NCBI GenBank assembly: GCA_947502495.1
Contig: CANNAC010000003.1
Location: 248,001-312,000 of the forward strand
From: an uncultured Flavobacteriaceae bacterium
GTDB taxonomy: Bacteria; Bacteroidota; Bacteroidia; Flavobacteriales; Flavobacteriaceae
Length of the DNA stretch: 64,000 nt
Direction of reading: 5' to 3'
In this document: piece by piece, positions 1-64,000 of the stretch
How the letters are laid out: each line of letters starts with the position of its first letter
Numbering within the stretch: position 1 is the stretch's first letter
Made by a program: the position numbers and the translations under genes
Notes under the pieces: model-generated
Told to the model about the DNA's origin: nothing
What the model saw: only the letters and a program-made list of their open reading frames with translations
Databases searched by the model: none

Positions 1-907
1 CATTGTTGAGGTTGGCATTACTAAAATGATAGAGTAGTGGCATGAGGTAAGAACCTTGATGCTCTAAAGTGTTTCTATCTAATCTTTCATAGGTATCTAA
101 AGCGGTGTGGTAATCAAAATGGTCATCAATAAAAGCAAAATTAAAACCATCAATATCTTTATCTGCTCTAAAACGTGTTAAATCGGTATCGTTTGGGAGC
201 ATTTTATAGATGCTATATGCTAAGGAGTTTGCTACAGGATATTCTGGGTTCGCCTTAACAAATTCTTTCATCAGGTTTGCATTTCCTTGGTTGGTTTCAA
301 TAAGCATATAACTTGGTCCGCCAGAACCACGAGCTTCAAAATTTAAAACCAAACCAACATCTTTAGACCAAGGATGCTTGTTCACAAAAATATCTGCACC
401 ATTTAATCCTAGTTCTTCACCATCCGAAATAAGAATAATAATGTCGTTTTTTGGAGTTTTATTTTCTGCTAAAAAAGCACGAATACCTTCTAGAATAGTA
501 ACCACTCCAGAACCAGCATCACTAGCTCCAAACGAAGAATGTGGATTGCTATCATAATGCGAAAGTAGGAGCAAAGCTTTACTATTATCACTTCCTTTTA
601 TTCTTGCTAAAATGTTTTTAGGTTTTGATAGATTGCCCCATTGACTCATGGAATAATCCTCTTGTATTTGGGTTTCTAAACCAAGTTTTTCGAGTTCTTT
701 TACAATATAATCTCTAACCTCTTGATGTGCTTGGTTGCCTAGAAAATGTGGTTTTTTAGAAATTTCTTTTAATTGAATTAATGCACGTTGGGTAGAAAAA
801 GAAGTTTCAGGTGCATCTATTGTCGAAATGGTATTTGGCAGTAAAGCATCAAAACTGCAATAGACAGCAAGGCCTATAATCAAGATTGCAATAAATTTTT
901 TAAACAT
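1..907 (-). CDS. M28-family metallopeptidase, C-terminal part cut by the window edge
   Basis: Minus-strand reading frame starting at cat 905-907: MFKKFIAILIIGLAVYCSFDALLPNTISTIDAPETSFSTQRALIQLKEISKKPHFLGNQAHQEVRDYI..., then motifs typical of M28 peptidases (HYDSNPHSSFGASDAGSGV). Not in the ORF track because it runs off the window. Confidence 0.8.
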   Translation of the reverse strand, partial: MFKKFIAILIIGLAVYCSFDALLPNTISTIDAPETSFSTQRALIQLKEISKKPHFLGNQAHQEVRDYIVKELEKLGLETQIQEDYSMSQWGNLSKPKNILARIKGSDNSKALLLLSHYDSNPHSSFGASDAGSGVVTILEGIRAFLAENKTPKNDIIILISDGEELGLNGADIFVNKHPWSKDVGLVLNFEARGSGGPSYMLIETNQGNANLMKEFVKANPEYPVANSLAYSIYKMLPNDTDLTRFRADKDIDGFNFAFIDDHFDYHTALDTYERLDRNTLEHQGSYLMPLLYHFSNANLNN

Positions 908-1020
908 GTTTTTTGGATGTGATATTTACCTATAAAAATAGGAAATAATAATTAGGGTTTTTTTTCTTTAGGATAAATCGTTTAAAATCAGTATATTTAA
1001 GTTTATCAAAAGCTAATATT

Positions 1021-1485
1021 ATGGGTATCAAAAGTTTTCAAGGAGCAAGGAAACAGCAGAATGCTGCAGACCAAACGCAATTAAGAGTAAGTGATTATAT
1101 GACAAAGAATTTAATCACTTTTAGACCAGAGCAATCTGTGGATGAAGTTATCGAATCCCTAATTATGAATAAAATTTCTGGAGGGCCAGTTGTAAATGCA
1201 AACAACGAATTGGTAGGTATTATAAGTGAAGGAGATTGTTTAAAGCAAATTAGCGAAAGTAGATATTATAATATGCCAATGGCGAAAGATAATGTAGAGA
1301 AACGCATGGTTAAAAATGTGGATACTATGGATGGTAATATGAATATTTTTGATGCTGCCAATATGTTTTTAGAATCTAAACATAGACGTTTTCCAATATT
1401 AGAAAATGGTAAATTAGTAGGCCAAATTAGCCAAAAAGATATTCTTAAAGCTGCGTTACAATTAAAAGGACATACTTGGAAATAG
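1021..1485 (+). CDS. CBS-domain pair protein
   Basis: Two CBS motifs (VSDYMTKNLITFRPEQSVDEVIESL...; VEKRMVKNVDTMDGNMNIFDAANMFLESKHRRFPIL). Confidence 0.85.
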   Translation: MGIKSFQGARKQQNAADQTQLRVSDYMTKNLITFRPEQSVDEVIESLIMNKISGGPVVNANNELVGIISEGDCLKQISESRYYNMPMAKDNVEKRMVKNVDTMDGNMNIFDAANMFLESKHRRFPILENGKLVGQISQKDILKAALQLKGHTWK

Positions 1486-1489
1486 TGTG

Positions 1490-1840
1490 TTAACTCTCTC
1501 GCTTTACCAAAGCATAATAGTCGCCTTCTAAAGGCAAATAACCTTGATCGTACACAAAGTAGTACACCGTTCCTGCTTTTGTGGTATATATGCTTGTGAA
1601 ATAATTAAAATCAAACCCTTTTTCTATAAGTTTTGCTCTAGAACTTTTTGTTTTTTTATCTGGGTTTAGCGCTTCTAGAATTCTATAGTTTTTTCGCAAC
1701 CTATTGTTGGTGTTGCGTATTAAATTTTTACTGTCTTTATTTACACTGTTGTTGTATGCATTTCTACAGGCATCACTGCAAAATTTCTTGTCTATTCTAC
1801 CAACAATTTTATCACCACATTCCGGACATTTTTTTTGCAT
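1490..1840 (-). CDS. Small zinc-ribbon protein (CPECGD...CSDAC), start probably at MQKKCPECG
   Basis: CPEC/FCSDAC zinc-knuckle-like motif. Internal Met at 1840 starts just past the upstream GNAT stop codon. Confidence 0.6.
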   Translation of the reverse strand: MQKKCPECGDKIVGRIDKKFCSDACRNAYNNSVNKDSKNLIRNTNNRLRKNYRILEALNPDKKTKSSRAKLIEKGFDFNYFTSIYTTKAGTVYYFVYDQGYLPLEGDYYALVKRES

Positions 1841-1842
1841 AG

Positions 1843-2373
1843 TTATTTGTTTTCTAGTGTATACCAACGTAAGTTCATTTGCTCTTGTTCAAAATAAAAA
1901 TCTTCCACATAATGTAACCCTAGTTTTAATAATGCGTTATGAGAAGCTTGATTTCCAATTTCTGTAGTAGCATAAATTTCAGGAAGTTTTAAAACATTAA
2001 AAGCATAATCTACCGATGCTTTTCCAGATTCTGTTGCATAGCCTTTTCCCCAGAAACGTTTTATAAGTCGGTAACCAACATCATAATATTCGGTAAAACC
2101 ATTCATGTTGTATTCTGTGTTTAAACGCAAACCAGACCAGCCAACAAAATCTCCTGTGCTTTTTTCTATAACAGCAAATCTACCAATACCTCTTTCTTTG
2201 TATTGCGTTAATACACTTTCTAGTATTTTTTTAGATTCGTCTATAGATTTTACGGGTTTATTACCTAAATATTTATGCACCTCTGGATCTGAATCTAAGG
2301 CAAACATTCCTTCAAGGTCTGTTAATCTAAGTTCTCTTAAAAGAAGTCTTTCTGTTTCGATATGAAATTTCAT
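1843..2373 (-). CDS. GNAT-family N-acetyltransferase (RimJ/RimL-like)
   Basis: ETERLLLRELRLTDLEGMF..., GYRLIKRFWGKGYATES acetyl-CoA binding motif. Confidence 0.85.
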   Translation of the reverse strand: MKFHIETERLLLRELRLTDLEGMFALDSDPEVHKYLGNKPVKSIDESKKILESVLTQYKERGIGRFAVIEKSTGDFVGWSGLRLNTEYNMNGFTEYYDVGYRLIKRFWGKGYATESGKASVDYAFNVLKLPEIYATTEIGNQASHNALLKLGLHYVEDFYFEQEQMNLRWYTLENK

Positions 2374-2874
2374 TTATTCTCTTTTGTAGGTGAATTTTAT
2401 TTCTTCGGCTTTACCATTATCTTCTACAACGACGTAGATATTAATCTCATTTTCGTTTATTTTTTCGAAAGTGAACTGGTCAAAATAAACACGATTTTCT
2501 TCTATTTTAACGAGTTTAGCGTCTATAGTTTCGTCTTTTTCTTCCCAACCTTTAAAATCATTTTCAAAATGTTTTAGTTGAAAAATTAAGGTGTCATCTA
2601 CTTGTCGGATACCACCAAGTTCATAAAAAACCACTTTGTTATCTGCAACGAGTTTAAAGGAAAACATCATAGAATCTCCAAGAGGTGGACTCCAAATTTC
2701 TTCGGTAATTCCTCCAAAAGCTATGCCTTTCCAGGAACCTGAAATCCAAGAAACATCTTGCAAAGTAGCGCTAGGTGATGTGCTTCCATCTATAAATTTT
2801 AAGGTGTTTTCTTGTGCCGAACAATTTATTGCAATAAAAAATAGAATTGCGAAAATGGATGCGAAGTGCTTCAT
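2374..2874 (-). CDS. DUF6265-like secreted protein
   Basis: Signal peptide; DVSWISGSWKGIAFGGITEEIWSPPLGDSMMFSFKLV pattern. Confidence 0.6.
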   Translation of the reverse strand: MKHFASIFAILFFIAINCSAQENTLKFIDGSTSPSATLQDVSWISGSWKGIAFGGITEEIWSPPLGDSMMFSFKLVADNKVVFYELGGIRQVDDTLIFQLKHFENDFKGWEEKDETIDAKLVKIEENRVYFDQFTFEKINENEINIYVVVEDNGKAEEIKFTYKRE

Positions 2875-3043
2875 AAGTATTGATTTATAGGCTAATATAG
2901 TGAATTTATTTCCGTTTACAAACGACTACAAACATTTACAAACGATTTTAAATGTGTAACAACCGATTAATATTTGCTTGTTGTTTCATCTTTGCAGTGT
3001 TGAATGGAACTAATGAAATTCAATATAATAAAAACCTTATCTT

Positions 3044-3379
3044 ATGAATACGTTAAGAAACAAAGTACAGTTAATTGGAAACTTAGGAAACGATCCAGAA
3101 ATCATTAATTTAGAATCTGGAAAAATGTTAGCCAAGTTTTCTATAGCAACCAATGAAAGCTATAAAAATGCAAAAGGCGAAAAAATAACAGATACACAAT
3201 GGCACAATATTGTTGCTTGGGGAAAAACTGCTGAGCTTGTAGAGAAGTATGTTACCAAAGGAAAAGAAATTGCAATAGAAGGGAAGCTTACTACAAGAAG
3301 TTGGGAGGATAAAGAAGGTGTGAAGCGTTACACCACAGAAGTAGTTTGTAACGAATTGTTGATGCTAGGGAAGGCCTAA
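3044..3379 (+). CDS. ssb: Single-stranded DNA-binding protein
   Basis: OB-fold SSB: MNTLRNKVQLIGNLGNDPEI...KISTNESYKN...TQWHNIVAWGKTAELVEKYVTKGKEIAIEGKL. Confidence 0.93.
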   Translation: MNTLRNKVQLIGNLGNDPEIINLESGKMLAKFSIATNESYKNAKGEKITDTQWHNIVAWGKTAELVEKYVTKGKEIAIEGKLTTRSWEDKEGVKRYTTEVVCNELLMLGKA

Positions 3380-3396
3380 TTAACTACTAATACAAG

Positions 3397-3430
3397 AAAA
3401 AGGCTCGCAAGTAATTGTGGGCCTTTTTTA
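3397..3430. terminator. Intrinsic terminator downstream of ssb (bidirectional)
   Basis: AAAAAGGCTCGCAA-GTAA-TTGTGGGCCTTTTTT hairpin with U-run. Confidence 0.75.
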
Positions 3431-3436
3431 TTATAT

Positions 3437-4279
3437 CTATTTATTTTTAGATTGTTTAACCATGACATTTAAAACCAATCCTATAATAATTAGGAGAATA
3501 GCAAACAAACTTAATAAACTGTAGGTTTCTTGCAACCAGATAGCACCGATGATCATGGTGAAAATAACTTCAATATATTTTAAGGGCGCTATTTGATTGA
3601 TTTCGCTACTTTGTAATGCTTTGGTCATATATACTTGTCCGAAGTACCCAAAAAGACCAAGGCTTAATAGCAATAACCATTCTATTCCTATTGGGTTCTT
3701 CCAGTTATTTATGGCTAATAGACCACCAATAAGAGCAGATATAATCATAAAATAATTAACGATAACTATTGGGTGATCCTTTGTTCCTATTTTTCGAATG
3801 ATAATGGGAACTAAACCAGTAAATATTGCCGAAATTATAGCAAGCGTTAGGCCAGTATTGTTAATTTGATTATCAAATCCTTTTAATAAAACAACCCCAA
3901 AAAAAGCGATGGCAAAACAAAGCCATTGTATGTGTTTTATTTTTTCTTTCAGTAAAAATAGAGCAAATAAAGCGGCAAAAATTGGGGATATATATCGAAT
4001 AGAAACAGCAGATCCCATGGACATATGTTTTATTGCCATAAAAAATAAGGTCATACCTGCAAAACCAACGAGCCCTCTTGCTACAAGAAGCGCTTTTTTA
4101 TTACCTAGAAAGGATATTTTGTTTTTTAAGAGGTAAGGAATGGTGAAAATTAAGGAGCCAATAGATCTAAAAAAAACGATTTGATAGACATTAAAATCGC
4201 CTAATTTTTTAACAAAAACGTTTAGTAGTGCAAAGGCTAAAGCACTAATAGACATATAAATTATAGCTTTTTTGTGCAT
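3437..4279 (-). CDS. EamA/DMT-family transporter
   Basis: Ten-TM hydrophobic pattern with two EamA repeats. Confidence 0.85.
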   Translation of the reverse strand: MHKKAIIYMSISALAFALLNVFVKKLGDFNVYQIVFFRSIGSLIFTIPYLLKNKISFLGNKKALLVARGLVGFAGMTLFFMAIKHMSMGSAVSIRYISPIFAALFALFLLKEKIKHIQWLCFAIAFFGVVLLKGFDNQINNTGLTLAIISAIFTGLVPIIIRKIGTKDHPIVIVNYFMIISALIGGLLAINNWKNPIGIEWLLLLSLGLFGYFGQVYMTKALQSSEINQIAPLKYIEVIFTMIIGAIWLQETYSLLSLFAILLIIIGLVLNVMVKQSKNK

Positions 4280-4297
4280 AAACTAAATGATATTGCG

Positions 4298-4825
4298 CTA
4301 ACTAATCAAGCGTTTAAGAGATGCTTTAAAACTTACAATTACCTCTTCTTTAAGTTTTTTTCTATTCGTTGTATTTGAAATTTCAATATACTCAATTGGT
4401 AATTGGTTATTAATAAAAATGGAAGAATTATCTTGTTTGAAATTAGAGACCATAATGGCAGCATCTACACTACCATCATTTATGTTTTTTAAGCATTGTT
4501 CTTCTTTTTTTTGAGAAGAGAAAGATTGAAACACAAGCAATCGATACCCGTGTTTAAAAGAAAATTTTTGTATTTCTGAAATGATGCAGCCATAAAAAGA
4601 ATCTGCAATTTCAGGAACAATTATCGCTAGTGTTTTCGTTTGCTGCTTTCTTAAAGATAAAGCAGTAAAGTTTGGCACATAATTGTGTTTTTGGGCAATC
4701 GTTTTTATTAAAGTTCTGGTTTTAGAGCTTATATCTGTTTTATCATTTAAAGCCTTAGAAACTGTAGAAACAGAGAATCCGGTTAAAATGGATATACTTT
4801 TAAGTGTTATTGTAGATTGATACAT
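4298..4825 (-). CDS. Truncated LacI-family regulator (HTH plus first part of sugar-binding domain, 175 aa)
   Basis: LKSISILTGFSVSTVSKALNDKTDISSKTRTLIKTIAQKHNYVPN is a LacI HTH. The ORF stops about half-way compared with the 348-aa LacI at 29940. Confidence 0.75.
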   Translation of the reverse strand: MYQSTITLKSISILTGFSVSTVSKALNDKTDISSKTRTLIKTIAQKHNYVPNFTALSLRKQQTKTLAIIVPEIADSFYGCIISEIQKFSFKHGYRLLVFQSFSSQKKEEQCLKNINDGSVDAAIMVSNFKQDNSSIFINNQLPIEYIEISNTTNRKKLKEEVIVSFKASLKRLIS

Positions 4826-4831
4826 TAACAG

Positions 4832-5500
4832 TTAGTTTTTTAGCTTTTGAATAATCTCTATAGACGTTTTGGTAAGCATTTTTATTTTTTCTAAATCGTA
4901 ATTACCATCTTTTGTTTTGGCAATAAGTTTAGAGCCTATTCCTACGCAAGTAACTCCGGCATTAAACCAAGATGCTAAGCTTTCTTGAGTTGGTTCTACA
5001 CCACCAGTTGGCATAATGCTAGTCCAAGGTTGTGGTCCTTTTATTGCTTTAACATAGCTCGGGTCATATGCATTACCAGGAAATAATTTAACTATTTCGC
5101 AACCCAGTTCTTCCGCTTTCGCTATTTCTGTTAATGTTGCGCAACCAGGAGACCATAATACTTTTCTTCTATTACATACCATAGCAATGTCTTCTCTTAA
5201 AACAGGTGTTACAATAAAGTTTGCACCTAACTGCATATAGAGGGAAGCAGCTGCTGCATCTGTAACGGAGCCAACACCCATTACCATTCCAGGTAATTCT
5301 GCTATTACGTATTTATTAAGTGCTGCAAAAACTTCGAATGCGAAATCGCCTCTACTTGTAAACTCTAAAAGTCTTGCTCCACCATCGTAACAAGCTTTTA
5401 CTATTTTTTTACTTACTTCTATATCTTCATTATAAAATAAAGGAACTAAGCCTGTATTTTTCATTACTGTTGCAACTTCAATTCTTGAGTATTGTGCCAT
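4832..5500 (-). CDS. eda: 2-keto-3-deoxy-6-phosphogluconate aldolase (bifunctional KDPG/KHG aldolase)
   Basis: VMGVGSVTDAAAASLYMQLGANFIVTPVL; GCEIVKLFPGN; SIMPTGGVEP. Confidence 0.9.
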   Translation of the reverse strand: MAQYSRIEVATVMKNTGLVPLFYNEDIEVSKKIVKACYDGGARLLEFTSRGDFAFEVFAALNKYVIAELPGMVMGVGSVTDAAAASLYMQLGANFIVTPVLREDIAMVCNRRKVLWSPGCATLTEIAKAEELGCEIVKLFPGNAYDPSYVKAIKGPQPWTSIMPTGGVEPTQESLASWFNAGVTCVGIGSKLIAKTKDGNYDLEKIKMLTKTSIEIIQKLKN

Positions 5501-5509
5501 TCTATTCTT

Positions 5510-6532
5510 TTATCTGGAAACCTTTCCTGAGGCATCGCCATTTAATAATTTTTCAATTTCGTCTAATGTGATTAAATTACAATCACCAGAAATAGTATGT
5601 TTTAAGCAACAAGCTGCTACTGCTATATTTAATGCTTTTTGTTTATCGGTTGCGTTGTTTACTAATCCGTAAATTAAGCCACCCATAAAAGCATCTCCAC
5701 TACCAACTCTATCTACAACAGGAGTTACTTCTTTAACATCTGCATTATAAATAGTTTTACCATCGTATAATATACCTCCAATACGTTGATGTGATGCACT
5801 AACAGAATACCTTAGCGTTGTAGCGGCAGTATTTAAGTTAGGACATAATTTAAATATTTGGTCGTATAAAAATGGTAAGGATTTTTCGTCTTGATAGTTA
5901 GGGTTCGCTTTATCTTTCCCTAACATGAAAAATGCTGTATCAATATCTCCTAAAATAATATTGCTATACTTTAAAAGTTCTGGCATTACTTCTTTTGGTT
6001 CTTTTCCGTATTGCCATAATTTGGATCTATAGTTTAAATCGGAAGAGATAGTAACACCTAATTTATGTGCAACTTTGATTGCTTCTAAGCATTCGTCTGC
6101 AGCAGATTGAGAAATTGCAGGAGTAATACCACTCCAATGAAACCAGGTAGCATCTTTTAAAACAGATTCCCAATCTATAGAACCTTTTTCAATAGTTGCC
6201 ATAGAACTATGTGCTCTATCATAAACCACGTTACTACCACGAGTTCCAGCACCAGTTTCTAGATAATAGATACCAAGTCTGTCGCCACCGTAAATAACAT
6301 TTTTAGACTCTACATTGAATTTGCGCATCTCTTTTAATGCGCTAGCTCCAATTTCATTTTTTGGTAATCTAGTAACAAATTCGGCAGGAATACCATAATT
6401 TGCTAAGGATACTGCTACGTTAAATTCTCCACCACCATAAGAAGCTGCAAACTTTTTTGCTTGCGAAAATCTTAAATGACGCTCGGTAGAGAGTCTTAGC
6501 ATAATTTCACCAAATGTGACGATTTTACTCAT
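5510..6532 (-). CDS. kdgK: 2-keto-3-deoxygluconate kinase (PfkB family)
   Basis: PfkB signatures (YGGGEFNVAVSLANYG; DRVGSGDAFMGGLIYG) adjacent to KDPG aldolase. Confidence 0.88.
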   Translation of the reverse strand: MSKIVTFGEIMLRLSTERHLRFSQAKKFAASYGGGEFNVAVSLANYGIPAEFVTRLPKNEIGASALKEMRKFNVESKNVIYGGDRLGIYYLETGAGTRGSNVVYDRAHSSMATIEKGSIDWESVLKDATWFHWSGITPAISQSAADECLEAIKVAHKLGVTISSDLNYRSKLWQYGKEPKEVMPELLKYSNIILGDIDTAFFMLGKDKANPNYQDEKSLPFLYDQIFKLCPNLNTAATTLRYSVSASHQRIGGILYDGKTIYNADVKEVTPVVDRVGSGDAFMGGLIYGLVNNATDKQKALNIAVAACCLKHTISGDCNLITLDEIEKLLNGDASGKVSR

Positions 6533-6567
6533 TTCTTGAATTTAATTATTTTACTTTTAAAGGAAAA

Positions 6568-6598
6568 CCAAATAGTATTATTATATAAAACTATTTGG
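6568..6598. other. Intergenic hairpin between SDR and kdgK
   Basis: Perfect 9-bp inverted repeat CCAAATAGT ... ACTATTTGG. Confidence 0.6.
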
Positions 6599-6615
6599 CT
6601 TTTAAATCTTTAATT

Positions 6616-7380
6616 CTAGATACCTAATGCTTGTCCACCACCAATTTGGATAGTTTCAGCAGTTATGAATGATGCATCTTTACTTGCTAAGAAAGAAATT
6701 ACACCAGCAACATCTTCTGGTTGTCCTAATCTACCTAACATAATATTGTTTGCCCAAGAAGCAAAAACTTCTGGTTTTGTTGCTTTAATTTGTGCGTGAA
6801 ATGGCGTATCAATTGTACCTGGAGATACTGCATTCACACGAATACCATATTCTGCTAAATCTTTTGCTAATGCTCTAGTAATTGCATGTACACCAGCTTT
6901 AGATGTTCCGTAGATACCAGCTCCTGGTCCACCTGCAGTCCATCCAGCATTAGATGTATAGTTAATTATAGAAGGATGTTCTCCTTTTTTAAGAAATGGT
7001 ATCGCTGCTCTTGAAGCAAAAAACACAGAATCCAAGTTTAATGCCATTACAAATCTGTAAAAATCTGTTGTCATTTCTTCGAATCTAGATCTTCCTCCTA
7101 AACCACCTGCATTGTTTACAAGTACATCAATTCTACCATATTTTTCACCAATTTTAGTGATGTTAGAAGTTACTTGCTCTTCATTAGTAACATCAAAACC
7201 GTAATATTCTGCAGTAATTCCTTCGTCTGTAAGAGCTTTCAGCTTTTCAGCTCCAGCTTTATCATCTATACCGTTTAAAACTACAGTATATCCATCTTTA
7301 CCTAATCTTTTTGCTACTTCAAAACCGATTCCTCCTGTTGCTCCTGTAACTATTGCTACTTTACCTGTATTTTTACTCAT
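6616..7380 (-). CDS. SDR oxidoreductase, candidate 4-deoxy-L-erythro-5-hexoseulose uronate (DEH) reductase
   Basis: TGATGGIG, NNAGG, YGTSKAGVHAITRALAKDLA; gene context of alginate catabolism. Confidence 0.78.
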   Translation of the reverse strand: MSKNTGKVAIVTGATGGIGFEVAKRLGKDGYTVVLNGIDDKAGAEKLKALTDEGITAEYYGFDVTNEEQVTSNITKIGEKYGRIDVLVNNAGGLGGRSRFEEMTTDFYRFVMALNLDSVFFASRAAIPFLKKGEHPSIINYTSNAGWTAGGPGAGIYGTSKAGVHAITRALAKDLAEYGIRVNAVSPGTIDTPFHAQIKATKPEVFASWANNIMLGRLGQPEDVAGVISFLASKDASFITAETIQIGGGQALGI

Positions 7381-7418
7381 TTTCTTTTTTTTTAATATTT
7401 AATTTTTATTAATTTTTA

Positions 7419-8720
7419 TTATGCTTTAGGTTTTAAAGGTTCAATTTTAGGACATAATACCCAAACCGATAATAGTGCTATTATTGCTAAGGCACCACCT
7501 ATTAAAAAAGCAGGTGTATAATTTCCTCCTGTAGTGATGAATGTAACTAAAATGGTAAGTCCTGCTGCACCAAGTTTTGCTGCCATACCTGCAAAACCAG
7601 ATAATGTACCTACTATTTTTCCGCTAAAAAGATCACTTGGTAACGTTTGTATGTTTCCGATTGCTACTTGAAATCCGAAAAGTAAAACTGCCATAATGAT
7701 TACTGCGTTCATAGCAGATGCTGGTGCTTTTAATAGGAAGAAACATGGAATCATAATTAAACAACCTAAAGTGATTGTCATTTTTCGTGTTTTATCCACA
7801 GACCATCCTGCTGTAATTCTGTTTTTGGCAAGTAATCCACCAAAGATAGCTCCAACCATTGCTCCAACATAAGGTACCCACGCCGAGAAGGCTATTTGTT
7901 TCACATCCATTCCAAAAACTTCGGAAAGGTAGATTGGTATCCAAACGATAAAAAGCCACCAAATAGGATCAATTGCTGCGGATGCTATTATTACTCCCCA
8001 ACTCTCTTTATGTTTAAGTAATTGGGCAGTGTCTGGAGCATAACCTTCATCATAACTACCGTCTTCATCAATATCCTGATTTCTTTGTCCGGATAGAATA
8101 TATTTTTTTTCATCATCTGTCAACCAAGGATGTGATTTTGGTGCTCCCTTTACTACGTATAGCCAAGGTAGTAACCATAAAAAACCAAGTACAGCTACCA
8201 CTATAAATATTGCTTTCCAATCGAAATAAACCGATAATAACCCAATCACTGGATAGGCTACAATACCTCCAATAGCTGCTCCTGAATTAAAGATTCCTTG
8301 CGCAAGTGCTCTCTCTTTAGTTGGAAACCATTCTGCATTAGCTTTCGCGGCACCAGGCCAGTTTCCTGCTTCTGCAATTCCTAATATAGATCTGAAAATG
8401 GAGAAACTTAACATTCCTTGAGCAAATGCATGCAATAGTGTGGCAATAGACCATACACCAATCGAAATAGCAAAACCAATTCGAGTTCCTATCCAATCGA
8501 AAATTTTACCGAAAAGTGCTTGACCTCCAGCATAAGAAAGTATGAATACTGTAGATATGGTACCATAGATGGCTTTATGTCCATCCTTATCCATTTCTGG
8601 AAATAAGTCTTTAGCAATGTCTGGCCATAGTGCGCCAAAAGCTTGTCTATCTATGTAATTTATAACTGCAGCCAAAGCTACAAGTCCTACTACCCACCAA
8701 CGTAAACCTTTAATTTTCAT
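7419..8720 (-). CDS. MFS transporter, hexuronate/DEH-type
   Basis: INYIDRQAFGALWPDIAKDLFPEMD; GIAEAGNWPGAAKANAEWFPTKERALAQGIFNSGAAIG, ExuT-like. Confidence 0.85.
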   Translation of the reverse strand: MKIKGLRWWVVGLVALAAVINYIDRQAFGALWPDIAKDLFPEMDKDGHKAIYGTISTVFILSYAGGQALFGKIFDWIGTRIGFAISIGVWSIATLLHAFAQGMLSFSIFRSILGIAEAGNWPGAAKANAEWFPTKERALAQGIFNSGAAIGGIVAYPVIGLLSVYFDWKAIFIVVAVLGFLWLLPWLYVVKGAPKSHPWLTDDEKKYILSGQRNQDIDEDGSYDEGYAPDTAQLLKHKESWGVIIASAAIDPIWWLFIVWIPIYLSEVFGMDVKQIAFSAWVPYVGAMVGAIFGGLLAKNRITAGWSVDKTRKMTITLGCLIMIPCFFLLKAPASAMNAVIIMAVLLFGFQVAIGNIQTLPSDLFSGKIVGTLSGFAGMAAKLGAAGLTILVTFITTGGNYTPAFLIGGALAIIALLSVWVLCPKIEPLKPKA

Positions 8721-8749
8721 ACTTTTTAAGTTTGTATTAAGATGCTTTT

Positions 8750-9451
8750 TTAATCATTATAACAATATTGGTATAATTCACTAAAATGATCTTTCATTTT
8801 TTGTTTTGCTAATTGCGGATCTTTAATCTCAATTGCGTTATAAATAGCTTGGTGTTCTTCAATCCCTTTTTGTGCTAAGTTTTTATCACAAACATGATAT
8901 TTTTCAAAGTTTGTGATTATTTGAGGTGTAATAATTAACATGAACGTATTCATAGAACTATTTCCACTTGCTTTAGCAATAGCTAGATGAAATAGTAAAT
9001 CTTCTTGTACAGCGTCTTCACCATTTAAAGCCTTTTTGGAATAGGCGTCGAGTGCTTGTTTTAATTTTTTTAAATCTTCTTCTGTTCTTCTTGTGGCTGC
9101 TAATCGTACGGTCTTTAATTCTAATAAGATTCTAGTTTCTACTAGGGATTTGAAATCTGGATCCTCTAATCTCAAGATATCTTTAATCATACCATTCAAA
9201 GCAATAACACCAATGTTTGCTACAAAGGTTCCGCTTTGTGGAATCGATTTTAATAACCCGTAGAATTCTAGTTTTTGAATAGCTTCTCTTAAGTTACTTC
9301 TGGATACATTAAATTTTTCTGAAAGCACTCTTTCGGCTGGTAGTTTATCACCAGGCTCTAGATTTTTTAAATTTATTAAATCACGGATGCTAGCGATAAT
9401 ATGCTTTTGCACATTAAAATTTTCAGTTTTGGTAAGTATCTCTACTTTCAT
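8750..9451 (-). CDS. FadR-subfamily GntR transcriptional regulator
   Basis: w[50 protein letters not shown] plus FCD-like C-terminal domain. Confidence 0.9.
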   Translation of the reverse strand: MKVEILTKTENFNVQKHIIASIRDLINLKNLEPGDKLPAERVLSEKFNVSRSNLREAIQKLEFYGLLKSIPQSGTFVANIGVIALNGMIKDILRLEDPDFKSLVETRILLELKTVRLAATRRTEEDLKKLKQALDAYSKKALNGEDAVQEDLLFHLAIAKASGNSSMNTFMLIITPQIITNFEKYHVCDKNLAQKGIEEHQAIYNAIEIKDPQLAKQKMKDHFSELYQYCYND

Positions 9452-9594
9452 AAATTAATGTTTAATTACTATTCTTTATGGGTAAATTTAGTAAAAATCT
9501 AATAGAAGTTTTTTTAAAAAATAAGTTAAACTTTAAGGCCTAATACAAGACCTTTAAGTCTAACTAAATCACAATAAGACTAATCAAAATATTT

Positions 9595-10497
9595 TTAATG
9601 TGTGACTTCTAAATCATAATATCTAACTTTAGCAAAAGCACCTTCATCTCTACTTTGAAAATAGTTTCCTGCTTTAAAGTAGTTTTCAAATACTCCCCAT
9701 TTTTTCATGTGTATATTTTCATACACTTTATATTCGTTTTTGTTTAAAATGATAACCATTTTACCATCCGATATTTCTACTTCTAGAGTGAATTTTTTAA
9801 ACCCTACTTCTTGTTCAAAATTAAAACCATCATCATCTCCCCAAGCATCTTCATGTAACATTTCTTCTTCTGTAGCATTTAAATCTTTAAGCACTTTAGT
9901 TTTTACTCTAACTTTACCTTTATCCCAATATATTTTTAACATTGGAGGTGCATTATTATCTTTTTGACCAATTAAATCTCTTTGCTCATTTGTAAGTCTT
10001 CCATGTATTTGCATGATAATTACTCTATGGTATTTACCTTCACTATCACGAGTTACTTCATCCATTGCTAACTTACCTTTCATGTAAGCACCCTGTTTAA
10101 AGGTCCAGTTAACATTATTATTTCCAGGAATCATTTGCTCTCTTAGCTCTGATCTAGAGTATTTGGTATTAGCGGTAGTTGCTTTGCTAGGGTATGCATA
10201 AAATACTAATGCTCCTTTTGTAGAGTCATTATACATAAAGGGTTTGATTTCTTTATTTGTTGCATAATTAGTAACAATATCTTTTCCTTTAAAGCTTTTT
10301 GCTTTACCGTTTTCTCCATCCGGAATTGTTAATGACCAATGCGTTAAATCTATTTCTGGAAGTTTATACTTTTTCTTTTTTTTCTTCTTCTTTTTAGATT
10401 CTACTTTGGCTTCTGTAACTGCTTTATTAGATTGGCTATTTCCATTTAAAACGGAAGCAAATACGAATAATGCTATTAATTTAAGTTTTATACGCAT
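9595..10497 (-). CDS. PL7-family alginate lyase
   Basis: RSELREQ, QIHG, YFKAGNYFQS motifs (PL7 active-site strands). Confidence 0.88.
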   Translation of the reverse strand: MRIKLKLIALFVFASVLNGNSQSNKAVTEAKVESKKKKKKKKKYKLPEIDLTHWSLTIPDGENGKAKSFKGKDIVTNYATNKEIKPFMYNDSTKGALVFYAYPSKATTANTKYSRSELREQMIPGNNNVNWTFKQGAYMKGKLAMDEVTRDSEGKYHRVIIMQIHGRLTNEQRDLIGQKDNNAPPMLKIYWDKGKVRVKTKVLKDLNATEEEMLHEDAWGDDDGFNFEQEVGFKKFTLEVEISDGKMVIILNKNEYKVYENIHMKKWGVFENYFKAGNYFQSRDEGAFAKVRYYDLEVTH

Positions 10498-10525
10498 TTG
10501 ATTCCGTTTTTAAATTTATTTATAA

Positions 10526-11524
10526 TTAGTTAAGTGCTGTAATTGTTACAGAATCGGCGCGAATCTCTTCATCACCACTGTTATATCCGTATTCACCGCC
10601 AGCAGCACCACCCATACCTCTTACAAAAAGAGCTACACTATTATTAGCTCCTACATTAAATGTATATGTAGTCGTATTATAATTGTCGTTACCAGGGTTC
10701 ACTATTGTTTCTGTTAAAATATTGTTTGTAGTATCTTCTACTTGCGCAACGGTGGTATAACCATAACCAGAACTTGGATATTCTGTAGCAGTAGCATAAT
10801 AAATTGGCGTATAACCACTAACATATCCTGCTCCAGATAAAACGCGTACTTCAAGCATACTATCCATTGGAGGCGTATTATTTTCTAAGCCTTTAAAAGA
10901 AGTAACAATGGCTATAGAGTATTCTGCGTTTGGAGTAACTTCAAACTCTTGATAGATATGATCAGGTTCGTTATTATCAAACTTAAGAACGTTATCTGAA
11001 CCACCATTACCAGAACTAGATTCCCCTTGTTCTCCTATATCATCATTATCCCATCCAGAACATGCACAGTCACTTGAGTTTCCATTATTTTTCGGAAGTT
11101 TATCAAAATCGGGGTTGATTAGAGTTGGGTTTGCAACTAAAGGCTCTTCCGGCTCTACAACTTCCAATGTTTCTGAATACGTACTTACTACTCCTAAATC
11201 ATCTGAAGCAGTTAAAGAAACAGTATATGTACCTTCACCTGAATATACAGTAGCGCCATCTACATCTGTCGATGTTTCTCCATTACCAAAATCCCAAGCG
11301 TAAGTGGTAGCACTTGTAGAAGCATTGGCAAATGTGTAACCTTTCCAAGCATCTCCTACACCTTGTCCTTGCGAATAAGAAAAGAAAGCATTTGGAGGTG
11401 TTGCATCTTCTATAGAATTTTCACCAATCGGTTCGAATTGTTCAAAATCGTCACAGCTATTAATTAAGGTCATGGTTGCCATTGCAACGATAACCCAAAA
11501 ACTATTTTTTAATTGTTTTTTCAT
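10526..11524 (-). CDS. PKD-domain surface lipoprotein, probable surface glycan-binding protein
   Basis: Lipobox (INSCDD); PKD-like PNAFFSYSQGQG...YAWDFGNGETST...GTYTVSLTASD; directly downstream of susD. Confidence 0.75.
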   Translation of the reverse strand: MKKQLKNSFWVIVAMATMTLINSCDDFEQFEPIGENSIEDATPPNAFFSYSQGQGVGDAWKGYTFANASTSATTYAWDFGNGETSTDVDGATVYSGEGTYTVSLTASDDLGVVSTYSETLEVVEPEEPLVANPTLINPDFDKLPKNNGNSSDCACSGWDNDDIGEQGESSSGNGGSDNVLKFDNNEPDHIYQEFEVTPNAEYSIAIVTSFKGLENNTPPMDSMLEVRVLSGAGYVSGYTPIYYATATEYPSSGYGYTTVAQVEDTTNNILTETIVNPGNDNYNTTTYTFNVGANNSVALFVRGMGGAAGGEYGYNSGDEEIRADSVTITALN

Positions 11525-11540
11525 TGTTTTTGTATTTTAA

Positions 11541-12986
11541 TTAGTAACCAGGGTTTTGTGATAAAAGACCGTTACTTAAGTTAATTTCTCTTTGTGGAAT
11601 TGGTAATAAAAGATCAGAAGCATTAAAGTTTCCTCCTGTAGCTGTAGAAAAAGCAGATAACACATTTTGTGCTTCGTTGAATCTAACTAAATCAAAAAAT
11701 CTTTGATTTTCGAAAGCTAATTCTACGCGTCTTTCGTCTAATAATTCTTGTTTTGTAATATTATTGTCATCATCAGCAAGTAAACCTGCTCTTAATCTTA
11801 CAAGCTCGAAAGAGTCTAGGGCTGCTTGTACCGAAGTACTACTTGTTCCTGCCATAATTGCTTCTACGTGCATTAAAAGTACATCTGCATAACGTAAAAC
11901 AATCCAGTCATTTCCAGCAGAAGTAGGATCTGTAGATGTTGGTGCTATATCTAAAGTAGTATCTCCATCAGGTATGTATTTTGCAACTTGAAATTGGGAT
12001 GGTTGTTCTGTATCTACGCGATAAGAATACGGTTTTCTATCTCCTCCTAAAGCATCTATTACCGTTCTTACATCTTCTGTAGTATAGTTTACACCACTTG
12101 TTCTACCAACAGCGTTTAACCACTCTGCAGAAAAGTTTTGACTATCTTGAGAAGAATCTCCTATATATCCTATAGAAAAGATTAATTCATTATTTAATTC
12201 TGTATAAAATACATCTTTAAAGTTTGGTTCTAATGTAAAACCACTTCCCATTACTGCTTCGCATAAAAGTTGTGCGTCTAAATAATTAGTACCAAGTGTT
12301 AAATATACTTTAGCAAGTAATGTCTGTGCAGCAGCTAAAGAAGCACGAGATACATAGGTGTTATCTAAACCATCAATGGCTGTTAATAAATCACTTTCAA
12401 TTAATTCGTAAACAGTTGCTTTTGCTATTCTGGTATACGCTATTGAATTGTATTCTGGATCTGTAATTTCAAGAACTTTATCTATTAAAGGAATGTCTCC
12501 GTATAAACGTACTAAGTTAAAATATGCATAAGCACGAACAAATTTTGCTTCTCCTTCAATTTTTGCACGATTTGCATCTGTTGCAATATCTAAATGTGCT
12601 AAAACAGTGTTTGCTCTAAAAATTACATTATAAAAACTTCTGTAGTAGTCACTTACAATTCCGTTAGTTGCTACAACACTATAGTTTTCAAATTGAGCAG
12701 CTTCTCCTTCACTACTTTTAGTTCGGGTATTGTCGCTACGCATTTCGGTTAGATAAAACTCTACTTGTAATGCATGGTTGTCGCCATTGCTTGTAGAATT
12801 TACACCTTGTATTCCATCGTACATGTTTACAAGAGCTGCTTCTAAATCTGCTTCAGATTCAAAGTAAGTATCTGCAATTAATACAGATGTTGGTGCTGGG
12901 CTTAAAAAATCTTCACCGCATGAAAATAGTGTTACGGCTAGTATGAATAAATTAAGCTTTTTAATGTGTTTTGTTATGTTTTTCAT
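11541..12986 (-). CDS. susD: SusD/RagB-family nutrient-binding lipoprotein
   Basis: Lipobox (LFSCGEDF), SusD repeats, C-terminal LLLPIPQREINLSNGLLSQNPGY. Start moved to internal Met (MKNITKH) because the longest ORF overlaps susC. Confidence 0.92.
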   Translation of the reverse strand: MKNITKHIKKLNLFILAVTLFSCGEDFLSPAPTSVLIADTYFESEADLEAALVNMYDGIQGVNSTSNGDNHALQVEFYLTEMRSDNTRTKSSEGEAAQFENYSVVATNGIVSDYYRSFYNVIFRANTVLAHLDIATDANRAKIEGEAKFVRAYAYFNLVRLYGDIPLIDKVLEITDPEYNSIAYTRIAKATVYELIESDLLTAIDGLDNTYVSRASLAAAQTLLAKVYLTLGTNYLDAQLLCEAVMGSGFTLEPNFKDVFYTELNNELIFSIGYIGDSSQDSQNFSAEWLNAVGRTSGVNYTTEDVRTVIDALGGDRKPYSYRVDTEQPSQFQVAKYIPDGDTTLDIAPTSTDPTSAGNDWIVLRYADVLLMHVEAIMAGTSSTSVQAALDSFELVRLRAGLLADDDNNITKQELLDERRVELAFENQRFFDLVRFNEAQNVLSAFSTATGGNFNASDLLLPIPQREINLSNGLLSQNPGY

Positions 12987-12996
12987 TTTTATTATA

Positions 12997-15900
12997 TTAA
13001 AATTGAACATTTAAGCCTACTGATATTGTTTGATTTATTGGAGAACCACCTCTTTGGTATCCATATGTTGTAGATAATTGTGTACCAGAAGTATGATAAA
13101 TAGATTCTGGATTAAAACCTGTATAGTTATCTGCAGTAAAGTACATAAGGTTTTGACCTGTTGCATATAATCTAAGTTTACTTAGTTTTAATTTAGAAAT
13201 TAAACTATCTGGTAAAGTGTAACCAATACTTATTGTTCTTAATGCTACATAAGAAGCATCTTGTATAATAGAATTTGTGAATATTTTTTCTTTAATAAAT
13301 CCTTGATTAGGTGTTGTAGAAACATAATCTTGAGAAGAATTAAAGTGATTAAAAATATATTGATCTGCCATATTACGAACTTCTGCTCCGTGACTTCCTT
13401 GAAACATGAAAGACACATCGAAACCGTAAATTTGAAAGTCATTAGATAAACTCCAAACTAAGTCTGGGTAAGGATTTCCTAAAATTGTTTTATCATCATC
13501 ATCAATTATTCCATCACCATTTAAATCTTTTACATATACATCTTGCGCTTGACCTCCAATTGGATGGTAAGGGTTTGAAATGAATTCTAAAGGAATTTCT
13601 TCATCTACAACCCAACCGTAAAAAGAGGAGATAGGATTACCTTGTAGGTTAATCCATTCTGCAGCTCTTTTTTCATCTACATTTTGAATTTGACCGTTAG
13701 ATTCTGCAAAGTCAATTAATTCGTTTTCGTTTTTAGATGCTATTAAAGTTGTGTTCCAAGAAAAATTCTCTCTTGAATAATTACGAGAACGTAATTCAAA
13801 TTCCATACCACTATTCTTAACTTCACCAAGGTTTACTAAAGCTTCATTAAAACCAGTTGTAGAAGAGATAGGGTTGTTTAATAATAATTGATCACTTGTT
13901 CTTTCATAATAATCAAAAGAACCAGAGATTATATTGTTGAAAAAACCAAAGTCAATACCTGGGTTAAATTCTCTTAAACGTTCCCATTGTAAATCTTCAT
14001 TGGCTATATTTAATGGGTTGTACCCGTTAATTGCACTACCATTTACTACTGCTGTAGATGTATCCAATAAAGAAAGAGATGGGTAATGGTCAATTTGATC
14101 ATTATTTGTATCTAAAGCATCATTACCAGTGAAACCATAACTTGCACGTAATTTTAATTTACTAACAATATTACTGTCTTCTAAGAAGCTTTCATTACTA
14201 AGTATCCATCCAACAGAAAAAGCAGGGAAGTTTCCGTATTTAGAATTATCACCAAAAATAGAACTACCATCACGTCTAAAACTAGCTGATACTAAGTATT
14301 TATTATCGAAAGCATAATTAGCTCTAGCAAAAAATCCGATTAATGCTTTTTCGTATTCTTCAGATTCAAAATCTATTATAGTTGTTCCAGCAGATATCGT
14401 TTGTAGTTTATCTGAAGTATATCCATTTGCCGATTGTCCGTCATTGCTAAAATCCCATTTTTCTGCAGCAAAACCAAGAATAGCAGAAACATCATGCTTA
14501 CCAAAGTTTTTGTCGTAAGAAAAATAGTTGTCTGTAGACATGTGTATACGTTGTTCATTAAACACATCTAATTGCGCAGCATCTGCTCCATTTCTACTAG
14601 ATAGTACACCTTGCCATCTACGTTGTTGTGTGTTTTGTAAATCTCCACCAAGTGTAGATTTAAAGCTTAATGCATCGGTAATATCATATTTACCATAGAT
14701 ACTTCCAAAAAGTTTGAATTTATCATCTGTACGATCGCGTTCTAAAATTTTTGCAGCAGGATTTGTGTTAGACGTATTACTAATACTTGTACCACCACTT
14801 GCCAGTGTAGTTCCTGAATCTAAATCAAAATTATCAAACATACGTTGTTGCGCATAATCCCCAATTTGTACATCTGCATAAGCACCACCATCTCTTAAAC
14901 GGTTTACATATTGAATGTTGTCTGCAGTAACATATACTGGTAACCAAGATGGTTGACGCAAGATATCATGTGTAGATCCATCAAATCTTCTTCTATTTGT
15001 GATAGAAGGTGATAGGTTCACTCCAAAAGATAATTTATCACTTAATTTAGTGTCTACTTTTAATTTAAGACTGTATTTTTTATAGTCATCTGTTAATAAA
15101 ACACCTTCATCATGTACATAGTTTATTGCTGTACTAAATTTTGTTCTTTTACTACCACCTCTTGCGGCGAAAGAATGACTTGAAATAACACCACCATCAA
15201 AAATAACATCTTGCCAGTTTGTATTATCTCCTAATAATTGCTTGAATTTTGTTCTATCGGAAAGCATTCCAGTTGCTGCTAATTCTCTTTCAGCAGTTTC
15301 TTTTACCGTGAAAGTGTATGCATCACTATGTCTAGCTTCTTTAAATCCTGTAAAAGTATTATAGCTAAATTTGGTAGGACCTTCCTTACCATCTTTAGTA
15401 GTAATCATAATAATACCATTAGCTCCACGAGATCCATAAATTGAAGAAGATGCAGCATCTTTTAGTACTTCAAAAGATTTTACATCATTCATATCTAACG
15501 ATCCTAAATAGTCATCATCTACTACTAAACCATCTACAACTATTAAAGGAGTAGAGTTACCTGTAATGGAACCAGCACCACGAATAGTAATCGTTGGTGC
15601 AGAACCAGCTTCACCTTCTGTAGCAGCAATGTTTACACCAGATACTTGACCTACTAAAGCGTCATCTACACGAGAAACAGCTATTTGGTCTAAATCTTCG
15701 TTTACTACTTTAGATATAGATCCTGTTAAGTGACTTTTCTTTTGTGTACCATAACCAATTACAACAACCTCATCTAAGTTATTAGCATCTGCAGCTAAAG
15801 ACATGTCGATTGTAGTTTGATTATCAATAATTACAGTTTGGGAGATATAACCTATATAAGAGAACTGTATAACATCCCCTTTTTTTACTTGTATTTGATA

Positions 15901-16083
15901 GTTACCATCAAAATCAGTACTTGTACCTGTACTAGTGCCTACTATAATAACATTTACACTAGGTAAAGGCATGTTGTCATTAGCATCTACCACGAGCCCT
16001 TTTACTGTTAGATTTTCTTGGGCAAAGGCAGAAATGCACATAAAGAGTATTGCAAATAATGCCGACTTAGCTTTTAAATTCAT
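12997..16083 (-). CDS. susC: SusC/RagA-family TonB-dependent transporter
   Basis: Carboxypeptidase-regulatory-like N-terminus, VVVIGYGTQKKSHLTGS plug motif, SIYGSRGANGIIMITTKDG. Confidence 0.95.
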   Translation of the reverse strand: MNLKAKSALFAILFMCISAFAQENLTVKGLVVDANDNMPLPSVNVIIVGTSTGTSTDFDGNYQIQVKKGDVIQFSYIGYISQTVIIDNQTTIDMSLAADANNLDEVVVIGYGTQKKSHLTGSISKVVNEDLDQIAVSRVDDALVGQVSGVNIAATEGEAGSAPTITIRGAGSITGNSTPLIVVDGLVVDDDYLGSLDMNDVKSFEVLKDAASSSIYGSRGANGIIMITTKDGKEGPTKFSYNTFTGFKEARHSDAYTFTVKETAERELAATGMLSDRTKFKQLLGDNTNWQDVIFDGGVISSHSFAARGGSKRTKFSTAINYVHDEGVLLTDDYKKYSLKLKVDTKLSDKLSFGVNLSPSITNRRRFDGSTHDILRQPSWLPVYVTADNIQYVNRLRDGGAYADVQIGDYAQQRMFDNFDLDSGTTLASGGTSISNTSNTNPAAKILERDRTDDKFKLFGSIYGKYDITDALSFKSTLGGDLQNTQQRRWQGVLSSRNGADAAQLDVFNEQRIHMSTDNYFSYDKNFGKHDVSAILGFAAEKWDFSNDGQSANGYTSDKLQTISAGTTIIDFESEEYEKALIGFFARANYAFDNKYLVSASFRRDGSSIFGDNSKYGNFPAFSVGWILSNESFLEDSNIVSKLKLRASYGFTGNDALDTNNDQIDHYPSLSLLDTSTAVVNGSAINGYNPLNIANEDLQWERLREFNPGIDFGFFNNIISGSFDYYERTSDQLLLNNPISSTTGFNEALVNLGEVKNSGMEFELRSRNYSRENFSWNTTLIASKNENELIDFAESNGQIQNVDEKRAAEWINLQGNPISSFYGWVVDEEIPLEFISNPYHPIGGQAQDVYVKDLNGDGIIDDDDKTILGNPYPDLVWSLSNDFQIYGFDVSFMFQGSHGAEVRNMADQYIFNHFNSSQDYVSTTPNQGFIKEKIFTNSIIQDASYVALRTISIGYTLPDSLISKLKLSKLRLYATGQNLMYFTADNYTGFNPESIYHTSGTQLSTTYGYQRGGSPINQTISVGLNVQF

Positions 16084-16212
16084 AATTAATTTTTAAGTTT
16101 TAGTTAATTAATTTGTTTTACTAAAAACACAATTATTAGGCAAGTATCAATATGTTTGTTACTTTTGTAATGTTATGTTTTATTACATAATTACTTCCGT
16201 CGAAGAAGTTTT

Positions 16213-16251
16213 TTAAAAAAGGGTAGGCTTTAAAACCTGTCCTTTTTTTTT
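16213..16251 (-). terminator. Terminator-like hairpin within the putative susC 5' leader
   Basis: Minus strand AAAAAAGGACAGG-TTTTAAAG-CCTACCCTTTTTT, with two internal mismatches, followed by T-run. Confidence 0.5.
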
Positions 16252-16273
16252 GGTTTTAATCCAGTAAAAATAA

Positions 16274-16325
16274 TTGGTTTACCAGATTGGTTTACCAAAT
16301 ATATATAAAATTTTGTTAATTACAA
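16274..16325 (-). promoter_or_regulatory. susC promoter-operator: TTG-N19-TATATTTG overlapping tandem palindrome
   Basis: Minus strand TTG (16325-16323), 19-nt spacer, TATATTTG (16303-16296); plus-strand TTGGTTTACCAGATTGGTTTACCAA at 16274-16298. Confidence 0.8.
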
Positions 16326-16479
16326 CGTTTTCGTGGATTTTATATGGTAATTGAGTATATGTTAGGGTTAAAATAGCAAAGATTTGCTTCGAGCGTAAGA
16401 ATTTTAATGAGATTGCATAAGTTCCTCACGCATAGTACTAAAGCTTTTTTTAGAACTTACTTCTTTATAGCAAGTTGTT

Positions 16480-16558
16480 CTATGCACTACGAGAGCTGGG
16501 ATGTGTGTAGAATCTCCCAGTTCAAACAAAACTGTTTTTAATCTCTCGTAATGCGTAG
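16480..16558. other. Structured intergenic element downstream of the KdgF-like gene
   Basis: CTATGCACTACGAGAG (16480-16495) pairs 14/16 with CTCTCGTAATGCGTAG (16543-16558); nested CTGGGA (16496-16501) / TCCCAG (16515-16520). Confidence 0.6.
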
Positions 16559-16576
16559 CACTTTTATTATATATGA

Positions 16577-16948
16577 TTATTTATCTGTAAAATAAGATAC
16601 TGCATCACCACTTAAAAAATCTTCTCTTACAGGACTAAATGTGTCAATTAGTTCTCCTTCTTCCAAACAAACAGCACTATGTAATAAATTAGGCTCAATA
16701 TATACACCATCTCCTGCTTCTACAATTTTCTTTTCTCCGTCAATTTCAAATTCAAATTTACCAGAAACACAGTAAGTTGCTTGTGTATGAAAATGTTGAT
16801 GTGGAGCACCTAATGCACCTTTGTCAAACTTCACTCTTACCATCATGATTTGGTTATCATAACCTAAAAATTTTCTAGATACTCCTCCTCCAAGAACTTC
16901 CCATTCCATGTCTTTTGTGATGACGTACTTTTCGCTAAATCTTTTCAT
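16577..16948 (-). CDS. kdgF: KdgF-like cupin (unsaturated uronate to DEH/DKI conversion)
   Basis: Small cupin: HQHFHTQATYCVSGKFEFEIDGEKKIVEAGDGVYIEPNLLHSAVCLEEGELIDTFSPVREDFL. Confidence 0.8.
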   Translation of the reverse strand: MKRFSEKYVITKDMEWEVLGGGVSRKFLGYDNQIMMVRVKFDKGALGAPHQHFHTQATYCVSGKFEFEIDGEKKIVEAGDGVYIEPNLLHSAVCLEEGELIDTFSPVREDFLSGDAVSYFTDK

Positions 16949-17024
16949 AATATTTATTTTTATTGGTTTTTATATTTTTAATGTCCACGTTGGCTGTGCT
17001 CTGTATGACACTTGATTTGTTTTT

Positions 17025-19298
17025 TTATTTGAAATAATAAGAACCTGACCACTCATAATTCTTATCGTCAATTTTTACGTTATGTTTCGCTTCTTTGGAA
17101 GCATCTGTATTTGCTGTTATAAACAGTTTGGTATTTCCTTTTACATTGGTAATCTGTATTGCGGTATAAGCTTCGGTATCTAAAACCACTTTTAATGCTG
17201 CAATATTGCTATTAGAGTTTACTGCAGATTCTGTCACCGGACTATAATTTCCGTGTGCTTCAATTGCCGAAACAAAAATAGTGTTTTTAGCATTTTTTCG
17301 TCTTAGCATGAAAGCAGCTTCGCGTCTTAAATTAAATTCTGGATCGTTTGCTCCAATTCTAGTAAATAATAATTCATCACTAGTATTGGTTGCAGTTGTT
17401 AAGGTGTAAAACTTCCCTTTATTTAACCAAGATAGTTTACTGTTATTTCTAGACGCTTTTGCAGTTCCTTCTACAAATAGATGTTGATATCCATTTTTGG
17501 TTCCTAAAGGATGTAATGTCTTAGGAGTTTTGTAGTCAAAATTTGTTTGAATTACTTGTCCTAAGAAGTAATACGGAAAATCATATTGATTTGCTTTATC
17601 TGAAATCACTCTCATAATATCTAACATGTATGGCTTCTCAAAATCTTCATCATTTAGAATGGCCATGGTACGAAGCATTTCTGTTCCTGGATAGGCATTA
17701 CTTTCTTTGGCGCTTGCTACTTGTACGTTTTCATTTTCTGAAGAAAAATAGTTTAATACCGAATGATGCTGACTTCCTATTTCATATTTCGCATTAAAAT
17801 GAGAGGTTTCGTTTTGTGTTACCGTATTATGAGCAATGGTTTGTTTTGCCCAAGTCTTGTTTTCTTTTAGATAATTTCCACCACCTTTTTGTTCGATATT
17901 AACAAAACGTGCTAAACCGTAATCTTGAAGAATTTCTTCGCCTTTTTCGTATAACGAATACGACAACTTATCATAATGACCATGACTAGATCCTTGTGCA
18001 GCATATTTAAAAACGAGTTCTATATCTTCATTTCTTAATATAGCAACACCACCTTGTGTCCCATTTGGTCCATCGGAAAGATTAATTGATTTTTTATCGA
18101 AAGGTGTCGCTTTACCATTCTTGATGCCAAGTGCTACAGCAAGACCAGAATCGTCTAATAATACACGGTCTTGTGCAGAAGCGATAGATAATAAACCTGG
18201 GTCTTGTGCACCAAAATGGTATGAAATATCTACTGCTGTAACTAAAGCGCTGGTGTAGTAAGACATTCCTTTTTGGCCATCATTAAGTGGGAAAAAATCA
18301 CCATCGGCATCCGATAAATTCAATAAAGCATTTATGGATTTTAGTAATACACCTTCTTTATATTCAAAAATCTTCAATTCTGGTTTCACGTTATGTAAAC
18401 CTTCCGCAAAAATTAAAAAGGGGTACATCGCGTAACGTTGGTAATATGGTCCTTCATTATAGTAACCATCTGGTGAAAAAGGTTCTTCAATATTCGCTAA
18501 AAAGCCAGCTTTTCCGTCTTTATTTAAAAAGCCTCCATCGTCATCTTTTTCATTCGTATCTAATTTTAAATCTTTAATTCCGTACAAAGCACGATCAATT
18601 AATTCTTGATCATTCATTACTAAACCAATCATTCCAACTGCGGCATTTCCCCAAGTACTATGGTTGTGAACTCTTTGGTAAAATTGCGGACTGTCTATAG
18701 AAATGTGATCTGCAAACGGTTTGAATAAGTTTGTTTCTAGTTTGTTGCGTTCTTCTTCAGATAAATAATTATAGATACAATCGTAAGCCTGACTTACATA
18801 AACTAACCAATTAGAATCGTTTAAACATTGCCAAAATAATTTACCTCTTGCGTACGATCTTGTTTTTGGATGCAATGGTAATGTTTTGTACATCGCTTCA
18901 TATTGCATCAACATATCTTTTACATATTTAGCATATTTTTCGTCGTCTAGAATCTGATACAAAACACCTGCTTTTTGCAAAACGATCATGTTTCGTTTAT
19001 GACGTACATGGGTATAACCACCAGAATAATCTACAGGAATTGGTGTTTCTATTCCTAAAGCAATTTCTGCATCTATTTCCTCTTGAACTGCTTTTAGCGT
19101 ATTGTCAAAAATTGGAATATTACCCAGTTGTGCTCTAATGTCTGTAACGCCTTGTGCAGTTAAAATTAGATTCGGATGTGCTTGCGAGTTAGATACTGTT
19201 GTTTCCACATCGGATACCGTTGTGTTTTCTTTTTTGCATGAAAACGACAGGCATAAAACAAAGACTAAAACAAAGTAAAAAGAGAATTTATTTTTCAT
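17025..19298 (-). CDS. PL17-family oligoalginate lyase (lipoprotein)
   Basis: Lipobox; AHPNLILTAQGVTDIRAQLG; NHSTWGNAAVGMIG; heparinase II/III-like YAAQGSSHGHYDKLSYSLYEKGEEILQDYG. Confidence 0.9.
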   Translation of the reverse strand: MKNKFSFYFVLVFVLCLSFSCKKENTTVSDVETTVSNSQAHPNLILTAQGVTDIRAQLGNIPIFDNTLKAVQEEIDAEIALGIETPIPVDYSGGYTHVRHKRNMIVLQKAGVLYQILDDEKYAKYVKDMLMQYEAMYKTLPLHPKTRSYARGKLFWQCLNDSNWLVYVSQAYDCIYNYLSEEERNKLETNLFKPFADHISIDSPQFYQRVHNHSTWGNAAVGMIGLVMNDQELIDRALYGIKDLKLDTNEKDDDGGFLNKDGKAGFLANIEEPFSPDGYYNEGPYYQRYAMYPFLIFAEGLHNVKPELKIFEYKEGVLLKSINALLNLSDADGDFFPLNDGQKGMSYYTSALVTAVDISYHFGAQDPGLLSIASAQDRVLLDDSGLAVALGIKNGKATPFDKKSINLSDGPNGTQGGVAILRNEDIELVFKYAAQGSSHGHYDKLSYSLYEKGEEILQDYGLARFVNIEQKGGGNYLKENKTWAKQTIAHNTVTQNETSHFNAKYEIGSQHHSVLNYFSSENENVQVASAKESNAYPGTEMLRTMAILNDEDFEKPYMLDIMRVISDKANQYDFPYYFLGQVIQTNFDYKTPKTLHPLGTKNGYQHLFVEGTAKASRNNSKLSWLNKGKFYTLTTATNTSDELLFTRIGANDPEFNLRREAAFMLRRKNAKNTIFVSAIEAHGNYSPVTESAVNSNSNIAALKVVLDTEAYTAIQITNVKGNTKLFITANTDASKEAKHNVKIDDKNYEWSGSYYFK

Positions 19299-19332
19299 AA
19301 AAAAGATCTATTGAATTGGTAATATAATAAAA

Positions 19333-20100
19333 CTACATATTATAAACACCACCATTAATATCAAGCGTAGCTCCTGTAATAAAACCATCATATTCTGAAG
19401 CTAAAAATAAAACTGCTCGCGCTACGTCGGCAGCATTACCTGCGCGTTGTATTGGTATTCCTGCAGTTGTTGCAGCTGCAGATTCTTTTGTGGTATGTGT
19501 ATTGTGAAACGAAGTACCAAGAATTAGTCCTGGTGAAACCGCGTTTACTCGAGTACCTTGTGCACCTAATTCGGTAGACAACGCACGTGTAAATGTTAAG
19601 ATGGCACCTTTACTGGTAGAGTACACTAAAGATCCTGGATGGCCACCTTTACGTCCTGCAAGGGATGCTAAATTAACAATACTGCTGTTCTCTTGTTTTG
19701 CTAAATATGGTGCTGCTGCTCGTGTAACAAACATCATAGAAGTAAGGTTAATGTCCATTACTTTATGCCAGAATTCCGTTTCCATTTCATTTAGCATTTT
19801 TCTTGCAACTAAGGAACCTGCGTTATTGATAAGTATATCTAAACCTCCAAATGCTTCTACCGTTTTTTCTACCATGGCATTTGCATCGGCTTCTTTTGTT
19901 AAGTCTCCCGATATAGCAACTACTTTTACCCCTTTACTATGTGCATACGCTACTAATTCATTCGCAGTATCTGCACTAGAAAAATAGTGGATAGCAATAT
20001 TAGAACCACTATCTATAAAATGTCTGGTTATGGATTCTCCAATTCCTTGAGCACCTGCTGTGATTAGTATATTTTTACCTGTTAATTTATTATTTGTCAT
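19333..20100 (-). CDS. SDR oxidoreductase (second DEH-reductase candidate)
   Basis: ITAGAQGIGES, NNAGS, YSTSKGAILTFTRALSTEL; operon context. Confidence 0.78.
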   Translation of the reverse strand: MTNNKLTGKNILITAGAQGIGESITRHFIDSGSNIAIHYFSSADTANELVAYAHSKGVKVVAISGDLTKEADANAMVEKTVEAFGGLDILINNAGSLVARKMLNEMETEFWHKVMDINLTSMMFVTRAAAPYLAKQENSSIVNLASLAGRKGGHPGSLVYSTSKGAILTFTRALSTELGAQGTRVNAVSPGLILGTSFHNTHTTKESAAATTAGIPIQRAGNAADVARAVLFLASEYDGFITGATLDINGGVYNM

Positions 20101-20112
20101 CGTAATTATAAT

Positions 20113-21216
20113 TTATTTTACTTTGTCATTTTTGTTGAAATATCCATCGTTAGATACCGCGTTTTCACTTACCGAAATACTCCCTGTTTTAAACCATACT
20201 TCCGCATAGTTTCCGTCTGCATATTGTTTTGCAACATCGCCACCATGTGTTTCTGCACCAGAACACCAGTTTTTATTTACTTCTGGAGATTTCCCATTGG
20301 TTTGGTTATACGCACCTAATTTAAAAAAGCAACCTTCAGCAGTGTAAGCAGCTTTGCGCTCTACACCATCTTGACCAATTGGTACAAATAATTTTTGTGT
20401 TTGTTCTGGGATATCTGCTTTTGTTGTGTATTCAGATACTAATAAGTTTTTTGTAAATGTTTTTGTTTCATGTCCTTCACTTGTAAAATTTAAGGTCATG
20501 ATACCGTCCTTAACTTCTACTTCATAGCTGAATGCTTCACCAAAAGCGATACCATCTTTAGGTTCTGCAGGATAGGTGTCGGCGGTTTCTCCAACTACTG
20601 AAAAATCATCACCCCAAACAGCGGAAGAATAATCCCATCTTCCTGCATTGTCTTCCCCTTCTGTATTTATTTCATAATGCCAAAAAACAGATCCTTTGGT
20701 ATGTCCTGGGAATTTTTTGTAAAATATTTTAAGCGGTTCGTTTTCATGTTTATCTGCACTATGAATTTGACCAACAACTACTGCATGGGAAGCAGCTACT
20801 CTTGCATCTCCAGTTGCAGAAACATTCATCACTTTAAGTGTTGCAGTTAATTTGTCATTTGCCGTTTCTGGATACCATTTTTTGGTTTGTGCCAATTCGG
20901 TTCTTGTATTATTTGAAGTTCCGTGTGTGCTTCCTGCATTTGGTGCTTTGAAAACTACCCAGTCACCATCACTATCCTTTGCAGTGTAAAAGAAGTCTTT
21001 ATTTTCAAAATCATTTGCAATTCCAACATTAGCACCATTTCCTAAAACTAATTTCCAATCATCGAAAAACGGAATAACATCACTGGCATATACTGTTTTT
21101 TCAATCTCTTTTTCTTCGGTTTTTTCTTCTCCTTTTTTATCTGTGTTCTTGCAGCTATTCATAGTGAAAATGGCACATAAAATACAAAGTGCTATTGTGG
21201 TGGTTTTTTTATTCAT
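20113..21216 (-). CDS. PL7-family alginate lyase (lipoprotein, paralogue of 24458..25480)
   Basis: NNTRTEL, VVGQIHS, FKLGAYNQ; start moved to MNKKTTTIAL. Confidence 0.85.
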   Translation of the reverse strand: MNKKTTTIALCILCAIFTMNSCKNTDKKGEEKTEEKEIEKTVYASDVIPFFDDWKLVLGNGANVGIANDFENKDFFYTAKDSDGDWVVFKAPNAGSTHGTSNNTRTELAQTKKWYPETANDKLTATLKVMNVSATGDARVAASHAVVVGQIHSADKHENEPLKIFYKKFPGHTKGSVFWHYEINTEGEDNAGRWDYSSAVWGDDFSVVGETADTYPAEPKDGIAFGEAFSYEVEVKDGIMTLNFTSEGHETKTFTKNLLVSEYTTKADIPEQTQKLFVPIGQDGVERKAAYTAEGCFFKLGAYNQTNGKSPEVNKNWCSGAETHGGDVAKQYADGNYAEVWFKTGSISVSENAVSNDGYFNKNDKVK

Positions 21217-21260
21217 TTTTATATTTTTTAGGTTCATTTTTTTAGGTTCTTAAATACCGA

Positions 21261-22535
21261 TTAGAAATATTCTGTTAAGGCTATAATTCCGTTATACGAA
21301 ATAATCAAAGAAAATAGTAAAGCTGCAGATAAGCCTACATTCACAAAAATACCAGTCGTATATCCTTTCATTATTTTTTTGCTGTTAACCATCATTATAA
21401 TACCAACAATTACTAGAGGTAAAACAAATACATTAAACACTTGTGAAAGTATTTGAATTTCAATAGGATTTGCTCCAAATGCAGGACCAATTAATGCGAC
21501 TAAACAAGCAACTGCAGTAATGATTCTAAACTGACGTGAGTTGGTGTCTAATTCTCCCGATTGATAATCTGCAACTAATAAAGGTGCGATTAATAAACAG
21601 GGAAAGATAGAAGACAAACCAGCACTTAATGCTCCGAAAAAGAAAATAGTAACGGCCCATTTACCAGCAACGGGCTCTAATGTATTTGCCATATCTAATA
21701 CATGGGTTACTTCTTTACCTTGATAAAACAAAGCACCTGCAGCAACAGCCATGATAACACCGCTAATTACAAAAATTAAAATGGCAGCTGTAATCGCATC
21801 CTTTTTTTGCTGATCTAAATTTTTGATAGTCCATCCTTTTCCTTTTACAAAAAGAGGTCTAGATAAAAATGTAGCCGAAGCCATAGTGGTACCAACAAAA
21901 GCAGCAACTAACATTTTACCGCCAACCACATCTGGTATTGTTGGTATTAATCCTTTTACAACATCTATTGGAAGTGGTTGTACAAAGCATAAAGAAAGTA
22001 CAAACGATATTCCCATTAAGGTTACAAAAATGACAAGTATTTTTTCGAAGAAAGTATACTTACCAACCAACATTAAAAGGTAAAAAGTAACGATAATTAC
22101 AATGGCTGTTATTAAAACCGTTTCATATTTATGAGTAGCTAAACCTTCAAAGTTTATGGATAAGATTTCGAAAATAATATTGGAAGAGATTCCTAAAATT
22201 CCCATTAAGGAATTCCATTGCCCAAACGTAATACCAATTATAATTAATATGGCTAGAATTTTTCCGTATTTAAAGTGTTTTTTAAATCCGTAAAGGGCAG
22301 TTTCGCCAGTTAATAAGGCGTAATTACCATAAGAAAACATTAAAATACCAGAAAACAAACAACTTAATAAAAGGACCCAAAGTAGTTGCATGTTAAACTT
22401 ACTTCCTGCAACAATCATAGAGGTAACACTACCTGTACCAATAGTATAACCAATTGCGAAAATACCAGGGCCAAACCCTAATATTAATGCGATAATTTTT
22501 TTGAGAAATGATTTTTTAGGTTGCGTTACGTCCAT
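21261..22535 (-). CDS. Nramp-family-like transporter lacking canonical metal-site motifs
   Basis: GFGPGIFAIGYTIGTGSVTSMIVAGSKFNMQLLWVLLLS aligns with Nramp TM1, but DPGN is replaced; ~11 TM segments. Confidence 0.75.
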   Translation of the reverse strand: MDVTQPKKSFLKKIIALILGFGPGIFAIGYTIGTGSVTSMIVAGSKFNMQLLWVLLLSCLFSGILMFSYGNYALLTGETALYGFKKHFKYGKILAILIIIGITFGQWNSLMGILGISSNIIFEILSINFEGLATHKYETVLITAIVIIVTFYLLMLVGKYTFFEKILVIFVTLMGISFVLSLCFVQPLPIDVVKGLIPTIPDVVGGKMLVAAFVGTTMASATFLSRPLFVKGKGWTIKNLDQQKKDAITAAILIFVISGVIMAVAAGALFYQGKEVTHVLDMANTLEPVAGKWAVTIFFFGALSAGLSSIFPCLLIAPLLVADYQSGELDTNSRQFRIITAVACLVALIGPAFGANPIEIQILSQVFNVFVLPLVIVGIIMMVNSKKIMKGYTTGIFVNVGLSAALLFSLIISYNGIIALTEYF

Positions 22536-22562
22536 AGTATATGTTGGTTTGGTTAATTCGTT

Positions 22563-23963
22563 TTATTTCCAGTTGGTGTGGTGGCTTTTTACACCATCAT
22601 CATCTAATCTTTTATAGGTGTGTGCTCCAAAATAATCCCGTTGTGCTTGTATGATATTTGCGGAAGAATTTTCTGTTGTAATTCCGTTAAAAAAGTGAAT
22701 AGATTCCCCTAAACTAGGTGCTGTAATATCATTAAGAATACATTGCGACACTACTTTTTTTGCGGAAGGTTTATATTGCTTTATTGATGCTATTAATTGC
22801 GTATTGGTTAATATGTTTGTTGTCTCTTTAAAGACGGCAACCAATTCTTCCATTAAAGTGGATCTTATGATGCAACCATTCGTCCAGATTCTAGCAATTT
22901 CACTTAGGTTTAAATCCCATGAGAATTTATTGGAAGCTTCCGCAATGAGTTTAAATCCTTGATAGTGATTTATAATTCTTGCAAATTGATAGGCTTCTAA
23001 AACTTCAATGGAAGTCACCTTTAAATCGGAAGTATTTTCGCTTTTAAAATGCTTGTTTAATTGAATTCGTTCTTCTTTGTAAAACGAAATATAACGAGAG
23101 AATAGGGCAGAAGCAATTAATGTACTTGGTACACCAAGTTCTGCGGAAGCAATAGTTGTCCAGTTTCCTGTACCTTTATTTCCTGCTTTATCCAGAATCT
23201 TTTTTACTAGCCAATCGTTGCCTTCCTTTTTTCTTAGAATATCTATGGTTATTTCTAGCAAGTAACTATCTGCTGTGCTTTTCCAAGTTTCTAAGGTATT
23301 TGCAATCTCGTCTAGATTTTGCCCGGAAGCTTCTAAAATAGTACAAACCTCAGCAAGCAATTGCATTTCTACATACTCTACGCCATTGTGTACCATTTTT
23401 ATAAAATGACCACTTCCTTCTGGTCCAACATAGGTGCAACATGGTAAATTGTTTTTGTCTTTTGCTGCAATTTTATCCAGAAAGGGCTTCACATTATTAT
23501 ACGCTTCTACATCGCCACTTGGCATTATAGAAGGACCTTTTAATGCACCTTCTTCACCTCCCGAAACACCAGTTCCTATAAAGTGAATGCCTTTAGATTT
23601 TAAATAGTCACCACGTTCTTTTGTTTTTAAATAATTGGAGTTTCCGCCATCAATTAAAATATCGTTTTTTGATAAATGCGGAAGGAGATCTTCAATAACA
23701 TAATCTATAGTTTTTCCTGCATTCACCATGAGCATTATTTTTCTTGGTGTTTGCAAAGCGTTCACAAAAGCGGAAATATCATCAAAAGCAGCAGCTTCAG
23801 ATAATTCAGGATGGTTTGTTTTAAAATCTTTAGCAACATCTACTTCAACACCATCTACATGTCTATTAAACATGGCGATTTTAAATCCGTTGTTAGCTAG
23901 ATTTCTACATAGGCTTTTTCCCATGACGCCTAAACCAAATAATCCAAATGCTGATTTATCCAT
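22563..23963 (-). CDS. gnd: 6-phosphogluconate dehydrogenase, decarboxylating
   Basis: GLGVMGKSLCRNLANNG; GTGVSGGEEGALKGPSIMPSG; HNGVEYVEMQLLAE; DKAGNKGTGNWT. Confidence 0.95.
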   Translation of the reverse strand: MDKSAFGLFGLGVMGKSLCRNLANNGFKIAMFNRHVDGVEVDVAKDFKTNHPELSEAAAFDDISAFVNALQTPRKIMLMVNAGKTIDYVIEDLLPHLSKNDILIDGGNSNYLKTKERGDYLKSKGIHFIGTGVSGGEEGALKGPSIMPSGDVEAYNNVKPFLDKIAAKDKNNLPCCTYVGPEGSGHFIKMVHNGVEYVEMQLLAEVCTILEASGQNLDEIANTLETWKSTADSYLLEITIDILRKKEGNDWLVKKILDKAGNKGTGNWTTIASAELGVPSTLIASALFSRYISFYKEERIQLNKHFKSENTSDLKVTSIEVLEAYQFARIINHYQGFKLIAEASNKFSWDLNLSEIARIWTNGCIIRSTLMEELVAVFKETTNILTNTQLIASIKQYKPSAKKVVSQCILNDITAPSLGESIHFFNGITTENSSANIIQAQRDYFGAHTYKRLDDDGVKSHHTNWK

Positions 23964-24447
23964 TAATTTGTGCTTTTATCTTTTTTATAATATTTTCTGG
24001 TGTCAACGCTATATCGATTTTCAAAGCATCTTTAGGTTCTTCTAAAGTATCAAACTGTGATTGTAATAATTCGGAAGGCATAAAGTGATCTGGCCTCTTA
24101 TTCACTCTATTGTAAATCTGATTAAAATCACCACTTAAATACACCCATTTTGTTTGGGCTTCCAGATCTAAACATAAGGTGTCTCGATACTTTTGCTTTA
24201 AAGCAGAACACACAAGGACGCAACTATTTTTAGTCAGTTGCTTTTTCGCTAAATCATTTAATGTCTCTAACCAGCCTTGTCTATCGGCATCATTTAAAGG
24301 TTGTCCGCTAGACATTTTTTTAATGTTAGCCTCTGGATGAAAATCGTCACCATCAAAAAAAGGAATGTTTAATTCTTGGGCAAGTAGTTTTCCGATAGTG
24401 CTTTTACCACAACCGGAAACTCCCATTATAAATATTACTTTTTTCAT
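23956..24447 (-). CDS. gntK: Gluconokinase
   Basis: MGVSGCGKSTIGKLLAQ; FFDGDDFHPEANIKKMSSGQPLNDADRQGWL; overlaps gnd by 8 nt. Confidence 0.93.
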   Translation of the reverse strand: MKKVIFIMGVSGCGKSTIGKLLAQELNIPFFDGDDFHPEANIKKMSSGQPLNDADRQGWLETLNDLAKKQLTKNSCVLVCSALKQKYRDTLCLDLEAQTKWVYLSGDFNQIYNRVNKRPDHFMPSELLQSQFDTLEEPKDALKIDIALTPENIIKKIKAQING

Positions 24448-24457
24448 CTGTTAGATG

Positions 24458-25480
24458 TTAATTTTTTGGTGGTGTACTTTCGCCTACAGTCGCATTTTTA
24501 AACCAAACTTCGGTGTAACTTCCGTTAGCGTATTGTTTTACGATATCGCCATCGTAGGTTTCAGACCCTGTTTTAATATTCGCTTGATTATAGGCGCCTT
24601 GTTTGAAATAATTAATTTCACCAGCATAAGCGATTTCTCTTTCTACACCAACCGTTCTTCTTGAAGAATACCCATCAATAATCTGTTGTGGAATTTGTGC
24701 TTTTGTAGCGAAATCGGACTTCAGTAAGTTTTTTGTAAAGGTGATGGTCTCATGTCCTTCACTTGTAAAAGTTAAATACATCATACCTTTATAAATATTT
24801 ACCTCGTAGCTAAATTCTTCACCTAATGCAATCCCATCTTCTGGTTCTGCGGGACTTGTAGTTGCATTGTCGCCAACTTGAGAAAAATCATAACCCCAAA
24901 CTGCTGTAGAGTAATCCCATCTTCCAGAGTTGTCTCCTTTGGTGTTTATTTCATAGTTCCAAAAAACGGAACCTTTTGTATGACCTGGGAATTTTTTATA
25001 GTAAATTTTTAAAGGCTCATTTTCATGTCCTTCATCACTATGAATTTGTCCAACGACTACAGAATAGGCAGATGAAATATCTGCATTTCCTGTGGTAGAA
25101 ACGTGTTGTACTTTAAGTGTTCCTGTTAGTTTTCCGCCAGTTTCTGGAATCCAATGTGCTTTTTCACCAAGTTCTGTTCTTGTGTTGCTAGATGTTTTTG
25201 AAGTGATACCAGAGTTTGGTGTTTTGTATACTACCCAATCCGTTTTACCATCATTTTCTACATAAAAGAAGTCGTCTTTTTGGAAGTTTACTAAATCATC
25301 CACGTAAGTTCCATCTCCTAAAAGGATTTTCCATTTGTCCATAAATGGAATGACGTCACTTGGATATTTTGTTGCCTGTGTCGTTTCCTTTTCAACAGGT
25401 GCTTCTGAAGTAGTTTTCGTATTATTTTTACATCCAACGATTAGTAGAAGCGTAAAAATTGTAAATAGTGATTTTTTCAT
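24458..25480 (-). CDS. PL7-family alginate lyase (lipoprotein, paralogue of 20113..21216)
   Basis: SNTRTELGE, VVGQIHS, YFKQGAYNQ. Confidence 0.87.
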   Translation of the reverse strand: MKKSLFTIFTLLLIVGCKNNTKTTSEAPVEKETTQATKYPSDVIPFMDKWKILLGDGTYVDDLVNFQKDDFFYVENDGKTDWVVYKTPNSGITSKTSSNTRTELGEKAHWIPETGGKLTGTLKVQHVSTTGNADISSAYSVVVGQIHSDEGHENEPLKIYYKKFPGHTKGSVFWNYEINTKGDNSGRWDYSTAVWGYDFSQVGDNATTSPAEPEDGIALGEEFSYEVNIYKGMMYLTFTSEGHETITFTKNLLKSDFATKAQIPQQIIDGYSSRRTVGVEREIAYAGEINYFKQGAYNQANIKTGSETYDGDIVKQYANGSYTEVWFKNATVGESTPPKN

Positions 25481-25505
25481 TTATTGATTCGTTTTAGCGT
25501 TTCGA

Positions 25506-27815
25506 TTAATACATCAGTGTCATAACTAAATTTTCTTCCGTCTTAATTTGTCCAGAATTAGTTACTGTGTTTTCTGATTCTACATTGTTTTTTGCTCCCC
25601 AAAGAATAGACACAAATTTTACCTTATTGTTTTTAAATGTGTTGTTGTTGATGTTCACATTTACAATGCCGTTATGATTAAATAATCTTTTGTTTTTTTC
25701 TTTTTCACCACAATTAATAAATGTGCTATTAGATACTAAAAGGTTTCCACCAATAGTAGACTCATCATATCCACCTCTGTAATAATCCACAACATTTTGT
25801 TTTACGTTGCTGAAGTCACAATGGGTAATTGTTAAATATTCGGTGTTATAATCTCCTCTGTCGTTTGTTTCTTCAGATAGTTCTATCCCGTTTTCACAAT
25901 CTGAAATAGTAGTATTTTCAAAAGTAACACGTTCTGAAAAAGATTGTTTGTATGCTCTTAAAACATAGTTGAAGTCACTTATTTTAGAATTTGAAACGGT
26001 TAATCCGAAATGATTCGACATATTCTCTTTTAAACTAGCAAAGGCATAGTTGGAAGCATTTCCTTTTAAGATCATGTTGTTTACTGTTAGTTTTCCTTTA
26101 GGTTGTAAAGAGAATAACGGTGTATCCGTTGCACCAGAAAAAACAAGTTGTGCATTTCCTTCAGACTGGATAGTAAGTGTTTTGTTAATTACTAAAGATT
26201 TTGAAATGCCATAAATTCCTTCCGCGAAAGCGATAATATCACCACTATTAGCAGCATCTATTTTAGTTTGTAATTGTTCTGCTTTAGTTACGGTATGCGT
26301 TACTGGATCTTTTGCTTTGATTTCATTAGAATACCAAGAAGCACCATATTTGGATTTATCTAAAATGTTAGGATTATTAAAATCTACACCTACCGTTGCA
26401 CCAATACTTTTGCTATCTTTTCTTGAGTTTCCAAATAGGTCGTTTTCGATAGTATCAAAATCAAAACCATTATAAGCTTCTACATCACTAGGAATTCCTG
26501 TTGGAAGTGAAATGTTATCTGATACTTTTTTTAGTTCTAAAGATGCAGCAGTAATGCCACCATCAAAGTCCTTGAATTTCACGCCTTGATTATCTACAAT
26601 GTTATTTTTGAAAGTAACACCATCTGCTTTATCATTTTCAATAACAATGCTTTCTAGACCTTTGTCATTATACACCACGTTATTAGCAACCGTAGTTCTA
26701 ATTGCTCGTGCAGAACGGATTTCCGATTTAGGTAATACATCTGCTTGCGCAATGTTGGTACCTACACCAAATTGCCAAGGAGCACTACAGTTTACGTAGG
26801 TGTTATAAGCAACCACCACATCGGTTACCTGATTGTAACGGTTTAAAGGTGATTTTGGAATACCATTCATAACCGCCAACGGACTTCTAAAACTTTTTCC
26901 TTTTAAGTTGAAGAAATAATTATTGGTAACCCAATGTCCTGTGTTTATAATTCTAATTCCGCCATATTGCTCATTTACGCCATCCCCAATAAAATAGTTT
27001 CCATCGATGGTCACATAATTTCCATGACGCGTAACTACAGAACCTTCACTTTTATAAAAGACATTATTTCTAATTTCGTTGAAGTTGGTTTTACTTGAAA
27101 TTATTTCTACTTCGCCATTACACGCTTCAAATAAGTTGTTTGCAATGGTTGTATTACTAGGACTCATAGAAGTAAAGCTGCTTCCTAACTGAATAGTTTC
27201 GCCTCTTGCTCCACCTTTTCTAGGGCGAGGTCCAAAATGGTTATTGATAATTTTGTGATAATTCTTAATGCTTTCCACTCCTTTTAGATCTACTCTAACG
27301 GTTGGTCCACCATTTGTTTTTCCAGCAAGATATGAGTTGCTTAATTCGTTATGTCTTCCGAAGAACTGTACCCAAAGATCATCATCATCCCGTTGTGGTT
27401 TGTTGTAATCTACAATAACACAGTTTGTAACTTTACAGTTATTTGCTATGGTATTTTTATCTAAACGGAAGGCGATTACATTTTCGGATGGAGAATATCC
27501 ATTTCTAAAATGTAAACCACTAACTTCTAAATATTCACCACCAAAAGCTAGATTAGAAATCCCTTCAATAAAAACTTGACCTTCGGTTTCTGCTTTAATG
27601 GTTATAGGATTGTCTTTGGTTCCTTTTCCTGTGAATTTTATTTCAACATCTTTCCAAACACCATTTGCTAAAACAATGTTGTCTCCAGGTTTACTGTCCT
27701 TAATGGCATTGTTTAGTTCCTCTATATTGGATACTGTATTTACGCTAGTAGTTTCTGTGTTTTCGCAAGCGACTAGTAACAAGGTTAGGATTAAAATGGA
27801 AGCTATTTTTTTCAT
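25506..27815 (-). CDS. PL6-family (chondroitinase-B-like) alginate lyase, two beta-helix regions
   Basis: Lipobox; TVSNIEELNNAIKDSKPGDNIVLANGVWKD; parallel beta-helix repeats; NGGPTVRVDLKG; GPRPRKGGARGETIQLG. Confidence 0.88.
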   Translation of the reverse strand: MKKIASILILTLLLVACENTETTSVNTVSNIEELNNAIKDSKPGDNIVLANGVWKDVEIKFTGKGTKDNPITIKAETEGQVFIEGISNLAFGGEYLEVSGLHFRNGYSPSENVIAFRLDKNTIANNCKVTNCVIVDYNKPQRDDDDLWVQFFGRHNELSNSYLAGKTNGGPTVRVDLKGVESIKNYHKIINNHFGPRPRKGGARGETIQLGSSFTSMSPSNTTIANNLFEACNGEVEIISSKTNFNEIRNNVFYKSEGSVVTRHGNYVTIDGNYFIGDGVNEQYGGIRIINTGHWVTNNYFFNLKGKSFRSPLAVMNGIPKSPLNRYNQVTDVVVAYNTYVNCSAPWQFGVGTNIAQADVLPKSEIRSARAIRTTVANNVVYNDKGLESIVIENDKADGVTFKNNIVDNQGVKFKDFDGGITAASLELKKVSDNISLPTGIPSDVEAYNGFDFDTIENDLFGNSRKDSKSIGATVGVDFNNPNILDKSKYGASWYSNEIKAKDPVTHTVTKAEQLQTKIDAANSGDIIAFAEGIYGISKSLVINKTLTIQSEGNAQLVFSGATDTPLFSLQPKGKLTVNNMILKGNASNYAFASLKENMSNHFGLTVSNSKISDFNYVLRAYKQSFSERVTFENTTISDCENGIELSEETNDRGDYNTEYLTITHCDFSNVKQNVVDYYRGGYDESTIGGNLLVSNSTFINCGEKEKNKRLFNHNGIVNVNINNNTFKNNKVKFVSILWGAKNNVESENTVTNSGQIKTEENLVMTLMY

Positions 27816-27855
27816 AAAAGAATTATTAATACGTTGTTGTTTTTTTAAAATACAA

Positions 27856-27880
27856 AAAGCCTTTCGTTTTAGAAGGCTTT
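27856..27880 (-). terminator. Intrinsic terminator between PL7 (27894) and PL6
   Basis: AAAGCCTT ... AAGGCTTT hairpin followed on the minus strand by TTTTTGTATTTT. Confidence 0.75.
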
Positions 27881-27893
27881 AAAATTGTTTTAC

Positions 27894-28832
27894 TTAATGG
27901 GTGACACTTAAGCTATAATATTTTACGTACGAAAATGCATCTGCATCTGTAGTTGTTAAATAATTACCTGCTTTAAAATAGTTCTCGTAAGGCCATTTGT
28001 CTAGACTAATATCTTCATAGACATAAGGTGTGTCTGCATTTAGTTGTATTATGATTTTAGCAGCACTTGCTGTTATTTTGAAATCGAAAGCAGCATTACC
28101 AACATAGCCAAGATTTACTTTAATGTCTGTCCATGTACTGCTAGATGTTTCTAATAAATCGTCTCCATCTGTAGTTTCATCTATTAACGATTTTTTATGG
28201 GACCATATGTAGCCATCTTTCCAATAAATCTTTATTAATGGAGGTCCGTTGTTAGATGAAAAACCGTGGGTGTTCATATCTTCAGGAGAAATAATACCAT
28301 GAATTTGCATTACAATTACCTTGTGGTAATCGTCACTAGATTGTGTGTTTTCTGAGACGGCATCGACCTTTAAACGTCCTTTCATTTCACCACCTTCTAA
28401 TAAAGTCCAATTTTCACTAGAGCTATTTGGGTTTATAAGTTCTCTTAATTCGGTTCTAGAATAGGAGCTGTTTGTGGTAGATGTATCAGGAAAGGTATAA
28501 AACATTAAAGAAGTATCTGTTGCATCATCGTACATGTATGGTTGTACAGGTTCTAATGTTTGATATCCGAAATTTATTAATTGTGAAGGAGAATACTCAT
28601 CCGGACTACCATTGTTGTTTTCATCGACAGGTAAGGTTACTTTCCAATTAGAAAAATCGATAGCTGCATATGTTATGATTTCTTCTTCCTCTTCTTCTGG
28701 ATTATCTATATCTGGTTCTGTTGTTTCTGTATACTCTGAAGAATTGTCCGCACTAGAACAGCTAAATACCATAGTCACAATACAGATTGTGAGTACTTGC
28801 AATAGTTGTTTTTTAGTGATTGTTTTCATCAA
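27894..28832 (-). CDS. PL7-family alginate lyase (lipoprotein)
   Basis: SRTELREL, VIVMQIHG, YFKAGNYL; lipobox VFSCSS. Confidence 0.87.
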   Translation of the reverse strand: MMKTITKKQLLQVLTICIVTMVFSCSSADNSSEYTETTEPDIDNPEEEEEEIITYAAIDFSNWKVTLPVDENNNGSPDEYSPSQLINFGYQTLEPVQPYMYDDATDTSLMFYTFPDTSTTNSSYSRTELRELINPNSSSENWTLLEGGEMKGRLKVDAVSENTQSSDDYHKVIVMQIHGIISPEDMNTHGFSSNNGPPLIKIYWKDGYIWSHKKSLIDETTDGDDLLETSSSTWTDIKVNLGYVGNAAFDFKITASAAKIIIQLNADTPYVYEDISLDKWPYENYFKAGNYLTTTDADAFSYVKYYSLSVTH

Positions 28833-28852
28833 TTGTTTTTAAATACTGTTAA

Positions 28853-28904
28853 TTGGTTAACCAGATTGGTTTACCAAATATATGTATATATGTGCAACAA
28901 ACAA
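28853..28904 (-). promoter_or_regulatory. PL7 promoter-operator: TTG-N19-TATATTTG overlapping tandem palindrome
   Basis: Minus strand TTG (28904-28902), 19-nt spacer, TATATTTG (28882-28875); plus-strand TTGGTTAACCAGATTGGTTTACCAA at 28853-28877. Confidence 0.82.
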
Positions 28905-29268
28905 ATTTTATATTATGTATTTAATAAAAAATCAAGTCTTTTTTAAGTTTATTGGTAAGAATATTGGCGAAATTATATGAAATAAACAGCTATGAAATTA
29001 AATGTTTAAAGAAGCATTGTTTGTTTGTATTCGTTGGATTCATTCCGTGTAAATTATGTGATGCTTATTCCTTTTAAGAACGTATAATACGACCTTGTTT
29101 ACTTGCAGTTTTTTATTGGTTTTGTTAAGGTGTTTGGAGGACATGTCTTTTTTAATAAGAATAGGGTTTTTGAAATAAAAGTTTTTAAATCAGCTTGTTA
29201 TCTGTTTTTTTATTATTTTTATAACCCTTCCCTTTAATAGCATAATAACGTTTTAATATTTTATAATT

Positions 29269-29937
29269 ATGTTAGGTGATACTTTAAAAATTGCATTTGG
29301 CGAACTCGGTCAAAAAGAAATTAGTGGCTCTGCGCACAACGAACGTATTTTAGAATACCAAGAAACAACCGGTTTAGATTTTGGTAATGATGAGGTTGCT
29401 TGGTGCAGTATTTTTGCGAACTGGGTAGCTTTACAAGCCAATTTAGAAATGTCTAATAGTGCTATGGCCAGAAGTTGGCTAAAGGTTGGTGAAAAAACCG
29501 ATTGGCCACAACCAGGGGATATAGTTGTTTTCTGGCGGAATGATATCAATAGTCTTTTTGGTCATGTAGGATTCTTTTTAGGGTACACTAAAAGCGGAAA
29601 GTCTATTTATTGTCTAGGTGGAAATCAAGCCGATGAAGTAAATATTCAAACCTTTACCTTAGATAGAATTATTGAATTTAGAAGCTTAACAGATAATCTT
29701 GTGGAAGATTTAGAAATTCCGACAGGTTATTTAAGAAAAGGAGATAGTAGTGACAAGGTAAAACTATTGCAAAAAATTCTGAAGAAGCTAAACTACCTAA
29801 CGGGAAATGCGGATGGTGTTTTTGGACCTAAAACGGAAACTGCACTTGTTAGTTTTCAAACAGCTAATTCCATAACCGTTGATGGTATTTATGGTAGTGA
29901 ATCTAGAACAACTTTTGAAAGGCTTTTAAATGGGTAG
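29269..29937 (+). CDS. CHAP/NlpC-P60-like (TIGR02594-type) peptidoglycan hydrolase with C-terminal PG-binding domain
   Basis: VAWCSIFANWVALQANL...WPQPGDIVVFWR...FGHVGFFLGY; C-terminal LRKGDSSDKVKLLQKILKKLNYLTGNADGVFGPKTETALVSFQ. Confidence 0.85.
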   Translation: MLGDTLKIAFGELGQKEISGSAHNERILEYQETTGLDFGNDEVAWCSIFANWVALQANLEMSNSAMARSWLKVGEKTDWPQPGDIVVFWRNDINSLFGHVGFFLGYTKSGKSIYCLGGNQADEVNIQTFTLDRIIEFRSLTDNLVEDLEIPTGYLRKGDSSDKVKLLQKILKKLNYLTGNADGVFGPKTETALVSFQTANSITVDGIYGSESRTTFERLLNG

Positions 29938-29939
29938 AA

Positions 29940-30929
29940 TTAAAAGGATTCTTGTTTTGCGAAAGTTGTCGTAATTTTTTCTGTTATAAAAGGTGTTGTA
30001 TTTGTTTTATCCTCTAATCTATTTAATAGGAGTTGTATGGCTCTTTTTCCTATTTGATGTGCGTTTTGATTTAAATAGGAAAGTTTTGGAACAGAAAGAT
30101 TTGAAATTTGCTCATCTGCGAAACCTATTACAGATAATTCTTTAGGTATTTTATATCCTAAATAATTGGATACGCTAATTAGTACGGTTCCAGAAACATT
30201 ATCTGCGGCAATTACAGCATCTACATGCTTGTTGTTTAATAGAAAGTTTTTGATTTGTTGTTGTATGTCTTCCTTCGTGTTTAATAGCAAGGTATTTGTT
30301 TTTTCTTGAACTACACTTGTATAACCTTCCAATCTTAACCTGCCTACATTTAAATCATTAATAGAAGAAATAAAGGCTATATTTTTTTTACCATGATTTA
30401 ATAATTTTAGGCTTAGGTTTTTAGATTCTTCAAAATCATCTATAATTACTTTGTCGCAATTAAAACCTTCAATAACTCTATCAAACATTACAATTGGTAT
30501 TTTACTTAATTGTGTTGCTTTGAAATGGGAGTAATCTGCTACTTTTTGTGTTTCTTCAGAAACAGCGACAATAAAGCCATCTACGCTACCATTACTTAGT
30601 AATTGTAAGCATTCTTTTTCTTTATCTAATTGTTCGTTAGAAGTACAGGTAATAATGTGATAGCCTTTCTCTCTAGCTTCTTTTTCAATTCCGTTTAAGG
30701 CTTTTGCAAAAAACCGATTTAATAAACTCGGAAGGATAACACCAATGGTTTTAGATGTATTGGCTTTTAGACTTTGCGCTATTTTATTCGGTTGGTAATT
30801 GTAAAGTGCTGCAACTTCTTTGACCCGTTTTATCGTTTCGATACTAATCTCTGGGTTGTCATGTAATGCCTTGGAAACTGTAGATATGGAAACGTTTAAT
30901 TTTTCGGCTAAATCTTTAAGCGTTATCAT
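29940..30929 (-). CDS. LacI-family transcriptional regulator
   Basis: MITLKDLAEKLNVSISTVSKALHDNPEISIETIKRVKEVAALYNYQPN; full sugar-binding domain. Start moved to internal Met because a terminator lies in the longer ORF. Confidence 0.9.
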   Translation of the reverse strand: MITLKDLAEKLNVSISTVSKALHDNPEISIETIKRVKEVAALYNYQPNKIAQSLKANTSKTIGVILPSLLNRFFAKALNGIEKEAREKGYHIITCTSNEQLDKEKECLQLLSNGSVDGFIVAVSEETQKVADYSHFKATQLSKIPIVMFDRVIEGFNCDKVIIDDFEESKNLSLKLLNHGKKNIAFISSINDLNVGRLRLEGYTSVVQEKTNTLLLNTKEDIQQQIKNFLLNNKHVDAVIAADNVSGTVLISVSNYLGYKIPKELSVIGFADEQISNLSVPKLSYLNQNAHQIGKRAIQLLLNRLEDKTNTTPFITEKITTTFAKQESF

Positions 30930-30959
30930 TTTTTTTGTTTTGGATATAAATATATAAAA

Positions 30960-30994
30960 AAAAGAGTATGCCGTAATATTGGGCATACTCTTTT
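30960..30994 (-). terminator. Intrinsic terminator of the upstream lipocalin-like gene
   Basis: AAAAGAGTATGCC-gtaatattg-GGCATACTCTTTT perfect 13-bp stem. Confidence 0.85.
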
Positions 30995-31040
30995 AAATTA
31001 TAGTTTGTTTTTATGTTTTGAACTTTCTAGTCCGATATAT

Positions 31041-31508
31041 TTATTTTTTAAGAAAACTCATTTTAATAGTATACGGTCTTTTGTTTACCCATGTAGTGTA
31101 GTTCCACTGCATAGATTTATTTGTGATTTCTGTAATTTTCACTTTAAATCTATCGGTTTCCCCATTGTTATTTTTAATTTTTAAAACCACATCATATAGT
31201 CCTGATTTTTTTGAAGACTTAGATACGTCAAAAGCGATGTTTCGTTTTCCGTAAGAACAATAAAGGTCATTTATTGCATAGGTTCCTGTGTTGCTTAATT
31301 CACTAAATCTCCAAAGACTTTGCTCAAAACAAAAGTTGGTTACATCATTAAAAAGAGTTATTCTGTCATACATGTCCGGTTCTACATAAGATACTTTATT
31401 AAGTAGCCACATATCTTTCAGGATGTGTTCTGAAGAAACATCGTTAGATGATTTGAAGGAGAATAATAGAATGCATACTAAGGGAATAAATACTAATTTT
31501 TTAATCAT
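31041..31508 (-). CDS. Lipocalin-like secreted protein
   Basis: LKDMWLLNKVSYVEPDMYDRITLFNDVTNFCFEQSLWRF...INDLYCSYGKR; signal peptide. Confidence 0.65.
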   Translation of the reverse strand: MIKKLVFIPLVCILLFSFKSSNDVSSEHILKDMWLLNKVSYVEPDMYDRITLFNDVTNFCFEQSLWRFSELSNTGTYAINDLYCSYGKRNIAFDVSKSSKKSGLYDVVLKIKNNNGETDRFKVKITEITNKSMQWNYTTWVNKRPYTIKMSFLKK

Positions 31509-32040
31509 TTTGCTATTAATGTTGCTAGCATTGCATTATTAAGGTTTTTGAATACCAGGCCCTCACACTGGTAATTTCGTCTTCTAAATAATGTTTAATA
31601 AAAAATACTTTTTATTAAATACTTCACTGCTATTGTTAGGGATCTTAGGGTTTTTTGACAATAATTTTATCGACAAAGTACGAATATAACACATTAACGG
31701 TCATTTAACCAAAGGTTTTGTAGGTTTTTTACGATTTTTTACAACAATTCGGTAATTTTGATGAAATGCATTTTTTATTCCCTTTGTTTTTCGGAATTCG
31801 GCAATGGCGAATCTATTTCCATTTAGATATTCCATAATATCTTAAAAAAAGCAAGGGAAAGATTAGAAATAATAAGGAAAACACTTTAGTTTTTAGCAGT
31901 ACAAAATAGTCGAAATTGTGATTCTGTAATAGGAAGATTAAATAGCTCCATTCTCGAACTTCAAAGTGAGAATGGAGGATAAGTATGATATTATCTAAGC
32001 GTTTTGTATTATGGTTTTAGTAGAAAGTAAGCGTCGTGTA

Positions 32041-32946
32041 TTAAGTGTTGGTACGAAAACGTTTTAATTTATTCTTTTTAAAAGCAGGCGCTATTGGTTT
32101 TTCATAGAAGGTTATACGAATACCAAAAAGCAAAATAAAACCACCTAAAACCATTTGTAACGAAATGGTTTCATCTATAAATATCCATGCGAAAATGGAT
32201 GCTAAAATACCTTGCCCCAATAAACTTAGTGAAACTCTTGTTGCTCGCATATGTTGTGTAGCATAGCTAATTAGTAACCATGCTAAAAGCTGACAAAATA
32301 CAGCTTGAACTATTAGAACCAACCAACCAGCATTAGAAAAACCGGTGAAAGGTTCGTTTAAAGCATAACTAACTACACCCAAATGAAGAGAAGATGCCAT
32401 TAAACTTATCGTCATAAACGAAATGACATTCATGGTTTTTAAAACCTCTTTACTAACCAGCATGTAAATGGCATACAAAACACCAGAAAGCACACCAAAG
32501 CTAAAAGGTAAATCAAAATCAAGATTTCTAAATACCGAAAAACCAACGAGCATCATCATACCGAAAACAGCAATTACTGTTCCTATCCAAAAATTATTTT
32601 TTGGTTTGTCTTTCACAAATAACAAGGAAAAAATACCAAGCCAAACAGGTGATAAATTTGTGAGTAAAGAAGCTTGGGTAGCAGTAGATTCTTGGATGGC
32701 AATATTCCAAATCGCAACATCACTACCAAAGATAATACCGCAAGTAATGGCTAAAATGGCTGTTTTTATATTCGGAATTTTAAGTTGCTTCGTTATTAAA
32801 ACATAAGGTAATAACAACAGTAAGGAAAACAACATTCTATAAAATGCCGAAATAATTCCCGGAGTTAGGTTTAATTTTACCAAAATAGGGAATATAGAAA
32901 TACATACTATTCCAATAGCCAATGCGATTCTTGCCTTTTTCATCAA
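32041..32946 (-). CDS. EamA/DMT-family transporter
   Basis: Ten-TM EamA repeat pattern. Confidence 0.85.
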   Translation of the reverse strand: MMKKARIALAIGIVCISIFPILVKLNLTPGIISAFYRMLFSLLLLLPYVLITKQLKIPNIKTAILAITCGIIFGSDVAIWNIAIQESTATQASLLTNLSPVWLGIFSLLFVKDKPKNNFWIGTVIAVFGMMMLVGFSVFRNLDFDLPFSFGVLSGVLYAIYMLVSKEVLKTMNVISFMTISLMASSLHLGVVSYALNEPFTGFSNAGWLVLIVQAVFCQLLAWLLISYATQHMRATRVSLSLLGQGILASIFAWIFIDETISLQMVLGGFILLFGIRITFYEKPIAPAFKKNKLKRFRTNT

Positions 32947-33046
32947 TAACTATTTAGTGACTTAAAATGAATCGGCAAAAGTACTTCTACTAGAGGAATA
33001 TAATGATACTAAATTAATCATTGCTGATTAAATATTATCCGTTTTT

Positions 33047-35164
33047 TTACTTCTGTAGTTTTAATTGAATACGTTTTCGTGCCACATCTACTTCTAGAAC
33101 TTTTACCATAACTTGTTGGTGTAAATTAACATGTGCATTCACATCACTTACAAAGCTATCTGATAAATTAGAAACATGAATCAAACCACTTTCTTTAATT
33201 CCAACATCTACAAAACAGCCAAAATTGGTTATGTTATTTACTATTCCTGGTAATAATTGGCCTTCTTGAAGATCGTTAATCGTTTTTATATTCTGATTGA
33301 AGGAGAATTCTTTGGCTTTTTCTCTAATATCTAAACCTGGTTTTTCTAGCTCTTTTATGATGTCTTCCAAGGTTAATAATCCTACAGTTTTTGAGCTGTA
33401 GTTTTTTAAATTTACTTTCTGAAGTAATGCTGTATTTCCTATTAATTCGGATACAGATACCTTTAAATCCTTCGCCATATTTTGCACGATCTTATAGCTC
33501 TCTGGATGCACTGCAGAATTGTCTAACGGATTTTTAGCATCTTTTATTCTTAAGAAAGCGGCACCTTGCTCAAAAGCTTTTCCGCCTAATCTTGGTACTT
33601 TTTTTATCTCATTTCTAGAAGAAAACACGCCGTTTTCATTTCTGTAATTAAAAATGTTTTCTGCTAGTTTTGGGCCAATACCAGAAACATAACTCAGTAA
33701 ACTTGTACTAGCGGTATTAATATTTACACCAACACTATTTACACAGTTTTCTACTACAACATCTAGTTGTTTTTGAAGTTTTCCTTGGTCTACATCATGT
33801 TGGTATTGTCCAACACCAATAGATTTAGCATCGATTTTTACGAGTTCTGCTAAAGGATCTTGCAAACGTCTACCAATAGAAACAGAACCTCTAACCGTTA
33901 CATCGTAGTTAGGGAATTCTTCACGAGCAATTTTTGAAGCCGAATAAATACTTGCGCCAGCTTCACTAACCACAAATACTTGTATCTCATTTTTAAAATG
34001 AATTTTTCTAATTAAAGCTTCTGTTTCTCGGGATGCTGTTCCATTACCAATAGCAATGGCTTCAATTTTGTAGGTTTCAGCCAATGCGCTAATCGTGTTC
34101 ATGGCTCCAATACTATCGTTTTTTGGAGCATGCGGATAAATGTTTTCGTTGTGTTGGAGTTGTCCTTGAGCATCTAAGCAAACCACTTTGCATCCAGATC
34201 TAAATCCGGGATCTATGGCTAGCACACGTTTTTGTCCGATTGGAGAACCTAATAATAACTGTTTTAAGTTTTTGGCAAAAACAGTAATTGCAGATTCGTC
34301 TGCTTTGTCTTTTGCATTTTGTAAAGCTTCGTTAGATAAGGAAGGTAAAAGCAAACGTTTATATGCGTCGGCTATTGCTAATTCCATTTGGTCTGCACAT
34401 TCGTTTTGCGAACGTATCATTCTATTTTCTATTTTTTGTAAAGCACGTGCATTATCGATCTCGATCTTTACACGTATAAACCCTTCAGATTCTGCTCTTA
34501 AAATAGCCAGTAATCTATGCGAAGGAATTCTATTTAAAGACTCTTCCCATGCAAAGTAGTCTCTAAATTTTTGCGCTTTTTCGTCTTCTTTTTTTGTTTT
34601 TATCACTTTCGTGGAAATGATTGCGTAACGTTCCAGCTGGTTTCTAATATTATTTCTAACATCTGTACGTTCATTAATCCACTCTGCAATAATATTTCTT
34701 GCGCCTTCTAAAGCATCTTCGGTAGAAGTGATTTCTCCTTTTATATATTTAAAAGCTACCGATTCTATATCCTTAGCATTTTGGCTCATAATAATCTTAG
34801 CCAAAGGTTCTAATCCGTTTTTTCTAGCAGTTTCTGCTTTGGTTTTTCGCTTCTTCTTATAAGGTAGGTACAGATCTTCAAGTGTGGTTAAATCGGTACA
34901 ATTTTCTATTTTCGATTTTAATTCTTGAGTTAAAACATCTTGTTCTTCCAATGCTTTTAAAATGGCTGTTTTCCGTTTTTCTAAAGCTTCAAATTGCTCT
35001 TTGTATTTTACAATATCTCCAATTTGTACTTCGTCTAGATTCCCAGTAACTTCTTTTCGGTACCTAGAAATAAAAGGAATGGTGCAGTCTTCGTTTAAAA
35101 GTGCAACGGTGTTTTTTACGGCAGTTTCTGCTAATTGGGTTTTGGAAATTATATAAGAAATCAT
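33047..35164 (-). CDS. tex: Tex-family RNA-binding transcription accessory protein
   Basis: VLAIDPGFRSGCKVVCLDAQG; C-terminal S1 domain LPGIVNNITNFGCFVDVGIKESGLIHVSNLSD. Confidence 0.95.
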   Translation of the reverse strand: MISYIISKTQLAETAVKNTVALLNEDCTIPFISRYRKEVTGNLDEVQIGDIVKYKEQFEALEKRKTAILKALEEQDVLTQELKSKIENCTDLTTLEDLYLPYKKKRKTKAETARKNGLEPLAKIIMSQNAKDIESVAFKYIKGEITSTEDALEGARNIIAEWINERTDVRNNIRNQLERYAIISTKVIKTKKEDEKAQKFRDYFAWEESLNRIPSHRLLAILRAESEGFIRVKIEIDNARALQKIENRMIRSQNECADQMELAIADAYKRLLLPSLSNEALQNAKDKADESAITVFAKNLKQLLLGSPIGQKRVLAIDPGFRSGCKVVCLDAQGQLQHNENIYPHAPKNDSIGAMNTISALAETYKIEAIAIGNGTASRETEALIRKIHFKNEIQVFVVSEAGASIYSASKIAREEFPNYDVTVRGSVSIGRRLQDPLAELVKIDAKSIGVGQYQHDVDQGKLQKQLDVVVENCVNSVGVNINTASTSLLSYVSGIGPKLAENIFNYRNENGVFSSRNEIKKVPRLGGKAFEQGAAFLRIKDAKNPLDNSAVHPESYKIVQNMAKDLKVSVSELIGNTALLQKVNLKNYSSKTVGLLTLEDIIKELEKPGLDIREKAKEFSFNQNIKTINDLQEGQLLPGIVNNITNFGCFVDVGIKESGLIHVSNLSDSFVSDVNAHVNLHQQVMVKVLEVDVARKRIQLKLQK

Positions 35165-35192
35165 AAGGTAGCTTTAATTCTAGAAATGTAAT

Positions 35193-35230
35193 AAAAAAAA
35201 CCTTGTAGCACTAGACTACAAGGTTTTTTA
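35193..35230. terminator. Intrinsic terminator
   Basis: AAAAAACCTTGTAG ... CTACAAGGTTTTTT. Confidence 0.8.
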
Positions 35231-35256
35231 TGCGTGTTTTACTTTTTATGTATTCG

Positions 35257-35724
35257 CTATACTTTTTCAAATAGCAAGTTAATAGTATGTCTTTTGTTTT
35301 TAATGTAAATAACATAATGCCATTGCATAGAAGTGCTAGAAAGTTCTGTTATTTTTATTCTATAATCTTTAGCTGTACCAGCTTTGCTTTGTGTGTTTAA
35401 AACAATGTGAGCGTAGCCTGTTTTTTCATCTATTTTAAGAAAACGATACGAGATTTCTCGTTTTCCAATAGAACAATAAAGATCATTTATAGAATAGGTG
35501 CCAACAGCTCCTTTTGCATTAAAGTACCACCGACTATCCTTAAAACATTGATTTGTGGCGTCATTAAAAAGAATCGTTTTTTCAAAGATATTTGGGTCTA
35601 CAAAAGATACTTTTTTAAGTAACCAGTTATCCGAAAGACTAAATGCGGAAGTCTTTTTTTTAGGTATCGTTGTTTTGCAAGACACCATAAAAACTACCGC
35701 ACAAAGCACAATTAACTTTTTCAT
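35257..35724 (-). CDS. Lipocalin-like lipoprotein, paralogue of 31041..31508
   Basis: LSDNWLLKKVSFVDPNIFEKTILFNDATNQCFKDSRWYF...INDLYCSIGKREI; start moved to MKKLIVLCAVVFMVSCK to clear metG. Confidence 0.65.
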   Translation of the reverse strand: MKKLIVLCAVVFMVSCKTTIPKKKTSAFSLSDNWLLKKVSFVDPNIFEKTILFNDATNQCFKDSRWYFNAKGAVGTYSINDLYCSIGKREISYRFLKIDEKTGYAHIVLNTQSKAGTAKDYRIKITELSSTSMQWHYVIYIKNKRHTINLLFEKV

Positions 35725-35725
35725 T

Positions 35726-37819
35726 TTAGCTAATATGCAATCCGTTACTAACATTTGCATCATCAGGATTTACAAATACTAATTTACCATCTGGTGTTTC
35801 GGTCATTAAAATCATTCCTTGACTTTCTACACCACGTAATGCTCTAGGAGCAAGGTTTACTAAAACGGTTACTTTTTTACCAACAACTTCTTCTGCAGTA
35901 AAACTTTCTGCAATACCAGAAACAATGGTTCTTACATCGATTCCTGTATCTACTTTAAGTACTAAAAGCTTTTTAGCTTTAGGCATTTTCTCTGCTTCTA
36001 AAATAGTACCAACACGAATATCTAGTTTTGTGAAATCTTCAAAATCTATCGTTTCCTTTTGTGGTTCTACAACGGCATTTGCTATTTCGTTTGCTTTTTT
36101 ACTAGCTTCTAATTTATCTAATTGTTTTTGAATCTCTTCATCTTCAATTTTAGAGAATAGTAATTCTGCTTTTCCTATTTTATGGTTTGCTGGAAGTAAG
36201 ATTTCTTTTGTTGAAACTTCGTTCCATTGAGATGCTTCGACAAGCTCAGCATGACATTCATTATCTGATTTGTCATTTTGTGTTAAACAAAGTATTCCTT
36301 TTAATTTTGTTGAAGTAAACGGTAAAAATGGTTCGCTTAATGTGGCTAAAGCCGAAGCGATTTGCAAGGCAACATACATGATTGTTTTTGTACGTGCTTC
36401 GTCTACTTTAATAACCTTCCAAGGTTCTTCGTCTGCTAAATATTTATTTCCTAATCGAGCAAGATTCATTAATTCTTGTCCTGCTTCTCTAAAACGGTAT
36501 CTTTCAATAGAACTAGAAATTACATTTGGATATGCTTTAATTGCAGCAAGTGTTTCTTGGTCTATTTCTGAAAAATCTGTTGGTTCCGGAACAATTCCTT
36601 CGTAATATTTATTGGTTAAAACAACCACACGATTAATGAAGTTACCAAAAATGGCAACTAATTCGTTGTTGTTTCTTGCTTGAAAATCTTTCCAAGTAAA
36701 ATCGTTATCCTTACTTTCTGGTGCATTTGCCGTTAATGCATAACGCAATACATCTTGTTGGTTTGGGAAATCTTCTAAATATTCAGGTAACCAAACAGCC
36801 CAGTTTTTTGAGGTAGAAAGTTTTTTGCCTTCTAGATTTAAAAACTCGTTTGCTGGTACATTATCTGGAAGAATATAAGAACCTTCCGCTTTTAGCATTG
36901 CTGGAAAAATAATACAGTGAAAAACAATATTGTCTTTACCAATAAAGTGTACTAGTTTGGTGTCTTTGTCTTTCCAATATGGTTCCCAATCTTTGCCAAC
37001 ACGTGCTGCCCATTCTTTAGTAGAAGAGATATAGCCAATTGGTGCATCAAACCAAACGTAAAGTACTTTTCCTTCTGCTCCTTCAAGTGGCACAGGAATT
37101 CCCCAATCTAAATCTCTGGTTACGGCACGCGGACGTAAACCATCATCGATCCATGATTTTACTTGTCCGTAAACATTCGGTTTCCAATCCTTTTTATGGC
37201 CTTTTAAAATCCATTCTTTTAGAAACTCTTCGTGCTTATTTAAAGGTAAAAACCAGTGTTTGGTTTGTTTTAAACTTGGTACATTTCCTGTAATTGCTGA
37301 TTTCGGATTTATTAAGTCGGTTGCATTATGGCTTGTTCCACAATTTTCACATTGGTCACCATAACTTTCTTCGTTTCCACATTTAGGACACGTACCAATA
37401 ACAAATCGATCGGCTAAAAACTGATTAGCTTCTGCATCATAAAGTTGTTCTGAAATTTCTTCAACAAATTCATTTTTATCATACAACGTTGTGAAAAACT
37501 CAGATGCTGTATCGTGATGAATCTTAGCAGTAGTACGGGAGTAGTTATCGAAAGTAATTCCGAAGTCTTCAAAAGATTGCTTAATAATAGCGTGGTATTT
37601 ATCTACAATGTCTTGAGGCGTTACACCTTCTTTTTTAGCTTTAATAGTAATAGGCACGCCGTGCTCATCACTTCCGCAAATAAAAGCAACATCGTTTCCT
37701 GTTAAACGCATAAAACGTGCATAAATATCTGCTGGCACATAAACACCGGCTAAATGCCCAATATGAATTGGACCGTTAGTATATGGTAAAGCAGCAGTAA
37801 TAGTATATCTTTTTGACAT
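35726..37819 (-). CDS. metG: Methionyl-tRNA synthetase with C-terminal tRNA-binding domain
   Basis: [30 protein letters not shown]-terminal [29 protein letters not shown]. Confidence 0.96.
36229..36256. repeat. Short palindromic repeat inserted in-frame in metG
   Basis: GAGATGCTTCGACAAGCTCAGCATGACA; encodes CHAELVEAS on the minus strand. Confidence 0.75.
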
Positions 37820-37892
37820 TGTAAATTTCTTTTTGAAGCCACAAAAGTACGCTTTTTAAGAGGGATTTAGAAAAAAAATGTACATTTACATT

Positions 37893-38909
37893 ATGACTAA
37901 AAAAGGAACCTTTTTACATATACTTGGTGTGGTTGTTTTCTTCGGAATTATGACACTTAATGCGCAAGATACTAGTATGAAAAACAAAACTACTTTGATA
38001 CAACCAGATTATTTAAAAGCAGGGGATACCGTTGCTATTGTTGCGCCTTCCGGAATATTAAAAAACAGAAATGGGGAAGTAGAACAAGCAAAAACCTTAC
38101 TTAAAAGTTGGGGTTTACACGTCGTTGTTGGTGATCATGTTTTTAGTAAAGGCAATCATTTTGCTGGAACGGATGCAGAACGTTGTGAAGATTTTCAGAA
38201 AGCATTAGATGACCCTAAAATTAGCGCTATTTGGAGTGCAAGAGGTGGTTATGGAACCGTAAGAATTTTAGATAAATTAGACTATACACAATTTAAGCAG
38301 CATCCGAAATGGATTATTGGATATAGTGATATTACCGCTTTACATAACCAAGTACATAATGAAGGAGTGGAGTCTTTGCATGCTTTGATGTGTGTAAGTT
38401 TAACCAAAGATTTAAGCGAGATAAAAGAAAGTGTAGCTACTTTTAAAGATGCGCTTTTTGGTAAGCCAATTGCATATACTTTAAAAGGTTCTACGTATAA
38501 CAAAACAGGAAAAGTAACGGCTCCTGTTGTTGGTGGGAATTTAACCATTTTACATACCATGTTAGGTTCTAATACCAGTATCGACACTACGGATGAAATT
38601 TTGTTTATTGAAGAAATAGGGGAATATAAATATCATGTGGATAGAATGCTGCAAAGTTTAAAGCGTGCAGGTTATTTTGAAAACTGTAAAGGAGTTATGG
38701 TTGGCGATATGAGTAAAATGCGAAAAAATACAACGCCTTGGGGAACTTCGGTAGAACAACTTATTTTAGATGCTTTAGCGGAATATGATTTCCCTATTGT
38801 TTTTAATGTTCCTGCTGGACATGAAAAAGATAATCGTGCTTTGATTCTTGGTAGAAATGCTACAATCAATGTAGGAAAGGATGTGAGTACTGTTGTTTTT
38901 GAAAAATAG
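37893..38909 (+). CDS. S66-family LD-carboxypeptidase
   Basis: LKAGDTVAIVAPSG; IWSARGGYGTVRILDKLDY; IGYSDITALHNQVH; GNLTILHTMLGS. Confidence 0.9.
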   Translation: MTKKGTFLHILGVVVFFGIMTLNAQDTSMKNKTTLIQPDYLKAGDTVAIVAPSGILKNRNGEVEQAKTLLKSWGLHVVVGDHVFSKGNHFAGTDAERCEDFQKALDDPKISAIWSARGGYGTVRILDKLDYTQFKQHPKWIIGYSDITALHNQVHNEGVESLHALMCVSLTKDLSEIKESVATFKDALFGKPIAYTLKGSTYNKTGKVTAPVVGGNLTILHTMLGSNTSIDTTDEILFIEEIGEYKYHVDRMLQSLKRAGYFENCKGVMVGDMSKMRKNTTPWGTSVEQLILDALAEYDFPIVFNVPAGHEKDNRALILGRNATINVGKDVSTVVFEK

Positions 38910-38952
38910 TATTCTGTTATTCGGAAGTAGATTTAGGATCTATTTTTAATAT

Positions 38953-38979
38953 AGATTCCGCATCTAGTGCGGAATGACA
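38953..38979. repeat. Short palindromic repeat, intergenic
   Basis: AGATTCCGCATCTAGTGCGGAATGACA; stem ATTCCGCA/TGCGGAAT. Confidence 0.75.
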
Positions 38980-39011
38980 AAAAAGTAAAATTTAAATGTA
39001 GTTGGCTTGAA

Positions 39012-39037
39012 GAGATTCCTGCCTGCGCAGGAATGAG
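39012..39037. repeat. Short palindromic repeat abutting the start codon of the UPF0102 gene
   Basis: GAGATTCCTGCCTGCGCAGGAATGAG; stem ATTCCTGC/GCAGGAAT. Confidence 0.75.
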
Positions 39038-39397
39038 ATGGCACAACACAATGAGCTTGGTGAAAAAGGAGAACAGCTTGCAGTAGATTTTCTATTGCAA
39101 AATGGTTACGAAATTATGGAACGTAATTACCGATTTCAAAAAGCCGAAGTAGATATTATTGCCAAGCAAAAAGATACACTTGCTATTGTAGAAGTGAAAA
39201 CCAGATCTACGATCGATTTTGGGAATCCGCAAGACTTTTTAAAACCGAAGCAAATACAACGAATAGTAAAAGCAGTGGATCAATATGTAACCACGAATAA
39301 ACTAGACGTTGAAGTGCGTTTCGATATTATTGCAATAGTTAAAACGGGAAAAACCTTTGAAATAGAGCATTTAGAAAATGCTTTTTATCATTTCTAA
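39038..39397 (+). CDS. UPF0102 (YraN-like) endonuclease-like protein
   Basis: NELGEKGEQLAVDFLLQNGYEIMERNYRFQKAEVDIIAKQKDTLAIVEVKTR. Confidence 0.9.
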   Translation: MAQHNELGEKGEQLAVDFLLQNGYEIMERNYRFQKAEVDIIAKQKDTLAIVEVKTRSTIDFGNPQDFLKPKQIQRIVKAVDQYVTTNKLDVEVRFDIIAIVKTGKTFEIEHLENAFYHF

Positions 39398-39403
39398 TTC
39401 CGT

Positions 39404-40069
39404 CTAATTTAACTTATTTAAGGCAGTCAATATAGCTGTTGCTTCTGCTCTTTCTCTATAATCTGCATCTAAAAAAGCATATTGAATTATGCCGTTAGTA
39501 TCAATAACATAAGTTACAGCCAATGGTAATTGGTTACTGTTGTCACCGTTCTTTTCACTTAAACCAAAACCAGCTTCGTAAATAGAAGCAACTTCGTCTG
39601 TTAATGTGAATACCACACCATATTCTTTTCCAATAGTATTACCAACATCACTAAGAACTGTGAATTCTAATTTGTTTTTTTCGGAAGTACTTAAAGAATT
39701 ATCTGGTAATTCCGGAGTTAATGCGATAAGCGTTGCACCTGCTTTTTGAAATTCTGGTAGCTTTTCTTGTAAATAGTGTAGCGTTATATTGCAATACGGA
39801 CACCATCCACCTCGATACCAAGTTAAAACTATGGGACCGTTTTCTAGTTCGTTGTATAAAGAAACGGATTTGTTTAGCGCATTTTTAAGTGTAAAACCTG
39901 GAGCTTTATCACCTACGTTTAATGCCTTTTCTAGTATTCCAGAATCTGCTACACTTGTAATACCGTCGGCATAAATACGAATTTTCTCTTCCGTGAATTT
40001 CCCTGGACCTTCTTGGCGCTTTGCGTCTAGGAGTGCATCTAATTCGCCTTTGCTTTTATTTGTTGCCAT
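39404..40069 (-). CDS. Peroxiredoxin-like (AhpC/TSA) protein
   Basis: VGDKAPGFTLKNALNKSVSL; LTWYRGGWCPYCNITLHYL. Confidence 0.85.
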   Translation of the reverse strand: MATNKSKGELDALLDAKRQEGPGKFTEEKIRIYADGITSVADSGILEKALNVGDKAPGFTLKNALNKSVSLYNELENGPIVLTWYRGGWCPYCNITLHYLQEKLPEFQKAGATLIALTPELPDNSLSTSEKNKLEFTVLSDVGNTIGKEYGVVFTLTDEVASIYEAGFGLSEKNGDNSNQLPLAVTYVIDTNGIIQYAFLDADYRERAEATAILTALNKLN

Positions 40070-40083
40070 GTTTTGTGATTATT

Positions 40084-40728
40084 TTATTCCGAAATTAATT
40101 CCGTTAAAACTTGTTTAAATACATCTACTGGTTGTGCACCAGTTACCGCGCTTTTTCTATTGAAAACAATGGTTGGCACCGAATTAACACCTAAACTTTT
40201 CCAGTAGTTTTGTTTGGCTCTTACTTCGTTTCTAGCTGCTTCATTATCTAATTTAGCTAATCCTTCTTCGGCATTTAAACCAACATCTAATAAGGCTTGT
40301 TTTAAAATATCTCTTTTAGATACATCTTTGCGCTCGCTAAAAAAAGAACCGGTTAAACGCATTTTTAATTCCGTTTGTTTCCCAAAATCTTTGGCGTACT
40401 CTAGTAAAACATGTGCGTCAAAAGTGTTTACCATACGCATGTCATCAAAATAATCGAAGGTAAAGCCAAGTGCTTCTCCAACTTCTGTCATGTTTTGCTT
40501 CGATGCTTTTTGTTCCTCTACAGTAGAACCATATTTTTCTGTAATATGTTCATTTACGTTTTGACCTTCGGCAGGCATATTCGGATTTAACTCAAACGGT
40601 TGCCATTCTATTTCTACTTGATCTTGTATGCCAAGTTCTGAAATGGCTTTTTCTAAACGTTTATATCCAATAGTACACCACGGACAAACAACATCGGAAA
40701 CGATATCTATTTTTAATTTTTCTTTCAT
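40084..40728 (-). CDS. DsbA-family oxidoreductase (FrnE-like)
   Basis: DIVSDVVCPWCTIGYKRLEKAI; SVPTIVFNRKSAVTGAQP. Confidence 0.88.
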   Translation of the reverse strand: MKEKLKIDIVSDVVCPWCTIGYKRLEKAISELGIQDQVEIEWQPFELNPNMPAEGQNVNEHITEKYGSTVEEQKASKQNMTEVGEALGFTFDYFDDMRMVNTFDAHVLLEYAKDFGKQTELKMRLTGSFFSERKDVSKRDILKQALLDVGLNAEEGLAKLDNEAARNEVRAKQNYWKSLGVNSVPTIVFNRKSAVTGAQPVDVFKQVLTELISE

Positions 40729-40732
40729 AATA

Positions 40733-41440
40733 TTAGGTGTAAGTAACCAGTATTTCAGTTACTTTTTTTAAGTCTGTTTCTACAATTTCTGTTTTAGGAG
40801 CTAAGGGAAATATTTGTTGTCCTGGTCTACTAACAAAAGCAGCTCTCCATCCAGCCCAAATTGCGCCTGCAACATCCCAGCCATGTGCTGCAATAAGCAT
40901 GCATTCTTCTAGTTCTACACCCATTTTATGTGCTCCCCAAACATAAGTGTTAGTAAAAGGCTTAAATTTTCCAGAATCTTCCACACTAAGTCGTGCATCA
41001 AAATAGTCTGTTAACCCTGCATTTTTAAACTGATTTTTTAATCCTTCGTTAGATGAATTGGTAAACGCAACTAAAGTATACCCCGCTTTTTTTAATTGCG
41101 TTAATGCTTCCTTTACTTCAGGATGCGCAGGCAGGTTCTGCATAGCTTGTGTGATTACCTTGCGAGCGTCTTCTTCTGAAATTATAATGTCATTATTTGC
41201 CGCTACCATTTGTAAAGCTGCAGCACCAATATGTCCAAAAGGTTTGTATTGTCCGCTAGCAGAAGTAACTAAAGAATAATGCAACATAGTCGTAAACCAT
41301 AAAGAGAGTAATTCTTCTTTACCAGCTAGAGCAGCACCAACTTGCTTTTTCATTTTGGTAAGGTCAAGAAGGGTTTCGTTTACATCAAAGAATAAAACTT
41401 TTGGTCTTATTTGTTTTATGGTTTCGCTATTGTTTATCAT
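40733..41440 (-). CDS. Type II haloacid dehalogenase-like hydrolase
   Basis: LFFDVNETLLDL; VAFTNSS; SVEDSGKFKPFTNTYVWGAHKMG; AAHGWDVAGAIWAGWRAAFVSRPG. Confidence 0.88.
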   Translation of the reverse strand: MINNSETIKQIRPKVLFFDVNETLLDLTKMKKQVGAALAGKEELLSLWFTTMLHYSLVTSASGQYKPFGHIGAAALQMVAANNDIIISEEDARKVITQAMQNLPAHPEVKEALTQLKKAGYTLVAFTNSSNEGLKNQFKNAGLTDYFDARLSVEDSGKFKPFTNTYVWGAHKMGVELEECMLIAAHGWDVAGAIWAGWRAAFVSRPGQQIFPLAPKTEIVETDLKKVTEILVTYT

Positions 41441-41442
41441 TT

Positions 41443-41757
41443 TTAAAAGGTAATTAATTCGCTAATTTGAAGTACTCCTTGAACGTTGCTGTAGTTTTTA
41501 ATATCCGCAGCAAAGGTAGCAGCATGTGGACCAAAGGAAGTTTGAAAACTTTCGATATCCTCAAATAATAAATGTGCGATAGCAACATAAGGAGCAGATT
41601 CTCCTGGAGTTCTACTTGCAATTCCTAGGTCTAATTCTAAACCTTTTAGTGCAGCACCAACTGCTTTAGAAACCATTGGTAAATGACTGTTTTTATAGTA
41701 TTGTGTATCAAACTGAACCTCTTTAGAGTTGGGATACATTACGGATACTTTTATCAT
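41443..41757 (-). CDS. EthD-family protein
   Basis: MIKVSVMYPNSKEVQFDTQYYKNSHLPMVSKAVG. Confidence 0.82.
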   Translation of the reverse strand: MIKVSVMYPNSKEVQFDTQYYKNSHLPMVSKAVGAALKGLELDLGIASRTPGESAPYVAIAHLLFEDIESFQTSFGPHAATFAADIKNYSNVQGVLQISELITF

Positions 41758-41779
41758 AATTGTATGTTTTAAAGATAAA

Positions 41780-41809
41780 TAAACCTTCCGCAAATATACG
41801 GAAGGTTTA
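41780..41809 (-). terminator. Hairpin between the carboxymuconolactone decarboxylase-like gene and the EthD gene
   Basis: TAAACCTTCCG-caaatata-CGGAAGGTTTA, perfect 11-bp stem. Confidence 0.65.
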
Positions 41810-41848
41810 ACGCTATTAATCAAACTGTAGTTTTAGGGAACTACATTT

Positions 41849-42397
41849 TTATTTTTTCCAAGCAAATGGTTGGAAAGCTGCATCTACAGGTGTATTTGCA
41901 ATATGATTAGTATAGTTACTAATTACTTTTTGAGACAGACCTAAAATGATTTCTAATACTTGTTGCTCTCCATAACCGGCAGCATAAAAAGCATTTAAAT
42001 CTTCTTGAGTTGCATTTCCACGATTTCTAACAATACTTAAAGTCATAGTACGTAAAGCTTCTAATTTAGAATCTTCAAGAGGAGTTTCGTTACGTAAAGC
42101 TTCAGTAATAGCATCATCCACTTTCATCATTTTTGCAATTCCTGTATGAGCAGGAACACAGTAATGACAAGCATGTTCTACGTTTATTGTTTGCCATACT
42201 ACGGTTAATTCTTCTTCGTTGAAAGAAGTTTGTGTAAATAACTCATGTAAGGTTTGATATGCTTCTAATATTTTTGGAGCTCCTGCTAAAACACCATGTA
42301 AACCAGGAATCATTCCGTAAGCTTTTTGAGAATTTTCTAATAAAGGTTTGCTTGCTTCAGGAGCAGTTTCAATGTTGTGAATTTTTAAAGTTGTCAT
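41849..42397 (-). CDS. Carboxymuconolactone decarboxylase / AhpD-like protein
   Basis: VEHACHYCVPAHTGIAKMMKVDDAITEALR (CxxC...H). Confidence 0.88.
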   Translation of the reverse strand: MTTLKIHNIETAPEASKPLLENSQKAYGMIPGLHGVLAGAPKILEAYQTLHELFTQTSFNEEELTVVWQTINVEHACHYCVPAHTGIAKMMKVDDAITEALRNETPLEDSKLEALRTMTLSIVRNRGNATQEDLNAFYAAGYGEQQVLEIILGLSQKVISNYTNHIANTPVDAAFQPFAWKK

Positions 42398-42433
42398 AAT
42401 TTTTCTTTTTAATTTAATATTTATGTTTTGTAT

Positions 42434-42449
42434 CTAAACAATCGTTTAG
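42434..42449. promoter_or_regulatory. Candidate TetR operator upstream of the redox/detox operon
   Basis: CTAAAC-AATC-GTTTAG palindrome; matches the site at 43079-43096. Confidence 0.7.
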
Positions 42450-42468
42450 TTATTGTATAAAAAAAGGT

Positions 42469-43032
42469 TTAAATGTTTTTGAAGGTCATTTCAATATAAT
42501 CTTCAATTTCTTTTGTGCTATTTACTCTTGCTGCGGCAGCTAAACCGTGTTTTGCTAATAGTAAATAATTGGTTTGTTTTTGTATTGTTTCTATATCCTT
42601 GGAAGGATTCATTTGCAACTTTTCGGTAATAATGGATTTTAAGTTATCCATAAACAAATGCATTTGTTCTTGAATTAATTCATCCTCATTGTCTGAAAAC
42701 TCGTTATAGGTATTTGTTAAAAAACAACCTTTTAAATTGTCGTTTTTAAAATTAGAACTTACAGAATCGTAGAAAAATTGTTTAATGTCTGCAACGCCAT
42801 TAGTTCCTTTTTTGAAGGTATCTAAAACAGTATGTATTTTCGATTTATATTGTTTTAAACTTTCAAGAAACAAGCCATGTTTGTTACCAAAACTAGAATA
42901 TATAGAAAACTTATTGATGCCCATTTCTTTTTCAAGCATTTGCATCGATGTCGTTTTATAGCCATTTTTCCAGAAAAGAAGCATTGCTTTTTCTACTACT
43001 TCTTGTTCGTTATATTGTTTCTTTCTAGCCAT
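42469..43032 (-). CDS. TetR-family transcriptional regulator
   Basis: VEKAMLLFWKNGYKTTSMQMLEKEMGINKFSIYSSFGNKHGLFLESL. Confidence 0.9.
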   Translation of the reverse strand: MARKKQYNEQEVVEKAMLLFWKNGYKTTSMQMLEKEMGINKFSIYSSFGNKHGLFLESLKQYKSKIHTVLDTFKKGTNGVADIKQFFYDSVSSNFKNDNLKGCFLTNTYNEFSDNEDELIQEQMHLFMDNLKSIITEKLQMNPSKDIETIQKQTNYLLLAKHGLAAAARVNSTKEIEDYIEMTFKNI

Positions 43033-43078
43033 CTTTACTTTCCGTGAAAACGGAATTGTTTTCTAATTATGGCACAAA

Positions 43079-43096
43079 ACTAACCAATCGTTTAGT
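43079..43096. promoter_or_regulatory. Candidate TetR autoregulatory operator
   Basis: ACTAACC-AATC-GTTTAGT (one mismatch in arms), 47 bp upstream of tetR. Confidence 0.7.
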
Positions 43097-43121
43097 AATA
43101 AAAAAATGTTTTAACTTTTAT

Positions 43122-43739
43122 TTATAATTTGATTTTTTTAAAACTACAAAACAAGAAATTTTGTATGGTGTCAAATGGTGTTTTATGATCTTCTATTATG
43201 CAAGCTGTTTTTTTAAATTCCTTTTTAAACACCGCAGTTAGTTTTTCTACATTATACTGTTTAATTTCAAGGCCACTACATTTGGTAGGTCCGTTTTCTG
43301 AAAAGGTTCCCATTATTAAATAACCAGTTACTGTTTTTGTTACAATGGTTACGTATTTTTCAATGTCTTCTGGTGTTGTTAAAAAATGAAAAACAGCTCT
43401 ATCGTGCCAAACATCAAAAGAAGTTTCAGGTACAAAAGTGGTTATGTCGCTAACAATCCAATCTACATTTTTTGCTTTTTCGCCCAATCGTTTTTTTGCT
43501 TTTTCAAGCGCTTTTTCAGAAATGTCAAGTACGGTTATGTTTTTAAAACCTGCATGTAATAAATGGTCTACAAGTTTACTATCGCCTCCTCCGACATCTA
43601 TTATTTTAGCAGCTTTATTTAAGCCAAAAGAGTGTATGAATTCCAGAGATGTTTTTGGTGTTTCTTGTGTCCAACTGACTTGGTCTGGATTTTTAGTTTC
43701 ATAAACTGTTTCCCAGTGGTTTTTTCTGTTTGTTTTCAT
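43122..43739 (-). CDS. Class I SAM-dependent methyltransferase
   Basis: KIIDVGGGDSKLVDHLL; DVWHDRAVFHFLT. Confidence 0.85.
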   Translation of the reverse strand: MKTNRKNHWETVYETKNPDQVSWTQETPKTSLEFIHSFGLNKAAKIIDVGGGDSKLVDHLLHAGFKNITVLDISEKALEKAKKRLGEKAKNVDWIVSDITTFVPETSFDVWHDRAVFHFLTTPEDIEKYVTIVTKTVTGYLIMGTFSENGPTKCSGLEIKQYNVEKLTAVFKKEFKKTACIIEDHKTPFDTIQNFLFCSFKKIKL

Positions 43740-43922
43740 TTTGGATAAAGGCTGAAGTTGAGATAATAATGTTTAACAACTTGTTTGATAAACGACTAAT
43801 TTAGTGGAAAAGGTACGAATTAGATAAGGATTTAGTACGTTGTATTAGATGGATTAGTGACTAAAAATTAACGATACAAGTGGTTATTATATATAATTTG
43901 TAGGTTTGTAAAGATCGATACT

Positions 43923-44603
43923 ATGTTTATGAAGCAGGAAGAAAATAAATCTAAAAAAATAAAGAAACCTTGGCCAACTAAAGATGCCATGGAACAGGTT
44001 TATGAAAGGAAACTTTGGGGAAGTAATAGTGCTGCATTTTATTCTGGGGGTGGATCACATGATGCAGATATTGTGCATCCGTATGTAGATGCAGTAGCTT
44101 CTTTTTTAACTTCTTTTACATCGCCGCTTGTGGTTTGTGATTTAGGTTGTGGCGATTTTAATGTAGGTAAGGAATTGGTGAAGCATACCAAAAAGTATGT
44201 TGCTGTAGATATTGTTTCCGATCTTATCGCACATAATAAAAAAGAATTTACAGCAGATCATTTAGAGTTTCATTGTTTGGATATTGCGGTAGATGATTTG
44301 CCTTCTGGTGATTGTGTTTTATTGCGACAAGTTTTACAACATCTATCCAATGCGGAGGTGCAAAATATACTGAATAAGTTATCCGATTTTCGATATGTGA
44401 TTATAACAGAACATATACCGGAAGGTGATTTTATTCCCAATGCGGCTATTATTTCGGGGCAAGGAATCCGACTAAAAAAACAAAGTGGATTAGATGTTTT
44501 AGCGACTCCTTTTCATTTTAAGGTAGAAGAAGCAAAGCGGTTATTATCTATTCCAATAAAGGATGGTAAAGGCATAATTGTAACTACGCTTTATACCGTT
44601 TAG
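43923..44603 (+). CDS. Class I SAM-dependent methyltransferase
   Basis: VVCDLGCGDFNVGKELVKHTKKYVAVDIVSDLI. Confidence 0.82.
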   Translation: MFMKQEENKSKKIKKPWPTKDAMEQVYERKLWGSNSAAFYSGGGSHDADIVHPYVDAVASFLTSFTSPLVVCDLGCGDFNVGKELVKHTKKYVAVDIVSDLIAHNKKEFTADHLEFHCLDIAVDDLPSGDCVLLRQVLQHLSNAEVQNILNKLSDFRYVIITEHIPEGDFIPNAAIISGQGIRLKKQSGLDVLATPFHFKVEEAKRLLSIPIKDGKGIIVTTLYTV

Positions 44604-44640
44604 AAACGAAGGAGATAAAAGGAAAAAGGATTAAATAGTT

Positions 44641-45516
44641 TTAATGAAAATACTTCTTCCTAAAATGTATCGGTGTTTCTCCAGTTTTGGCTTTGAAAAA
44701 TTTTGAAAAATAGGCATAATCCGAAAACTCTAACGTATTTGCAACATTGGCTAAATTATTACTTGAATGTACAATCAGCCTTTTAGATTCTAGTAGTATT
44801 CTTTCTGAGATTAACTGACTTGTAGTTTTGTTTATGGTTTGCTTTACTACTCTATTGAGATGCTTTGTCGTTATATGTAATTGATTGGCATAAAACTTTG
44901 GCAATTTCTCTTTGTAGAAATGGGTGTTTATGGCATTTTCTAAGTTTTCTAGTATGATAGAATAGCTGGGCGAAACAAGTTTTTCAGGATTTATATCTGC
45001 GGTGTATGCTCGTGTTAATGCTATATAAATACTATTGATAAGGTTTGTTATTTTTAATTCTTTTAAAAGATGGTCTTGTTGATATTCGGTATAAGCTTCT
45101 TGAAATTTTAATTGTAATTCCTGTCTTTTTTCTTGTGGTACTTCTAGTAAAGGCGGGTTTTGATAGGAATAAAAAAAGGGAAACGAATGCAGGGAATGAT
45201 CTAAAAACTTTATGTCGTAAAATGCTTGCGAATGGAAAAAGATATAGCCTTCCGGTTTTGTGTCAAATTTCCAGAAATGGGTTTGTCCGGGTTTTAAAAA
45301 GAAAACTTTACCTGGGTTTATAGTATAAGAATTAAAATCAATTTCATGGGTTCCAGTTCCTTCCGTAAAGAGCACGCACAGATAGAAATTATGGCTGTGT
45401 GGTTTGCTAATTAAGTTCTTGTTGCGTTCTATATGGTTAGCAAAAGAATTGATATACAAATCTTTTAATGGTTTCGATTTTTGAAACTGATCAATTTTTA
45501 AAACAGGTATCTTCAT
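44641..45516 (-). CDS. AraC-family transcriptional regulator
   Basis: Cupin N-terminus; two C-terminal HTHs LHITTKHLNRVVKQTINKTTSQLISERILLESKRLIVHSSNNLANVANTLEFSDYAYFSKFFKAKTGETPIHFR. Confidence 0.92.
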   Translation of the reverse strand: MKIPVLKIDQFQKSKPLKDLYINSFANHIERNKNLISKPHSHNFYLCVLFTEGTGTHEIDFNSYTINPGKVFFLKPGQTHFWKFDTKPEGYIFFHSQAFYDIKFLDHSLHSFPFFYSYQNPPLLEVPQEKRQELQLKFQEAYTEYQQDHLLKELKITNLINSIYIALTRAYTADINPEKLVSPSYSIILENLENAINTHFYKEKLPKFYANQLHITTKHLNRVVKQTINKTTSQLISERILLESKRLIVHSSNNLANVANTLEFSDYAYFSKFFKAKTGETPIHFRKKYFH

Positions 45517-45611
45517 AGTAAATGTCTTAAAAGTACAAAAAATGGCGTTTATTCTATAGGATTATAAAGGTTTTATTATTCTAGTTTTGCGGTACCATTA
45601 ATTCATAGATT

Positions 45612-45956
45612 ATGAGCGTAGTTCTTAATGCATTAAATTGTAAATGTCCCAACTGTAAAAAAGGAAATATCTTTAATAATAGAGGTAGTTTGTTATTGTT
45701 TAAGATCCCAAAAATGAGTGCTAGATGTAACGAATGTGATTTTAAATTTGAAAGGGAACCCGGTTTCTTTTTTGGGGCTATGTTTGTTAGTTATGCGCTT
45801 GCTGTAGCACAAATGATAGCAAGCCTTATTGTGTTTTGGTCTTTTATAGATCTATCTCCTTTAAGAGTCTTTTTGATTATTACACTAATAGCCTTTTTAC
45901 TTGGCGCCGTTAATTATAGAATTTCGAGATCTATTTGGATCTATCTGTTCTATTAA
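45612..45956 (+). CDS. DUF983-family membrane protein
   Basis: CKCPNCKKGNIFNNR...CNECDFKFEREPGFFFGAMFVSYAL. Confidence 0.88.
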   Translation: MSVVLNALNCKCPNCKKGNIFNNRGSLLLFKIPKMSARCNECDFKFEREPGFFFGAMFVSYALAVAQMIASLIVFWSFIDLSPLRVFLIITLIAFLLGAVNYRISRSIWIYLFY

Positions 45957-45996
45957 GCTTCATTTTTACATGTTTATTATATAGGTAATAAACAGA

Positions 45997-46037
45997 AATA
46001 GGGAAGTCACATCATCTTATGTGGCTTCCCTATTTTT
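45997..46037. terminator. Bidirectional intrinsic terminator
   Basis: AAATAGGGAAGTCACAT-catctt-ATGTGGCTTCCCTATTTTT. Confidence 0.88.
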
Positions 46038-46079
46038 AATTTGGATGCAGCTGTAAAATAGCTACAGTTTCTTTCGTAA

Positions 46080-47921
46080 TTAGATGCTTTCTACAAATTT
46101 TAAAAACACTTTTTTGTGTAATTCTAAATCTAAGTTTGGAGACAGGGATGCGCGTACAATATAATCCTTATCGCCTTCTTTGGTGGTTCCTTGCGTTGAG
46201 GTTGCAGGAATGGTCCAATAACATCCTTTTAATTGTCCGTAACTCACACAAAATTTACTCTCGTCTGGAATCTCTGTAATCATTAAATTAATTAATCTTA
46301 AATTCAATGCTCTTTTATAAGTTTCTCTTTCTTCATCGGTATTTCCTTTGGTAGGAAGATCTAATGAGAAAACAGAAGGCGTAAAACCTTGTTCTGCTAA
46401 TACGGAAGAAACAAAATTGATTTTAGATCCTGGTAATGCTTCGTGAATAAAGTGTACAAATTCTCTAGTGTTTTTATATGCATCCGCTATTCTCTGATTC
46501 ATAGAAGGCATTTGTTTCGCTAATATTTCATATTGAAAATTGGTAGCTTCATTATCACAAAGCGTTAGATGCATTTCAATTTTTTCCATTAAAGCAATAG
46601 TCTTTTCATTTCCTACGCAATAACCAGCAGTACATTTTCCTCCACTTGGGAATTTAGATCCGCTAGCAAATGAAATCGTTCGAACGGTTGCAAGGATATC
46701 ATCTTCGCCTAAGAAATGTACATTCGGACAAAAAGTTTGATCTAAAATAAAAACCGGATCGATTGCCATTTCACCCGTTGCTGTTTTACGTTCTTTAGTT
46801 AAAGCTTCTTTTAATTGCATAAGATCTGGAACTTCTACTCTTGGGTTGGTAGGAATTTCTGCAATGATATAAGGAATGGCATCTTCTGCAGCAATTTGCG
46901 TTAATACCGAATCAATACTTTGCACCATATCATTATCGCCATCGACTAGTAGATCTACTATTTCTACATTATCAATACAAGCCGCTACACGTCGTGCTTG
47001 ATCATTTGTACCACCATAACAATTTGGAGGAACAATAATTTTGATTGCTTTTCCTTTATGATTTTCTAATGCATCATGTACCAAGCCCATTAAAATGGCA
47101 TACTGAATAGATAATCCGCTAGAAGCAACTAGTGGTTTTGTATTGGTATTCGTAATTTTATTAATAGCCTTTAGAACGCTTGTTTTGTTTGCTTCGTTCT
47201 TTGTCTTGTTTTCTACAGAAGATTGCGCTACTAGCGATTTTAAAGCAGTAAGCGAATTATCTGGCGTCATTGCAATAGTTTCTCTACGACGTACATGTTG
47301 AATATCTGAAATATAAGTTTCATTTTCTTCACCATTTATTATTAGAATACTTCCTAAGTGATTTTGAAGACTAATGAAAAAGTCTATCTCCGGATTAATA
47401 TCTAAAGCATCCAATGTGTCTTGTTTAGAGAGGAAGATCGTACTACCATGAAACGCTGGAATATCTTTTGAATTTTCTACTTTCTTTAAGTCGAAGGTAT
47501 AACCATAAACACGTTGTATTACTTCAGCATCAAAAAAGGCAGGTAATGCATCGGTATAAAGAATTTGAGTCTTTTTATTAGCGAATAGATTTTTTCTTAG
47601 AATGGCCAAAACAGGAACTGTTTCTGAAGAAAAACTAATTACACTTTCTGGTTTTAGTCCTTGCTCATTGGCAATTGCCCATTCTAATACACAAGATAAA
47701 GGATGACCTAAACGAATATAATCATATGCGGTAGGTAATTCATTTAGTGCAGATGCTGTAGCATTATTGTTTTTAAATAAGGTTTCAAACTGATCTAAAA
47801 ATTGTGTTTTCGCTAATTCTTCGTTATAAATATCTAGTCGATGTGTGGTTAGGTTTAGCCAACCTTCTGGCATGTTTTTTAATACTTCTTTAATATATAA
47901 TAGTGTTTTACTTGCTTTCAT
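46080..47921 (-). CDS. PLP-dependent enzyme, Cys/Met-metabolism-like, with long N-terminal extension
   Basis: VVPPNCYGGTNDQARR; FASGSKFPSGGKCTAGYCVG (putative PLP lysine); ~250-aa N-terminal region not typical of the family. Confidence 0.72.
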   Translation of the reverse strand: MKASKTLLYIKEVLKNMPEGWLNLTTHRLDIYNEELAKTQFLDQFETLFKNNNATASALNELPTAYDYIRLGHPLSCVLEWAIANEQGLKPESVISFSSETVPVLAILRKNLFANKKTQILYTDALPAFFDAEVIQRVYGYTFDLKKVENSKDIPAFHGSTIFLSKQDTLDALDINPEIDFFISLQNHLGSILIINGEENETYISDIQHVRRRETIAMTPDNSLTALKSLVAQSSVENKTKNEANKTSVLKAINKITNTNTKPLVASSGLSIQYAILMGLVHDALENHKGKAIKIIVPPNCYGGTNDQARRVAACIDNVEIVDLLVDGDNDMVQSIDSVLTQIAAEDAIPYIIAEIPTNPRVEVPDLMQLKEALTKERKTATGEMAIDPVFILDQTFCPNVHFLGEDDILATVRTISFASGSKFPSGGKCTAGYCVGNEKTIALMEKIEMHLTLCDNEATNFQYEILAKQMPSMNQRIADAYKNTREFVHFIHEALPGSKINFVSSVLAEQGFTPSVFSLDLPTKGNTDEERETYKRALNLRLINLMITEIPDESKFCVSYGQLKGCYWTIPATSTQGTTKEGDKDYIVRASLSPNLDLELHKKVFLKFVESI

Positions 47922-48364
47922 AATGTTCCCTTTTGAATAGGCTACAAAGATACGTTAATTAGAATTTTTGGTATCGGGTTGCAGCGAGTTTGTTCTGTTT
48001 TCCTGGATCTGTTTTTATCTAGAAAGTTGTGTTGGTTTCGTTCTTGATTTTGTAAATAAAACAAAATTGAGAATCCTCGAATATTTGTAAATAGGCTAGG
48101 AGCTAGCAATTACGTCTGGCTAATATTCGTGGGATTCATTTATAGGTTGTTATATAGTATCATTACTTCTGCGGCATTTAGTGCAGCATTATAAATAGTA
48201 CTTCAAAAAGTAAGAAATAGTTTTTCATAATAGGTAGGTTTGTTTATTCTCACAAAGACGTACATTTATTATGCCATTTCGTTATGCTTTTTGTTAGGTT
48301 CTTGTTAAATTATAAGATGTAGGAATTCATTTTGTAAGCGTTTTGCAAATAGTAGTTACAGCTG

Positions 48365-49258
48365 CTATTTGTTATCTTTAAGTTTCATAACCTTTTCTAG
48401 TAGTGGTGCAAGTCCGTTTTCTGTTATAGTGTCATTATTCCAAAAGCTTAAAACGCAACTCACGTAATTATTTCTAACTTCTGTTGCGACATAATAAATA
48501 GTTAAGGTTTTTCCTCCAGACATACTTGCCAAAACGGAAGTCATTCCAGTAAAGTCATAAATCACTTTTTTTGCTTTTGTATCTGTTCCTTCAAATTCGA
48601 TATCTACAAGTTCTTCAGAAATTACTTTTCCACTTTTTCTTAATTTAGTTATTGTGAATTGCTGATCGACTGTTTTTTTTGCGTCCTCTAAATCTTTGTG
48701 AATAGACCAATTCATTTGTCCGTAATATGGACATTGCACCGAATTTACATTTGTCCAATTGCAACTAGATCCTAATTCTATTTTTCTACCTGCAAAGTCA
48801 ATGCTATTTATAGACATAGTAGCAAAATTTTCTTTAGGGATTGTTTTTTCCATTATAGGATTTATAATTGTTCTCTCAAATTCTTTATCCCTTTTATTAA
48901 TAGCACTAAATTGAATAATTGTAATGGTATTCTCTTTGTTTTCTATAAAATAATATGCATTGTTTTGCTTTAAGTTTTCCTTAATTTCTTCAGTATTAAA
49001 AACATATAAATTGTTGTAGGGTAGTTGGGTGTCTTTTGTTTTTAGATCCTTTTTTTTAATGGAATATTTTCGGTATGCTTTTTTTAAGCCTTTTTCTGTA
49101 AAAGGATAATTTAAGGTTTCGCTAGTAATTGTATAACCGTCAATATTATAAAAAGTCAATCCGTTATTTGAAATAGCTTGTAATCTATTAAAAATATCGT
49201 TTTGAGCAAATGAGATTGTAGAAACAAAAAGTAGTAGTATCGAAAAGATTTTAGTCAT
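48365..49258 (-). CDS. Secreted protein of unknown function
   Basis: Signal peptide; intact 297-aa ORF; no family recognised. Confidence 0.6.
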   Translation of the reverse strand: MTKIFSILLLFVSTISFAQNDIFNRLQAISNNGLTFYNIDGYTITSETLNYPFTEKGLKKAYRKYSIKKKDLKTKDTQLPYNNLYVFNTEEIKENLKQNNAYYFIENKENTITIIQFSAINKRDKEFERTIINPIMEKTIPKENFATMSINSIDFAGRKIELGSSCNWTNVNSVQCPYYGQMNWSIHKDLEDAKKTVDQQFTITKLRKSGKVISEELVDIEFEGTDTKAKKVIYDFTGMTSVLASMSGGKTLTIYYVATEVRNNYVSCVLSFWNNDTITENGLAPLLEKVMKLKDNK

Positions 49259-49261
49259 AAT

Positions 49262-49639
49262 TTATTCAGCAATTAAGAATGTGTAGAATGGCCTTCCTTT
49301 CGTATCGAATCCTTTTTTCCAGTTTTCAGTTTTATTCGGATCAAACATGGTAACGTAGTCATTTGGGAATATATTGAATTCAAGAAACCATTTTTGAGGT
49401 GCAACTCCTTTTTTGAAATTTGTTTGTCTTGCCAGAATACTATCCATTGGTGGAACAGAAAATTGCCTTGTTAAAGGACCTCTAGACATAGGGAAAACAA
49501 CAACTGTGGAGCTGAAATTAATCGTTTGGTTCGAATTGTTTTTCACATAAAATGTGGTGGTAGCATAGTTTCCAATTGCGGAAGCGCCACATGAGAGAAT
49601 TAAAATACTAGCTAGTAATAATAGAATGTTTTTTTTCAT
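49262..49639 (-). CDS. Small lipoprotein of unknown function
   Basis: Lipobox LILSCGAS; 3 nt from the neighbouring gene. Confidence 0.6.
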   Translation of the reverse strand: MKKNILLLLASILILSCGASAIGNYATTTFYVKNNSNQTINFSSTVVVFPMSRGPLTRQFSVPPMDSILARQTNFKKGVAPQKWFLEFNIFPNDYVTMFDPNKTENWKKGFDTKGRPFYTFLIAE

Positions 49640-49674
49640 GTAAAGAATTCTTCTTAGAAATTATTTAAATTTTA

Positions 49675-51039
49675 TTAATCTTCGCTCTCCACTTTTTCTT
49701 TTTCTAAAACAATAGGATGGTCTTTATAAAACGTTTCTAAAGCAGCAAAATCATCTGGTTTTGCAAGGATATTTTTGTCTGCATCTAGAATGAAATAGGT
49801 TGGTGTTGCCGAAACATCATAAGCATTACCTATCGAGTTGTCCCATTTTCCTTCTCCGTATACGTGAACGAATTCTGGAAAATCATAGGTTTTGTCTTTC
49901 CATCTGTAAATATCATTTTCTAAAGCGACTGCAATGATTTTTAGTTTGGCTGCTTCTAAAGTCTTCGTGTATGCGTGTAATTTTGGTAATTCTTCTAAAC
50001 AATGCGAGCAAGTACTACTCCAAAAAACTACAACATATTGTGCCGCTTCTTTATAATCATACAGTTTAGTAAGTGCTACTTTTTTGTCTTTCATAATCTC
50101 TAAAGTGAAATTGGAAGCACGTTCACCAACCGATGTGTTTTTATAAACGGTAAGTTTTTCGATCAACGTATTGTCCTTTTTAGCTTTTGCTATTGGCATT
50201 AAATAGGTGTCTGCAATGTGGTTTGCAACTGTTTCTTTTTTACCATCGGCAAACTGATTAAAAAGTACTTCGGTAATGATTTCTTTAATAGTAGTATTAT
50301 CTCCAATTGCGGTAATAACAGCATCTACATTATTTTTATATCCAAGATTTTCGTCTGTCGGATTTGTAAACGTAAACACATAATTTAAAACCGTTTCAAT
50401 TAGAAAGCTAGAGCTTTGTAGGGTTGCAGCGCTAAAATCTATATTTTTAAAATAATTCGCTTTTAAGTTTTTTGAAAACGTCTGCGCATCTTCCATTTCT
50501 GTTGGAATATATGGCTTACTCGCTTTTATAAAATGAGAAGCTAACATACCTTCGGAAGCTTTTTCAAATTCGTTTTGTGTTTCGGTTAATACATCAAAAG
50601 CTTTACGGAATTCCTTTTTACTTTGTTTCTCGCTAGCATAATATGCGTTTATATTTTTGCTAACCGTTTGTAAACTTTCGGTATAAGCGCCTAATAATTT
50701 GTTTTCTTGAGATGCAATGTATTTTACGCCTTCGTCTAAATTAAAAGTAAGTTCTATATCTTCTTTTGCATTATAAATAAGGTCAAAATTATATTCATCT
50801 TGCGGTAAAGCATACACAATTCGGTACATCCCTTTTGTAACTGTAGTATCTAGTTTGAATTGAAAATTACCAATGCTATCGATTTCTGCATTATTCACAT
50901 AAAGCGAAGTCGTTGGCGTTACTTTGTAAAGTATGGCGAATTTAAATTCGTCTGCAGGAGTAAATGTTCCTTTAATAGTATGTTGTGCTAATAGAATGCT
51001 TGGTAAAAAAGCGATTAAAAATAATAATCTTTTAGTCAT
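49675..51039 (-). CDS. TlpA-like thioredoxin-fold lipoprotein/secreted protein
   Basis: DUF4369-like N-terminus; YVVVFWSSTCSHCLEELPKLHAY; DVSATPTYFILD. Confidence 0.85.
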   Translation of the reverse strand: MTKRLLFLIAFLPSILLAQHTIKGTFTPADEFKFAILYKVTPTTSLYVNNAEIDSIGNFQFKLDTTVTKGMYRIVYALPQDEYNFDLIYNAKEDIELTFNLDEGVKYIASQENKLLGAYTESLQTVSKNINAYYASEKQSKKEFRKAFDVLTETQNEFEKASEGMLASHFIKASKPYIPTEMEDAQTFSKNLKANYFKNIDFSAATLQSSSFLIETVLNYVFTFTNPTDENLGYKNNVDAVITAIGDNTTIKEIITEVLFNQFADGKKETVANHIADTYLMPIAKAKKDNTLIEKLTVYKNTSVGERASNFTLEIMKDKKVALTKLYDYKEAAQYVVVFWSSTCSHCLEELPKLHAYTKTLEAAKLKIIAVALENDIYRWKDKTYDFPEFVHVYGEGKWDNSIGNAYDVSATPTYFILDADKNILAKPDDFAALETFYKDHPIVLEKEKVESED

Positions 51040-51071
51040 TGTAATTGGTTTTTCTATTCATATTTCAAAGG

Positions 51072-54000
51072 TTATGCCAAAATAGGTTTTAAAGCATTTA
51101 ATGCCTTATCCACAGTATTTATTCTGTCGAAAGTAAGCAGTAATCTTAACCCAGATCTAGTTTGTTTTTCTTTCATTTTACATGCTAGCGGATTTGCTTG
51201 TATGTATTTCAAAACTTTGGTAAAGCCTTGACTTTGATAAAAAGCACTTTGTTGGTCGTTAATAAAATAACCAACGAGCTTGCCTTTTTTCATTATGATT
51301 TTTTCTAAACCTAATTTGGTTGCAATCCATTTTATTCTAACCGAGTTTAACAAGTCTACAACCTGCGTTGGTAGCTCTCCAAACCTATCGATAAGTTGGG
51401 TTTCAAAAACGGTAAGTTCTTCTTCGGTTTTAATGTTATTTAATTGCGTGTATAGGTTTAATCTTTCGGTAATATTATTGACATAATCGTCTGGGAAAAG
51501 CAGAGAGAAATCACTATCTATAGTAATGTCTTTTACAAACTCTTTCTCTTTTCCGTCGTCTTCGTATAAATCTTTAAACTCGTTTTCTTTAAGCTCCTCA
51601 ATAGCTTCGTTTAATATTTTCTGGTAGGTATCAAAACCAATATCATTAATGAAACCACTTTGTTCACCACCAAGTAAATCTCCAGCACCACGAATTTCTA
51701 AATCTTTCATGGCAATGTTAAATCCGCTACCAAGTTCTGTAAATTGCTCAAGAGCAGTAATACGTTTTCTAGCATCATTGGTCATTGCAGAATATTCTGG
51801 TGTTATAAAATAACAGAATGCTTTTTTGTTTGACCTACCAACACGACCACGCATTTGGTGCAAATCACTAAGTCCGAAATTATTCGCATTATTAATAAAA
51901 ATGGTATTTGCATTAGGAACATCTAATCCGCTCTCTACAATGGTGGTACTTACTAAAACATCAAAGTCGCCATTCATAAAAGAAAGCATCAATTGCTCTA
52001 GTTTTTTACCATCTAGTTGTCCGTGACCAATACCTATTTTTGCATCTGGAACTAGACGTTGAATCATTCCTGCAACTTCTTTGATATTTTCTATTCTATT
52101 ATGAATGAAGAAAATTTGTCCGCCACGTTGAATTTCATAACTAACCGCATCCCGAATCCTTTCTTCGCTAAAGCGGATGACGTTACTTTCTATAGGATAA
52201 CGGTTTGGTGGAGCCGTTGTAATTACCGACATATCTCTTGCTGCCATTAAGCTAAACTGAAGCGTTCTTGGTATTGGAGTTGCCGTTAAAGTCAACACAT
52301 CGACATTGTCTTTTAGTGTTTTTAGTTTTTCTTTTACGGCGACACCAAATTTTTGTTCTTCGTCTACAATGAGTAATCCTAAATCTTTAAATTTTACATT
52401 TTTATTTACTAGTTGGTGTGTACCAATAATAATATCTACATGTCCTTTTTCTAGTTTTTCTAGTGTTTCGCGTTTTTCTTTTGCTGTTCTAAAACGGTTT
52501 AGATAATCTACGGTAACCGGAAATTCTTTTAAACGCTCCTTAAAGGTTCTAGAATGTTGGTATGCTAAAACGGTTGTAGGCACTAAAACAGCAACTTGTT
52601 TCCCGTTATCTACCGCTTTAAAAGCAGCACGAATAGCAACTTCTGTTTTACCAAAACCAACATCCCCACAAATTAGGCGGTCCATTGGTCTTTCACTTTC
52701 CATATCTACTTTAATATCTGCTGTGGCAGTACTTTGATCTGGTGTGTCTTCGTAAATAAAAGAAGCTTCCAACTCGTGTTGTAAGTACGAATCTGGTTTG
52801 TATTGGTAGCCTTTTTCAAGTTTTCGTTTTGCGTATACCTTAATCAGGTTAAACGCAATTTCTTTAACTCTAGATTTTGTTTTTTGTTTTAAAACTTTCC
52901 AAGCTTTACTACCTAATTTGTATACTTTTGGTGGCTTACCATCTTTACCATTAAATTTGGTGATTTTATGTAAGGAGTGAATGCTTAGATATAAAATATC
53001 TCGTTCGCCATAGACCAGTTTAATGGCTTCCTGTTTTTTACCTTCGACATCAATTTTTTGCAGTCCGCCAAACTTACCAATCCCATGATCTATATGTGTA
53101 ACATAATCGCCAATATCTAGGTTTGTAAGTTCTTTTAAGGTTATGGATTGTTTTTTCGCGTACCCATTTTTTAAGTGGAATTTGTGGTAACGTTCAAAGA
53201 TTTGGTGGTCGGTATAACAAATGATTTTATTGTCATGATCTACAAACCCTTGAAAAAGAGAAAGTACAATGGTTTTATAACGAACCTCTTGTTCTACATC
53301 TTCAAAAATATCATGAAAACGTTTTGCTTGTTGTTCACTAACGCAGGCAATATAATTAGTAAAACCTTTGTTGTGATTGGTGTTTAGGTTTTCAATAAGT
53401 AAATCGAAATTTTTATTGAAAGCTGGTTGTGGTGTTGTTTTGTATTCGATAGGTTGAGATGTCTCGACAGCGCTTGACATGACAGATGTACTTCCAAATT
53501 CTACGATATTAAAATCTAGAAATTGTTTTTTTAGTAAGGTTGCGCTACAGAATAACTCTTTTGGTTCGGCATGTTGTATATCTTTGGAAAGGTTCTGAAA
53601 TGCTTCTACCGCTTTTTCATAAAGGGAATCTACTCGAGCGAATGTTAAGTCGGCATTTTTGGTGAAAATAACCGTTTTTTGTGCAATGTATTTTAAGAAA
53701 CTTTGTCTGCTTTCTTCTAAAAACTTATTGGCAACATTAGGTATGATGCTAATCTTTTTTATTTGTTCTGTAGAGAGTTGTGTTTCTACATCGAAGGTAC
53801 GAATACTATCTACTTCGTCTCCAAAGAACTCAATTCTATAGGGTTCATCATGGCTAAAAGAGAATACATCTACAATCCCACCACGAACGGAAAACTCGCC
53901 AGGTTCGGTAACAAAATCGACCCGTTTAAATTTATATTCGAATAGTATTTCGTTTACAAAATCGATGGATAGATTATCATTTACAGAAACCTTTAATGTA

Positions 54001-54422
54001 TTTTTTTCTAGTTCCCGACGGGTTACTACTTTTTCGAATAGTGCGTCTGGATAGGTAACAATTATTGCTGGTTTTTTACGAGAATTTATTCGGTTTAATA
54101 CTTCGGAACGCAGCAGGACATTGGCATTATCTGTTTCCTCAATTTGATATGGTCTTCTATAACTTCCTGGGTAGAAGAGTACATCTTTACTGTTTAGTAA
54201 TTGCTCTAAATCGTTGAGGTAAAAGGCCGCTTCTTCTTTATCATTAAAAATAAGTAAGAATGGTTTGTCTGCTTGTTTAAAGGTTTGCGAAATTACAAAC
54301 GAAAGGGAAGAACCTATAAGTCCTTTTATATGCGTTTTTGTTTCGGTTTTGGCAATAGTAGTTTGCAGTTTTTGCGTTTGCAAAGACTGTGCGTAGGTTT
54401 GCGAGAGAAGTGTTTTACTCAC
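51072..54422 (-). CDS. mfd: Transcription-repair coupling factor
   Basis: MDRLICGDVGFGKTEVAIRAAFKAV; VDEEQKFGV; VESGLDVPNANTIFINNANNFGLSDLHQMRGRVGRSNKKAFCYF. Confidence 0.97.
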   Translation of the reverse strand: MSKTLLSQTYAQSLQTQKLQTTIAKTETKTHIKGLIGSSLSFVISQTFKQADKPFLLIFNDKEEAAFYLNDLEQLLNSKDVLFYPGSYRRPYQIEETDNANVLLRSEVLNRINSRKKPAIIVTYPDALFEKVVTRRELEKNTLKVSVNDNLSIDFVNEILFEYKFKRVDFVTEPGEFSVRGGIVDVFSFSHDEPYRIEFFGDEVDSIRTFDVETQLSTEQIKKISIIPNVANKFLEESRQSFLKYIAQKTVIFTKNADLTFARVDSLYEKAVEAFQNLSKDIQHAEPKELFCSATLLKKQFLDFNIVEFGSTSVMSSAVETSQPIEYKTTPQPAFNKNFDLLIENLNTNHNKGFTNYIACVSEQQAKRFHDIFEDVEQEVRYKTIVLSLFQGFVDHDNKIICYTDHQIFERYHKFHLKNGYAKKQSITLKELTNLDIGDYVTHIDHGIGKFGGLQKIDVEGKKQEAIKLVYGERDILYLSIHSLHKITKFNGKDGKPPKVYKLGSKAWKVLKQKTKSRVKEIAFNLIKVYAKRKLEKGYQYKPDSYLQHELEASFIYEDTPDQSTATADIKVDMESERPMDRLICGDVGFGKTEVAIRAAFKAVDNGKQVAVLVPTTVLAYQHSRTFKERLKEFPVTVDYLNRFRTAKEKRETLEKLEKGHVDIIIGTHQLVNKNVKFKDLGLLIVDEEQKFGVAVKEKLKTLKDNVDVLTLTATPIPRTLQFSLMAARDMSVITTAPPNRYPIESNVIRFSEERIRDAVSYEIQRGGQIFFIHNRIENIKEVAGMIQRLVPDAKIGIGHGQLDGKKLEQLMLSFMNGDFDVLVSTTIVESGLDVPNANTIFINNANNFGLSDLHQMRGRVGRSNKKAFCYFITPEYSAMTNDARKRITALEQFTELGSGFNIAMKDLEIRGAGDLLGGEQSGFINDIGFDTYQKILNEAIEELKENEFKDLYEDDGKEKEFVKDITIDSDFSLLFPDDYVNNITERLNLYTQLNNIKTEEELTVFETQLIDRFGELPTQVVDLLNSVRIKWIATKLGLEKIIMKKGKLVGYFINDQQSAFYQSQGFTKVLKYIQANPLACKMKEKQTRSGLRLLLTFDRINTVDKALNALKPILA
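53456..53484. repeat. Short palindromic repeat inserted in-frame in mfd
   Basis: GAGATGTCTCGACAGCGCTTGACATGACA; encodes SVMSSAVETSQ on the minus strand. Confidence 0.7.
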
Positions 54423-54550
54423 GTATTTTAGTTTTATGTAAAGATAGTATTTACATTTTTTTTGCCACGAATAGCAGAATGTTTTTTTTATTTTTTATGA
54501 AATTCTAATTTTTTAATAACAGAAGTCTCTAGAAGTAATACCAATGTTAT

Positions 54551-54660
54551 GCATTAGGGATTGAAGTGTCTAGCTTTTGGCGCGCGTGCGCTTTAAGCCA
54601 AAACTAATAACGGAAAGCGCGACGTTACGTAGCTTGTGCGAAGTAGCGGAATGCCCTAAA
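54551..54660. repeat. Structured GC-rich intergenic repeat-like element with inverted ends
   Basis: TTAGGG (54554-54559) ... CCCTAA (54654-54659); internal TTTTGGC (54575-54581)/GCCAAAA (54597-54603); local GC far above surroundings. Confidence 0.65.
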
Positions 54661-54729
54661 AAAAGCTATTAATAATGTTTTAAAAAGCGTTTTGTTTAAT
54701 TATCTTTGTGGCACTTAAAAAAAGAATAT

Positions 54730-55161
54730 ATGTCAATTTCAGATTTATTTGATAGTGGATTTAAAAAGCGTAATGAAGACCATTTTGCATCAATTGTTAG
54801 AGTTGCAATGGATGACGGTGTTATTACAGATGAAGAAAAGGCGTTTTTAGATCGTTTAGCTAGAAATTTAGATATTAGCGAAGGGGATTATGCCATCATT
54901 TTAAAGGATTATGCTTCGCATCATATTAATCCTCCAACTTCTTACGATAATCGATTAGAGCGTTTGTATGATTTGTCTAGAATGGTTTATGTAGATCATA
55001 TTAAAGGAGATCATGAAGAACTTGTTTTACGTAAGATTGCAGTTGGTTTAGGTTTTAAGCCTGAAAACGTGAAATATGTAGTAGATAAGGCACTTACTTT
55101 GGTTAGTAATAAAGTGGATTTAGATACTTTTATGGAAGAAATTAAAACAATGAGTACATAA
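54730..55161 (+). CDS. TerB-like protein
   Basis: ASIVRVAMDDGVITDEEKAFLDRLARNLDISEGDYAIIL; ATG at 54730 preferred over TTG at 54706. Confidence 0.75.
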   Translation: MSISDLFDSGFKKRNEDHFASIVRVAMDDGVITDEEKAFLDRLARNLDISEGDYAIILKDYASHHINPPTSYDNRLERLYDLSRMVYVDHIKGDHEELVLRKIAVGLGFKPENVKYVVDKALTLVSNKVDLDTFMEEIKTMST

Positions 55162-55183
55162 TAATTTTATATTATTTAGTATT

Positions 55184-55219
55184 AAAAAAGGCGAACTATT
55201 ATATAGTTCGCCTTTTTTT
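55184..55219. terminator. Bidirectional terminator between convergent terB-like gene and histidine kinase
   Basis: AAAAAAGGCGAACTA-ttat-ATAGTTCGCCTTTTTTT. Confidence 0.9.
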
Positions 55220-56732
55220 ATTTTAAGTATTTTCGGATGGTTTTTAGTAAACTTTTCTCGTCAAAGGGTTTACTAATAACATCGTTTATTTTTGCTTTTT
55301 TGTAGCGTTTTAAATCTTCAGGAAATACTTTTCCTGTTAAGGCTAGAATAGGAATTTTTTTAAGTTCTTTTTCTGGTAGCTGTCTAATTTCTATGGCAAG
55401 TTGATCTCCAGTGGTATTTGGTAGATTGATATCCATTAAAATGATATCCGGCTTTTGATTTTTTAGGGTATCAATTAGCGTATCTGGATTGGTAACGATA
55501 TCTAAATAAAACTTTCCTTGAGCGGCTAAAATTTTAAGTACAGAGAGTTGCGTTATTTCTGAGTTTTCTACTAAAAGAATATGGTATTTGTCTTTTTCTA
55601 GTTTTTCTTCAGTAGCAACCTCTACTTTTTTATCTTTTGTTTTTGTATCTAATTTAAAACTTAAATTTAAAGCGAAAGAAGTCCCTTCGTTAAAGGTGCT
55701 ATCAATAGAAATATTACCATCCATTAAGGCTACTAAGTTTTTTACAATGGCTAAACCTAATCCTGTACCTTTATTTCTTTGGGTTTTATCTACTTGGGTG
55801 AAGCTTGTGAAAACTTTATCTAGGTTTTCTTTTTCTATGCCAATTCCTGTATCTATAATTTGAAAATGGATACTTGCTTTATTTGCTCTTACTTGATTTA
55901 AAGAAACATTTAAAGTGATACTACCTTTGGTGGTGTACTTAATTGCATTGTCTATTAGATTGCCAAGTATTTGTTTTAATCTATACGGATCCCCAATGAT
56001 TTGTGGTGGTAATTTTTCTCCAATAGTACTAAGAAAAGTTAATCCTTTTTCTTCTGCTTTTATTTTATAGGTGAATATAAATTCTTCTAAAAATTCGTTT
56101 AAGTTAAAGGAGTCTTCTATTAGATTAAGTTTACCAACTTCTATTTTAGAAATATCTAAAATGTCTTCAATCATATGTTTTAAATGATTGGAAGATGTGT
56201 TGATAATGTTTAGGTAATCTTTTTGTTCGGAGTCTAGATTGGTTTTTCCTAAGATATCAACAAAGGTTCCAATACCAGAAAGAGGTTCTCTAATTTCATG
56301 GCTAAAATTAGCGATGAAGGTGTTTTTAAAGTCCTCTTTTTCTATTAAATATTTGTTTTTTAATTCAAGAATTTGAGAGTCTATAACTGATTCGTTTCTC
56401 TTTTGCGCAGTTAATTGATAGTTGTTGTAATGCGTTGTTAAGTCTTGAATTATTAGTAATGGTTGTGTTTTAGAAAACGTTTTAAGCGTAATATCTGCTA
56501 TTATACTTTTATCATCTGTTTCTAAATGAATACATGAGAACAAAAACTCTTCGTCTTTTTTGGTGTCTAATAAAGTGGTAAGACTCTCGAAGAAAGGATG
56601 TAAGTTGGTTACATTCTGCTTGGTAACATTTGAAAAGAAAGTATTATCTGAATCTAAGATAATACCTTTTTTATCCATAATTAGATATTGAATAATAGCT
56701 TTTTCATGTGCTATTTTGTATTCTGCAAGCAT
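55218..56732 (-). CDS. Soluble hybrid histidine kinase/response regulator (sensor-like N-terminus, HisKA, HATPase, REC)
   Basis: FIANFSHEIREPLSGIGTF; KGTGLGLAIVKNLVALMDG; C-terminal ILMDINLPNTTGDQLA; no TM segment seen. Confidence 0.9.
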   Translation of the reverse strand: MLAEYKIAHEKAIIQYLIMDKKGIILDSDNTFFSNVTKQNVTNLHPFFESLTTLLDTKKDEEFLFSCIHLETDDKSIIADITLKTFSKTQPLLIIQDLTTHYNNYQLTAQKRNESVIDSQILELKNKYLIEKEDFKNTFIANFSHEIREPLSGIGTFVDILGKTNLDSEQKDYLNIINTSSNHLKHMIEDILDISKIEVGKLNLIEDSFNLNEFLEEFIFTYKIKAEEKGLTFLSTIGEKLPPQIIGDPYRLKQILGNLIDNAIKYTTKGSITLNVSLNQVRANKASIHFQIIDTGIGIEKENLDKVFTSFTQVDKTQRNKGTGLGLAIVKNLVALMDGNISIDSTFNEGTSFALNLSFKLDTKTKDKKVEVATEEKLEKDKYHILLVENSEITQLSVLKILAAQGKFYLDIVTNPDTLIDTLKNQKPDIILMDINLPNTTGDQLAIEIRQLPEKELKKIPILALTGKVFPEDLKRYKKAKINDVISKPFDEKSLLKTIRKYLK

Positions 56733-56743
56733 TATTCTTGAGT

Positions 56744-57235
56744 TTAGGAAATTAGTTGTTTAGCTAAAGTAGAGAATAGATCATTAACTTTAGTATTTGC
56801 TTTTGCGCTTGTGTAAAAATCGGTGAACGACCCAAAAACACCGTTGTTCTGCTTAATGAAGTCTCTGGTAACTAAATCCTTTTTGTTTCCAACTACTTTT
56901 ATTGGAATGCTTGGATAGTTTGTTTTAATAAAATTTAAATCACTTTCTAATTGCGCATAGGTAGTTGGTCTAGTAAGATCATATACATATATCATACCAC
57001 TAGTACCTAACATATAAGAAGGTCTTGTGTTGGTTATATCATCGTTACCTTCTAAATCCCATATGATTAAAGAAACGGTTTCTTTTGGAGAAATTACAAC
57101 TTCTTTTTTTAAGATATGTACCCCAATAGTTACTTTATAATTGTCTGTAAAGGTGTCTTCAACAAAACGTCTTATAAGTGAAGATTTACCAACGCCAAAG
57201 TGACCTAGTAGTACTATTTTTTTAGAGATATTCAT
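56744..57235 (-). CDS. Ras-like small GTPase
   Basis: G1 LGHFGVGKSSL; G3 WDLEGND; G4 GNKKDL; G5 TSAKA. Confidence 0.88.
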   Translation of the reverse strand: MNISKKIVLLGHFGVGKSSLIRRFVEDTFTDNYKVTIGVHILKKEVVISPKETVSLIIWDLEGNDDITNTRPSYMLGTSGMIYVYDLTRPTTYAQLESDLNFIKTNYPSIPIKVVGNKKDLVTRDFIKQNNGVFGSFTDFYTSAKANTKVNDLFSTLAKQLIS

Positions 57236-58040
57236 TAGCAAAATATGCTTTTAATTTTTTAGTTAAAGATTCTTTATTTCTTAAATCTGTTTGGTTTATT
57301 GTGTTTTGAGCAAAATCTAGGAGTTTGTCTTCTAATGCACTTTTATGAGTAGCATTAAATATGCCAGAAATTACAACTGCGATATAATAAGATGAAAAAT
57401 TTTGAATATAAATACTATAGGTTTCATATTCAATGAGCTCTAGATCTTGATCGCTTTTTTTAAATGCATCTTCTACAAAACTTTTAATTGCAGTTAGCAT
57501 TCCGGCAACCATATCTTCATCTATATCATCTGTTTTGGAGTATTTTGAAATGAGTAAACCAGACCCTTTTTCAATGACCATAAACTGATTTAATCTTGGA
57601 GCATGTTGCTCTTGTAAAATTAAATCGGCTTCACTAACACCAGATGTTTTCGCTTTAAATTTACGTTTAAAATTTTTGAAAGAAAAGGTATTATCTATTT
57701 GTTGGTTTATTTTTTCGGATAAAAGTTTAAATTCATTTTGAATGTACTTTTTTATCATTCTCCCTAGAATAGGATATAATGCTTCTACTACTGCGTCTTG
57801 AGAGTTTTTTATCTCTGTTTTTAGAGCTTCTGTAATTGTAGGTCCGAGTGTTTCTGGTATTTCTAGAACAAATTTATTTAATTGATCTTGAATAATTGGG
57901 TTTACCTTTTCGGATAAATTTGTTTTTTGATTTATTGTTTCTTCTAGAATTTTAATTTTTTCATGAATCGACAAAGCGTATTCTCTCTCATCTGTTAATA
58001 AGATGTCTTTAAGAACTTTAAGTTTATCTTCTTGATTCAT
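57222..58040 (-). CDS. Uncharacterised protein with helical N-terminus and roadblock/longin-like C-terminal region
   Basis: Predicted beta-beta-alpha-beta-beta-beta-alpha order in NQFMVIEKGSGLLISKY...MVAGMLTAIKSFVEDAF...LELIEYETYSIYIQNFSSYYIAVVISG...; overlaps GTPase gene. Confidence 0.55.
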   Translation of the reverse strand: MNQEDKLKVLKDILLTDEREYALSIHEKIKILEETINQKTNLSEKVNPIIQDQLNKFVLEIPETLGPTITEALKTEIKNSQDAVVEALYPILGRMIKKYIQNEFKLLSEKINQQIDNTFSFKNFKRKFKAKTSGVSEADLILQEQHAPRLNQFMVIEKGSGLLISKYSKTDDIDEDMVAGMLTAIKSFVEDAFKKSDQDLELIEYETYSIYIQNFSSYYIAVVISGIFNATHKSALEDKLLDFAQNTINQTDLRNKESLTKKLKAYFANEYL

Positions 58041-58058
58041 AAGTGCCAGTAATTTGTA

Positions 58059-58421
58059 TTACTTGCTTATTTTTTCTCCAAGATTCATTAATAAATCACC
58101 TAGCAGTTTTCTGTCTAATTTCTTGTCATCCAGAGTATCTGCTTTGTCATTAAAAGAATTTTCAAGATCTGTAATTCTTATATTAATGTCGGTACTTAAG
58201 TTATCAATATTTTGAAGTAATTCTTTTCTAACATCATCTACCAAGTTTTCTAATTCTTGCTTTTTGGAAAGAATGTCATTTTTTACAGATTCAAACTCAC
58301 TATCGTAAGCTTGCATGTTTTCTCCAAAAATTAGCTGTTTTATAGCATCAATTTTGGTGGAAGCTTCTACATCTGAATTATGTGTTGTCGTATTGGTATT
58401 TGTAAGATTTTCTTTAGCCAT
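58059..58421 (-). CDS. Small coiled-coil protein
   Basis: Charged heptad-like region SEFESVKNDILSKKQELENLVDDVRKELLQNIDNLSTDINIRITDLENSFNDK; same strand and close to GTPase module. Confidence 0.65.
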   Translation of the reverse strand: MAKENLTNTNTTTHNSDVEASTKIDAIKQLIFGENMQAYDSEFESVKNDILSKKQELENLVDDVRKELLQNIDNLSTDINIRITDLENSFNDKADTLDDKKLDRKLLGDLLMNLGEKISK

Positions 58422-58493
58422 TATGGTTTAGCTTTTGTTTAAAAAAGTAATGTACAAAAATAATGAAAAAGTAAGGACTTAAACTAGTAATTT

Positions 58494-59498
58494 TTAAGCG
58501 TTTTGCATAAATTCTTCTGCTTTTTCCACCATATTTTTACTTCCACATAAAAAAGGTACTCTTTGGTGAAGTTCTGTAGGTTCAATTTCCATAATTCTAG
58601 TATAACCATCACTCGCTTTTCCGTTTGCTTGTTCTGCTATAAATGCCATTGGATTACACTCGTATAACAGGCGTAATTTACCTTCCGAATTTTTAGAACT
58701 TTTAGGGTACATGTAGATTCCTCCTTTTATCATATTTCTATGAAAATCGGAAACTAAAGATCCAATATATCTGCTGGTGTAAGGTCTGTCGCCTTCTTCC
58801 ATTTGGCAGTATTTAATATAGTTTTTAACACCCTGTGGAAATTGTGCATAGTTCCCTTCATTTACAGAATAGATATTACCATCCTCAGGGAACTGCATAT
58901 CTGGATGCGATAAGTAAAAGGTTCCAATTGCTGGGTTAAGTGTAAATCCATTTACACCATCTCCAGTAGTGTAAACTAACATGGTAGATGTTCCGTAAAC
59001 GATATATCCTGCAGCAACTTGTTGTTCTCCTTTTTGTAAAAAATCTTCTAATGTAACAGGTGTTCCAACAGGAGTTACACGTCTGTATATAGAGAATATA
59101 GTTCCAACAGAAACATTTACGTCTATGTTAGAAGATCCATCTAAAGGATCTATTAGAACAATATACTTGTTTTGATTGTTTTCGTCTTGACTATTAATTG
59201 CAATAAAATCATCTTCTTCTTCACTGGCAATACCACAAACAATATTTCTTTTGGTAAGGGTTTGAATGAATTTTTCGTTAGCATAAACATCCAATTTTTG
59301 TTGGTCTTCACCTTGAATATTTGTGTCTCCAGCTGCACCAATAATATCGACTAAACCTGCTTTGTTTACTTCGTGGTTTACTACTTTTGCTGCTAACCTA
59401 ATGGAGTTGATAAGTCTAGATAACTCGCCAGAAGTATATTTAAAAGATGTTTGGTTTTCTATAATAAATTCTCCTAATGTTTGTTTTGTTCTAGACAT
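58494..59498 (-). CDS. fbp: Fructose-1,6-bisphosphatase class 1
   Basis: [45 protein letters not shown]. Confidence 0.95.
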
Positions 59499-59617
59499 AA
59501 TAGCTTTTTAATAGTTTGTACAAATATCGTTTTTTTTAACAAACTATAACGTTATCGTTTTACTTTAATGCATAAAAATTAATGGCTTTAAACTATATTT
59601 GAGAATAAAATAAGTAG

Positions 59618-60097
59618 ATGGACTTTATAATTAGAGAAGCAACAATAAAAGATGCAAAACAAATCTTAGATTTAATTGTAGAATTGGCAGTTTTTGAAAA
59701 GGAACCAGATGCAGTAGAAGTTACGGTTCAAGATTTAGAAAGAGATGGATTTGGAAGTAATCCTGTTTTTAAATGTTTTGTCGCCGAATACCAGAATGAA
59801 ATTGCAGGAATAGCTGTGGTTTATGATAGATATTCTACTTGGAAAGGTAAAATTATTCATCTAGAAGATCTTATTGTTAGTCAGAAATATAGAGGGAAAG
59901 GTCTTGGTACTTTACTTTTGAATCAAGTCGTTATTTATGGAAATAAACTTGGTGTGAAAAGAATCAATTGGGAAGTTATTGATTGGAATGAACCTGCAAT
60001 TAGTTTCTATGAACAAAAAGGAGCAAATGTACTTCGTAATTGGGATGTTGTGCAATTGGATGAAATGGGAATAAAGAATTATTTGTTAAATATATGA
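59618..60097 (+). CDS. GNAT-family N-acetyltransferase
   Basis: IHLEDLIVSQKYRGKGLGTLLLNQVV; NWEVIDWNEPAISFYEQKGA. Confidence 0.9.
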   Translation: MDFIIREATIKDAKQILDLIVELAVFEKEPDAVEVTVQDLERDGFGSNPVFKCFVAEYQNEIAGIAVVYDRYSTWKGKIIHLEDLIVSQKYRGKGLGTLLLNQVVIYGNKLGVKRINWEVIDWNEPAISFYEQKGANVLRNWDVVQLDEMGIKNYLLNI

Positions 60098-61344
60098 TCG
60101 TTTTTAAATTTGGTGGCGCATCCATTAAAGATGCTGAAGGTGTAAAAAACTTGGTAAAAACCTTACACACTGTTGGTTTTGAAAAGACCTTAATTGTGGT
60201 TTCTGCAATGGGGAAAATCACCAATGCTTTAGAACAGGTAATCGATAAATATTATAACGATAAATCGGCATTGCAAAGTGCCATTCAAGAAGTTAAAAAG
60301 TTTCACAATGAAATTTTATTAGATTTATTTCCTAATGAGAGTCACGCGGTGTTTGCCAAAATAAGTAGTTTGTTAGGCGAATTGGATGCTTTTTTTAAAA
60401 CCAATAAATCACCAGATTATAATTACGTGTATGATCAAACCATTTGTTATGGGGAGTTAGCTTCTACAATAATCATTAGTGCGTATTTTAATGAAGTAGG
60501 ATTAAAAAACAACTGGTTAGATGTAAGAGAGTATATTAAAACAGATAATTATTATAGAAGAGCAAATGTAAATTGGGAAATAACGCAAGAACAAATTAGT
60601 ACTAAATTTAATACCAATACGTTAAACATTACACAAGGATTTATTGGTAGTGATGCTAATAATTTCACAACCACTTTAGGTAGAGAAGGAAGTGATTATA
60701 CGGCAGCAATCTTTGCCTATTGTTTAAATGCAGAAAGTGTAACTATCTGGAAGGATGTTCCTGGAGTTTTAAATGCAGACCCGCGTTATTTTGAAAATGC
60801 ACAATTGTTAAACAAAATATCCTATAGAGAAGCGATTGAGTTGGCTTTTTATGGTGCTTCTGTAATTCACCCTAAAACGTTGCAACCTTTACAGCAAAAG
60901 GAAATTCCTTTGTATGTAAAGTCTTTTTTAAATCCGGAAGCGGCAGGAACAAAGGTGAGTAAAGGTGTAGATTTAGATCCCAAAATACCCTGTTTTATTG
61001 TGAAGAAAAATCAGGTGTTAATTTCTCTTTCCTCTTTAGACTTCTCTTATATCGTGGAAGAAAATATTAGTGAAATATTTAGTTTACTGCATTTATATAA
61101 AATGAAAGTAGATGTTATACAAAACTCGGCAATTAGTTTTTCGGTTTGTATTGAAAATAATTATAATAATTTGGGTAAATTGATCCAGCATTTAAAGGCA
61201 AAATTTAGAGTGGTTTATAACGAAGATGTTTCCCTCTATACCATTAGACATAGTAATGATCAAGTTGTTAAGCAATTAGAGAAAGGTAAGGTTGTACTTT
61301 TAAAACAATTAACGCAATCCACTACGCAGATCGTTACTAAGTAA
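60094..61344 (+). CDS. lysC: Aspartate kinase
   Basis: VFKFGGASIKDAEGV; TTLGREGSDYTAAIFAYCL; ATGA overlap with upstream GNAT gene. Confidence 0.92.
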   Translation: MIVFKFGGASIKDAEGVKNLVKTLHTVGFEKTLIVVSAMGKITNALEQVIDKYYNDKSALQSAIQEVKKFHNEILLDLFPNESHAVFAKISSLLGELDAFFKTNKSPDYNYVYDQTICYGELASTIIISAYFNEVGLKNNWLDVREYIKTDNYYRRANVNWEITQEQISTKFNTNTLNITQGFIGSDANNFTTTLGREGSDYTAAIFAYCLNAESVTIWKDVPGVLNADPRYFENAQLLNKISYREAIELAFYGASVIHPKTLQPLQQKEIPLYVKSFLNPEAAGTKVSKGVDLDPKIPCFIVKKNQVLISLSSLDFSYIVEENISEIFSLLHLYKMKVDVIQNSAISFSVCIENNYNNLGKLIQHLKAKFRVVYNEDVSLYTIRHSNDQVVKQLEKGKVVLLKQLTQSTTQIVTK

Positions 61345-61423
61345 ACATTTATTACATTTGCGCTTGCGTATATATTTTTCTGTACGTAAGAAGGTGAAAA
61401 TAAATTAGCATAAAAAAATAAAC

Positions 61424-63244
61424 ATGAGTCTAGTAACCGCAAAAGAAGTAGCAAAAGCCATACACGTAGATAAGTATGGTTTTCTTGGTACATTCTTTGG
61501 TTGGCTTCTAATGAAGGTTTTAAAAATATCAACCTTAAATAGAGTTTACAATAGAAATAAACATTTAGAAGGTTTGCCTTTTTTGGAGGCTATTTTAGAC
61601 GAATTCCAGATAAAATTCGAAATTCCTGAAGAAGATTTAAAACGTTTACCAAAAGATGGAGCATACATAACTGTATCTAACCATCCACTTGGAGGCATCG
61701 ATGGTGTTTTGCTTTTAAAGCTGATGCTAGAGCAAAGAAAAGACTTTAAAATAATTGCTAATTTCTTGCTTCATCGTATTGCGCCTATGAAACCTTTTAT
61801 CATGCCTGTAAATCCTTTTGAAGACAGAAAAGATATTAAGTCTAGTGTTGCAGGTTTTAAAAATTCTATTTTGCATTTACGTGACGGACATCCACTTGGT
61901 GTGTTTCCTGCGGGAGAAGTTTCTACCTATAGAGATGGTAAATTAGTGGTAGATAAACCTTGGGAAGAAACTGCAATCAAGCTTATTAAAAAAGCAGAAG
62001 TTCCTGTAGTGCCTATTTATTTTCACGCAAAGAACTCTAGATTATTTTATAAGCTATCTAAAATTAGCGATACATTTAGAACTGCAAAATTACCATCCGA
62101 AGTTTTAACACAAAAACGTAGAACTATTAAAGTTCGAATAGGAAAACCAATTAGTGTAAAAGATCAAAGTGAGCATGAAACGATTGAAAGTCTATCGGAG
62201 TTTTTAAGAAAGAAAACCTACATGTTATCGCATGCTTTTGAAGATGAACCTAAAATTCTAGAGAACCTTTCTAATACATTAAAAACGCCAGCAAAACCAC
62301 CAAAGCGCATTGTAACTCCAGTAAGTATGGAGTCTATGATAGAAGAAGTGGAAGCGCTACGAAAAGATGATTTAAGGTTGTTACAAAGTAAGAACTATGA
62401 GGTCTTTTTAACACCAGCAAGCAAAATTCCTAATATCCTTCATGAAATTGGTCGTTTACGCGAAATTACATTTAGAGAAGTTGGTGAAGGTACTAATGAA
62501 GCTATAGATTTAGATGATTTTGACAACTATTACCATCACATGTTTCTTTGGGATAACGTAACCAATACATTGGCGGGAGCATATAGAATGGGACTAGGTT
62601 CTCAAATATTTGCTAAATATGGTATTGATGGTTTTTACCTGCAAGATTTGTTTCGATTTGAGCCAGAATTATATAAAATGATGAGCCAATCTATAGAAAT
62701 GGGTAGAGCTTTCATTATTAAAAGTTACCAACAAAAACCAATGCCTTTATTTTTGCTTTGGAAAGGAATTGTACATACTACATTACGTTATCCAGAACAT
62801 AAATTTTTAATTGGTGGTGTAAGTATTAGTAATCAGTTTTCAAATTTCTCAAAATCGTTAATGATCGAGTTTATGAAATCGAATTACTATGATCCTTATG
62901 TTGCGCAATATGTGCATCCTAAAAAAGAATTTAAAGTGGTTTTAAAAGACGCAGATAAAGACTTTGTTTTTGATGCTGCTGAAGCGGATTTAAACAAGTT
63001 CGATAAAATTATTGATGAAGTAGAACCAGGTGCATTACGACTTCCGGTGTTGCTTAAAAAATACATTAAACAGAATGCTAGGTTGGTAGCTTTTAATGTG
63101 GATCCTTTATTTAATAATGCTGTCGATGGTTTAATGTATATTAAAATTGCCGATTTACCAGAAAGCACGGTTCGTCCGGTTATGGAAGAATTTCAAGCAG
63201 AATTAGAACATAAGCTTGCTAGTGAAAACGCAGAAGAAGAATAA
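61424..63244 (+). CDS. Fused PlsC-like acyltransferase / hemolysin-like (OlsB-type) N-acyltransferase, OlsF-like
   Basis: N-terminal ISNHPLGGIDGVLL and GVFPAGEVSTYRDGK; C-terminal IGRLREITFREVGEGT...YYHHMFLWD...GAYRMGLG. Confidence 0.82.
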   Translation: MSLVTAKEVAKAIHVDKYGFLGTFFGWLLMKVLKISTLNRVYNRNKHLEGLPFLEAILDEFQIKFEIPEEDLKRLPKDGAYITVSNHPLGGIDGVLLLKLMLEQRKDFKIIANFLLHRIAPMKPFIMPVNPFEDRKDIKSSVAGFKNSILHLRDGHPLGVFPAGEVSTYRDGKLVVDKPWEETAIKLIKKAEVPVVPIYFHAKNSRLFYKLSKISDTFRTAKLPSEVLTQKRRTIKVRIGKPISVKDQSEHETIESLSEFLRKKTYMLSHAFEDEPKILENLSNTLKTPAKPPKRIVTPVSMESMIEEVEALRKDDLRLLQSKNYEVFLTPASKIPNILHEIGRLREITFREVGEGTNEAIDLDDFDNYYHHMFLWDNVTNTLAGAYRMGLGSQIFAKYGIDGFYLQDLFRFEPELYKMMSQSIEMGRAFIIKSYQQKPMPLFLLWKGIVHTTLRYPEHKFLIGGVSISNQFSNFSKSLMIEFMKSNYYDPYVAQYVHPKKEFKVVLKDADKDFVFDAAEADLNKFDKIIDEVEPGALRLPVLLKKYIKQNARLVAFNVDPLFNNAVDGLMYIKIADLPESTVRPVMEEFQAELEHKLASENAEEE

Positions 63245-63251
63245 AGTTACA

Positions 63252-64000
63252 ATGAAAAGTATTATTGGCATTTTACTTTTTTTTACTAGTCTTACCTATT
63301 CTCAGGAAATTAAGAATATGGTTTTAGATGCGAATACAAAAGAACCATTAGAAGCTGTTTCTGTGTATTTTAATGAAACGACCATTGGCACAACTACAAA
63401 TGGTAATGGATATTTCTCATTAACAGACAAAGTCTCTCCAAATGCTACCTTAGTAATTAGTTTTGTTGGTTATGAAACCAGATTGTTTTCTTTAGAAGAA
63501 ATAAGAGCTTTAGATGTGGTTTACTTGCAAGAAAAAGCAACCAGTTTAAATGAAGTTGTATTAGAAAGAGACTATTGGAGTAGAGAAAAAAAACTAAAAA
63601 TCTTTAGAAGAGAGTTTCTTGGAAATGATGTTGCATCTGTATCTTGTAAGATTAGCAATGAAGACGATATCCGATTAATATATATAGAATCTCAAGGTAT
63701 ATTGTATGCATACTGTGATATCCCAATTCTTATTAAGAATAAGCATCTAGGTTACGATGTGAAGTATAATTTAGTAGATTTTGAGGTGAAGTTTAAACAA
63801 AGTTTAAGCGGGTTAAAATTAGTAGAAAGCGTGTACTATAGCGGTACTAGTTTGTTTGCTGATCGGAATAAAAAAACCAAGAAGAAACATCTTTCGCAAA
63901 GAAAAAAGGAATATTTAGGTTCTGCGCTTCACTTCATGAGGTCTTTAGCAAAAAAGGAAATCATAGAGAATAATTTTGAGGTTTATATAAAAGATCCTTC
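63252..64000 (+). CDS. Carboxypeptidase-regulatory-like domain protein, truncated by window end
   Basis: MKSIIGILLFFTSLTYSQEIKNMVLDANTKEPLEAVSVYFNETTIGTTTNGNGYFSLTDK...LNEVVLER; frame open to window end. Confidence 0.78.
   Translation, partial: MKSIIGILLFFTSLTYSQEIKNMVLDANTKEPLEAVSVYFNETTIGTTTNGNGYFSLTDKVSPNATLVISFVGYETRLFSLEEIRALDVVYLQEKATSLNEVVLERDYWSREKKLKIFRREFLGNDVASVSCKISNEDDIRLIYIESQGILYAYCDIPILIKNKHLGYDVKYNLVDFEVKFKQSLSGLKLVESVYYSGTSLFADRNKKTKKKHLSQRKKEYLGSALHFMRSLAKKEIIENNFEVYIKDP

Follow-up and report, generated by a model that had tools for sequence, protein, structure and literature searches.

A probable Group 1 Rup GTPase operon with predicted roadblock/longin-like and PAS-like partner domains in an uncultured Flavobacteriaceae bacterium

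A compact block of four minus-strand genes in an uncultured marine Flavobacteriaceae bacterium almost certainly belongs, to judge from its sequence features, to the Group 1 Rup system of Ras-like small GTPases. Compared with the accessible text of the 2014 survey that described this system (PMC4316618), what is new here is the prediction of two folds: a roadblock/longin-like fold for the ‘unknown domain’ of the protein encoded next to the GTPase, and a PAS-like fold for the N-terminus of the kinase. The block lies in a window of 64,000 nucleotides, which is the whole stretch of DNA that was analysed, and its genes and domains are as follows.

58059..58421, minus strand: gene 1, the first ORF of the operon, encoding a soluble coiled-coil protein of 120 aa
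57222..58040, minus strand: gene 2, encoding a 272-aa protein, the putative soluble counterpart of the OmpA protein associated with Rup (AF2, Foldseek against the PDB, hhalign)
57303..57596, minus strand: predicted roadblock/longin-like domain, residues 149-246 of the 272-aa protein (AF2, Foldseek, hhalign)
56744..57235, minus strand: gene 3, encoding a Ras/Rab-like small GTPase, probably of the Rup family, Group 1 type (Pfam Ras)
55218..56732, minus strand: gene 4, encoding a soluble hybrid kinase of 504 aa (Pfam, AF2, Foldseek)
56391..56732, minus strand: PAS-like candidate GTPase-partner domain, kinase residues 1-114 (81 sequences; standalone copies)

The first-pass annotation had described four tightly packed genes ending in a soluble HisKA-HATPase-REC kinase, and both parts of this description agree with our analysis. 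The ORFs are separated by 18 bp (genes 1 and 2) and 11 bp (genes 3 and 4), and genes 2 and 3 overlap by about 14-20 bp. The GTPase ORF can be read from a TTG (56744-57241, 165 aa), and the ATG at 57235, which gives 163 aa, is the likelier start; the overlap with the upstream stop remains in either case. Pfam recovered all three kinase domains (HATPase_c, 2e-27; HisKA, 2e-18; Response_reg, 3e-18). A transmembrane (TM) segment was found in none of the four proteins (0/4; maximum Kyte-Doolittle-19 value at most 1.4), and therefore all four appear to be soluble.

Identity of the operon

Wuichet and Søgaard-Andersen (2014) distinguished two families, MglA and Rup, among the small GTPases of the Ras superfamily in prokaryotes. 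According to the accessible text of their survey (PMC4316618), the hosts of Group 1 Rup include Bacteroidetes, the missing G3 glutamine is a hallmark of the group, and its members are the prokaryotic sequences nearest to eukaryotic Rab, Ran, Ras and Rho. Three neighbours are reported there. The first is a coiled-coil protein, and the second contains an unknown conserved domain, often with a TM helix and OmpA after it. The third is an output protein, either a histidine kinase or a c-di-GMP enzyme, whose N-terminal region carries an invariant glutamine. Thus, the four components, which the first-pass annotation had put forward as a candidate for an undescribed system, were already reported in 2014. 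In the same text, the authors likened this neighbourhood to the actinobacterial conservon, reported that Rups are uncoupled from MglB-type proteins, and cited one report of transcription for Group 1 Rup. A search for experimental studies of Group 1 Rup (interaction, GTPase or kinase data) found none in the searchable open-access main texts.

The GTPase of the window matches Pfam Ras with E=1.2e-31. It is by far the strongest Ras match in the genome, where the remaining matches lie inside larger ORFs, and its closest PDB sequence matches are Ypt6/Rab. It is a single-domain Ras-like protein with the motifs G1 (GxxxxGK[ST]S), G3 (WD(L/I)xG), G4 (NKxD) and G5 (SAK). Its own G3 reads WDLEGN, so that the Gln-61 position is occupied by Asn. 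Among 82 GTPases, the G3 Asp and the N, K and D of NKxD were present in 82/82, and the Gln-61 position was variable (N27, T16, E10, Q9, K7). The accompanying genes also correspond to the published neighbourhood, as far as the accessible text of the survey describes it. The GTPase is accompanied by a cytoplasmic coiled-coil protein, by a conserved-domain protein, and by an output protein with a conserved glutamine in its N-terminal region, the residue of the paper being our Q15 or Q110. The TM and OmpA part, present ‘often’ in the source, is found here in homologues only and is lacking in the branch of the window. It is because every Group 1 Rup point that we tested matches that we assign the operon to this described system.

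We also compared the operon with two better-known systems. Operons that combine a GTPase, a roadblock protein and a histidine kinase are known as conservons in the accessible parts of the literature (PMC4316618, PMC13343842). Conservons (AGPS; CvnA-D, Mfp) resemble our operon in that a histidine kinase and a Ras-like GTPase are encoded together with a roadblock protein and one more small protein. However, their GTPase belongs to the MglA family, CvnA is membrane-bound and CvnB is an MglB-type Robl_LC7 protein, whereas the window encodes a non-MglA GTPase and a soluble kinase. No CvnC homologue was recognised in the operon. On the basis of the GTPase type, the soluble kinase and the lack of Robl_LC7, we rejected conservon membership. 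The MglA/MglB pair of Myxococcus and Thermus likewise combines a small GTPase with a roadblock-fold partner, and the most conserved helix of our putative partner corresponds by position to the MglA-binding helix. In contrast to that pair, the GTPase here is Rup/Rab-like with a G3 Asp, and the partner is Robl_LC7-negative, its N-terminal half being long and helical. The MglA-type proteins of Bacteroidota carry a T in G3 (‘YTVPG’ or ‘YGTPG’), unlike the invariant Asp of the 82 GTPases, and the host genome gave no Robl_LC7 match even at E 10. Therefore, membership in MglA/MglB was also rejected.

Linkage of the four genes in relatives

In 29 loci fetched with the 272-aa protein as the query, the order of coiled-coil protein, 272-aa protein, GTPase and kinase was near-constant; one locus (L029) showed no GTPase and no kinase. 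The flanks of the operon in these loci were conserved in some genera only, Tamlana and Algibacter being among those in which they were swapped. We then considered 40 loci, which are further regions from Flavobacteriaceae genomes and partly overlap the earlier set. The full four-gene set was found together in 38 of the 40, so that the linkage pointed out in the first-pass annotation is kept in relatives. The two exceptions (L098 and L110) have kept only the first two genes; in L098 the 272-aa gene contains an in-frame stop, and the GTPase is found on another contig of that genome. An orthologue of the 120-aa protein adjoins the 272-aa gene in 40/40 loci, as well as in most loci of the other sets. 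This small protein has a conserved core, ‘SKIDAIKQLIFGENMQ.Y..EFE..K..I’. Pfam gives it weak coiled-coil-type matches only, none above the cut-off, and the coiled coil was assigned from the sequence together with these weak hits.

Co-inheritance was seen on a larger scale as well. Among 400 Flavobacteriaceae genomes, the 272-aa protein was found in 87 and the GTPase in 84, all 84 of them within the 87, and the system is thus present in about 22% of the genomes sampled. The three genomes with the 272-aa protein and without the GTPase are two partial hits and the genome of L110. The co-occurrence of 84/84 corresponds to a hypergeometric P of ~1e-83, a value that is not corrected for phylogeny. 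Given that the order is kept in 38/40 loci and that co-occurrence is 84/84, the four-gene block is a real unit, above chance.

Predicted folds of the GTPase partners

Direct sequence searches of Pfam, NCBIfam and the PDB gave no significant match for the 272-aa protein, and Pfam Robl_LC7 (PF03259) did not match it; its C-terminal domain was revealed by profile and fold methods only. An AF2 model built with 28 sequences shows a helical N-terminal half (residues ~1-145) followed by a C-terminal domain (~149-246). The model of the whole protein is moderate (pLDDT 68, pTM 0.47). The domain itself, with pLDDT ~80, is predicted to fold as strand-strand-helix-strand-strand-strand-helix (bb-a-bbb-a). 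Its best Foldseek matches in the PDB are coatomer zeta, AP sigma, the Ykt6 longin domain, Mon1-Ccz1, the C-terminal domains of Rag, Ragulator and MglB, and the target-normalised TM-scores for the protein are mostly 0.4-0.65. We also aligned a profile of 84 C-terminal domains with a Bacteroidota Robl_LC7 alignment by hhalign, which gave a probability of 81.5% (P 1.1e-5, score 35.5). The controls scored lower: 100 column shuffles reached at most 18.9, and the scores were 13.1 for the reversed profile and 15.8 for the N-terminal half of this protein. When the Robl_LC7 set was split, one subset matched weakly (18%) and another did not match, and in a positive control these two subsets failed to recognise each other. 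Therefore, it is on the pooled profile that the signal in the sequence depends. Taken with the model, these results indicate that the 272-aa protein very probably has the roadblock/longin-like fold for which the first-pass annotation had seen a pattern at its C-terminus.

The alignments show that residues 180-193 (GMLTAIKSFVEDAF) are the most conserved stretch of this domain. They lie in the helix that joins strand 2 to strand 3 (175-192 in the AF2 model) and occupy the position of MglB alpha-2, which touches MglA beta-2 in a crystal structure (PMC6785124). In eukaryotes, the longin/roadblock proteins that regulate Rab and Rag (Mon1-Ccz1, Ragulator) similarly pair this fold class with Ras-superfamily GTPases, the match to them being one of fold only. 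The 272-aa protein has distant homologues in Bacteroidota that are longer (~600 aa) and consist of the domain, a TM helix and OmpA. A hydrophobic helix follows the domain in 10/10 long homologues examined, and OmpA was matched in 5/5 of those scanned, the weakest (L066) being just under the Pfam cut-off. This TM/OmpA anchor is absent from the branch of the window. We considered whether an amphipathic helix could anchor the soluble form: a basic stretch of the 272-aa protein (residues 117-136) might touch the membrane, but its amphipathicity, as judged by the hydrophobic moment, is low.

The kinase consists of the PAS-like N-terminus (residues 1 to ~110), HisKA (His145), HATPase and REC (Asp434), and both His145 and Asp434 are intact in the window. 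Pfam PAS models missed the N-terminus. In an AF2 model of residues 1-210, the mean pLDDT was 83 and was ~90 across residues 1-120, and Foldseek matched the N-terminus to LOV, PAS and PYP. A roadblock domain was considered for this region on account of a similar order of helices and strands. However, hhalign to roadblock gave 14% and Foldseek gave PAS/LOV, and for this reason we call the region PAS-like. Across 81 sequences its near-invariant residues are Q15, F47, D80, Y102, Q110 and N113, with Q15 and Q110 each found in 79/81.

The PAS-like domain is not always joined to a kinase. The fourth protein of one locus (L042) is the domain alone, at 128 aa, and standalone copies occur alongside a second GTPase in L091, L092 and L096 and alongside a single GTPase in L093 and L103. 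The effectors also vary across lineages, from hybrid kinases to kinases without REC and a kinase-REC-Hpt protein (L070). Two loci (L038 and L039) encode degenerate kinase-like proteins with no usable His. PAS-sigma-54 activators were found by scanning in L059 and L060, the protein of L058 being a near-identical homologue as judged by its N-terminus, and the loci L061-L063 have a REC-sigma-54 regulator after the kinase. In their N-terminal regions, these divergent outputs share an alignable pattern with a Q near the Q110 position, but the profile of the PAS-like domain scored only L070 among them. We found no mention of sigma-54 outputs or standalone PAS copies in the accessible text of the survey (PMC4316618). 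Because the domain stands alone in L042, is copied beside GTPases and is joined to effectors that differ by lineage, this pattern suggests that the fourth component that stays constant, and the conserved partner of the GTPase, is the PAS-like domain and not the kinase. Many relatives have K, S, N or A in place of the REC Asp, and thus not every REC is a phospho-acceptor; in the host genome we detected no Hpt domain. For these two reasons the output of the kinase is uncertain. A canonical phosphorelay via Hpt was rejected on the latter ground, although one relative (L070) has a fused Hpt.

Proposed mechanism and alternatives

We propose that the roadblock-like domain and the coiled-coil protein set the state of the GTPase, which in turn acts on the PAS-like domain and so gates the kinase; for this mechanism in full, we put our confidence slightly above even. 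The GTPase would act as a switch between GDP and GTP forms. The 272-aa protein would bind it through the roadblock-like domain and control its nucleotide state, probably with the assistance of the coiled-coil protein, by analogy with MglB acting on MglA and with longin/roadblock proteins acting on Rab/Rag GTPases. The GTPase would then dock on the PAS-like domain of the kinase and gate either autophosphorylation or REC phosphorylation. The mechanism rests directly on gene content, gene order, co-inheritance, predicted folds, residue conservation and swappable effectors, and from these we infer the physical binding, the direction of the signal, a GAP or GEF role, the input signal and the physiological output.

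The signal might also run in the opposite direction, with the PAS-like domain or the kinase as the GAP side, supplying a catalytic glutamine in trans, and with the GTPase having its output elsewhere. The idea of a glutamine in trans is raised in the accessible text of Wuichet and Søgaard-Andersen (PMC4316618). Reverse flow accords with the conservation of Q15 and Q110 beside GTPases without a conserved Gln61, with the occurrence of a Q close to the Q110 position in further outputs, those of sigma-54 type included, and with the conservon kinase, which is thought to act upstream of its GTPase. However, distant members fuse the N-terminal region to sigma-54 activators, and such a terminal transcription output fits an effector better. 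In addition, Q15 and Q110 lie in or beside the PAS-like fold and may be structural. We therefore regard reverse flow as unlikely, although it is the foremost alternative. A slightly less probable proposal concerns envelope stress: the OmpA-anchored form would read the state of peptidoglycan, and the soluble form would be a cytoplasmic version with the same kind of output. The hydrophobic helix and OmpA matches of the long homologues favour it. However, the branch of the window has neither TM nor OmpA, and thus the periplasmic sensor is missing there. This reading would add an input to the mechanism that we favour, not replace it.

The first-pass annotation had further suggested a link to polarity or gliding, as would be expected of an MglA/MglB-like module. 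Although many Flavobacteriaceae glide and the roadblock-like domain is encoded beside a small GTPase, we found nothing that supports this link, and we consider it highly improbable. The G3 Asp sets the GTPases apart from the Bacteroidota MglA type with its T, the genome is without a Robl_LC7 match, and only about a fifth of the family has the system. Moreover, the outputs of distant relatives are transcriptional, ending in sigma-54 regulators, and the block contains no motility genes.

Returning to the proposed switch, a wider reading is that Group 1 Rup GTPases do have a roadblock/longin-like partner protein and that the adaptor at the core of their output is a PAS-like domain which binds the GTPase and can serve kinases or sigma-54 activators. 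The pairing would then span both MglA and Rup, may predate their split, and would prefigure the Rab/Rag regulators. We consider the chances of this wider reading to be evenly balanced. The predicted roadblock partner challenges the view, given in the accessible text of the survey, that Rups lack an MglB-type partner (PMC4316618). In addition, the two domain predictions turn an unannotated neighbourhood into a testable circuit of switch, adaptor and effector, for which the soluble Flavobacteriaceae version, having no membrane or OmpA parts, would be handy for reconstitution.

The surroundings of the operon contain one further feature, read from the sequence.

58455..58462, minus strand: TATTTTTG, 33 nt 5' of the gene-1 start, matching TAnnTTTG

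The consensus of the Bacteroidota -7 element is TAnnTTTG, and this site is a possible promoter of the operon. The gene upstream of the operon presumably encodes fructose-bisphosphatase, and a TerB-domain gene lies downstream in convergent orientation. Going by the titles of the loci, Lacinutrix and Oceanihabitans are the closest relatives.

Loci with no GTPase or kinase gene nearby

Among the loci fetched from other genomes, L029 (5956-6780) and L110 (4297-5560) retain the coiled-coil and roadblock-like genes with no GTPase or kinase gene seen adjoining them, and these loci are natural partial systems. In L064 (3573-5885) and L067 (3515-5826), the coiled-coil gene is paired with the OmpA-form, the long (~600 aa) homologue of the 272-aa protein with a transmembrane helix and OmpA; GTPase and kinase are absent from the fetched 10 kb.

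Duplicated components

Three operons (L091, L092 and L096) contain a duplicated GTPase together with standalone proteins of 127-223 aa bearing the kinase's PAS-like domain, of which L096 has two. A second hybrid kinase follows the first in tandem in L019 (8935-10437), L020 (8933-10450), L075, L077 and L080, and in this second copy the REC phospho-acceptor Asp is replaced by Asn.

Flanking and other genes

Two further genes in the window are:

54706-55161, plus strand, TerB-domain protein, convergent with the operon's kinase
61424-63244, plus strand, 606-aa acyltransferase (PF19576/PF01553) and GNAT-domain (PF13444) fusion

Lacinutrix and Olleya loci retain the TerB-domain neighbour, as do several from Flavobacterium; those of Algibacter/Tamlana do not. 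The fusion gene adjoins an aspartokinase-like ORF; its product is possibly an aminolipid synthesis protein. Two distant loci, L038 (8493-9317) and L042 (7856-8650), encode after the operon a related protein of 265-275 aa that is predicted to be secreted or to lie in the outer membrane.
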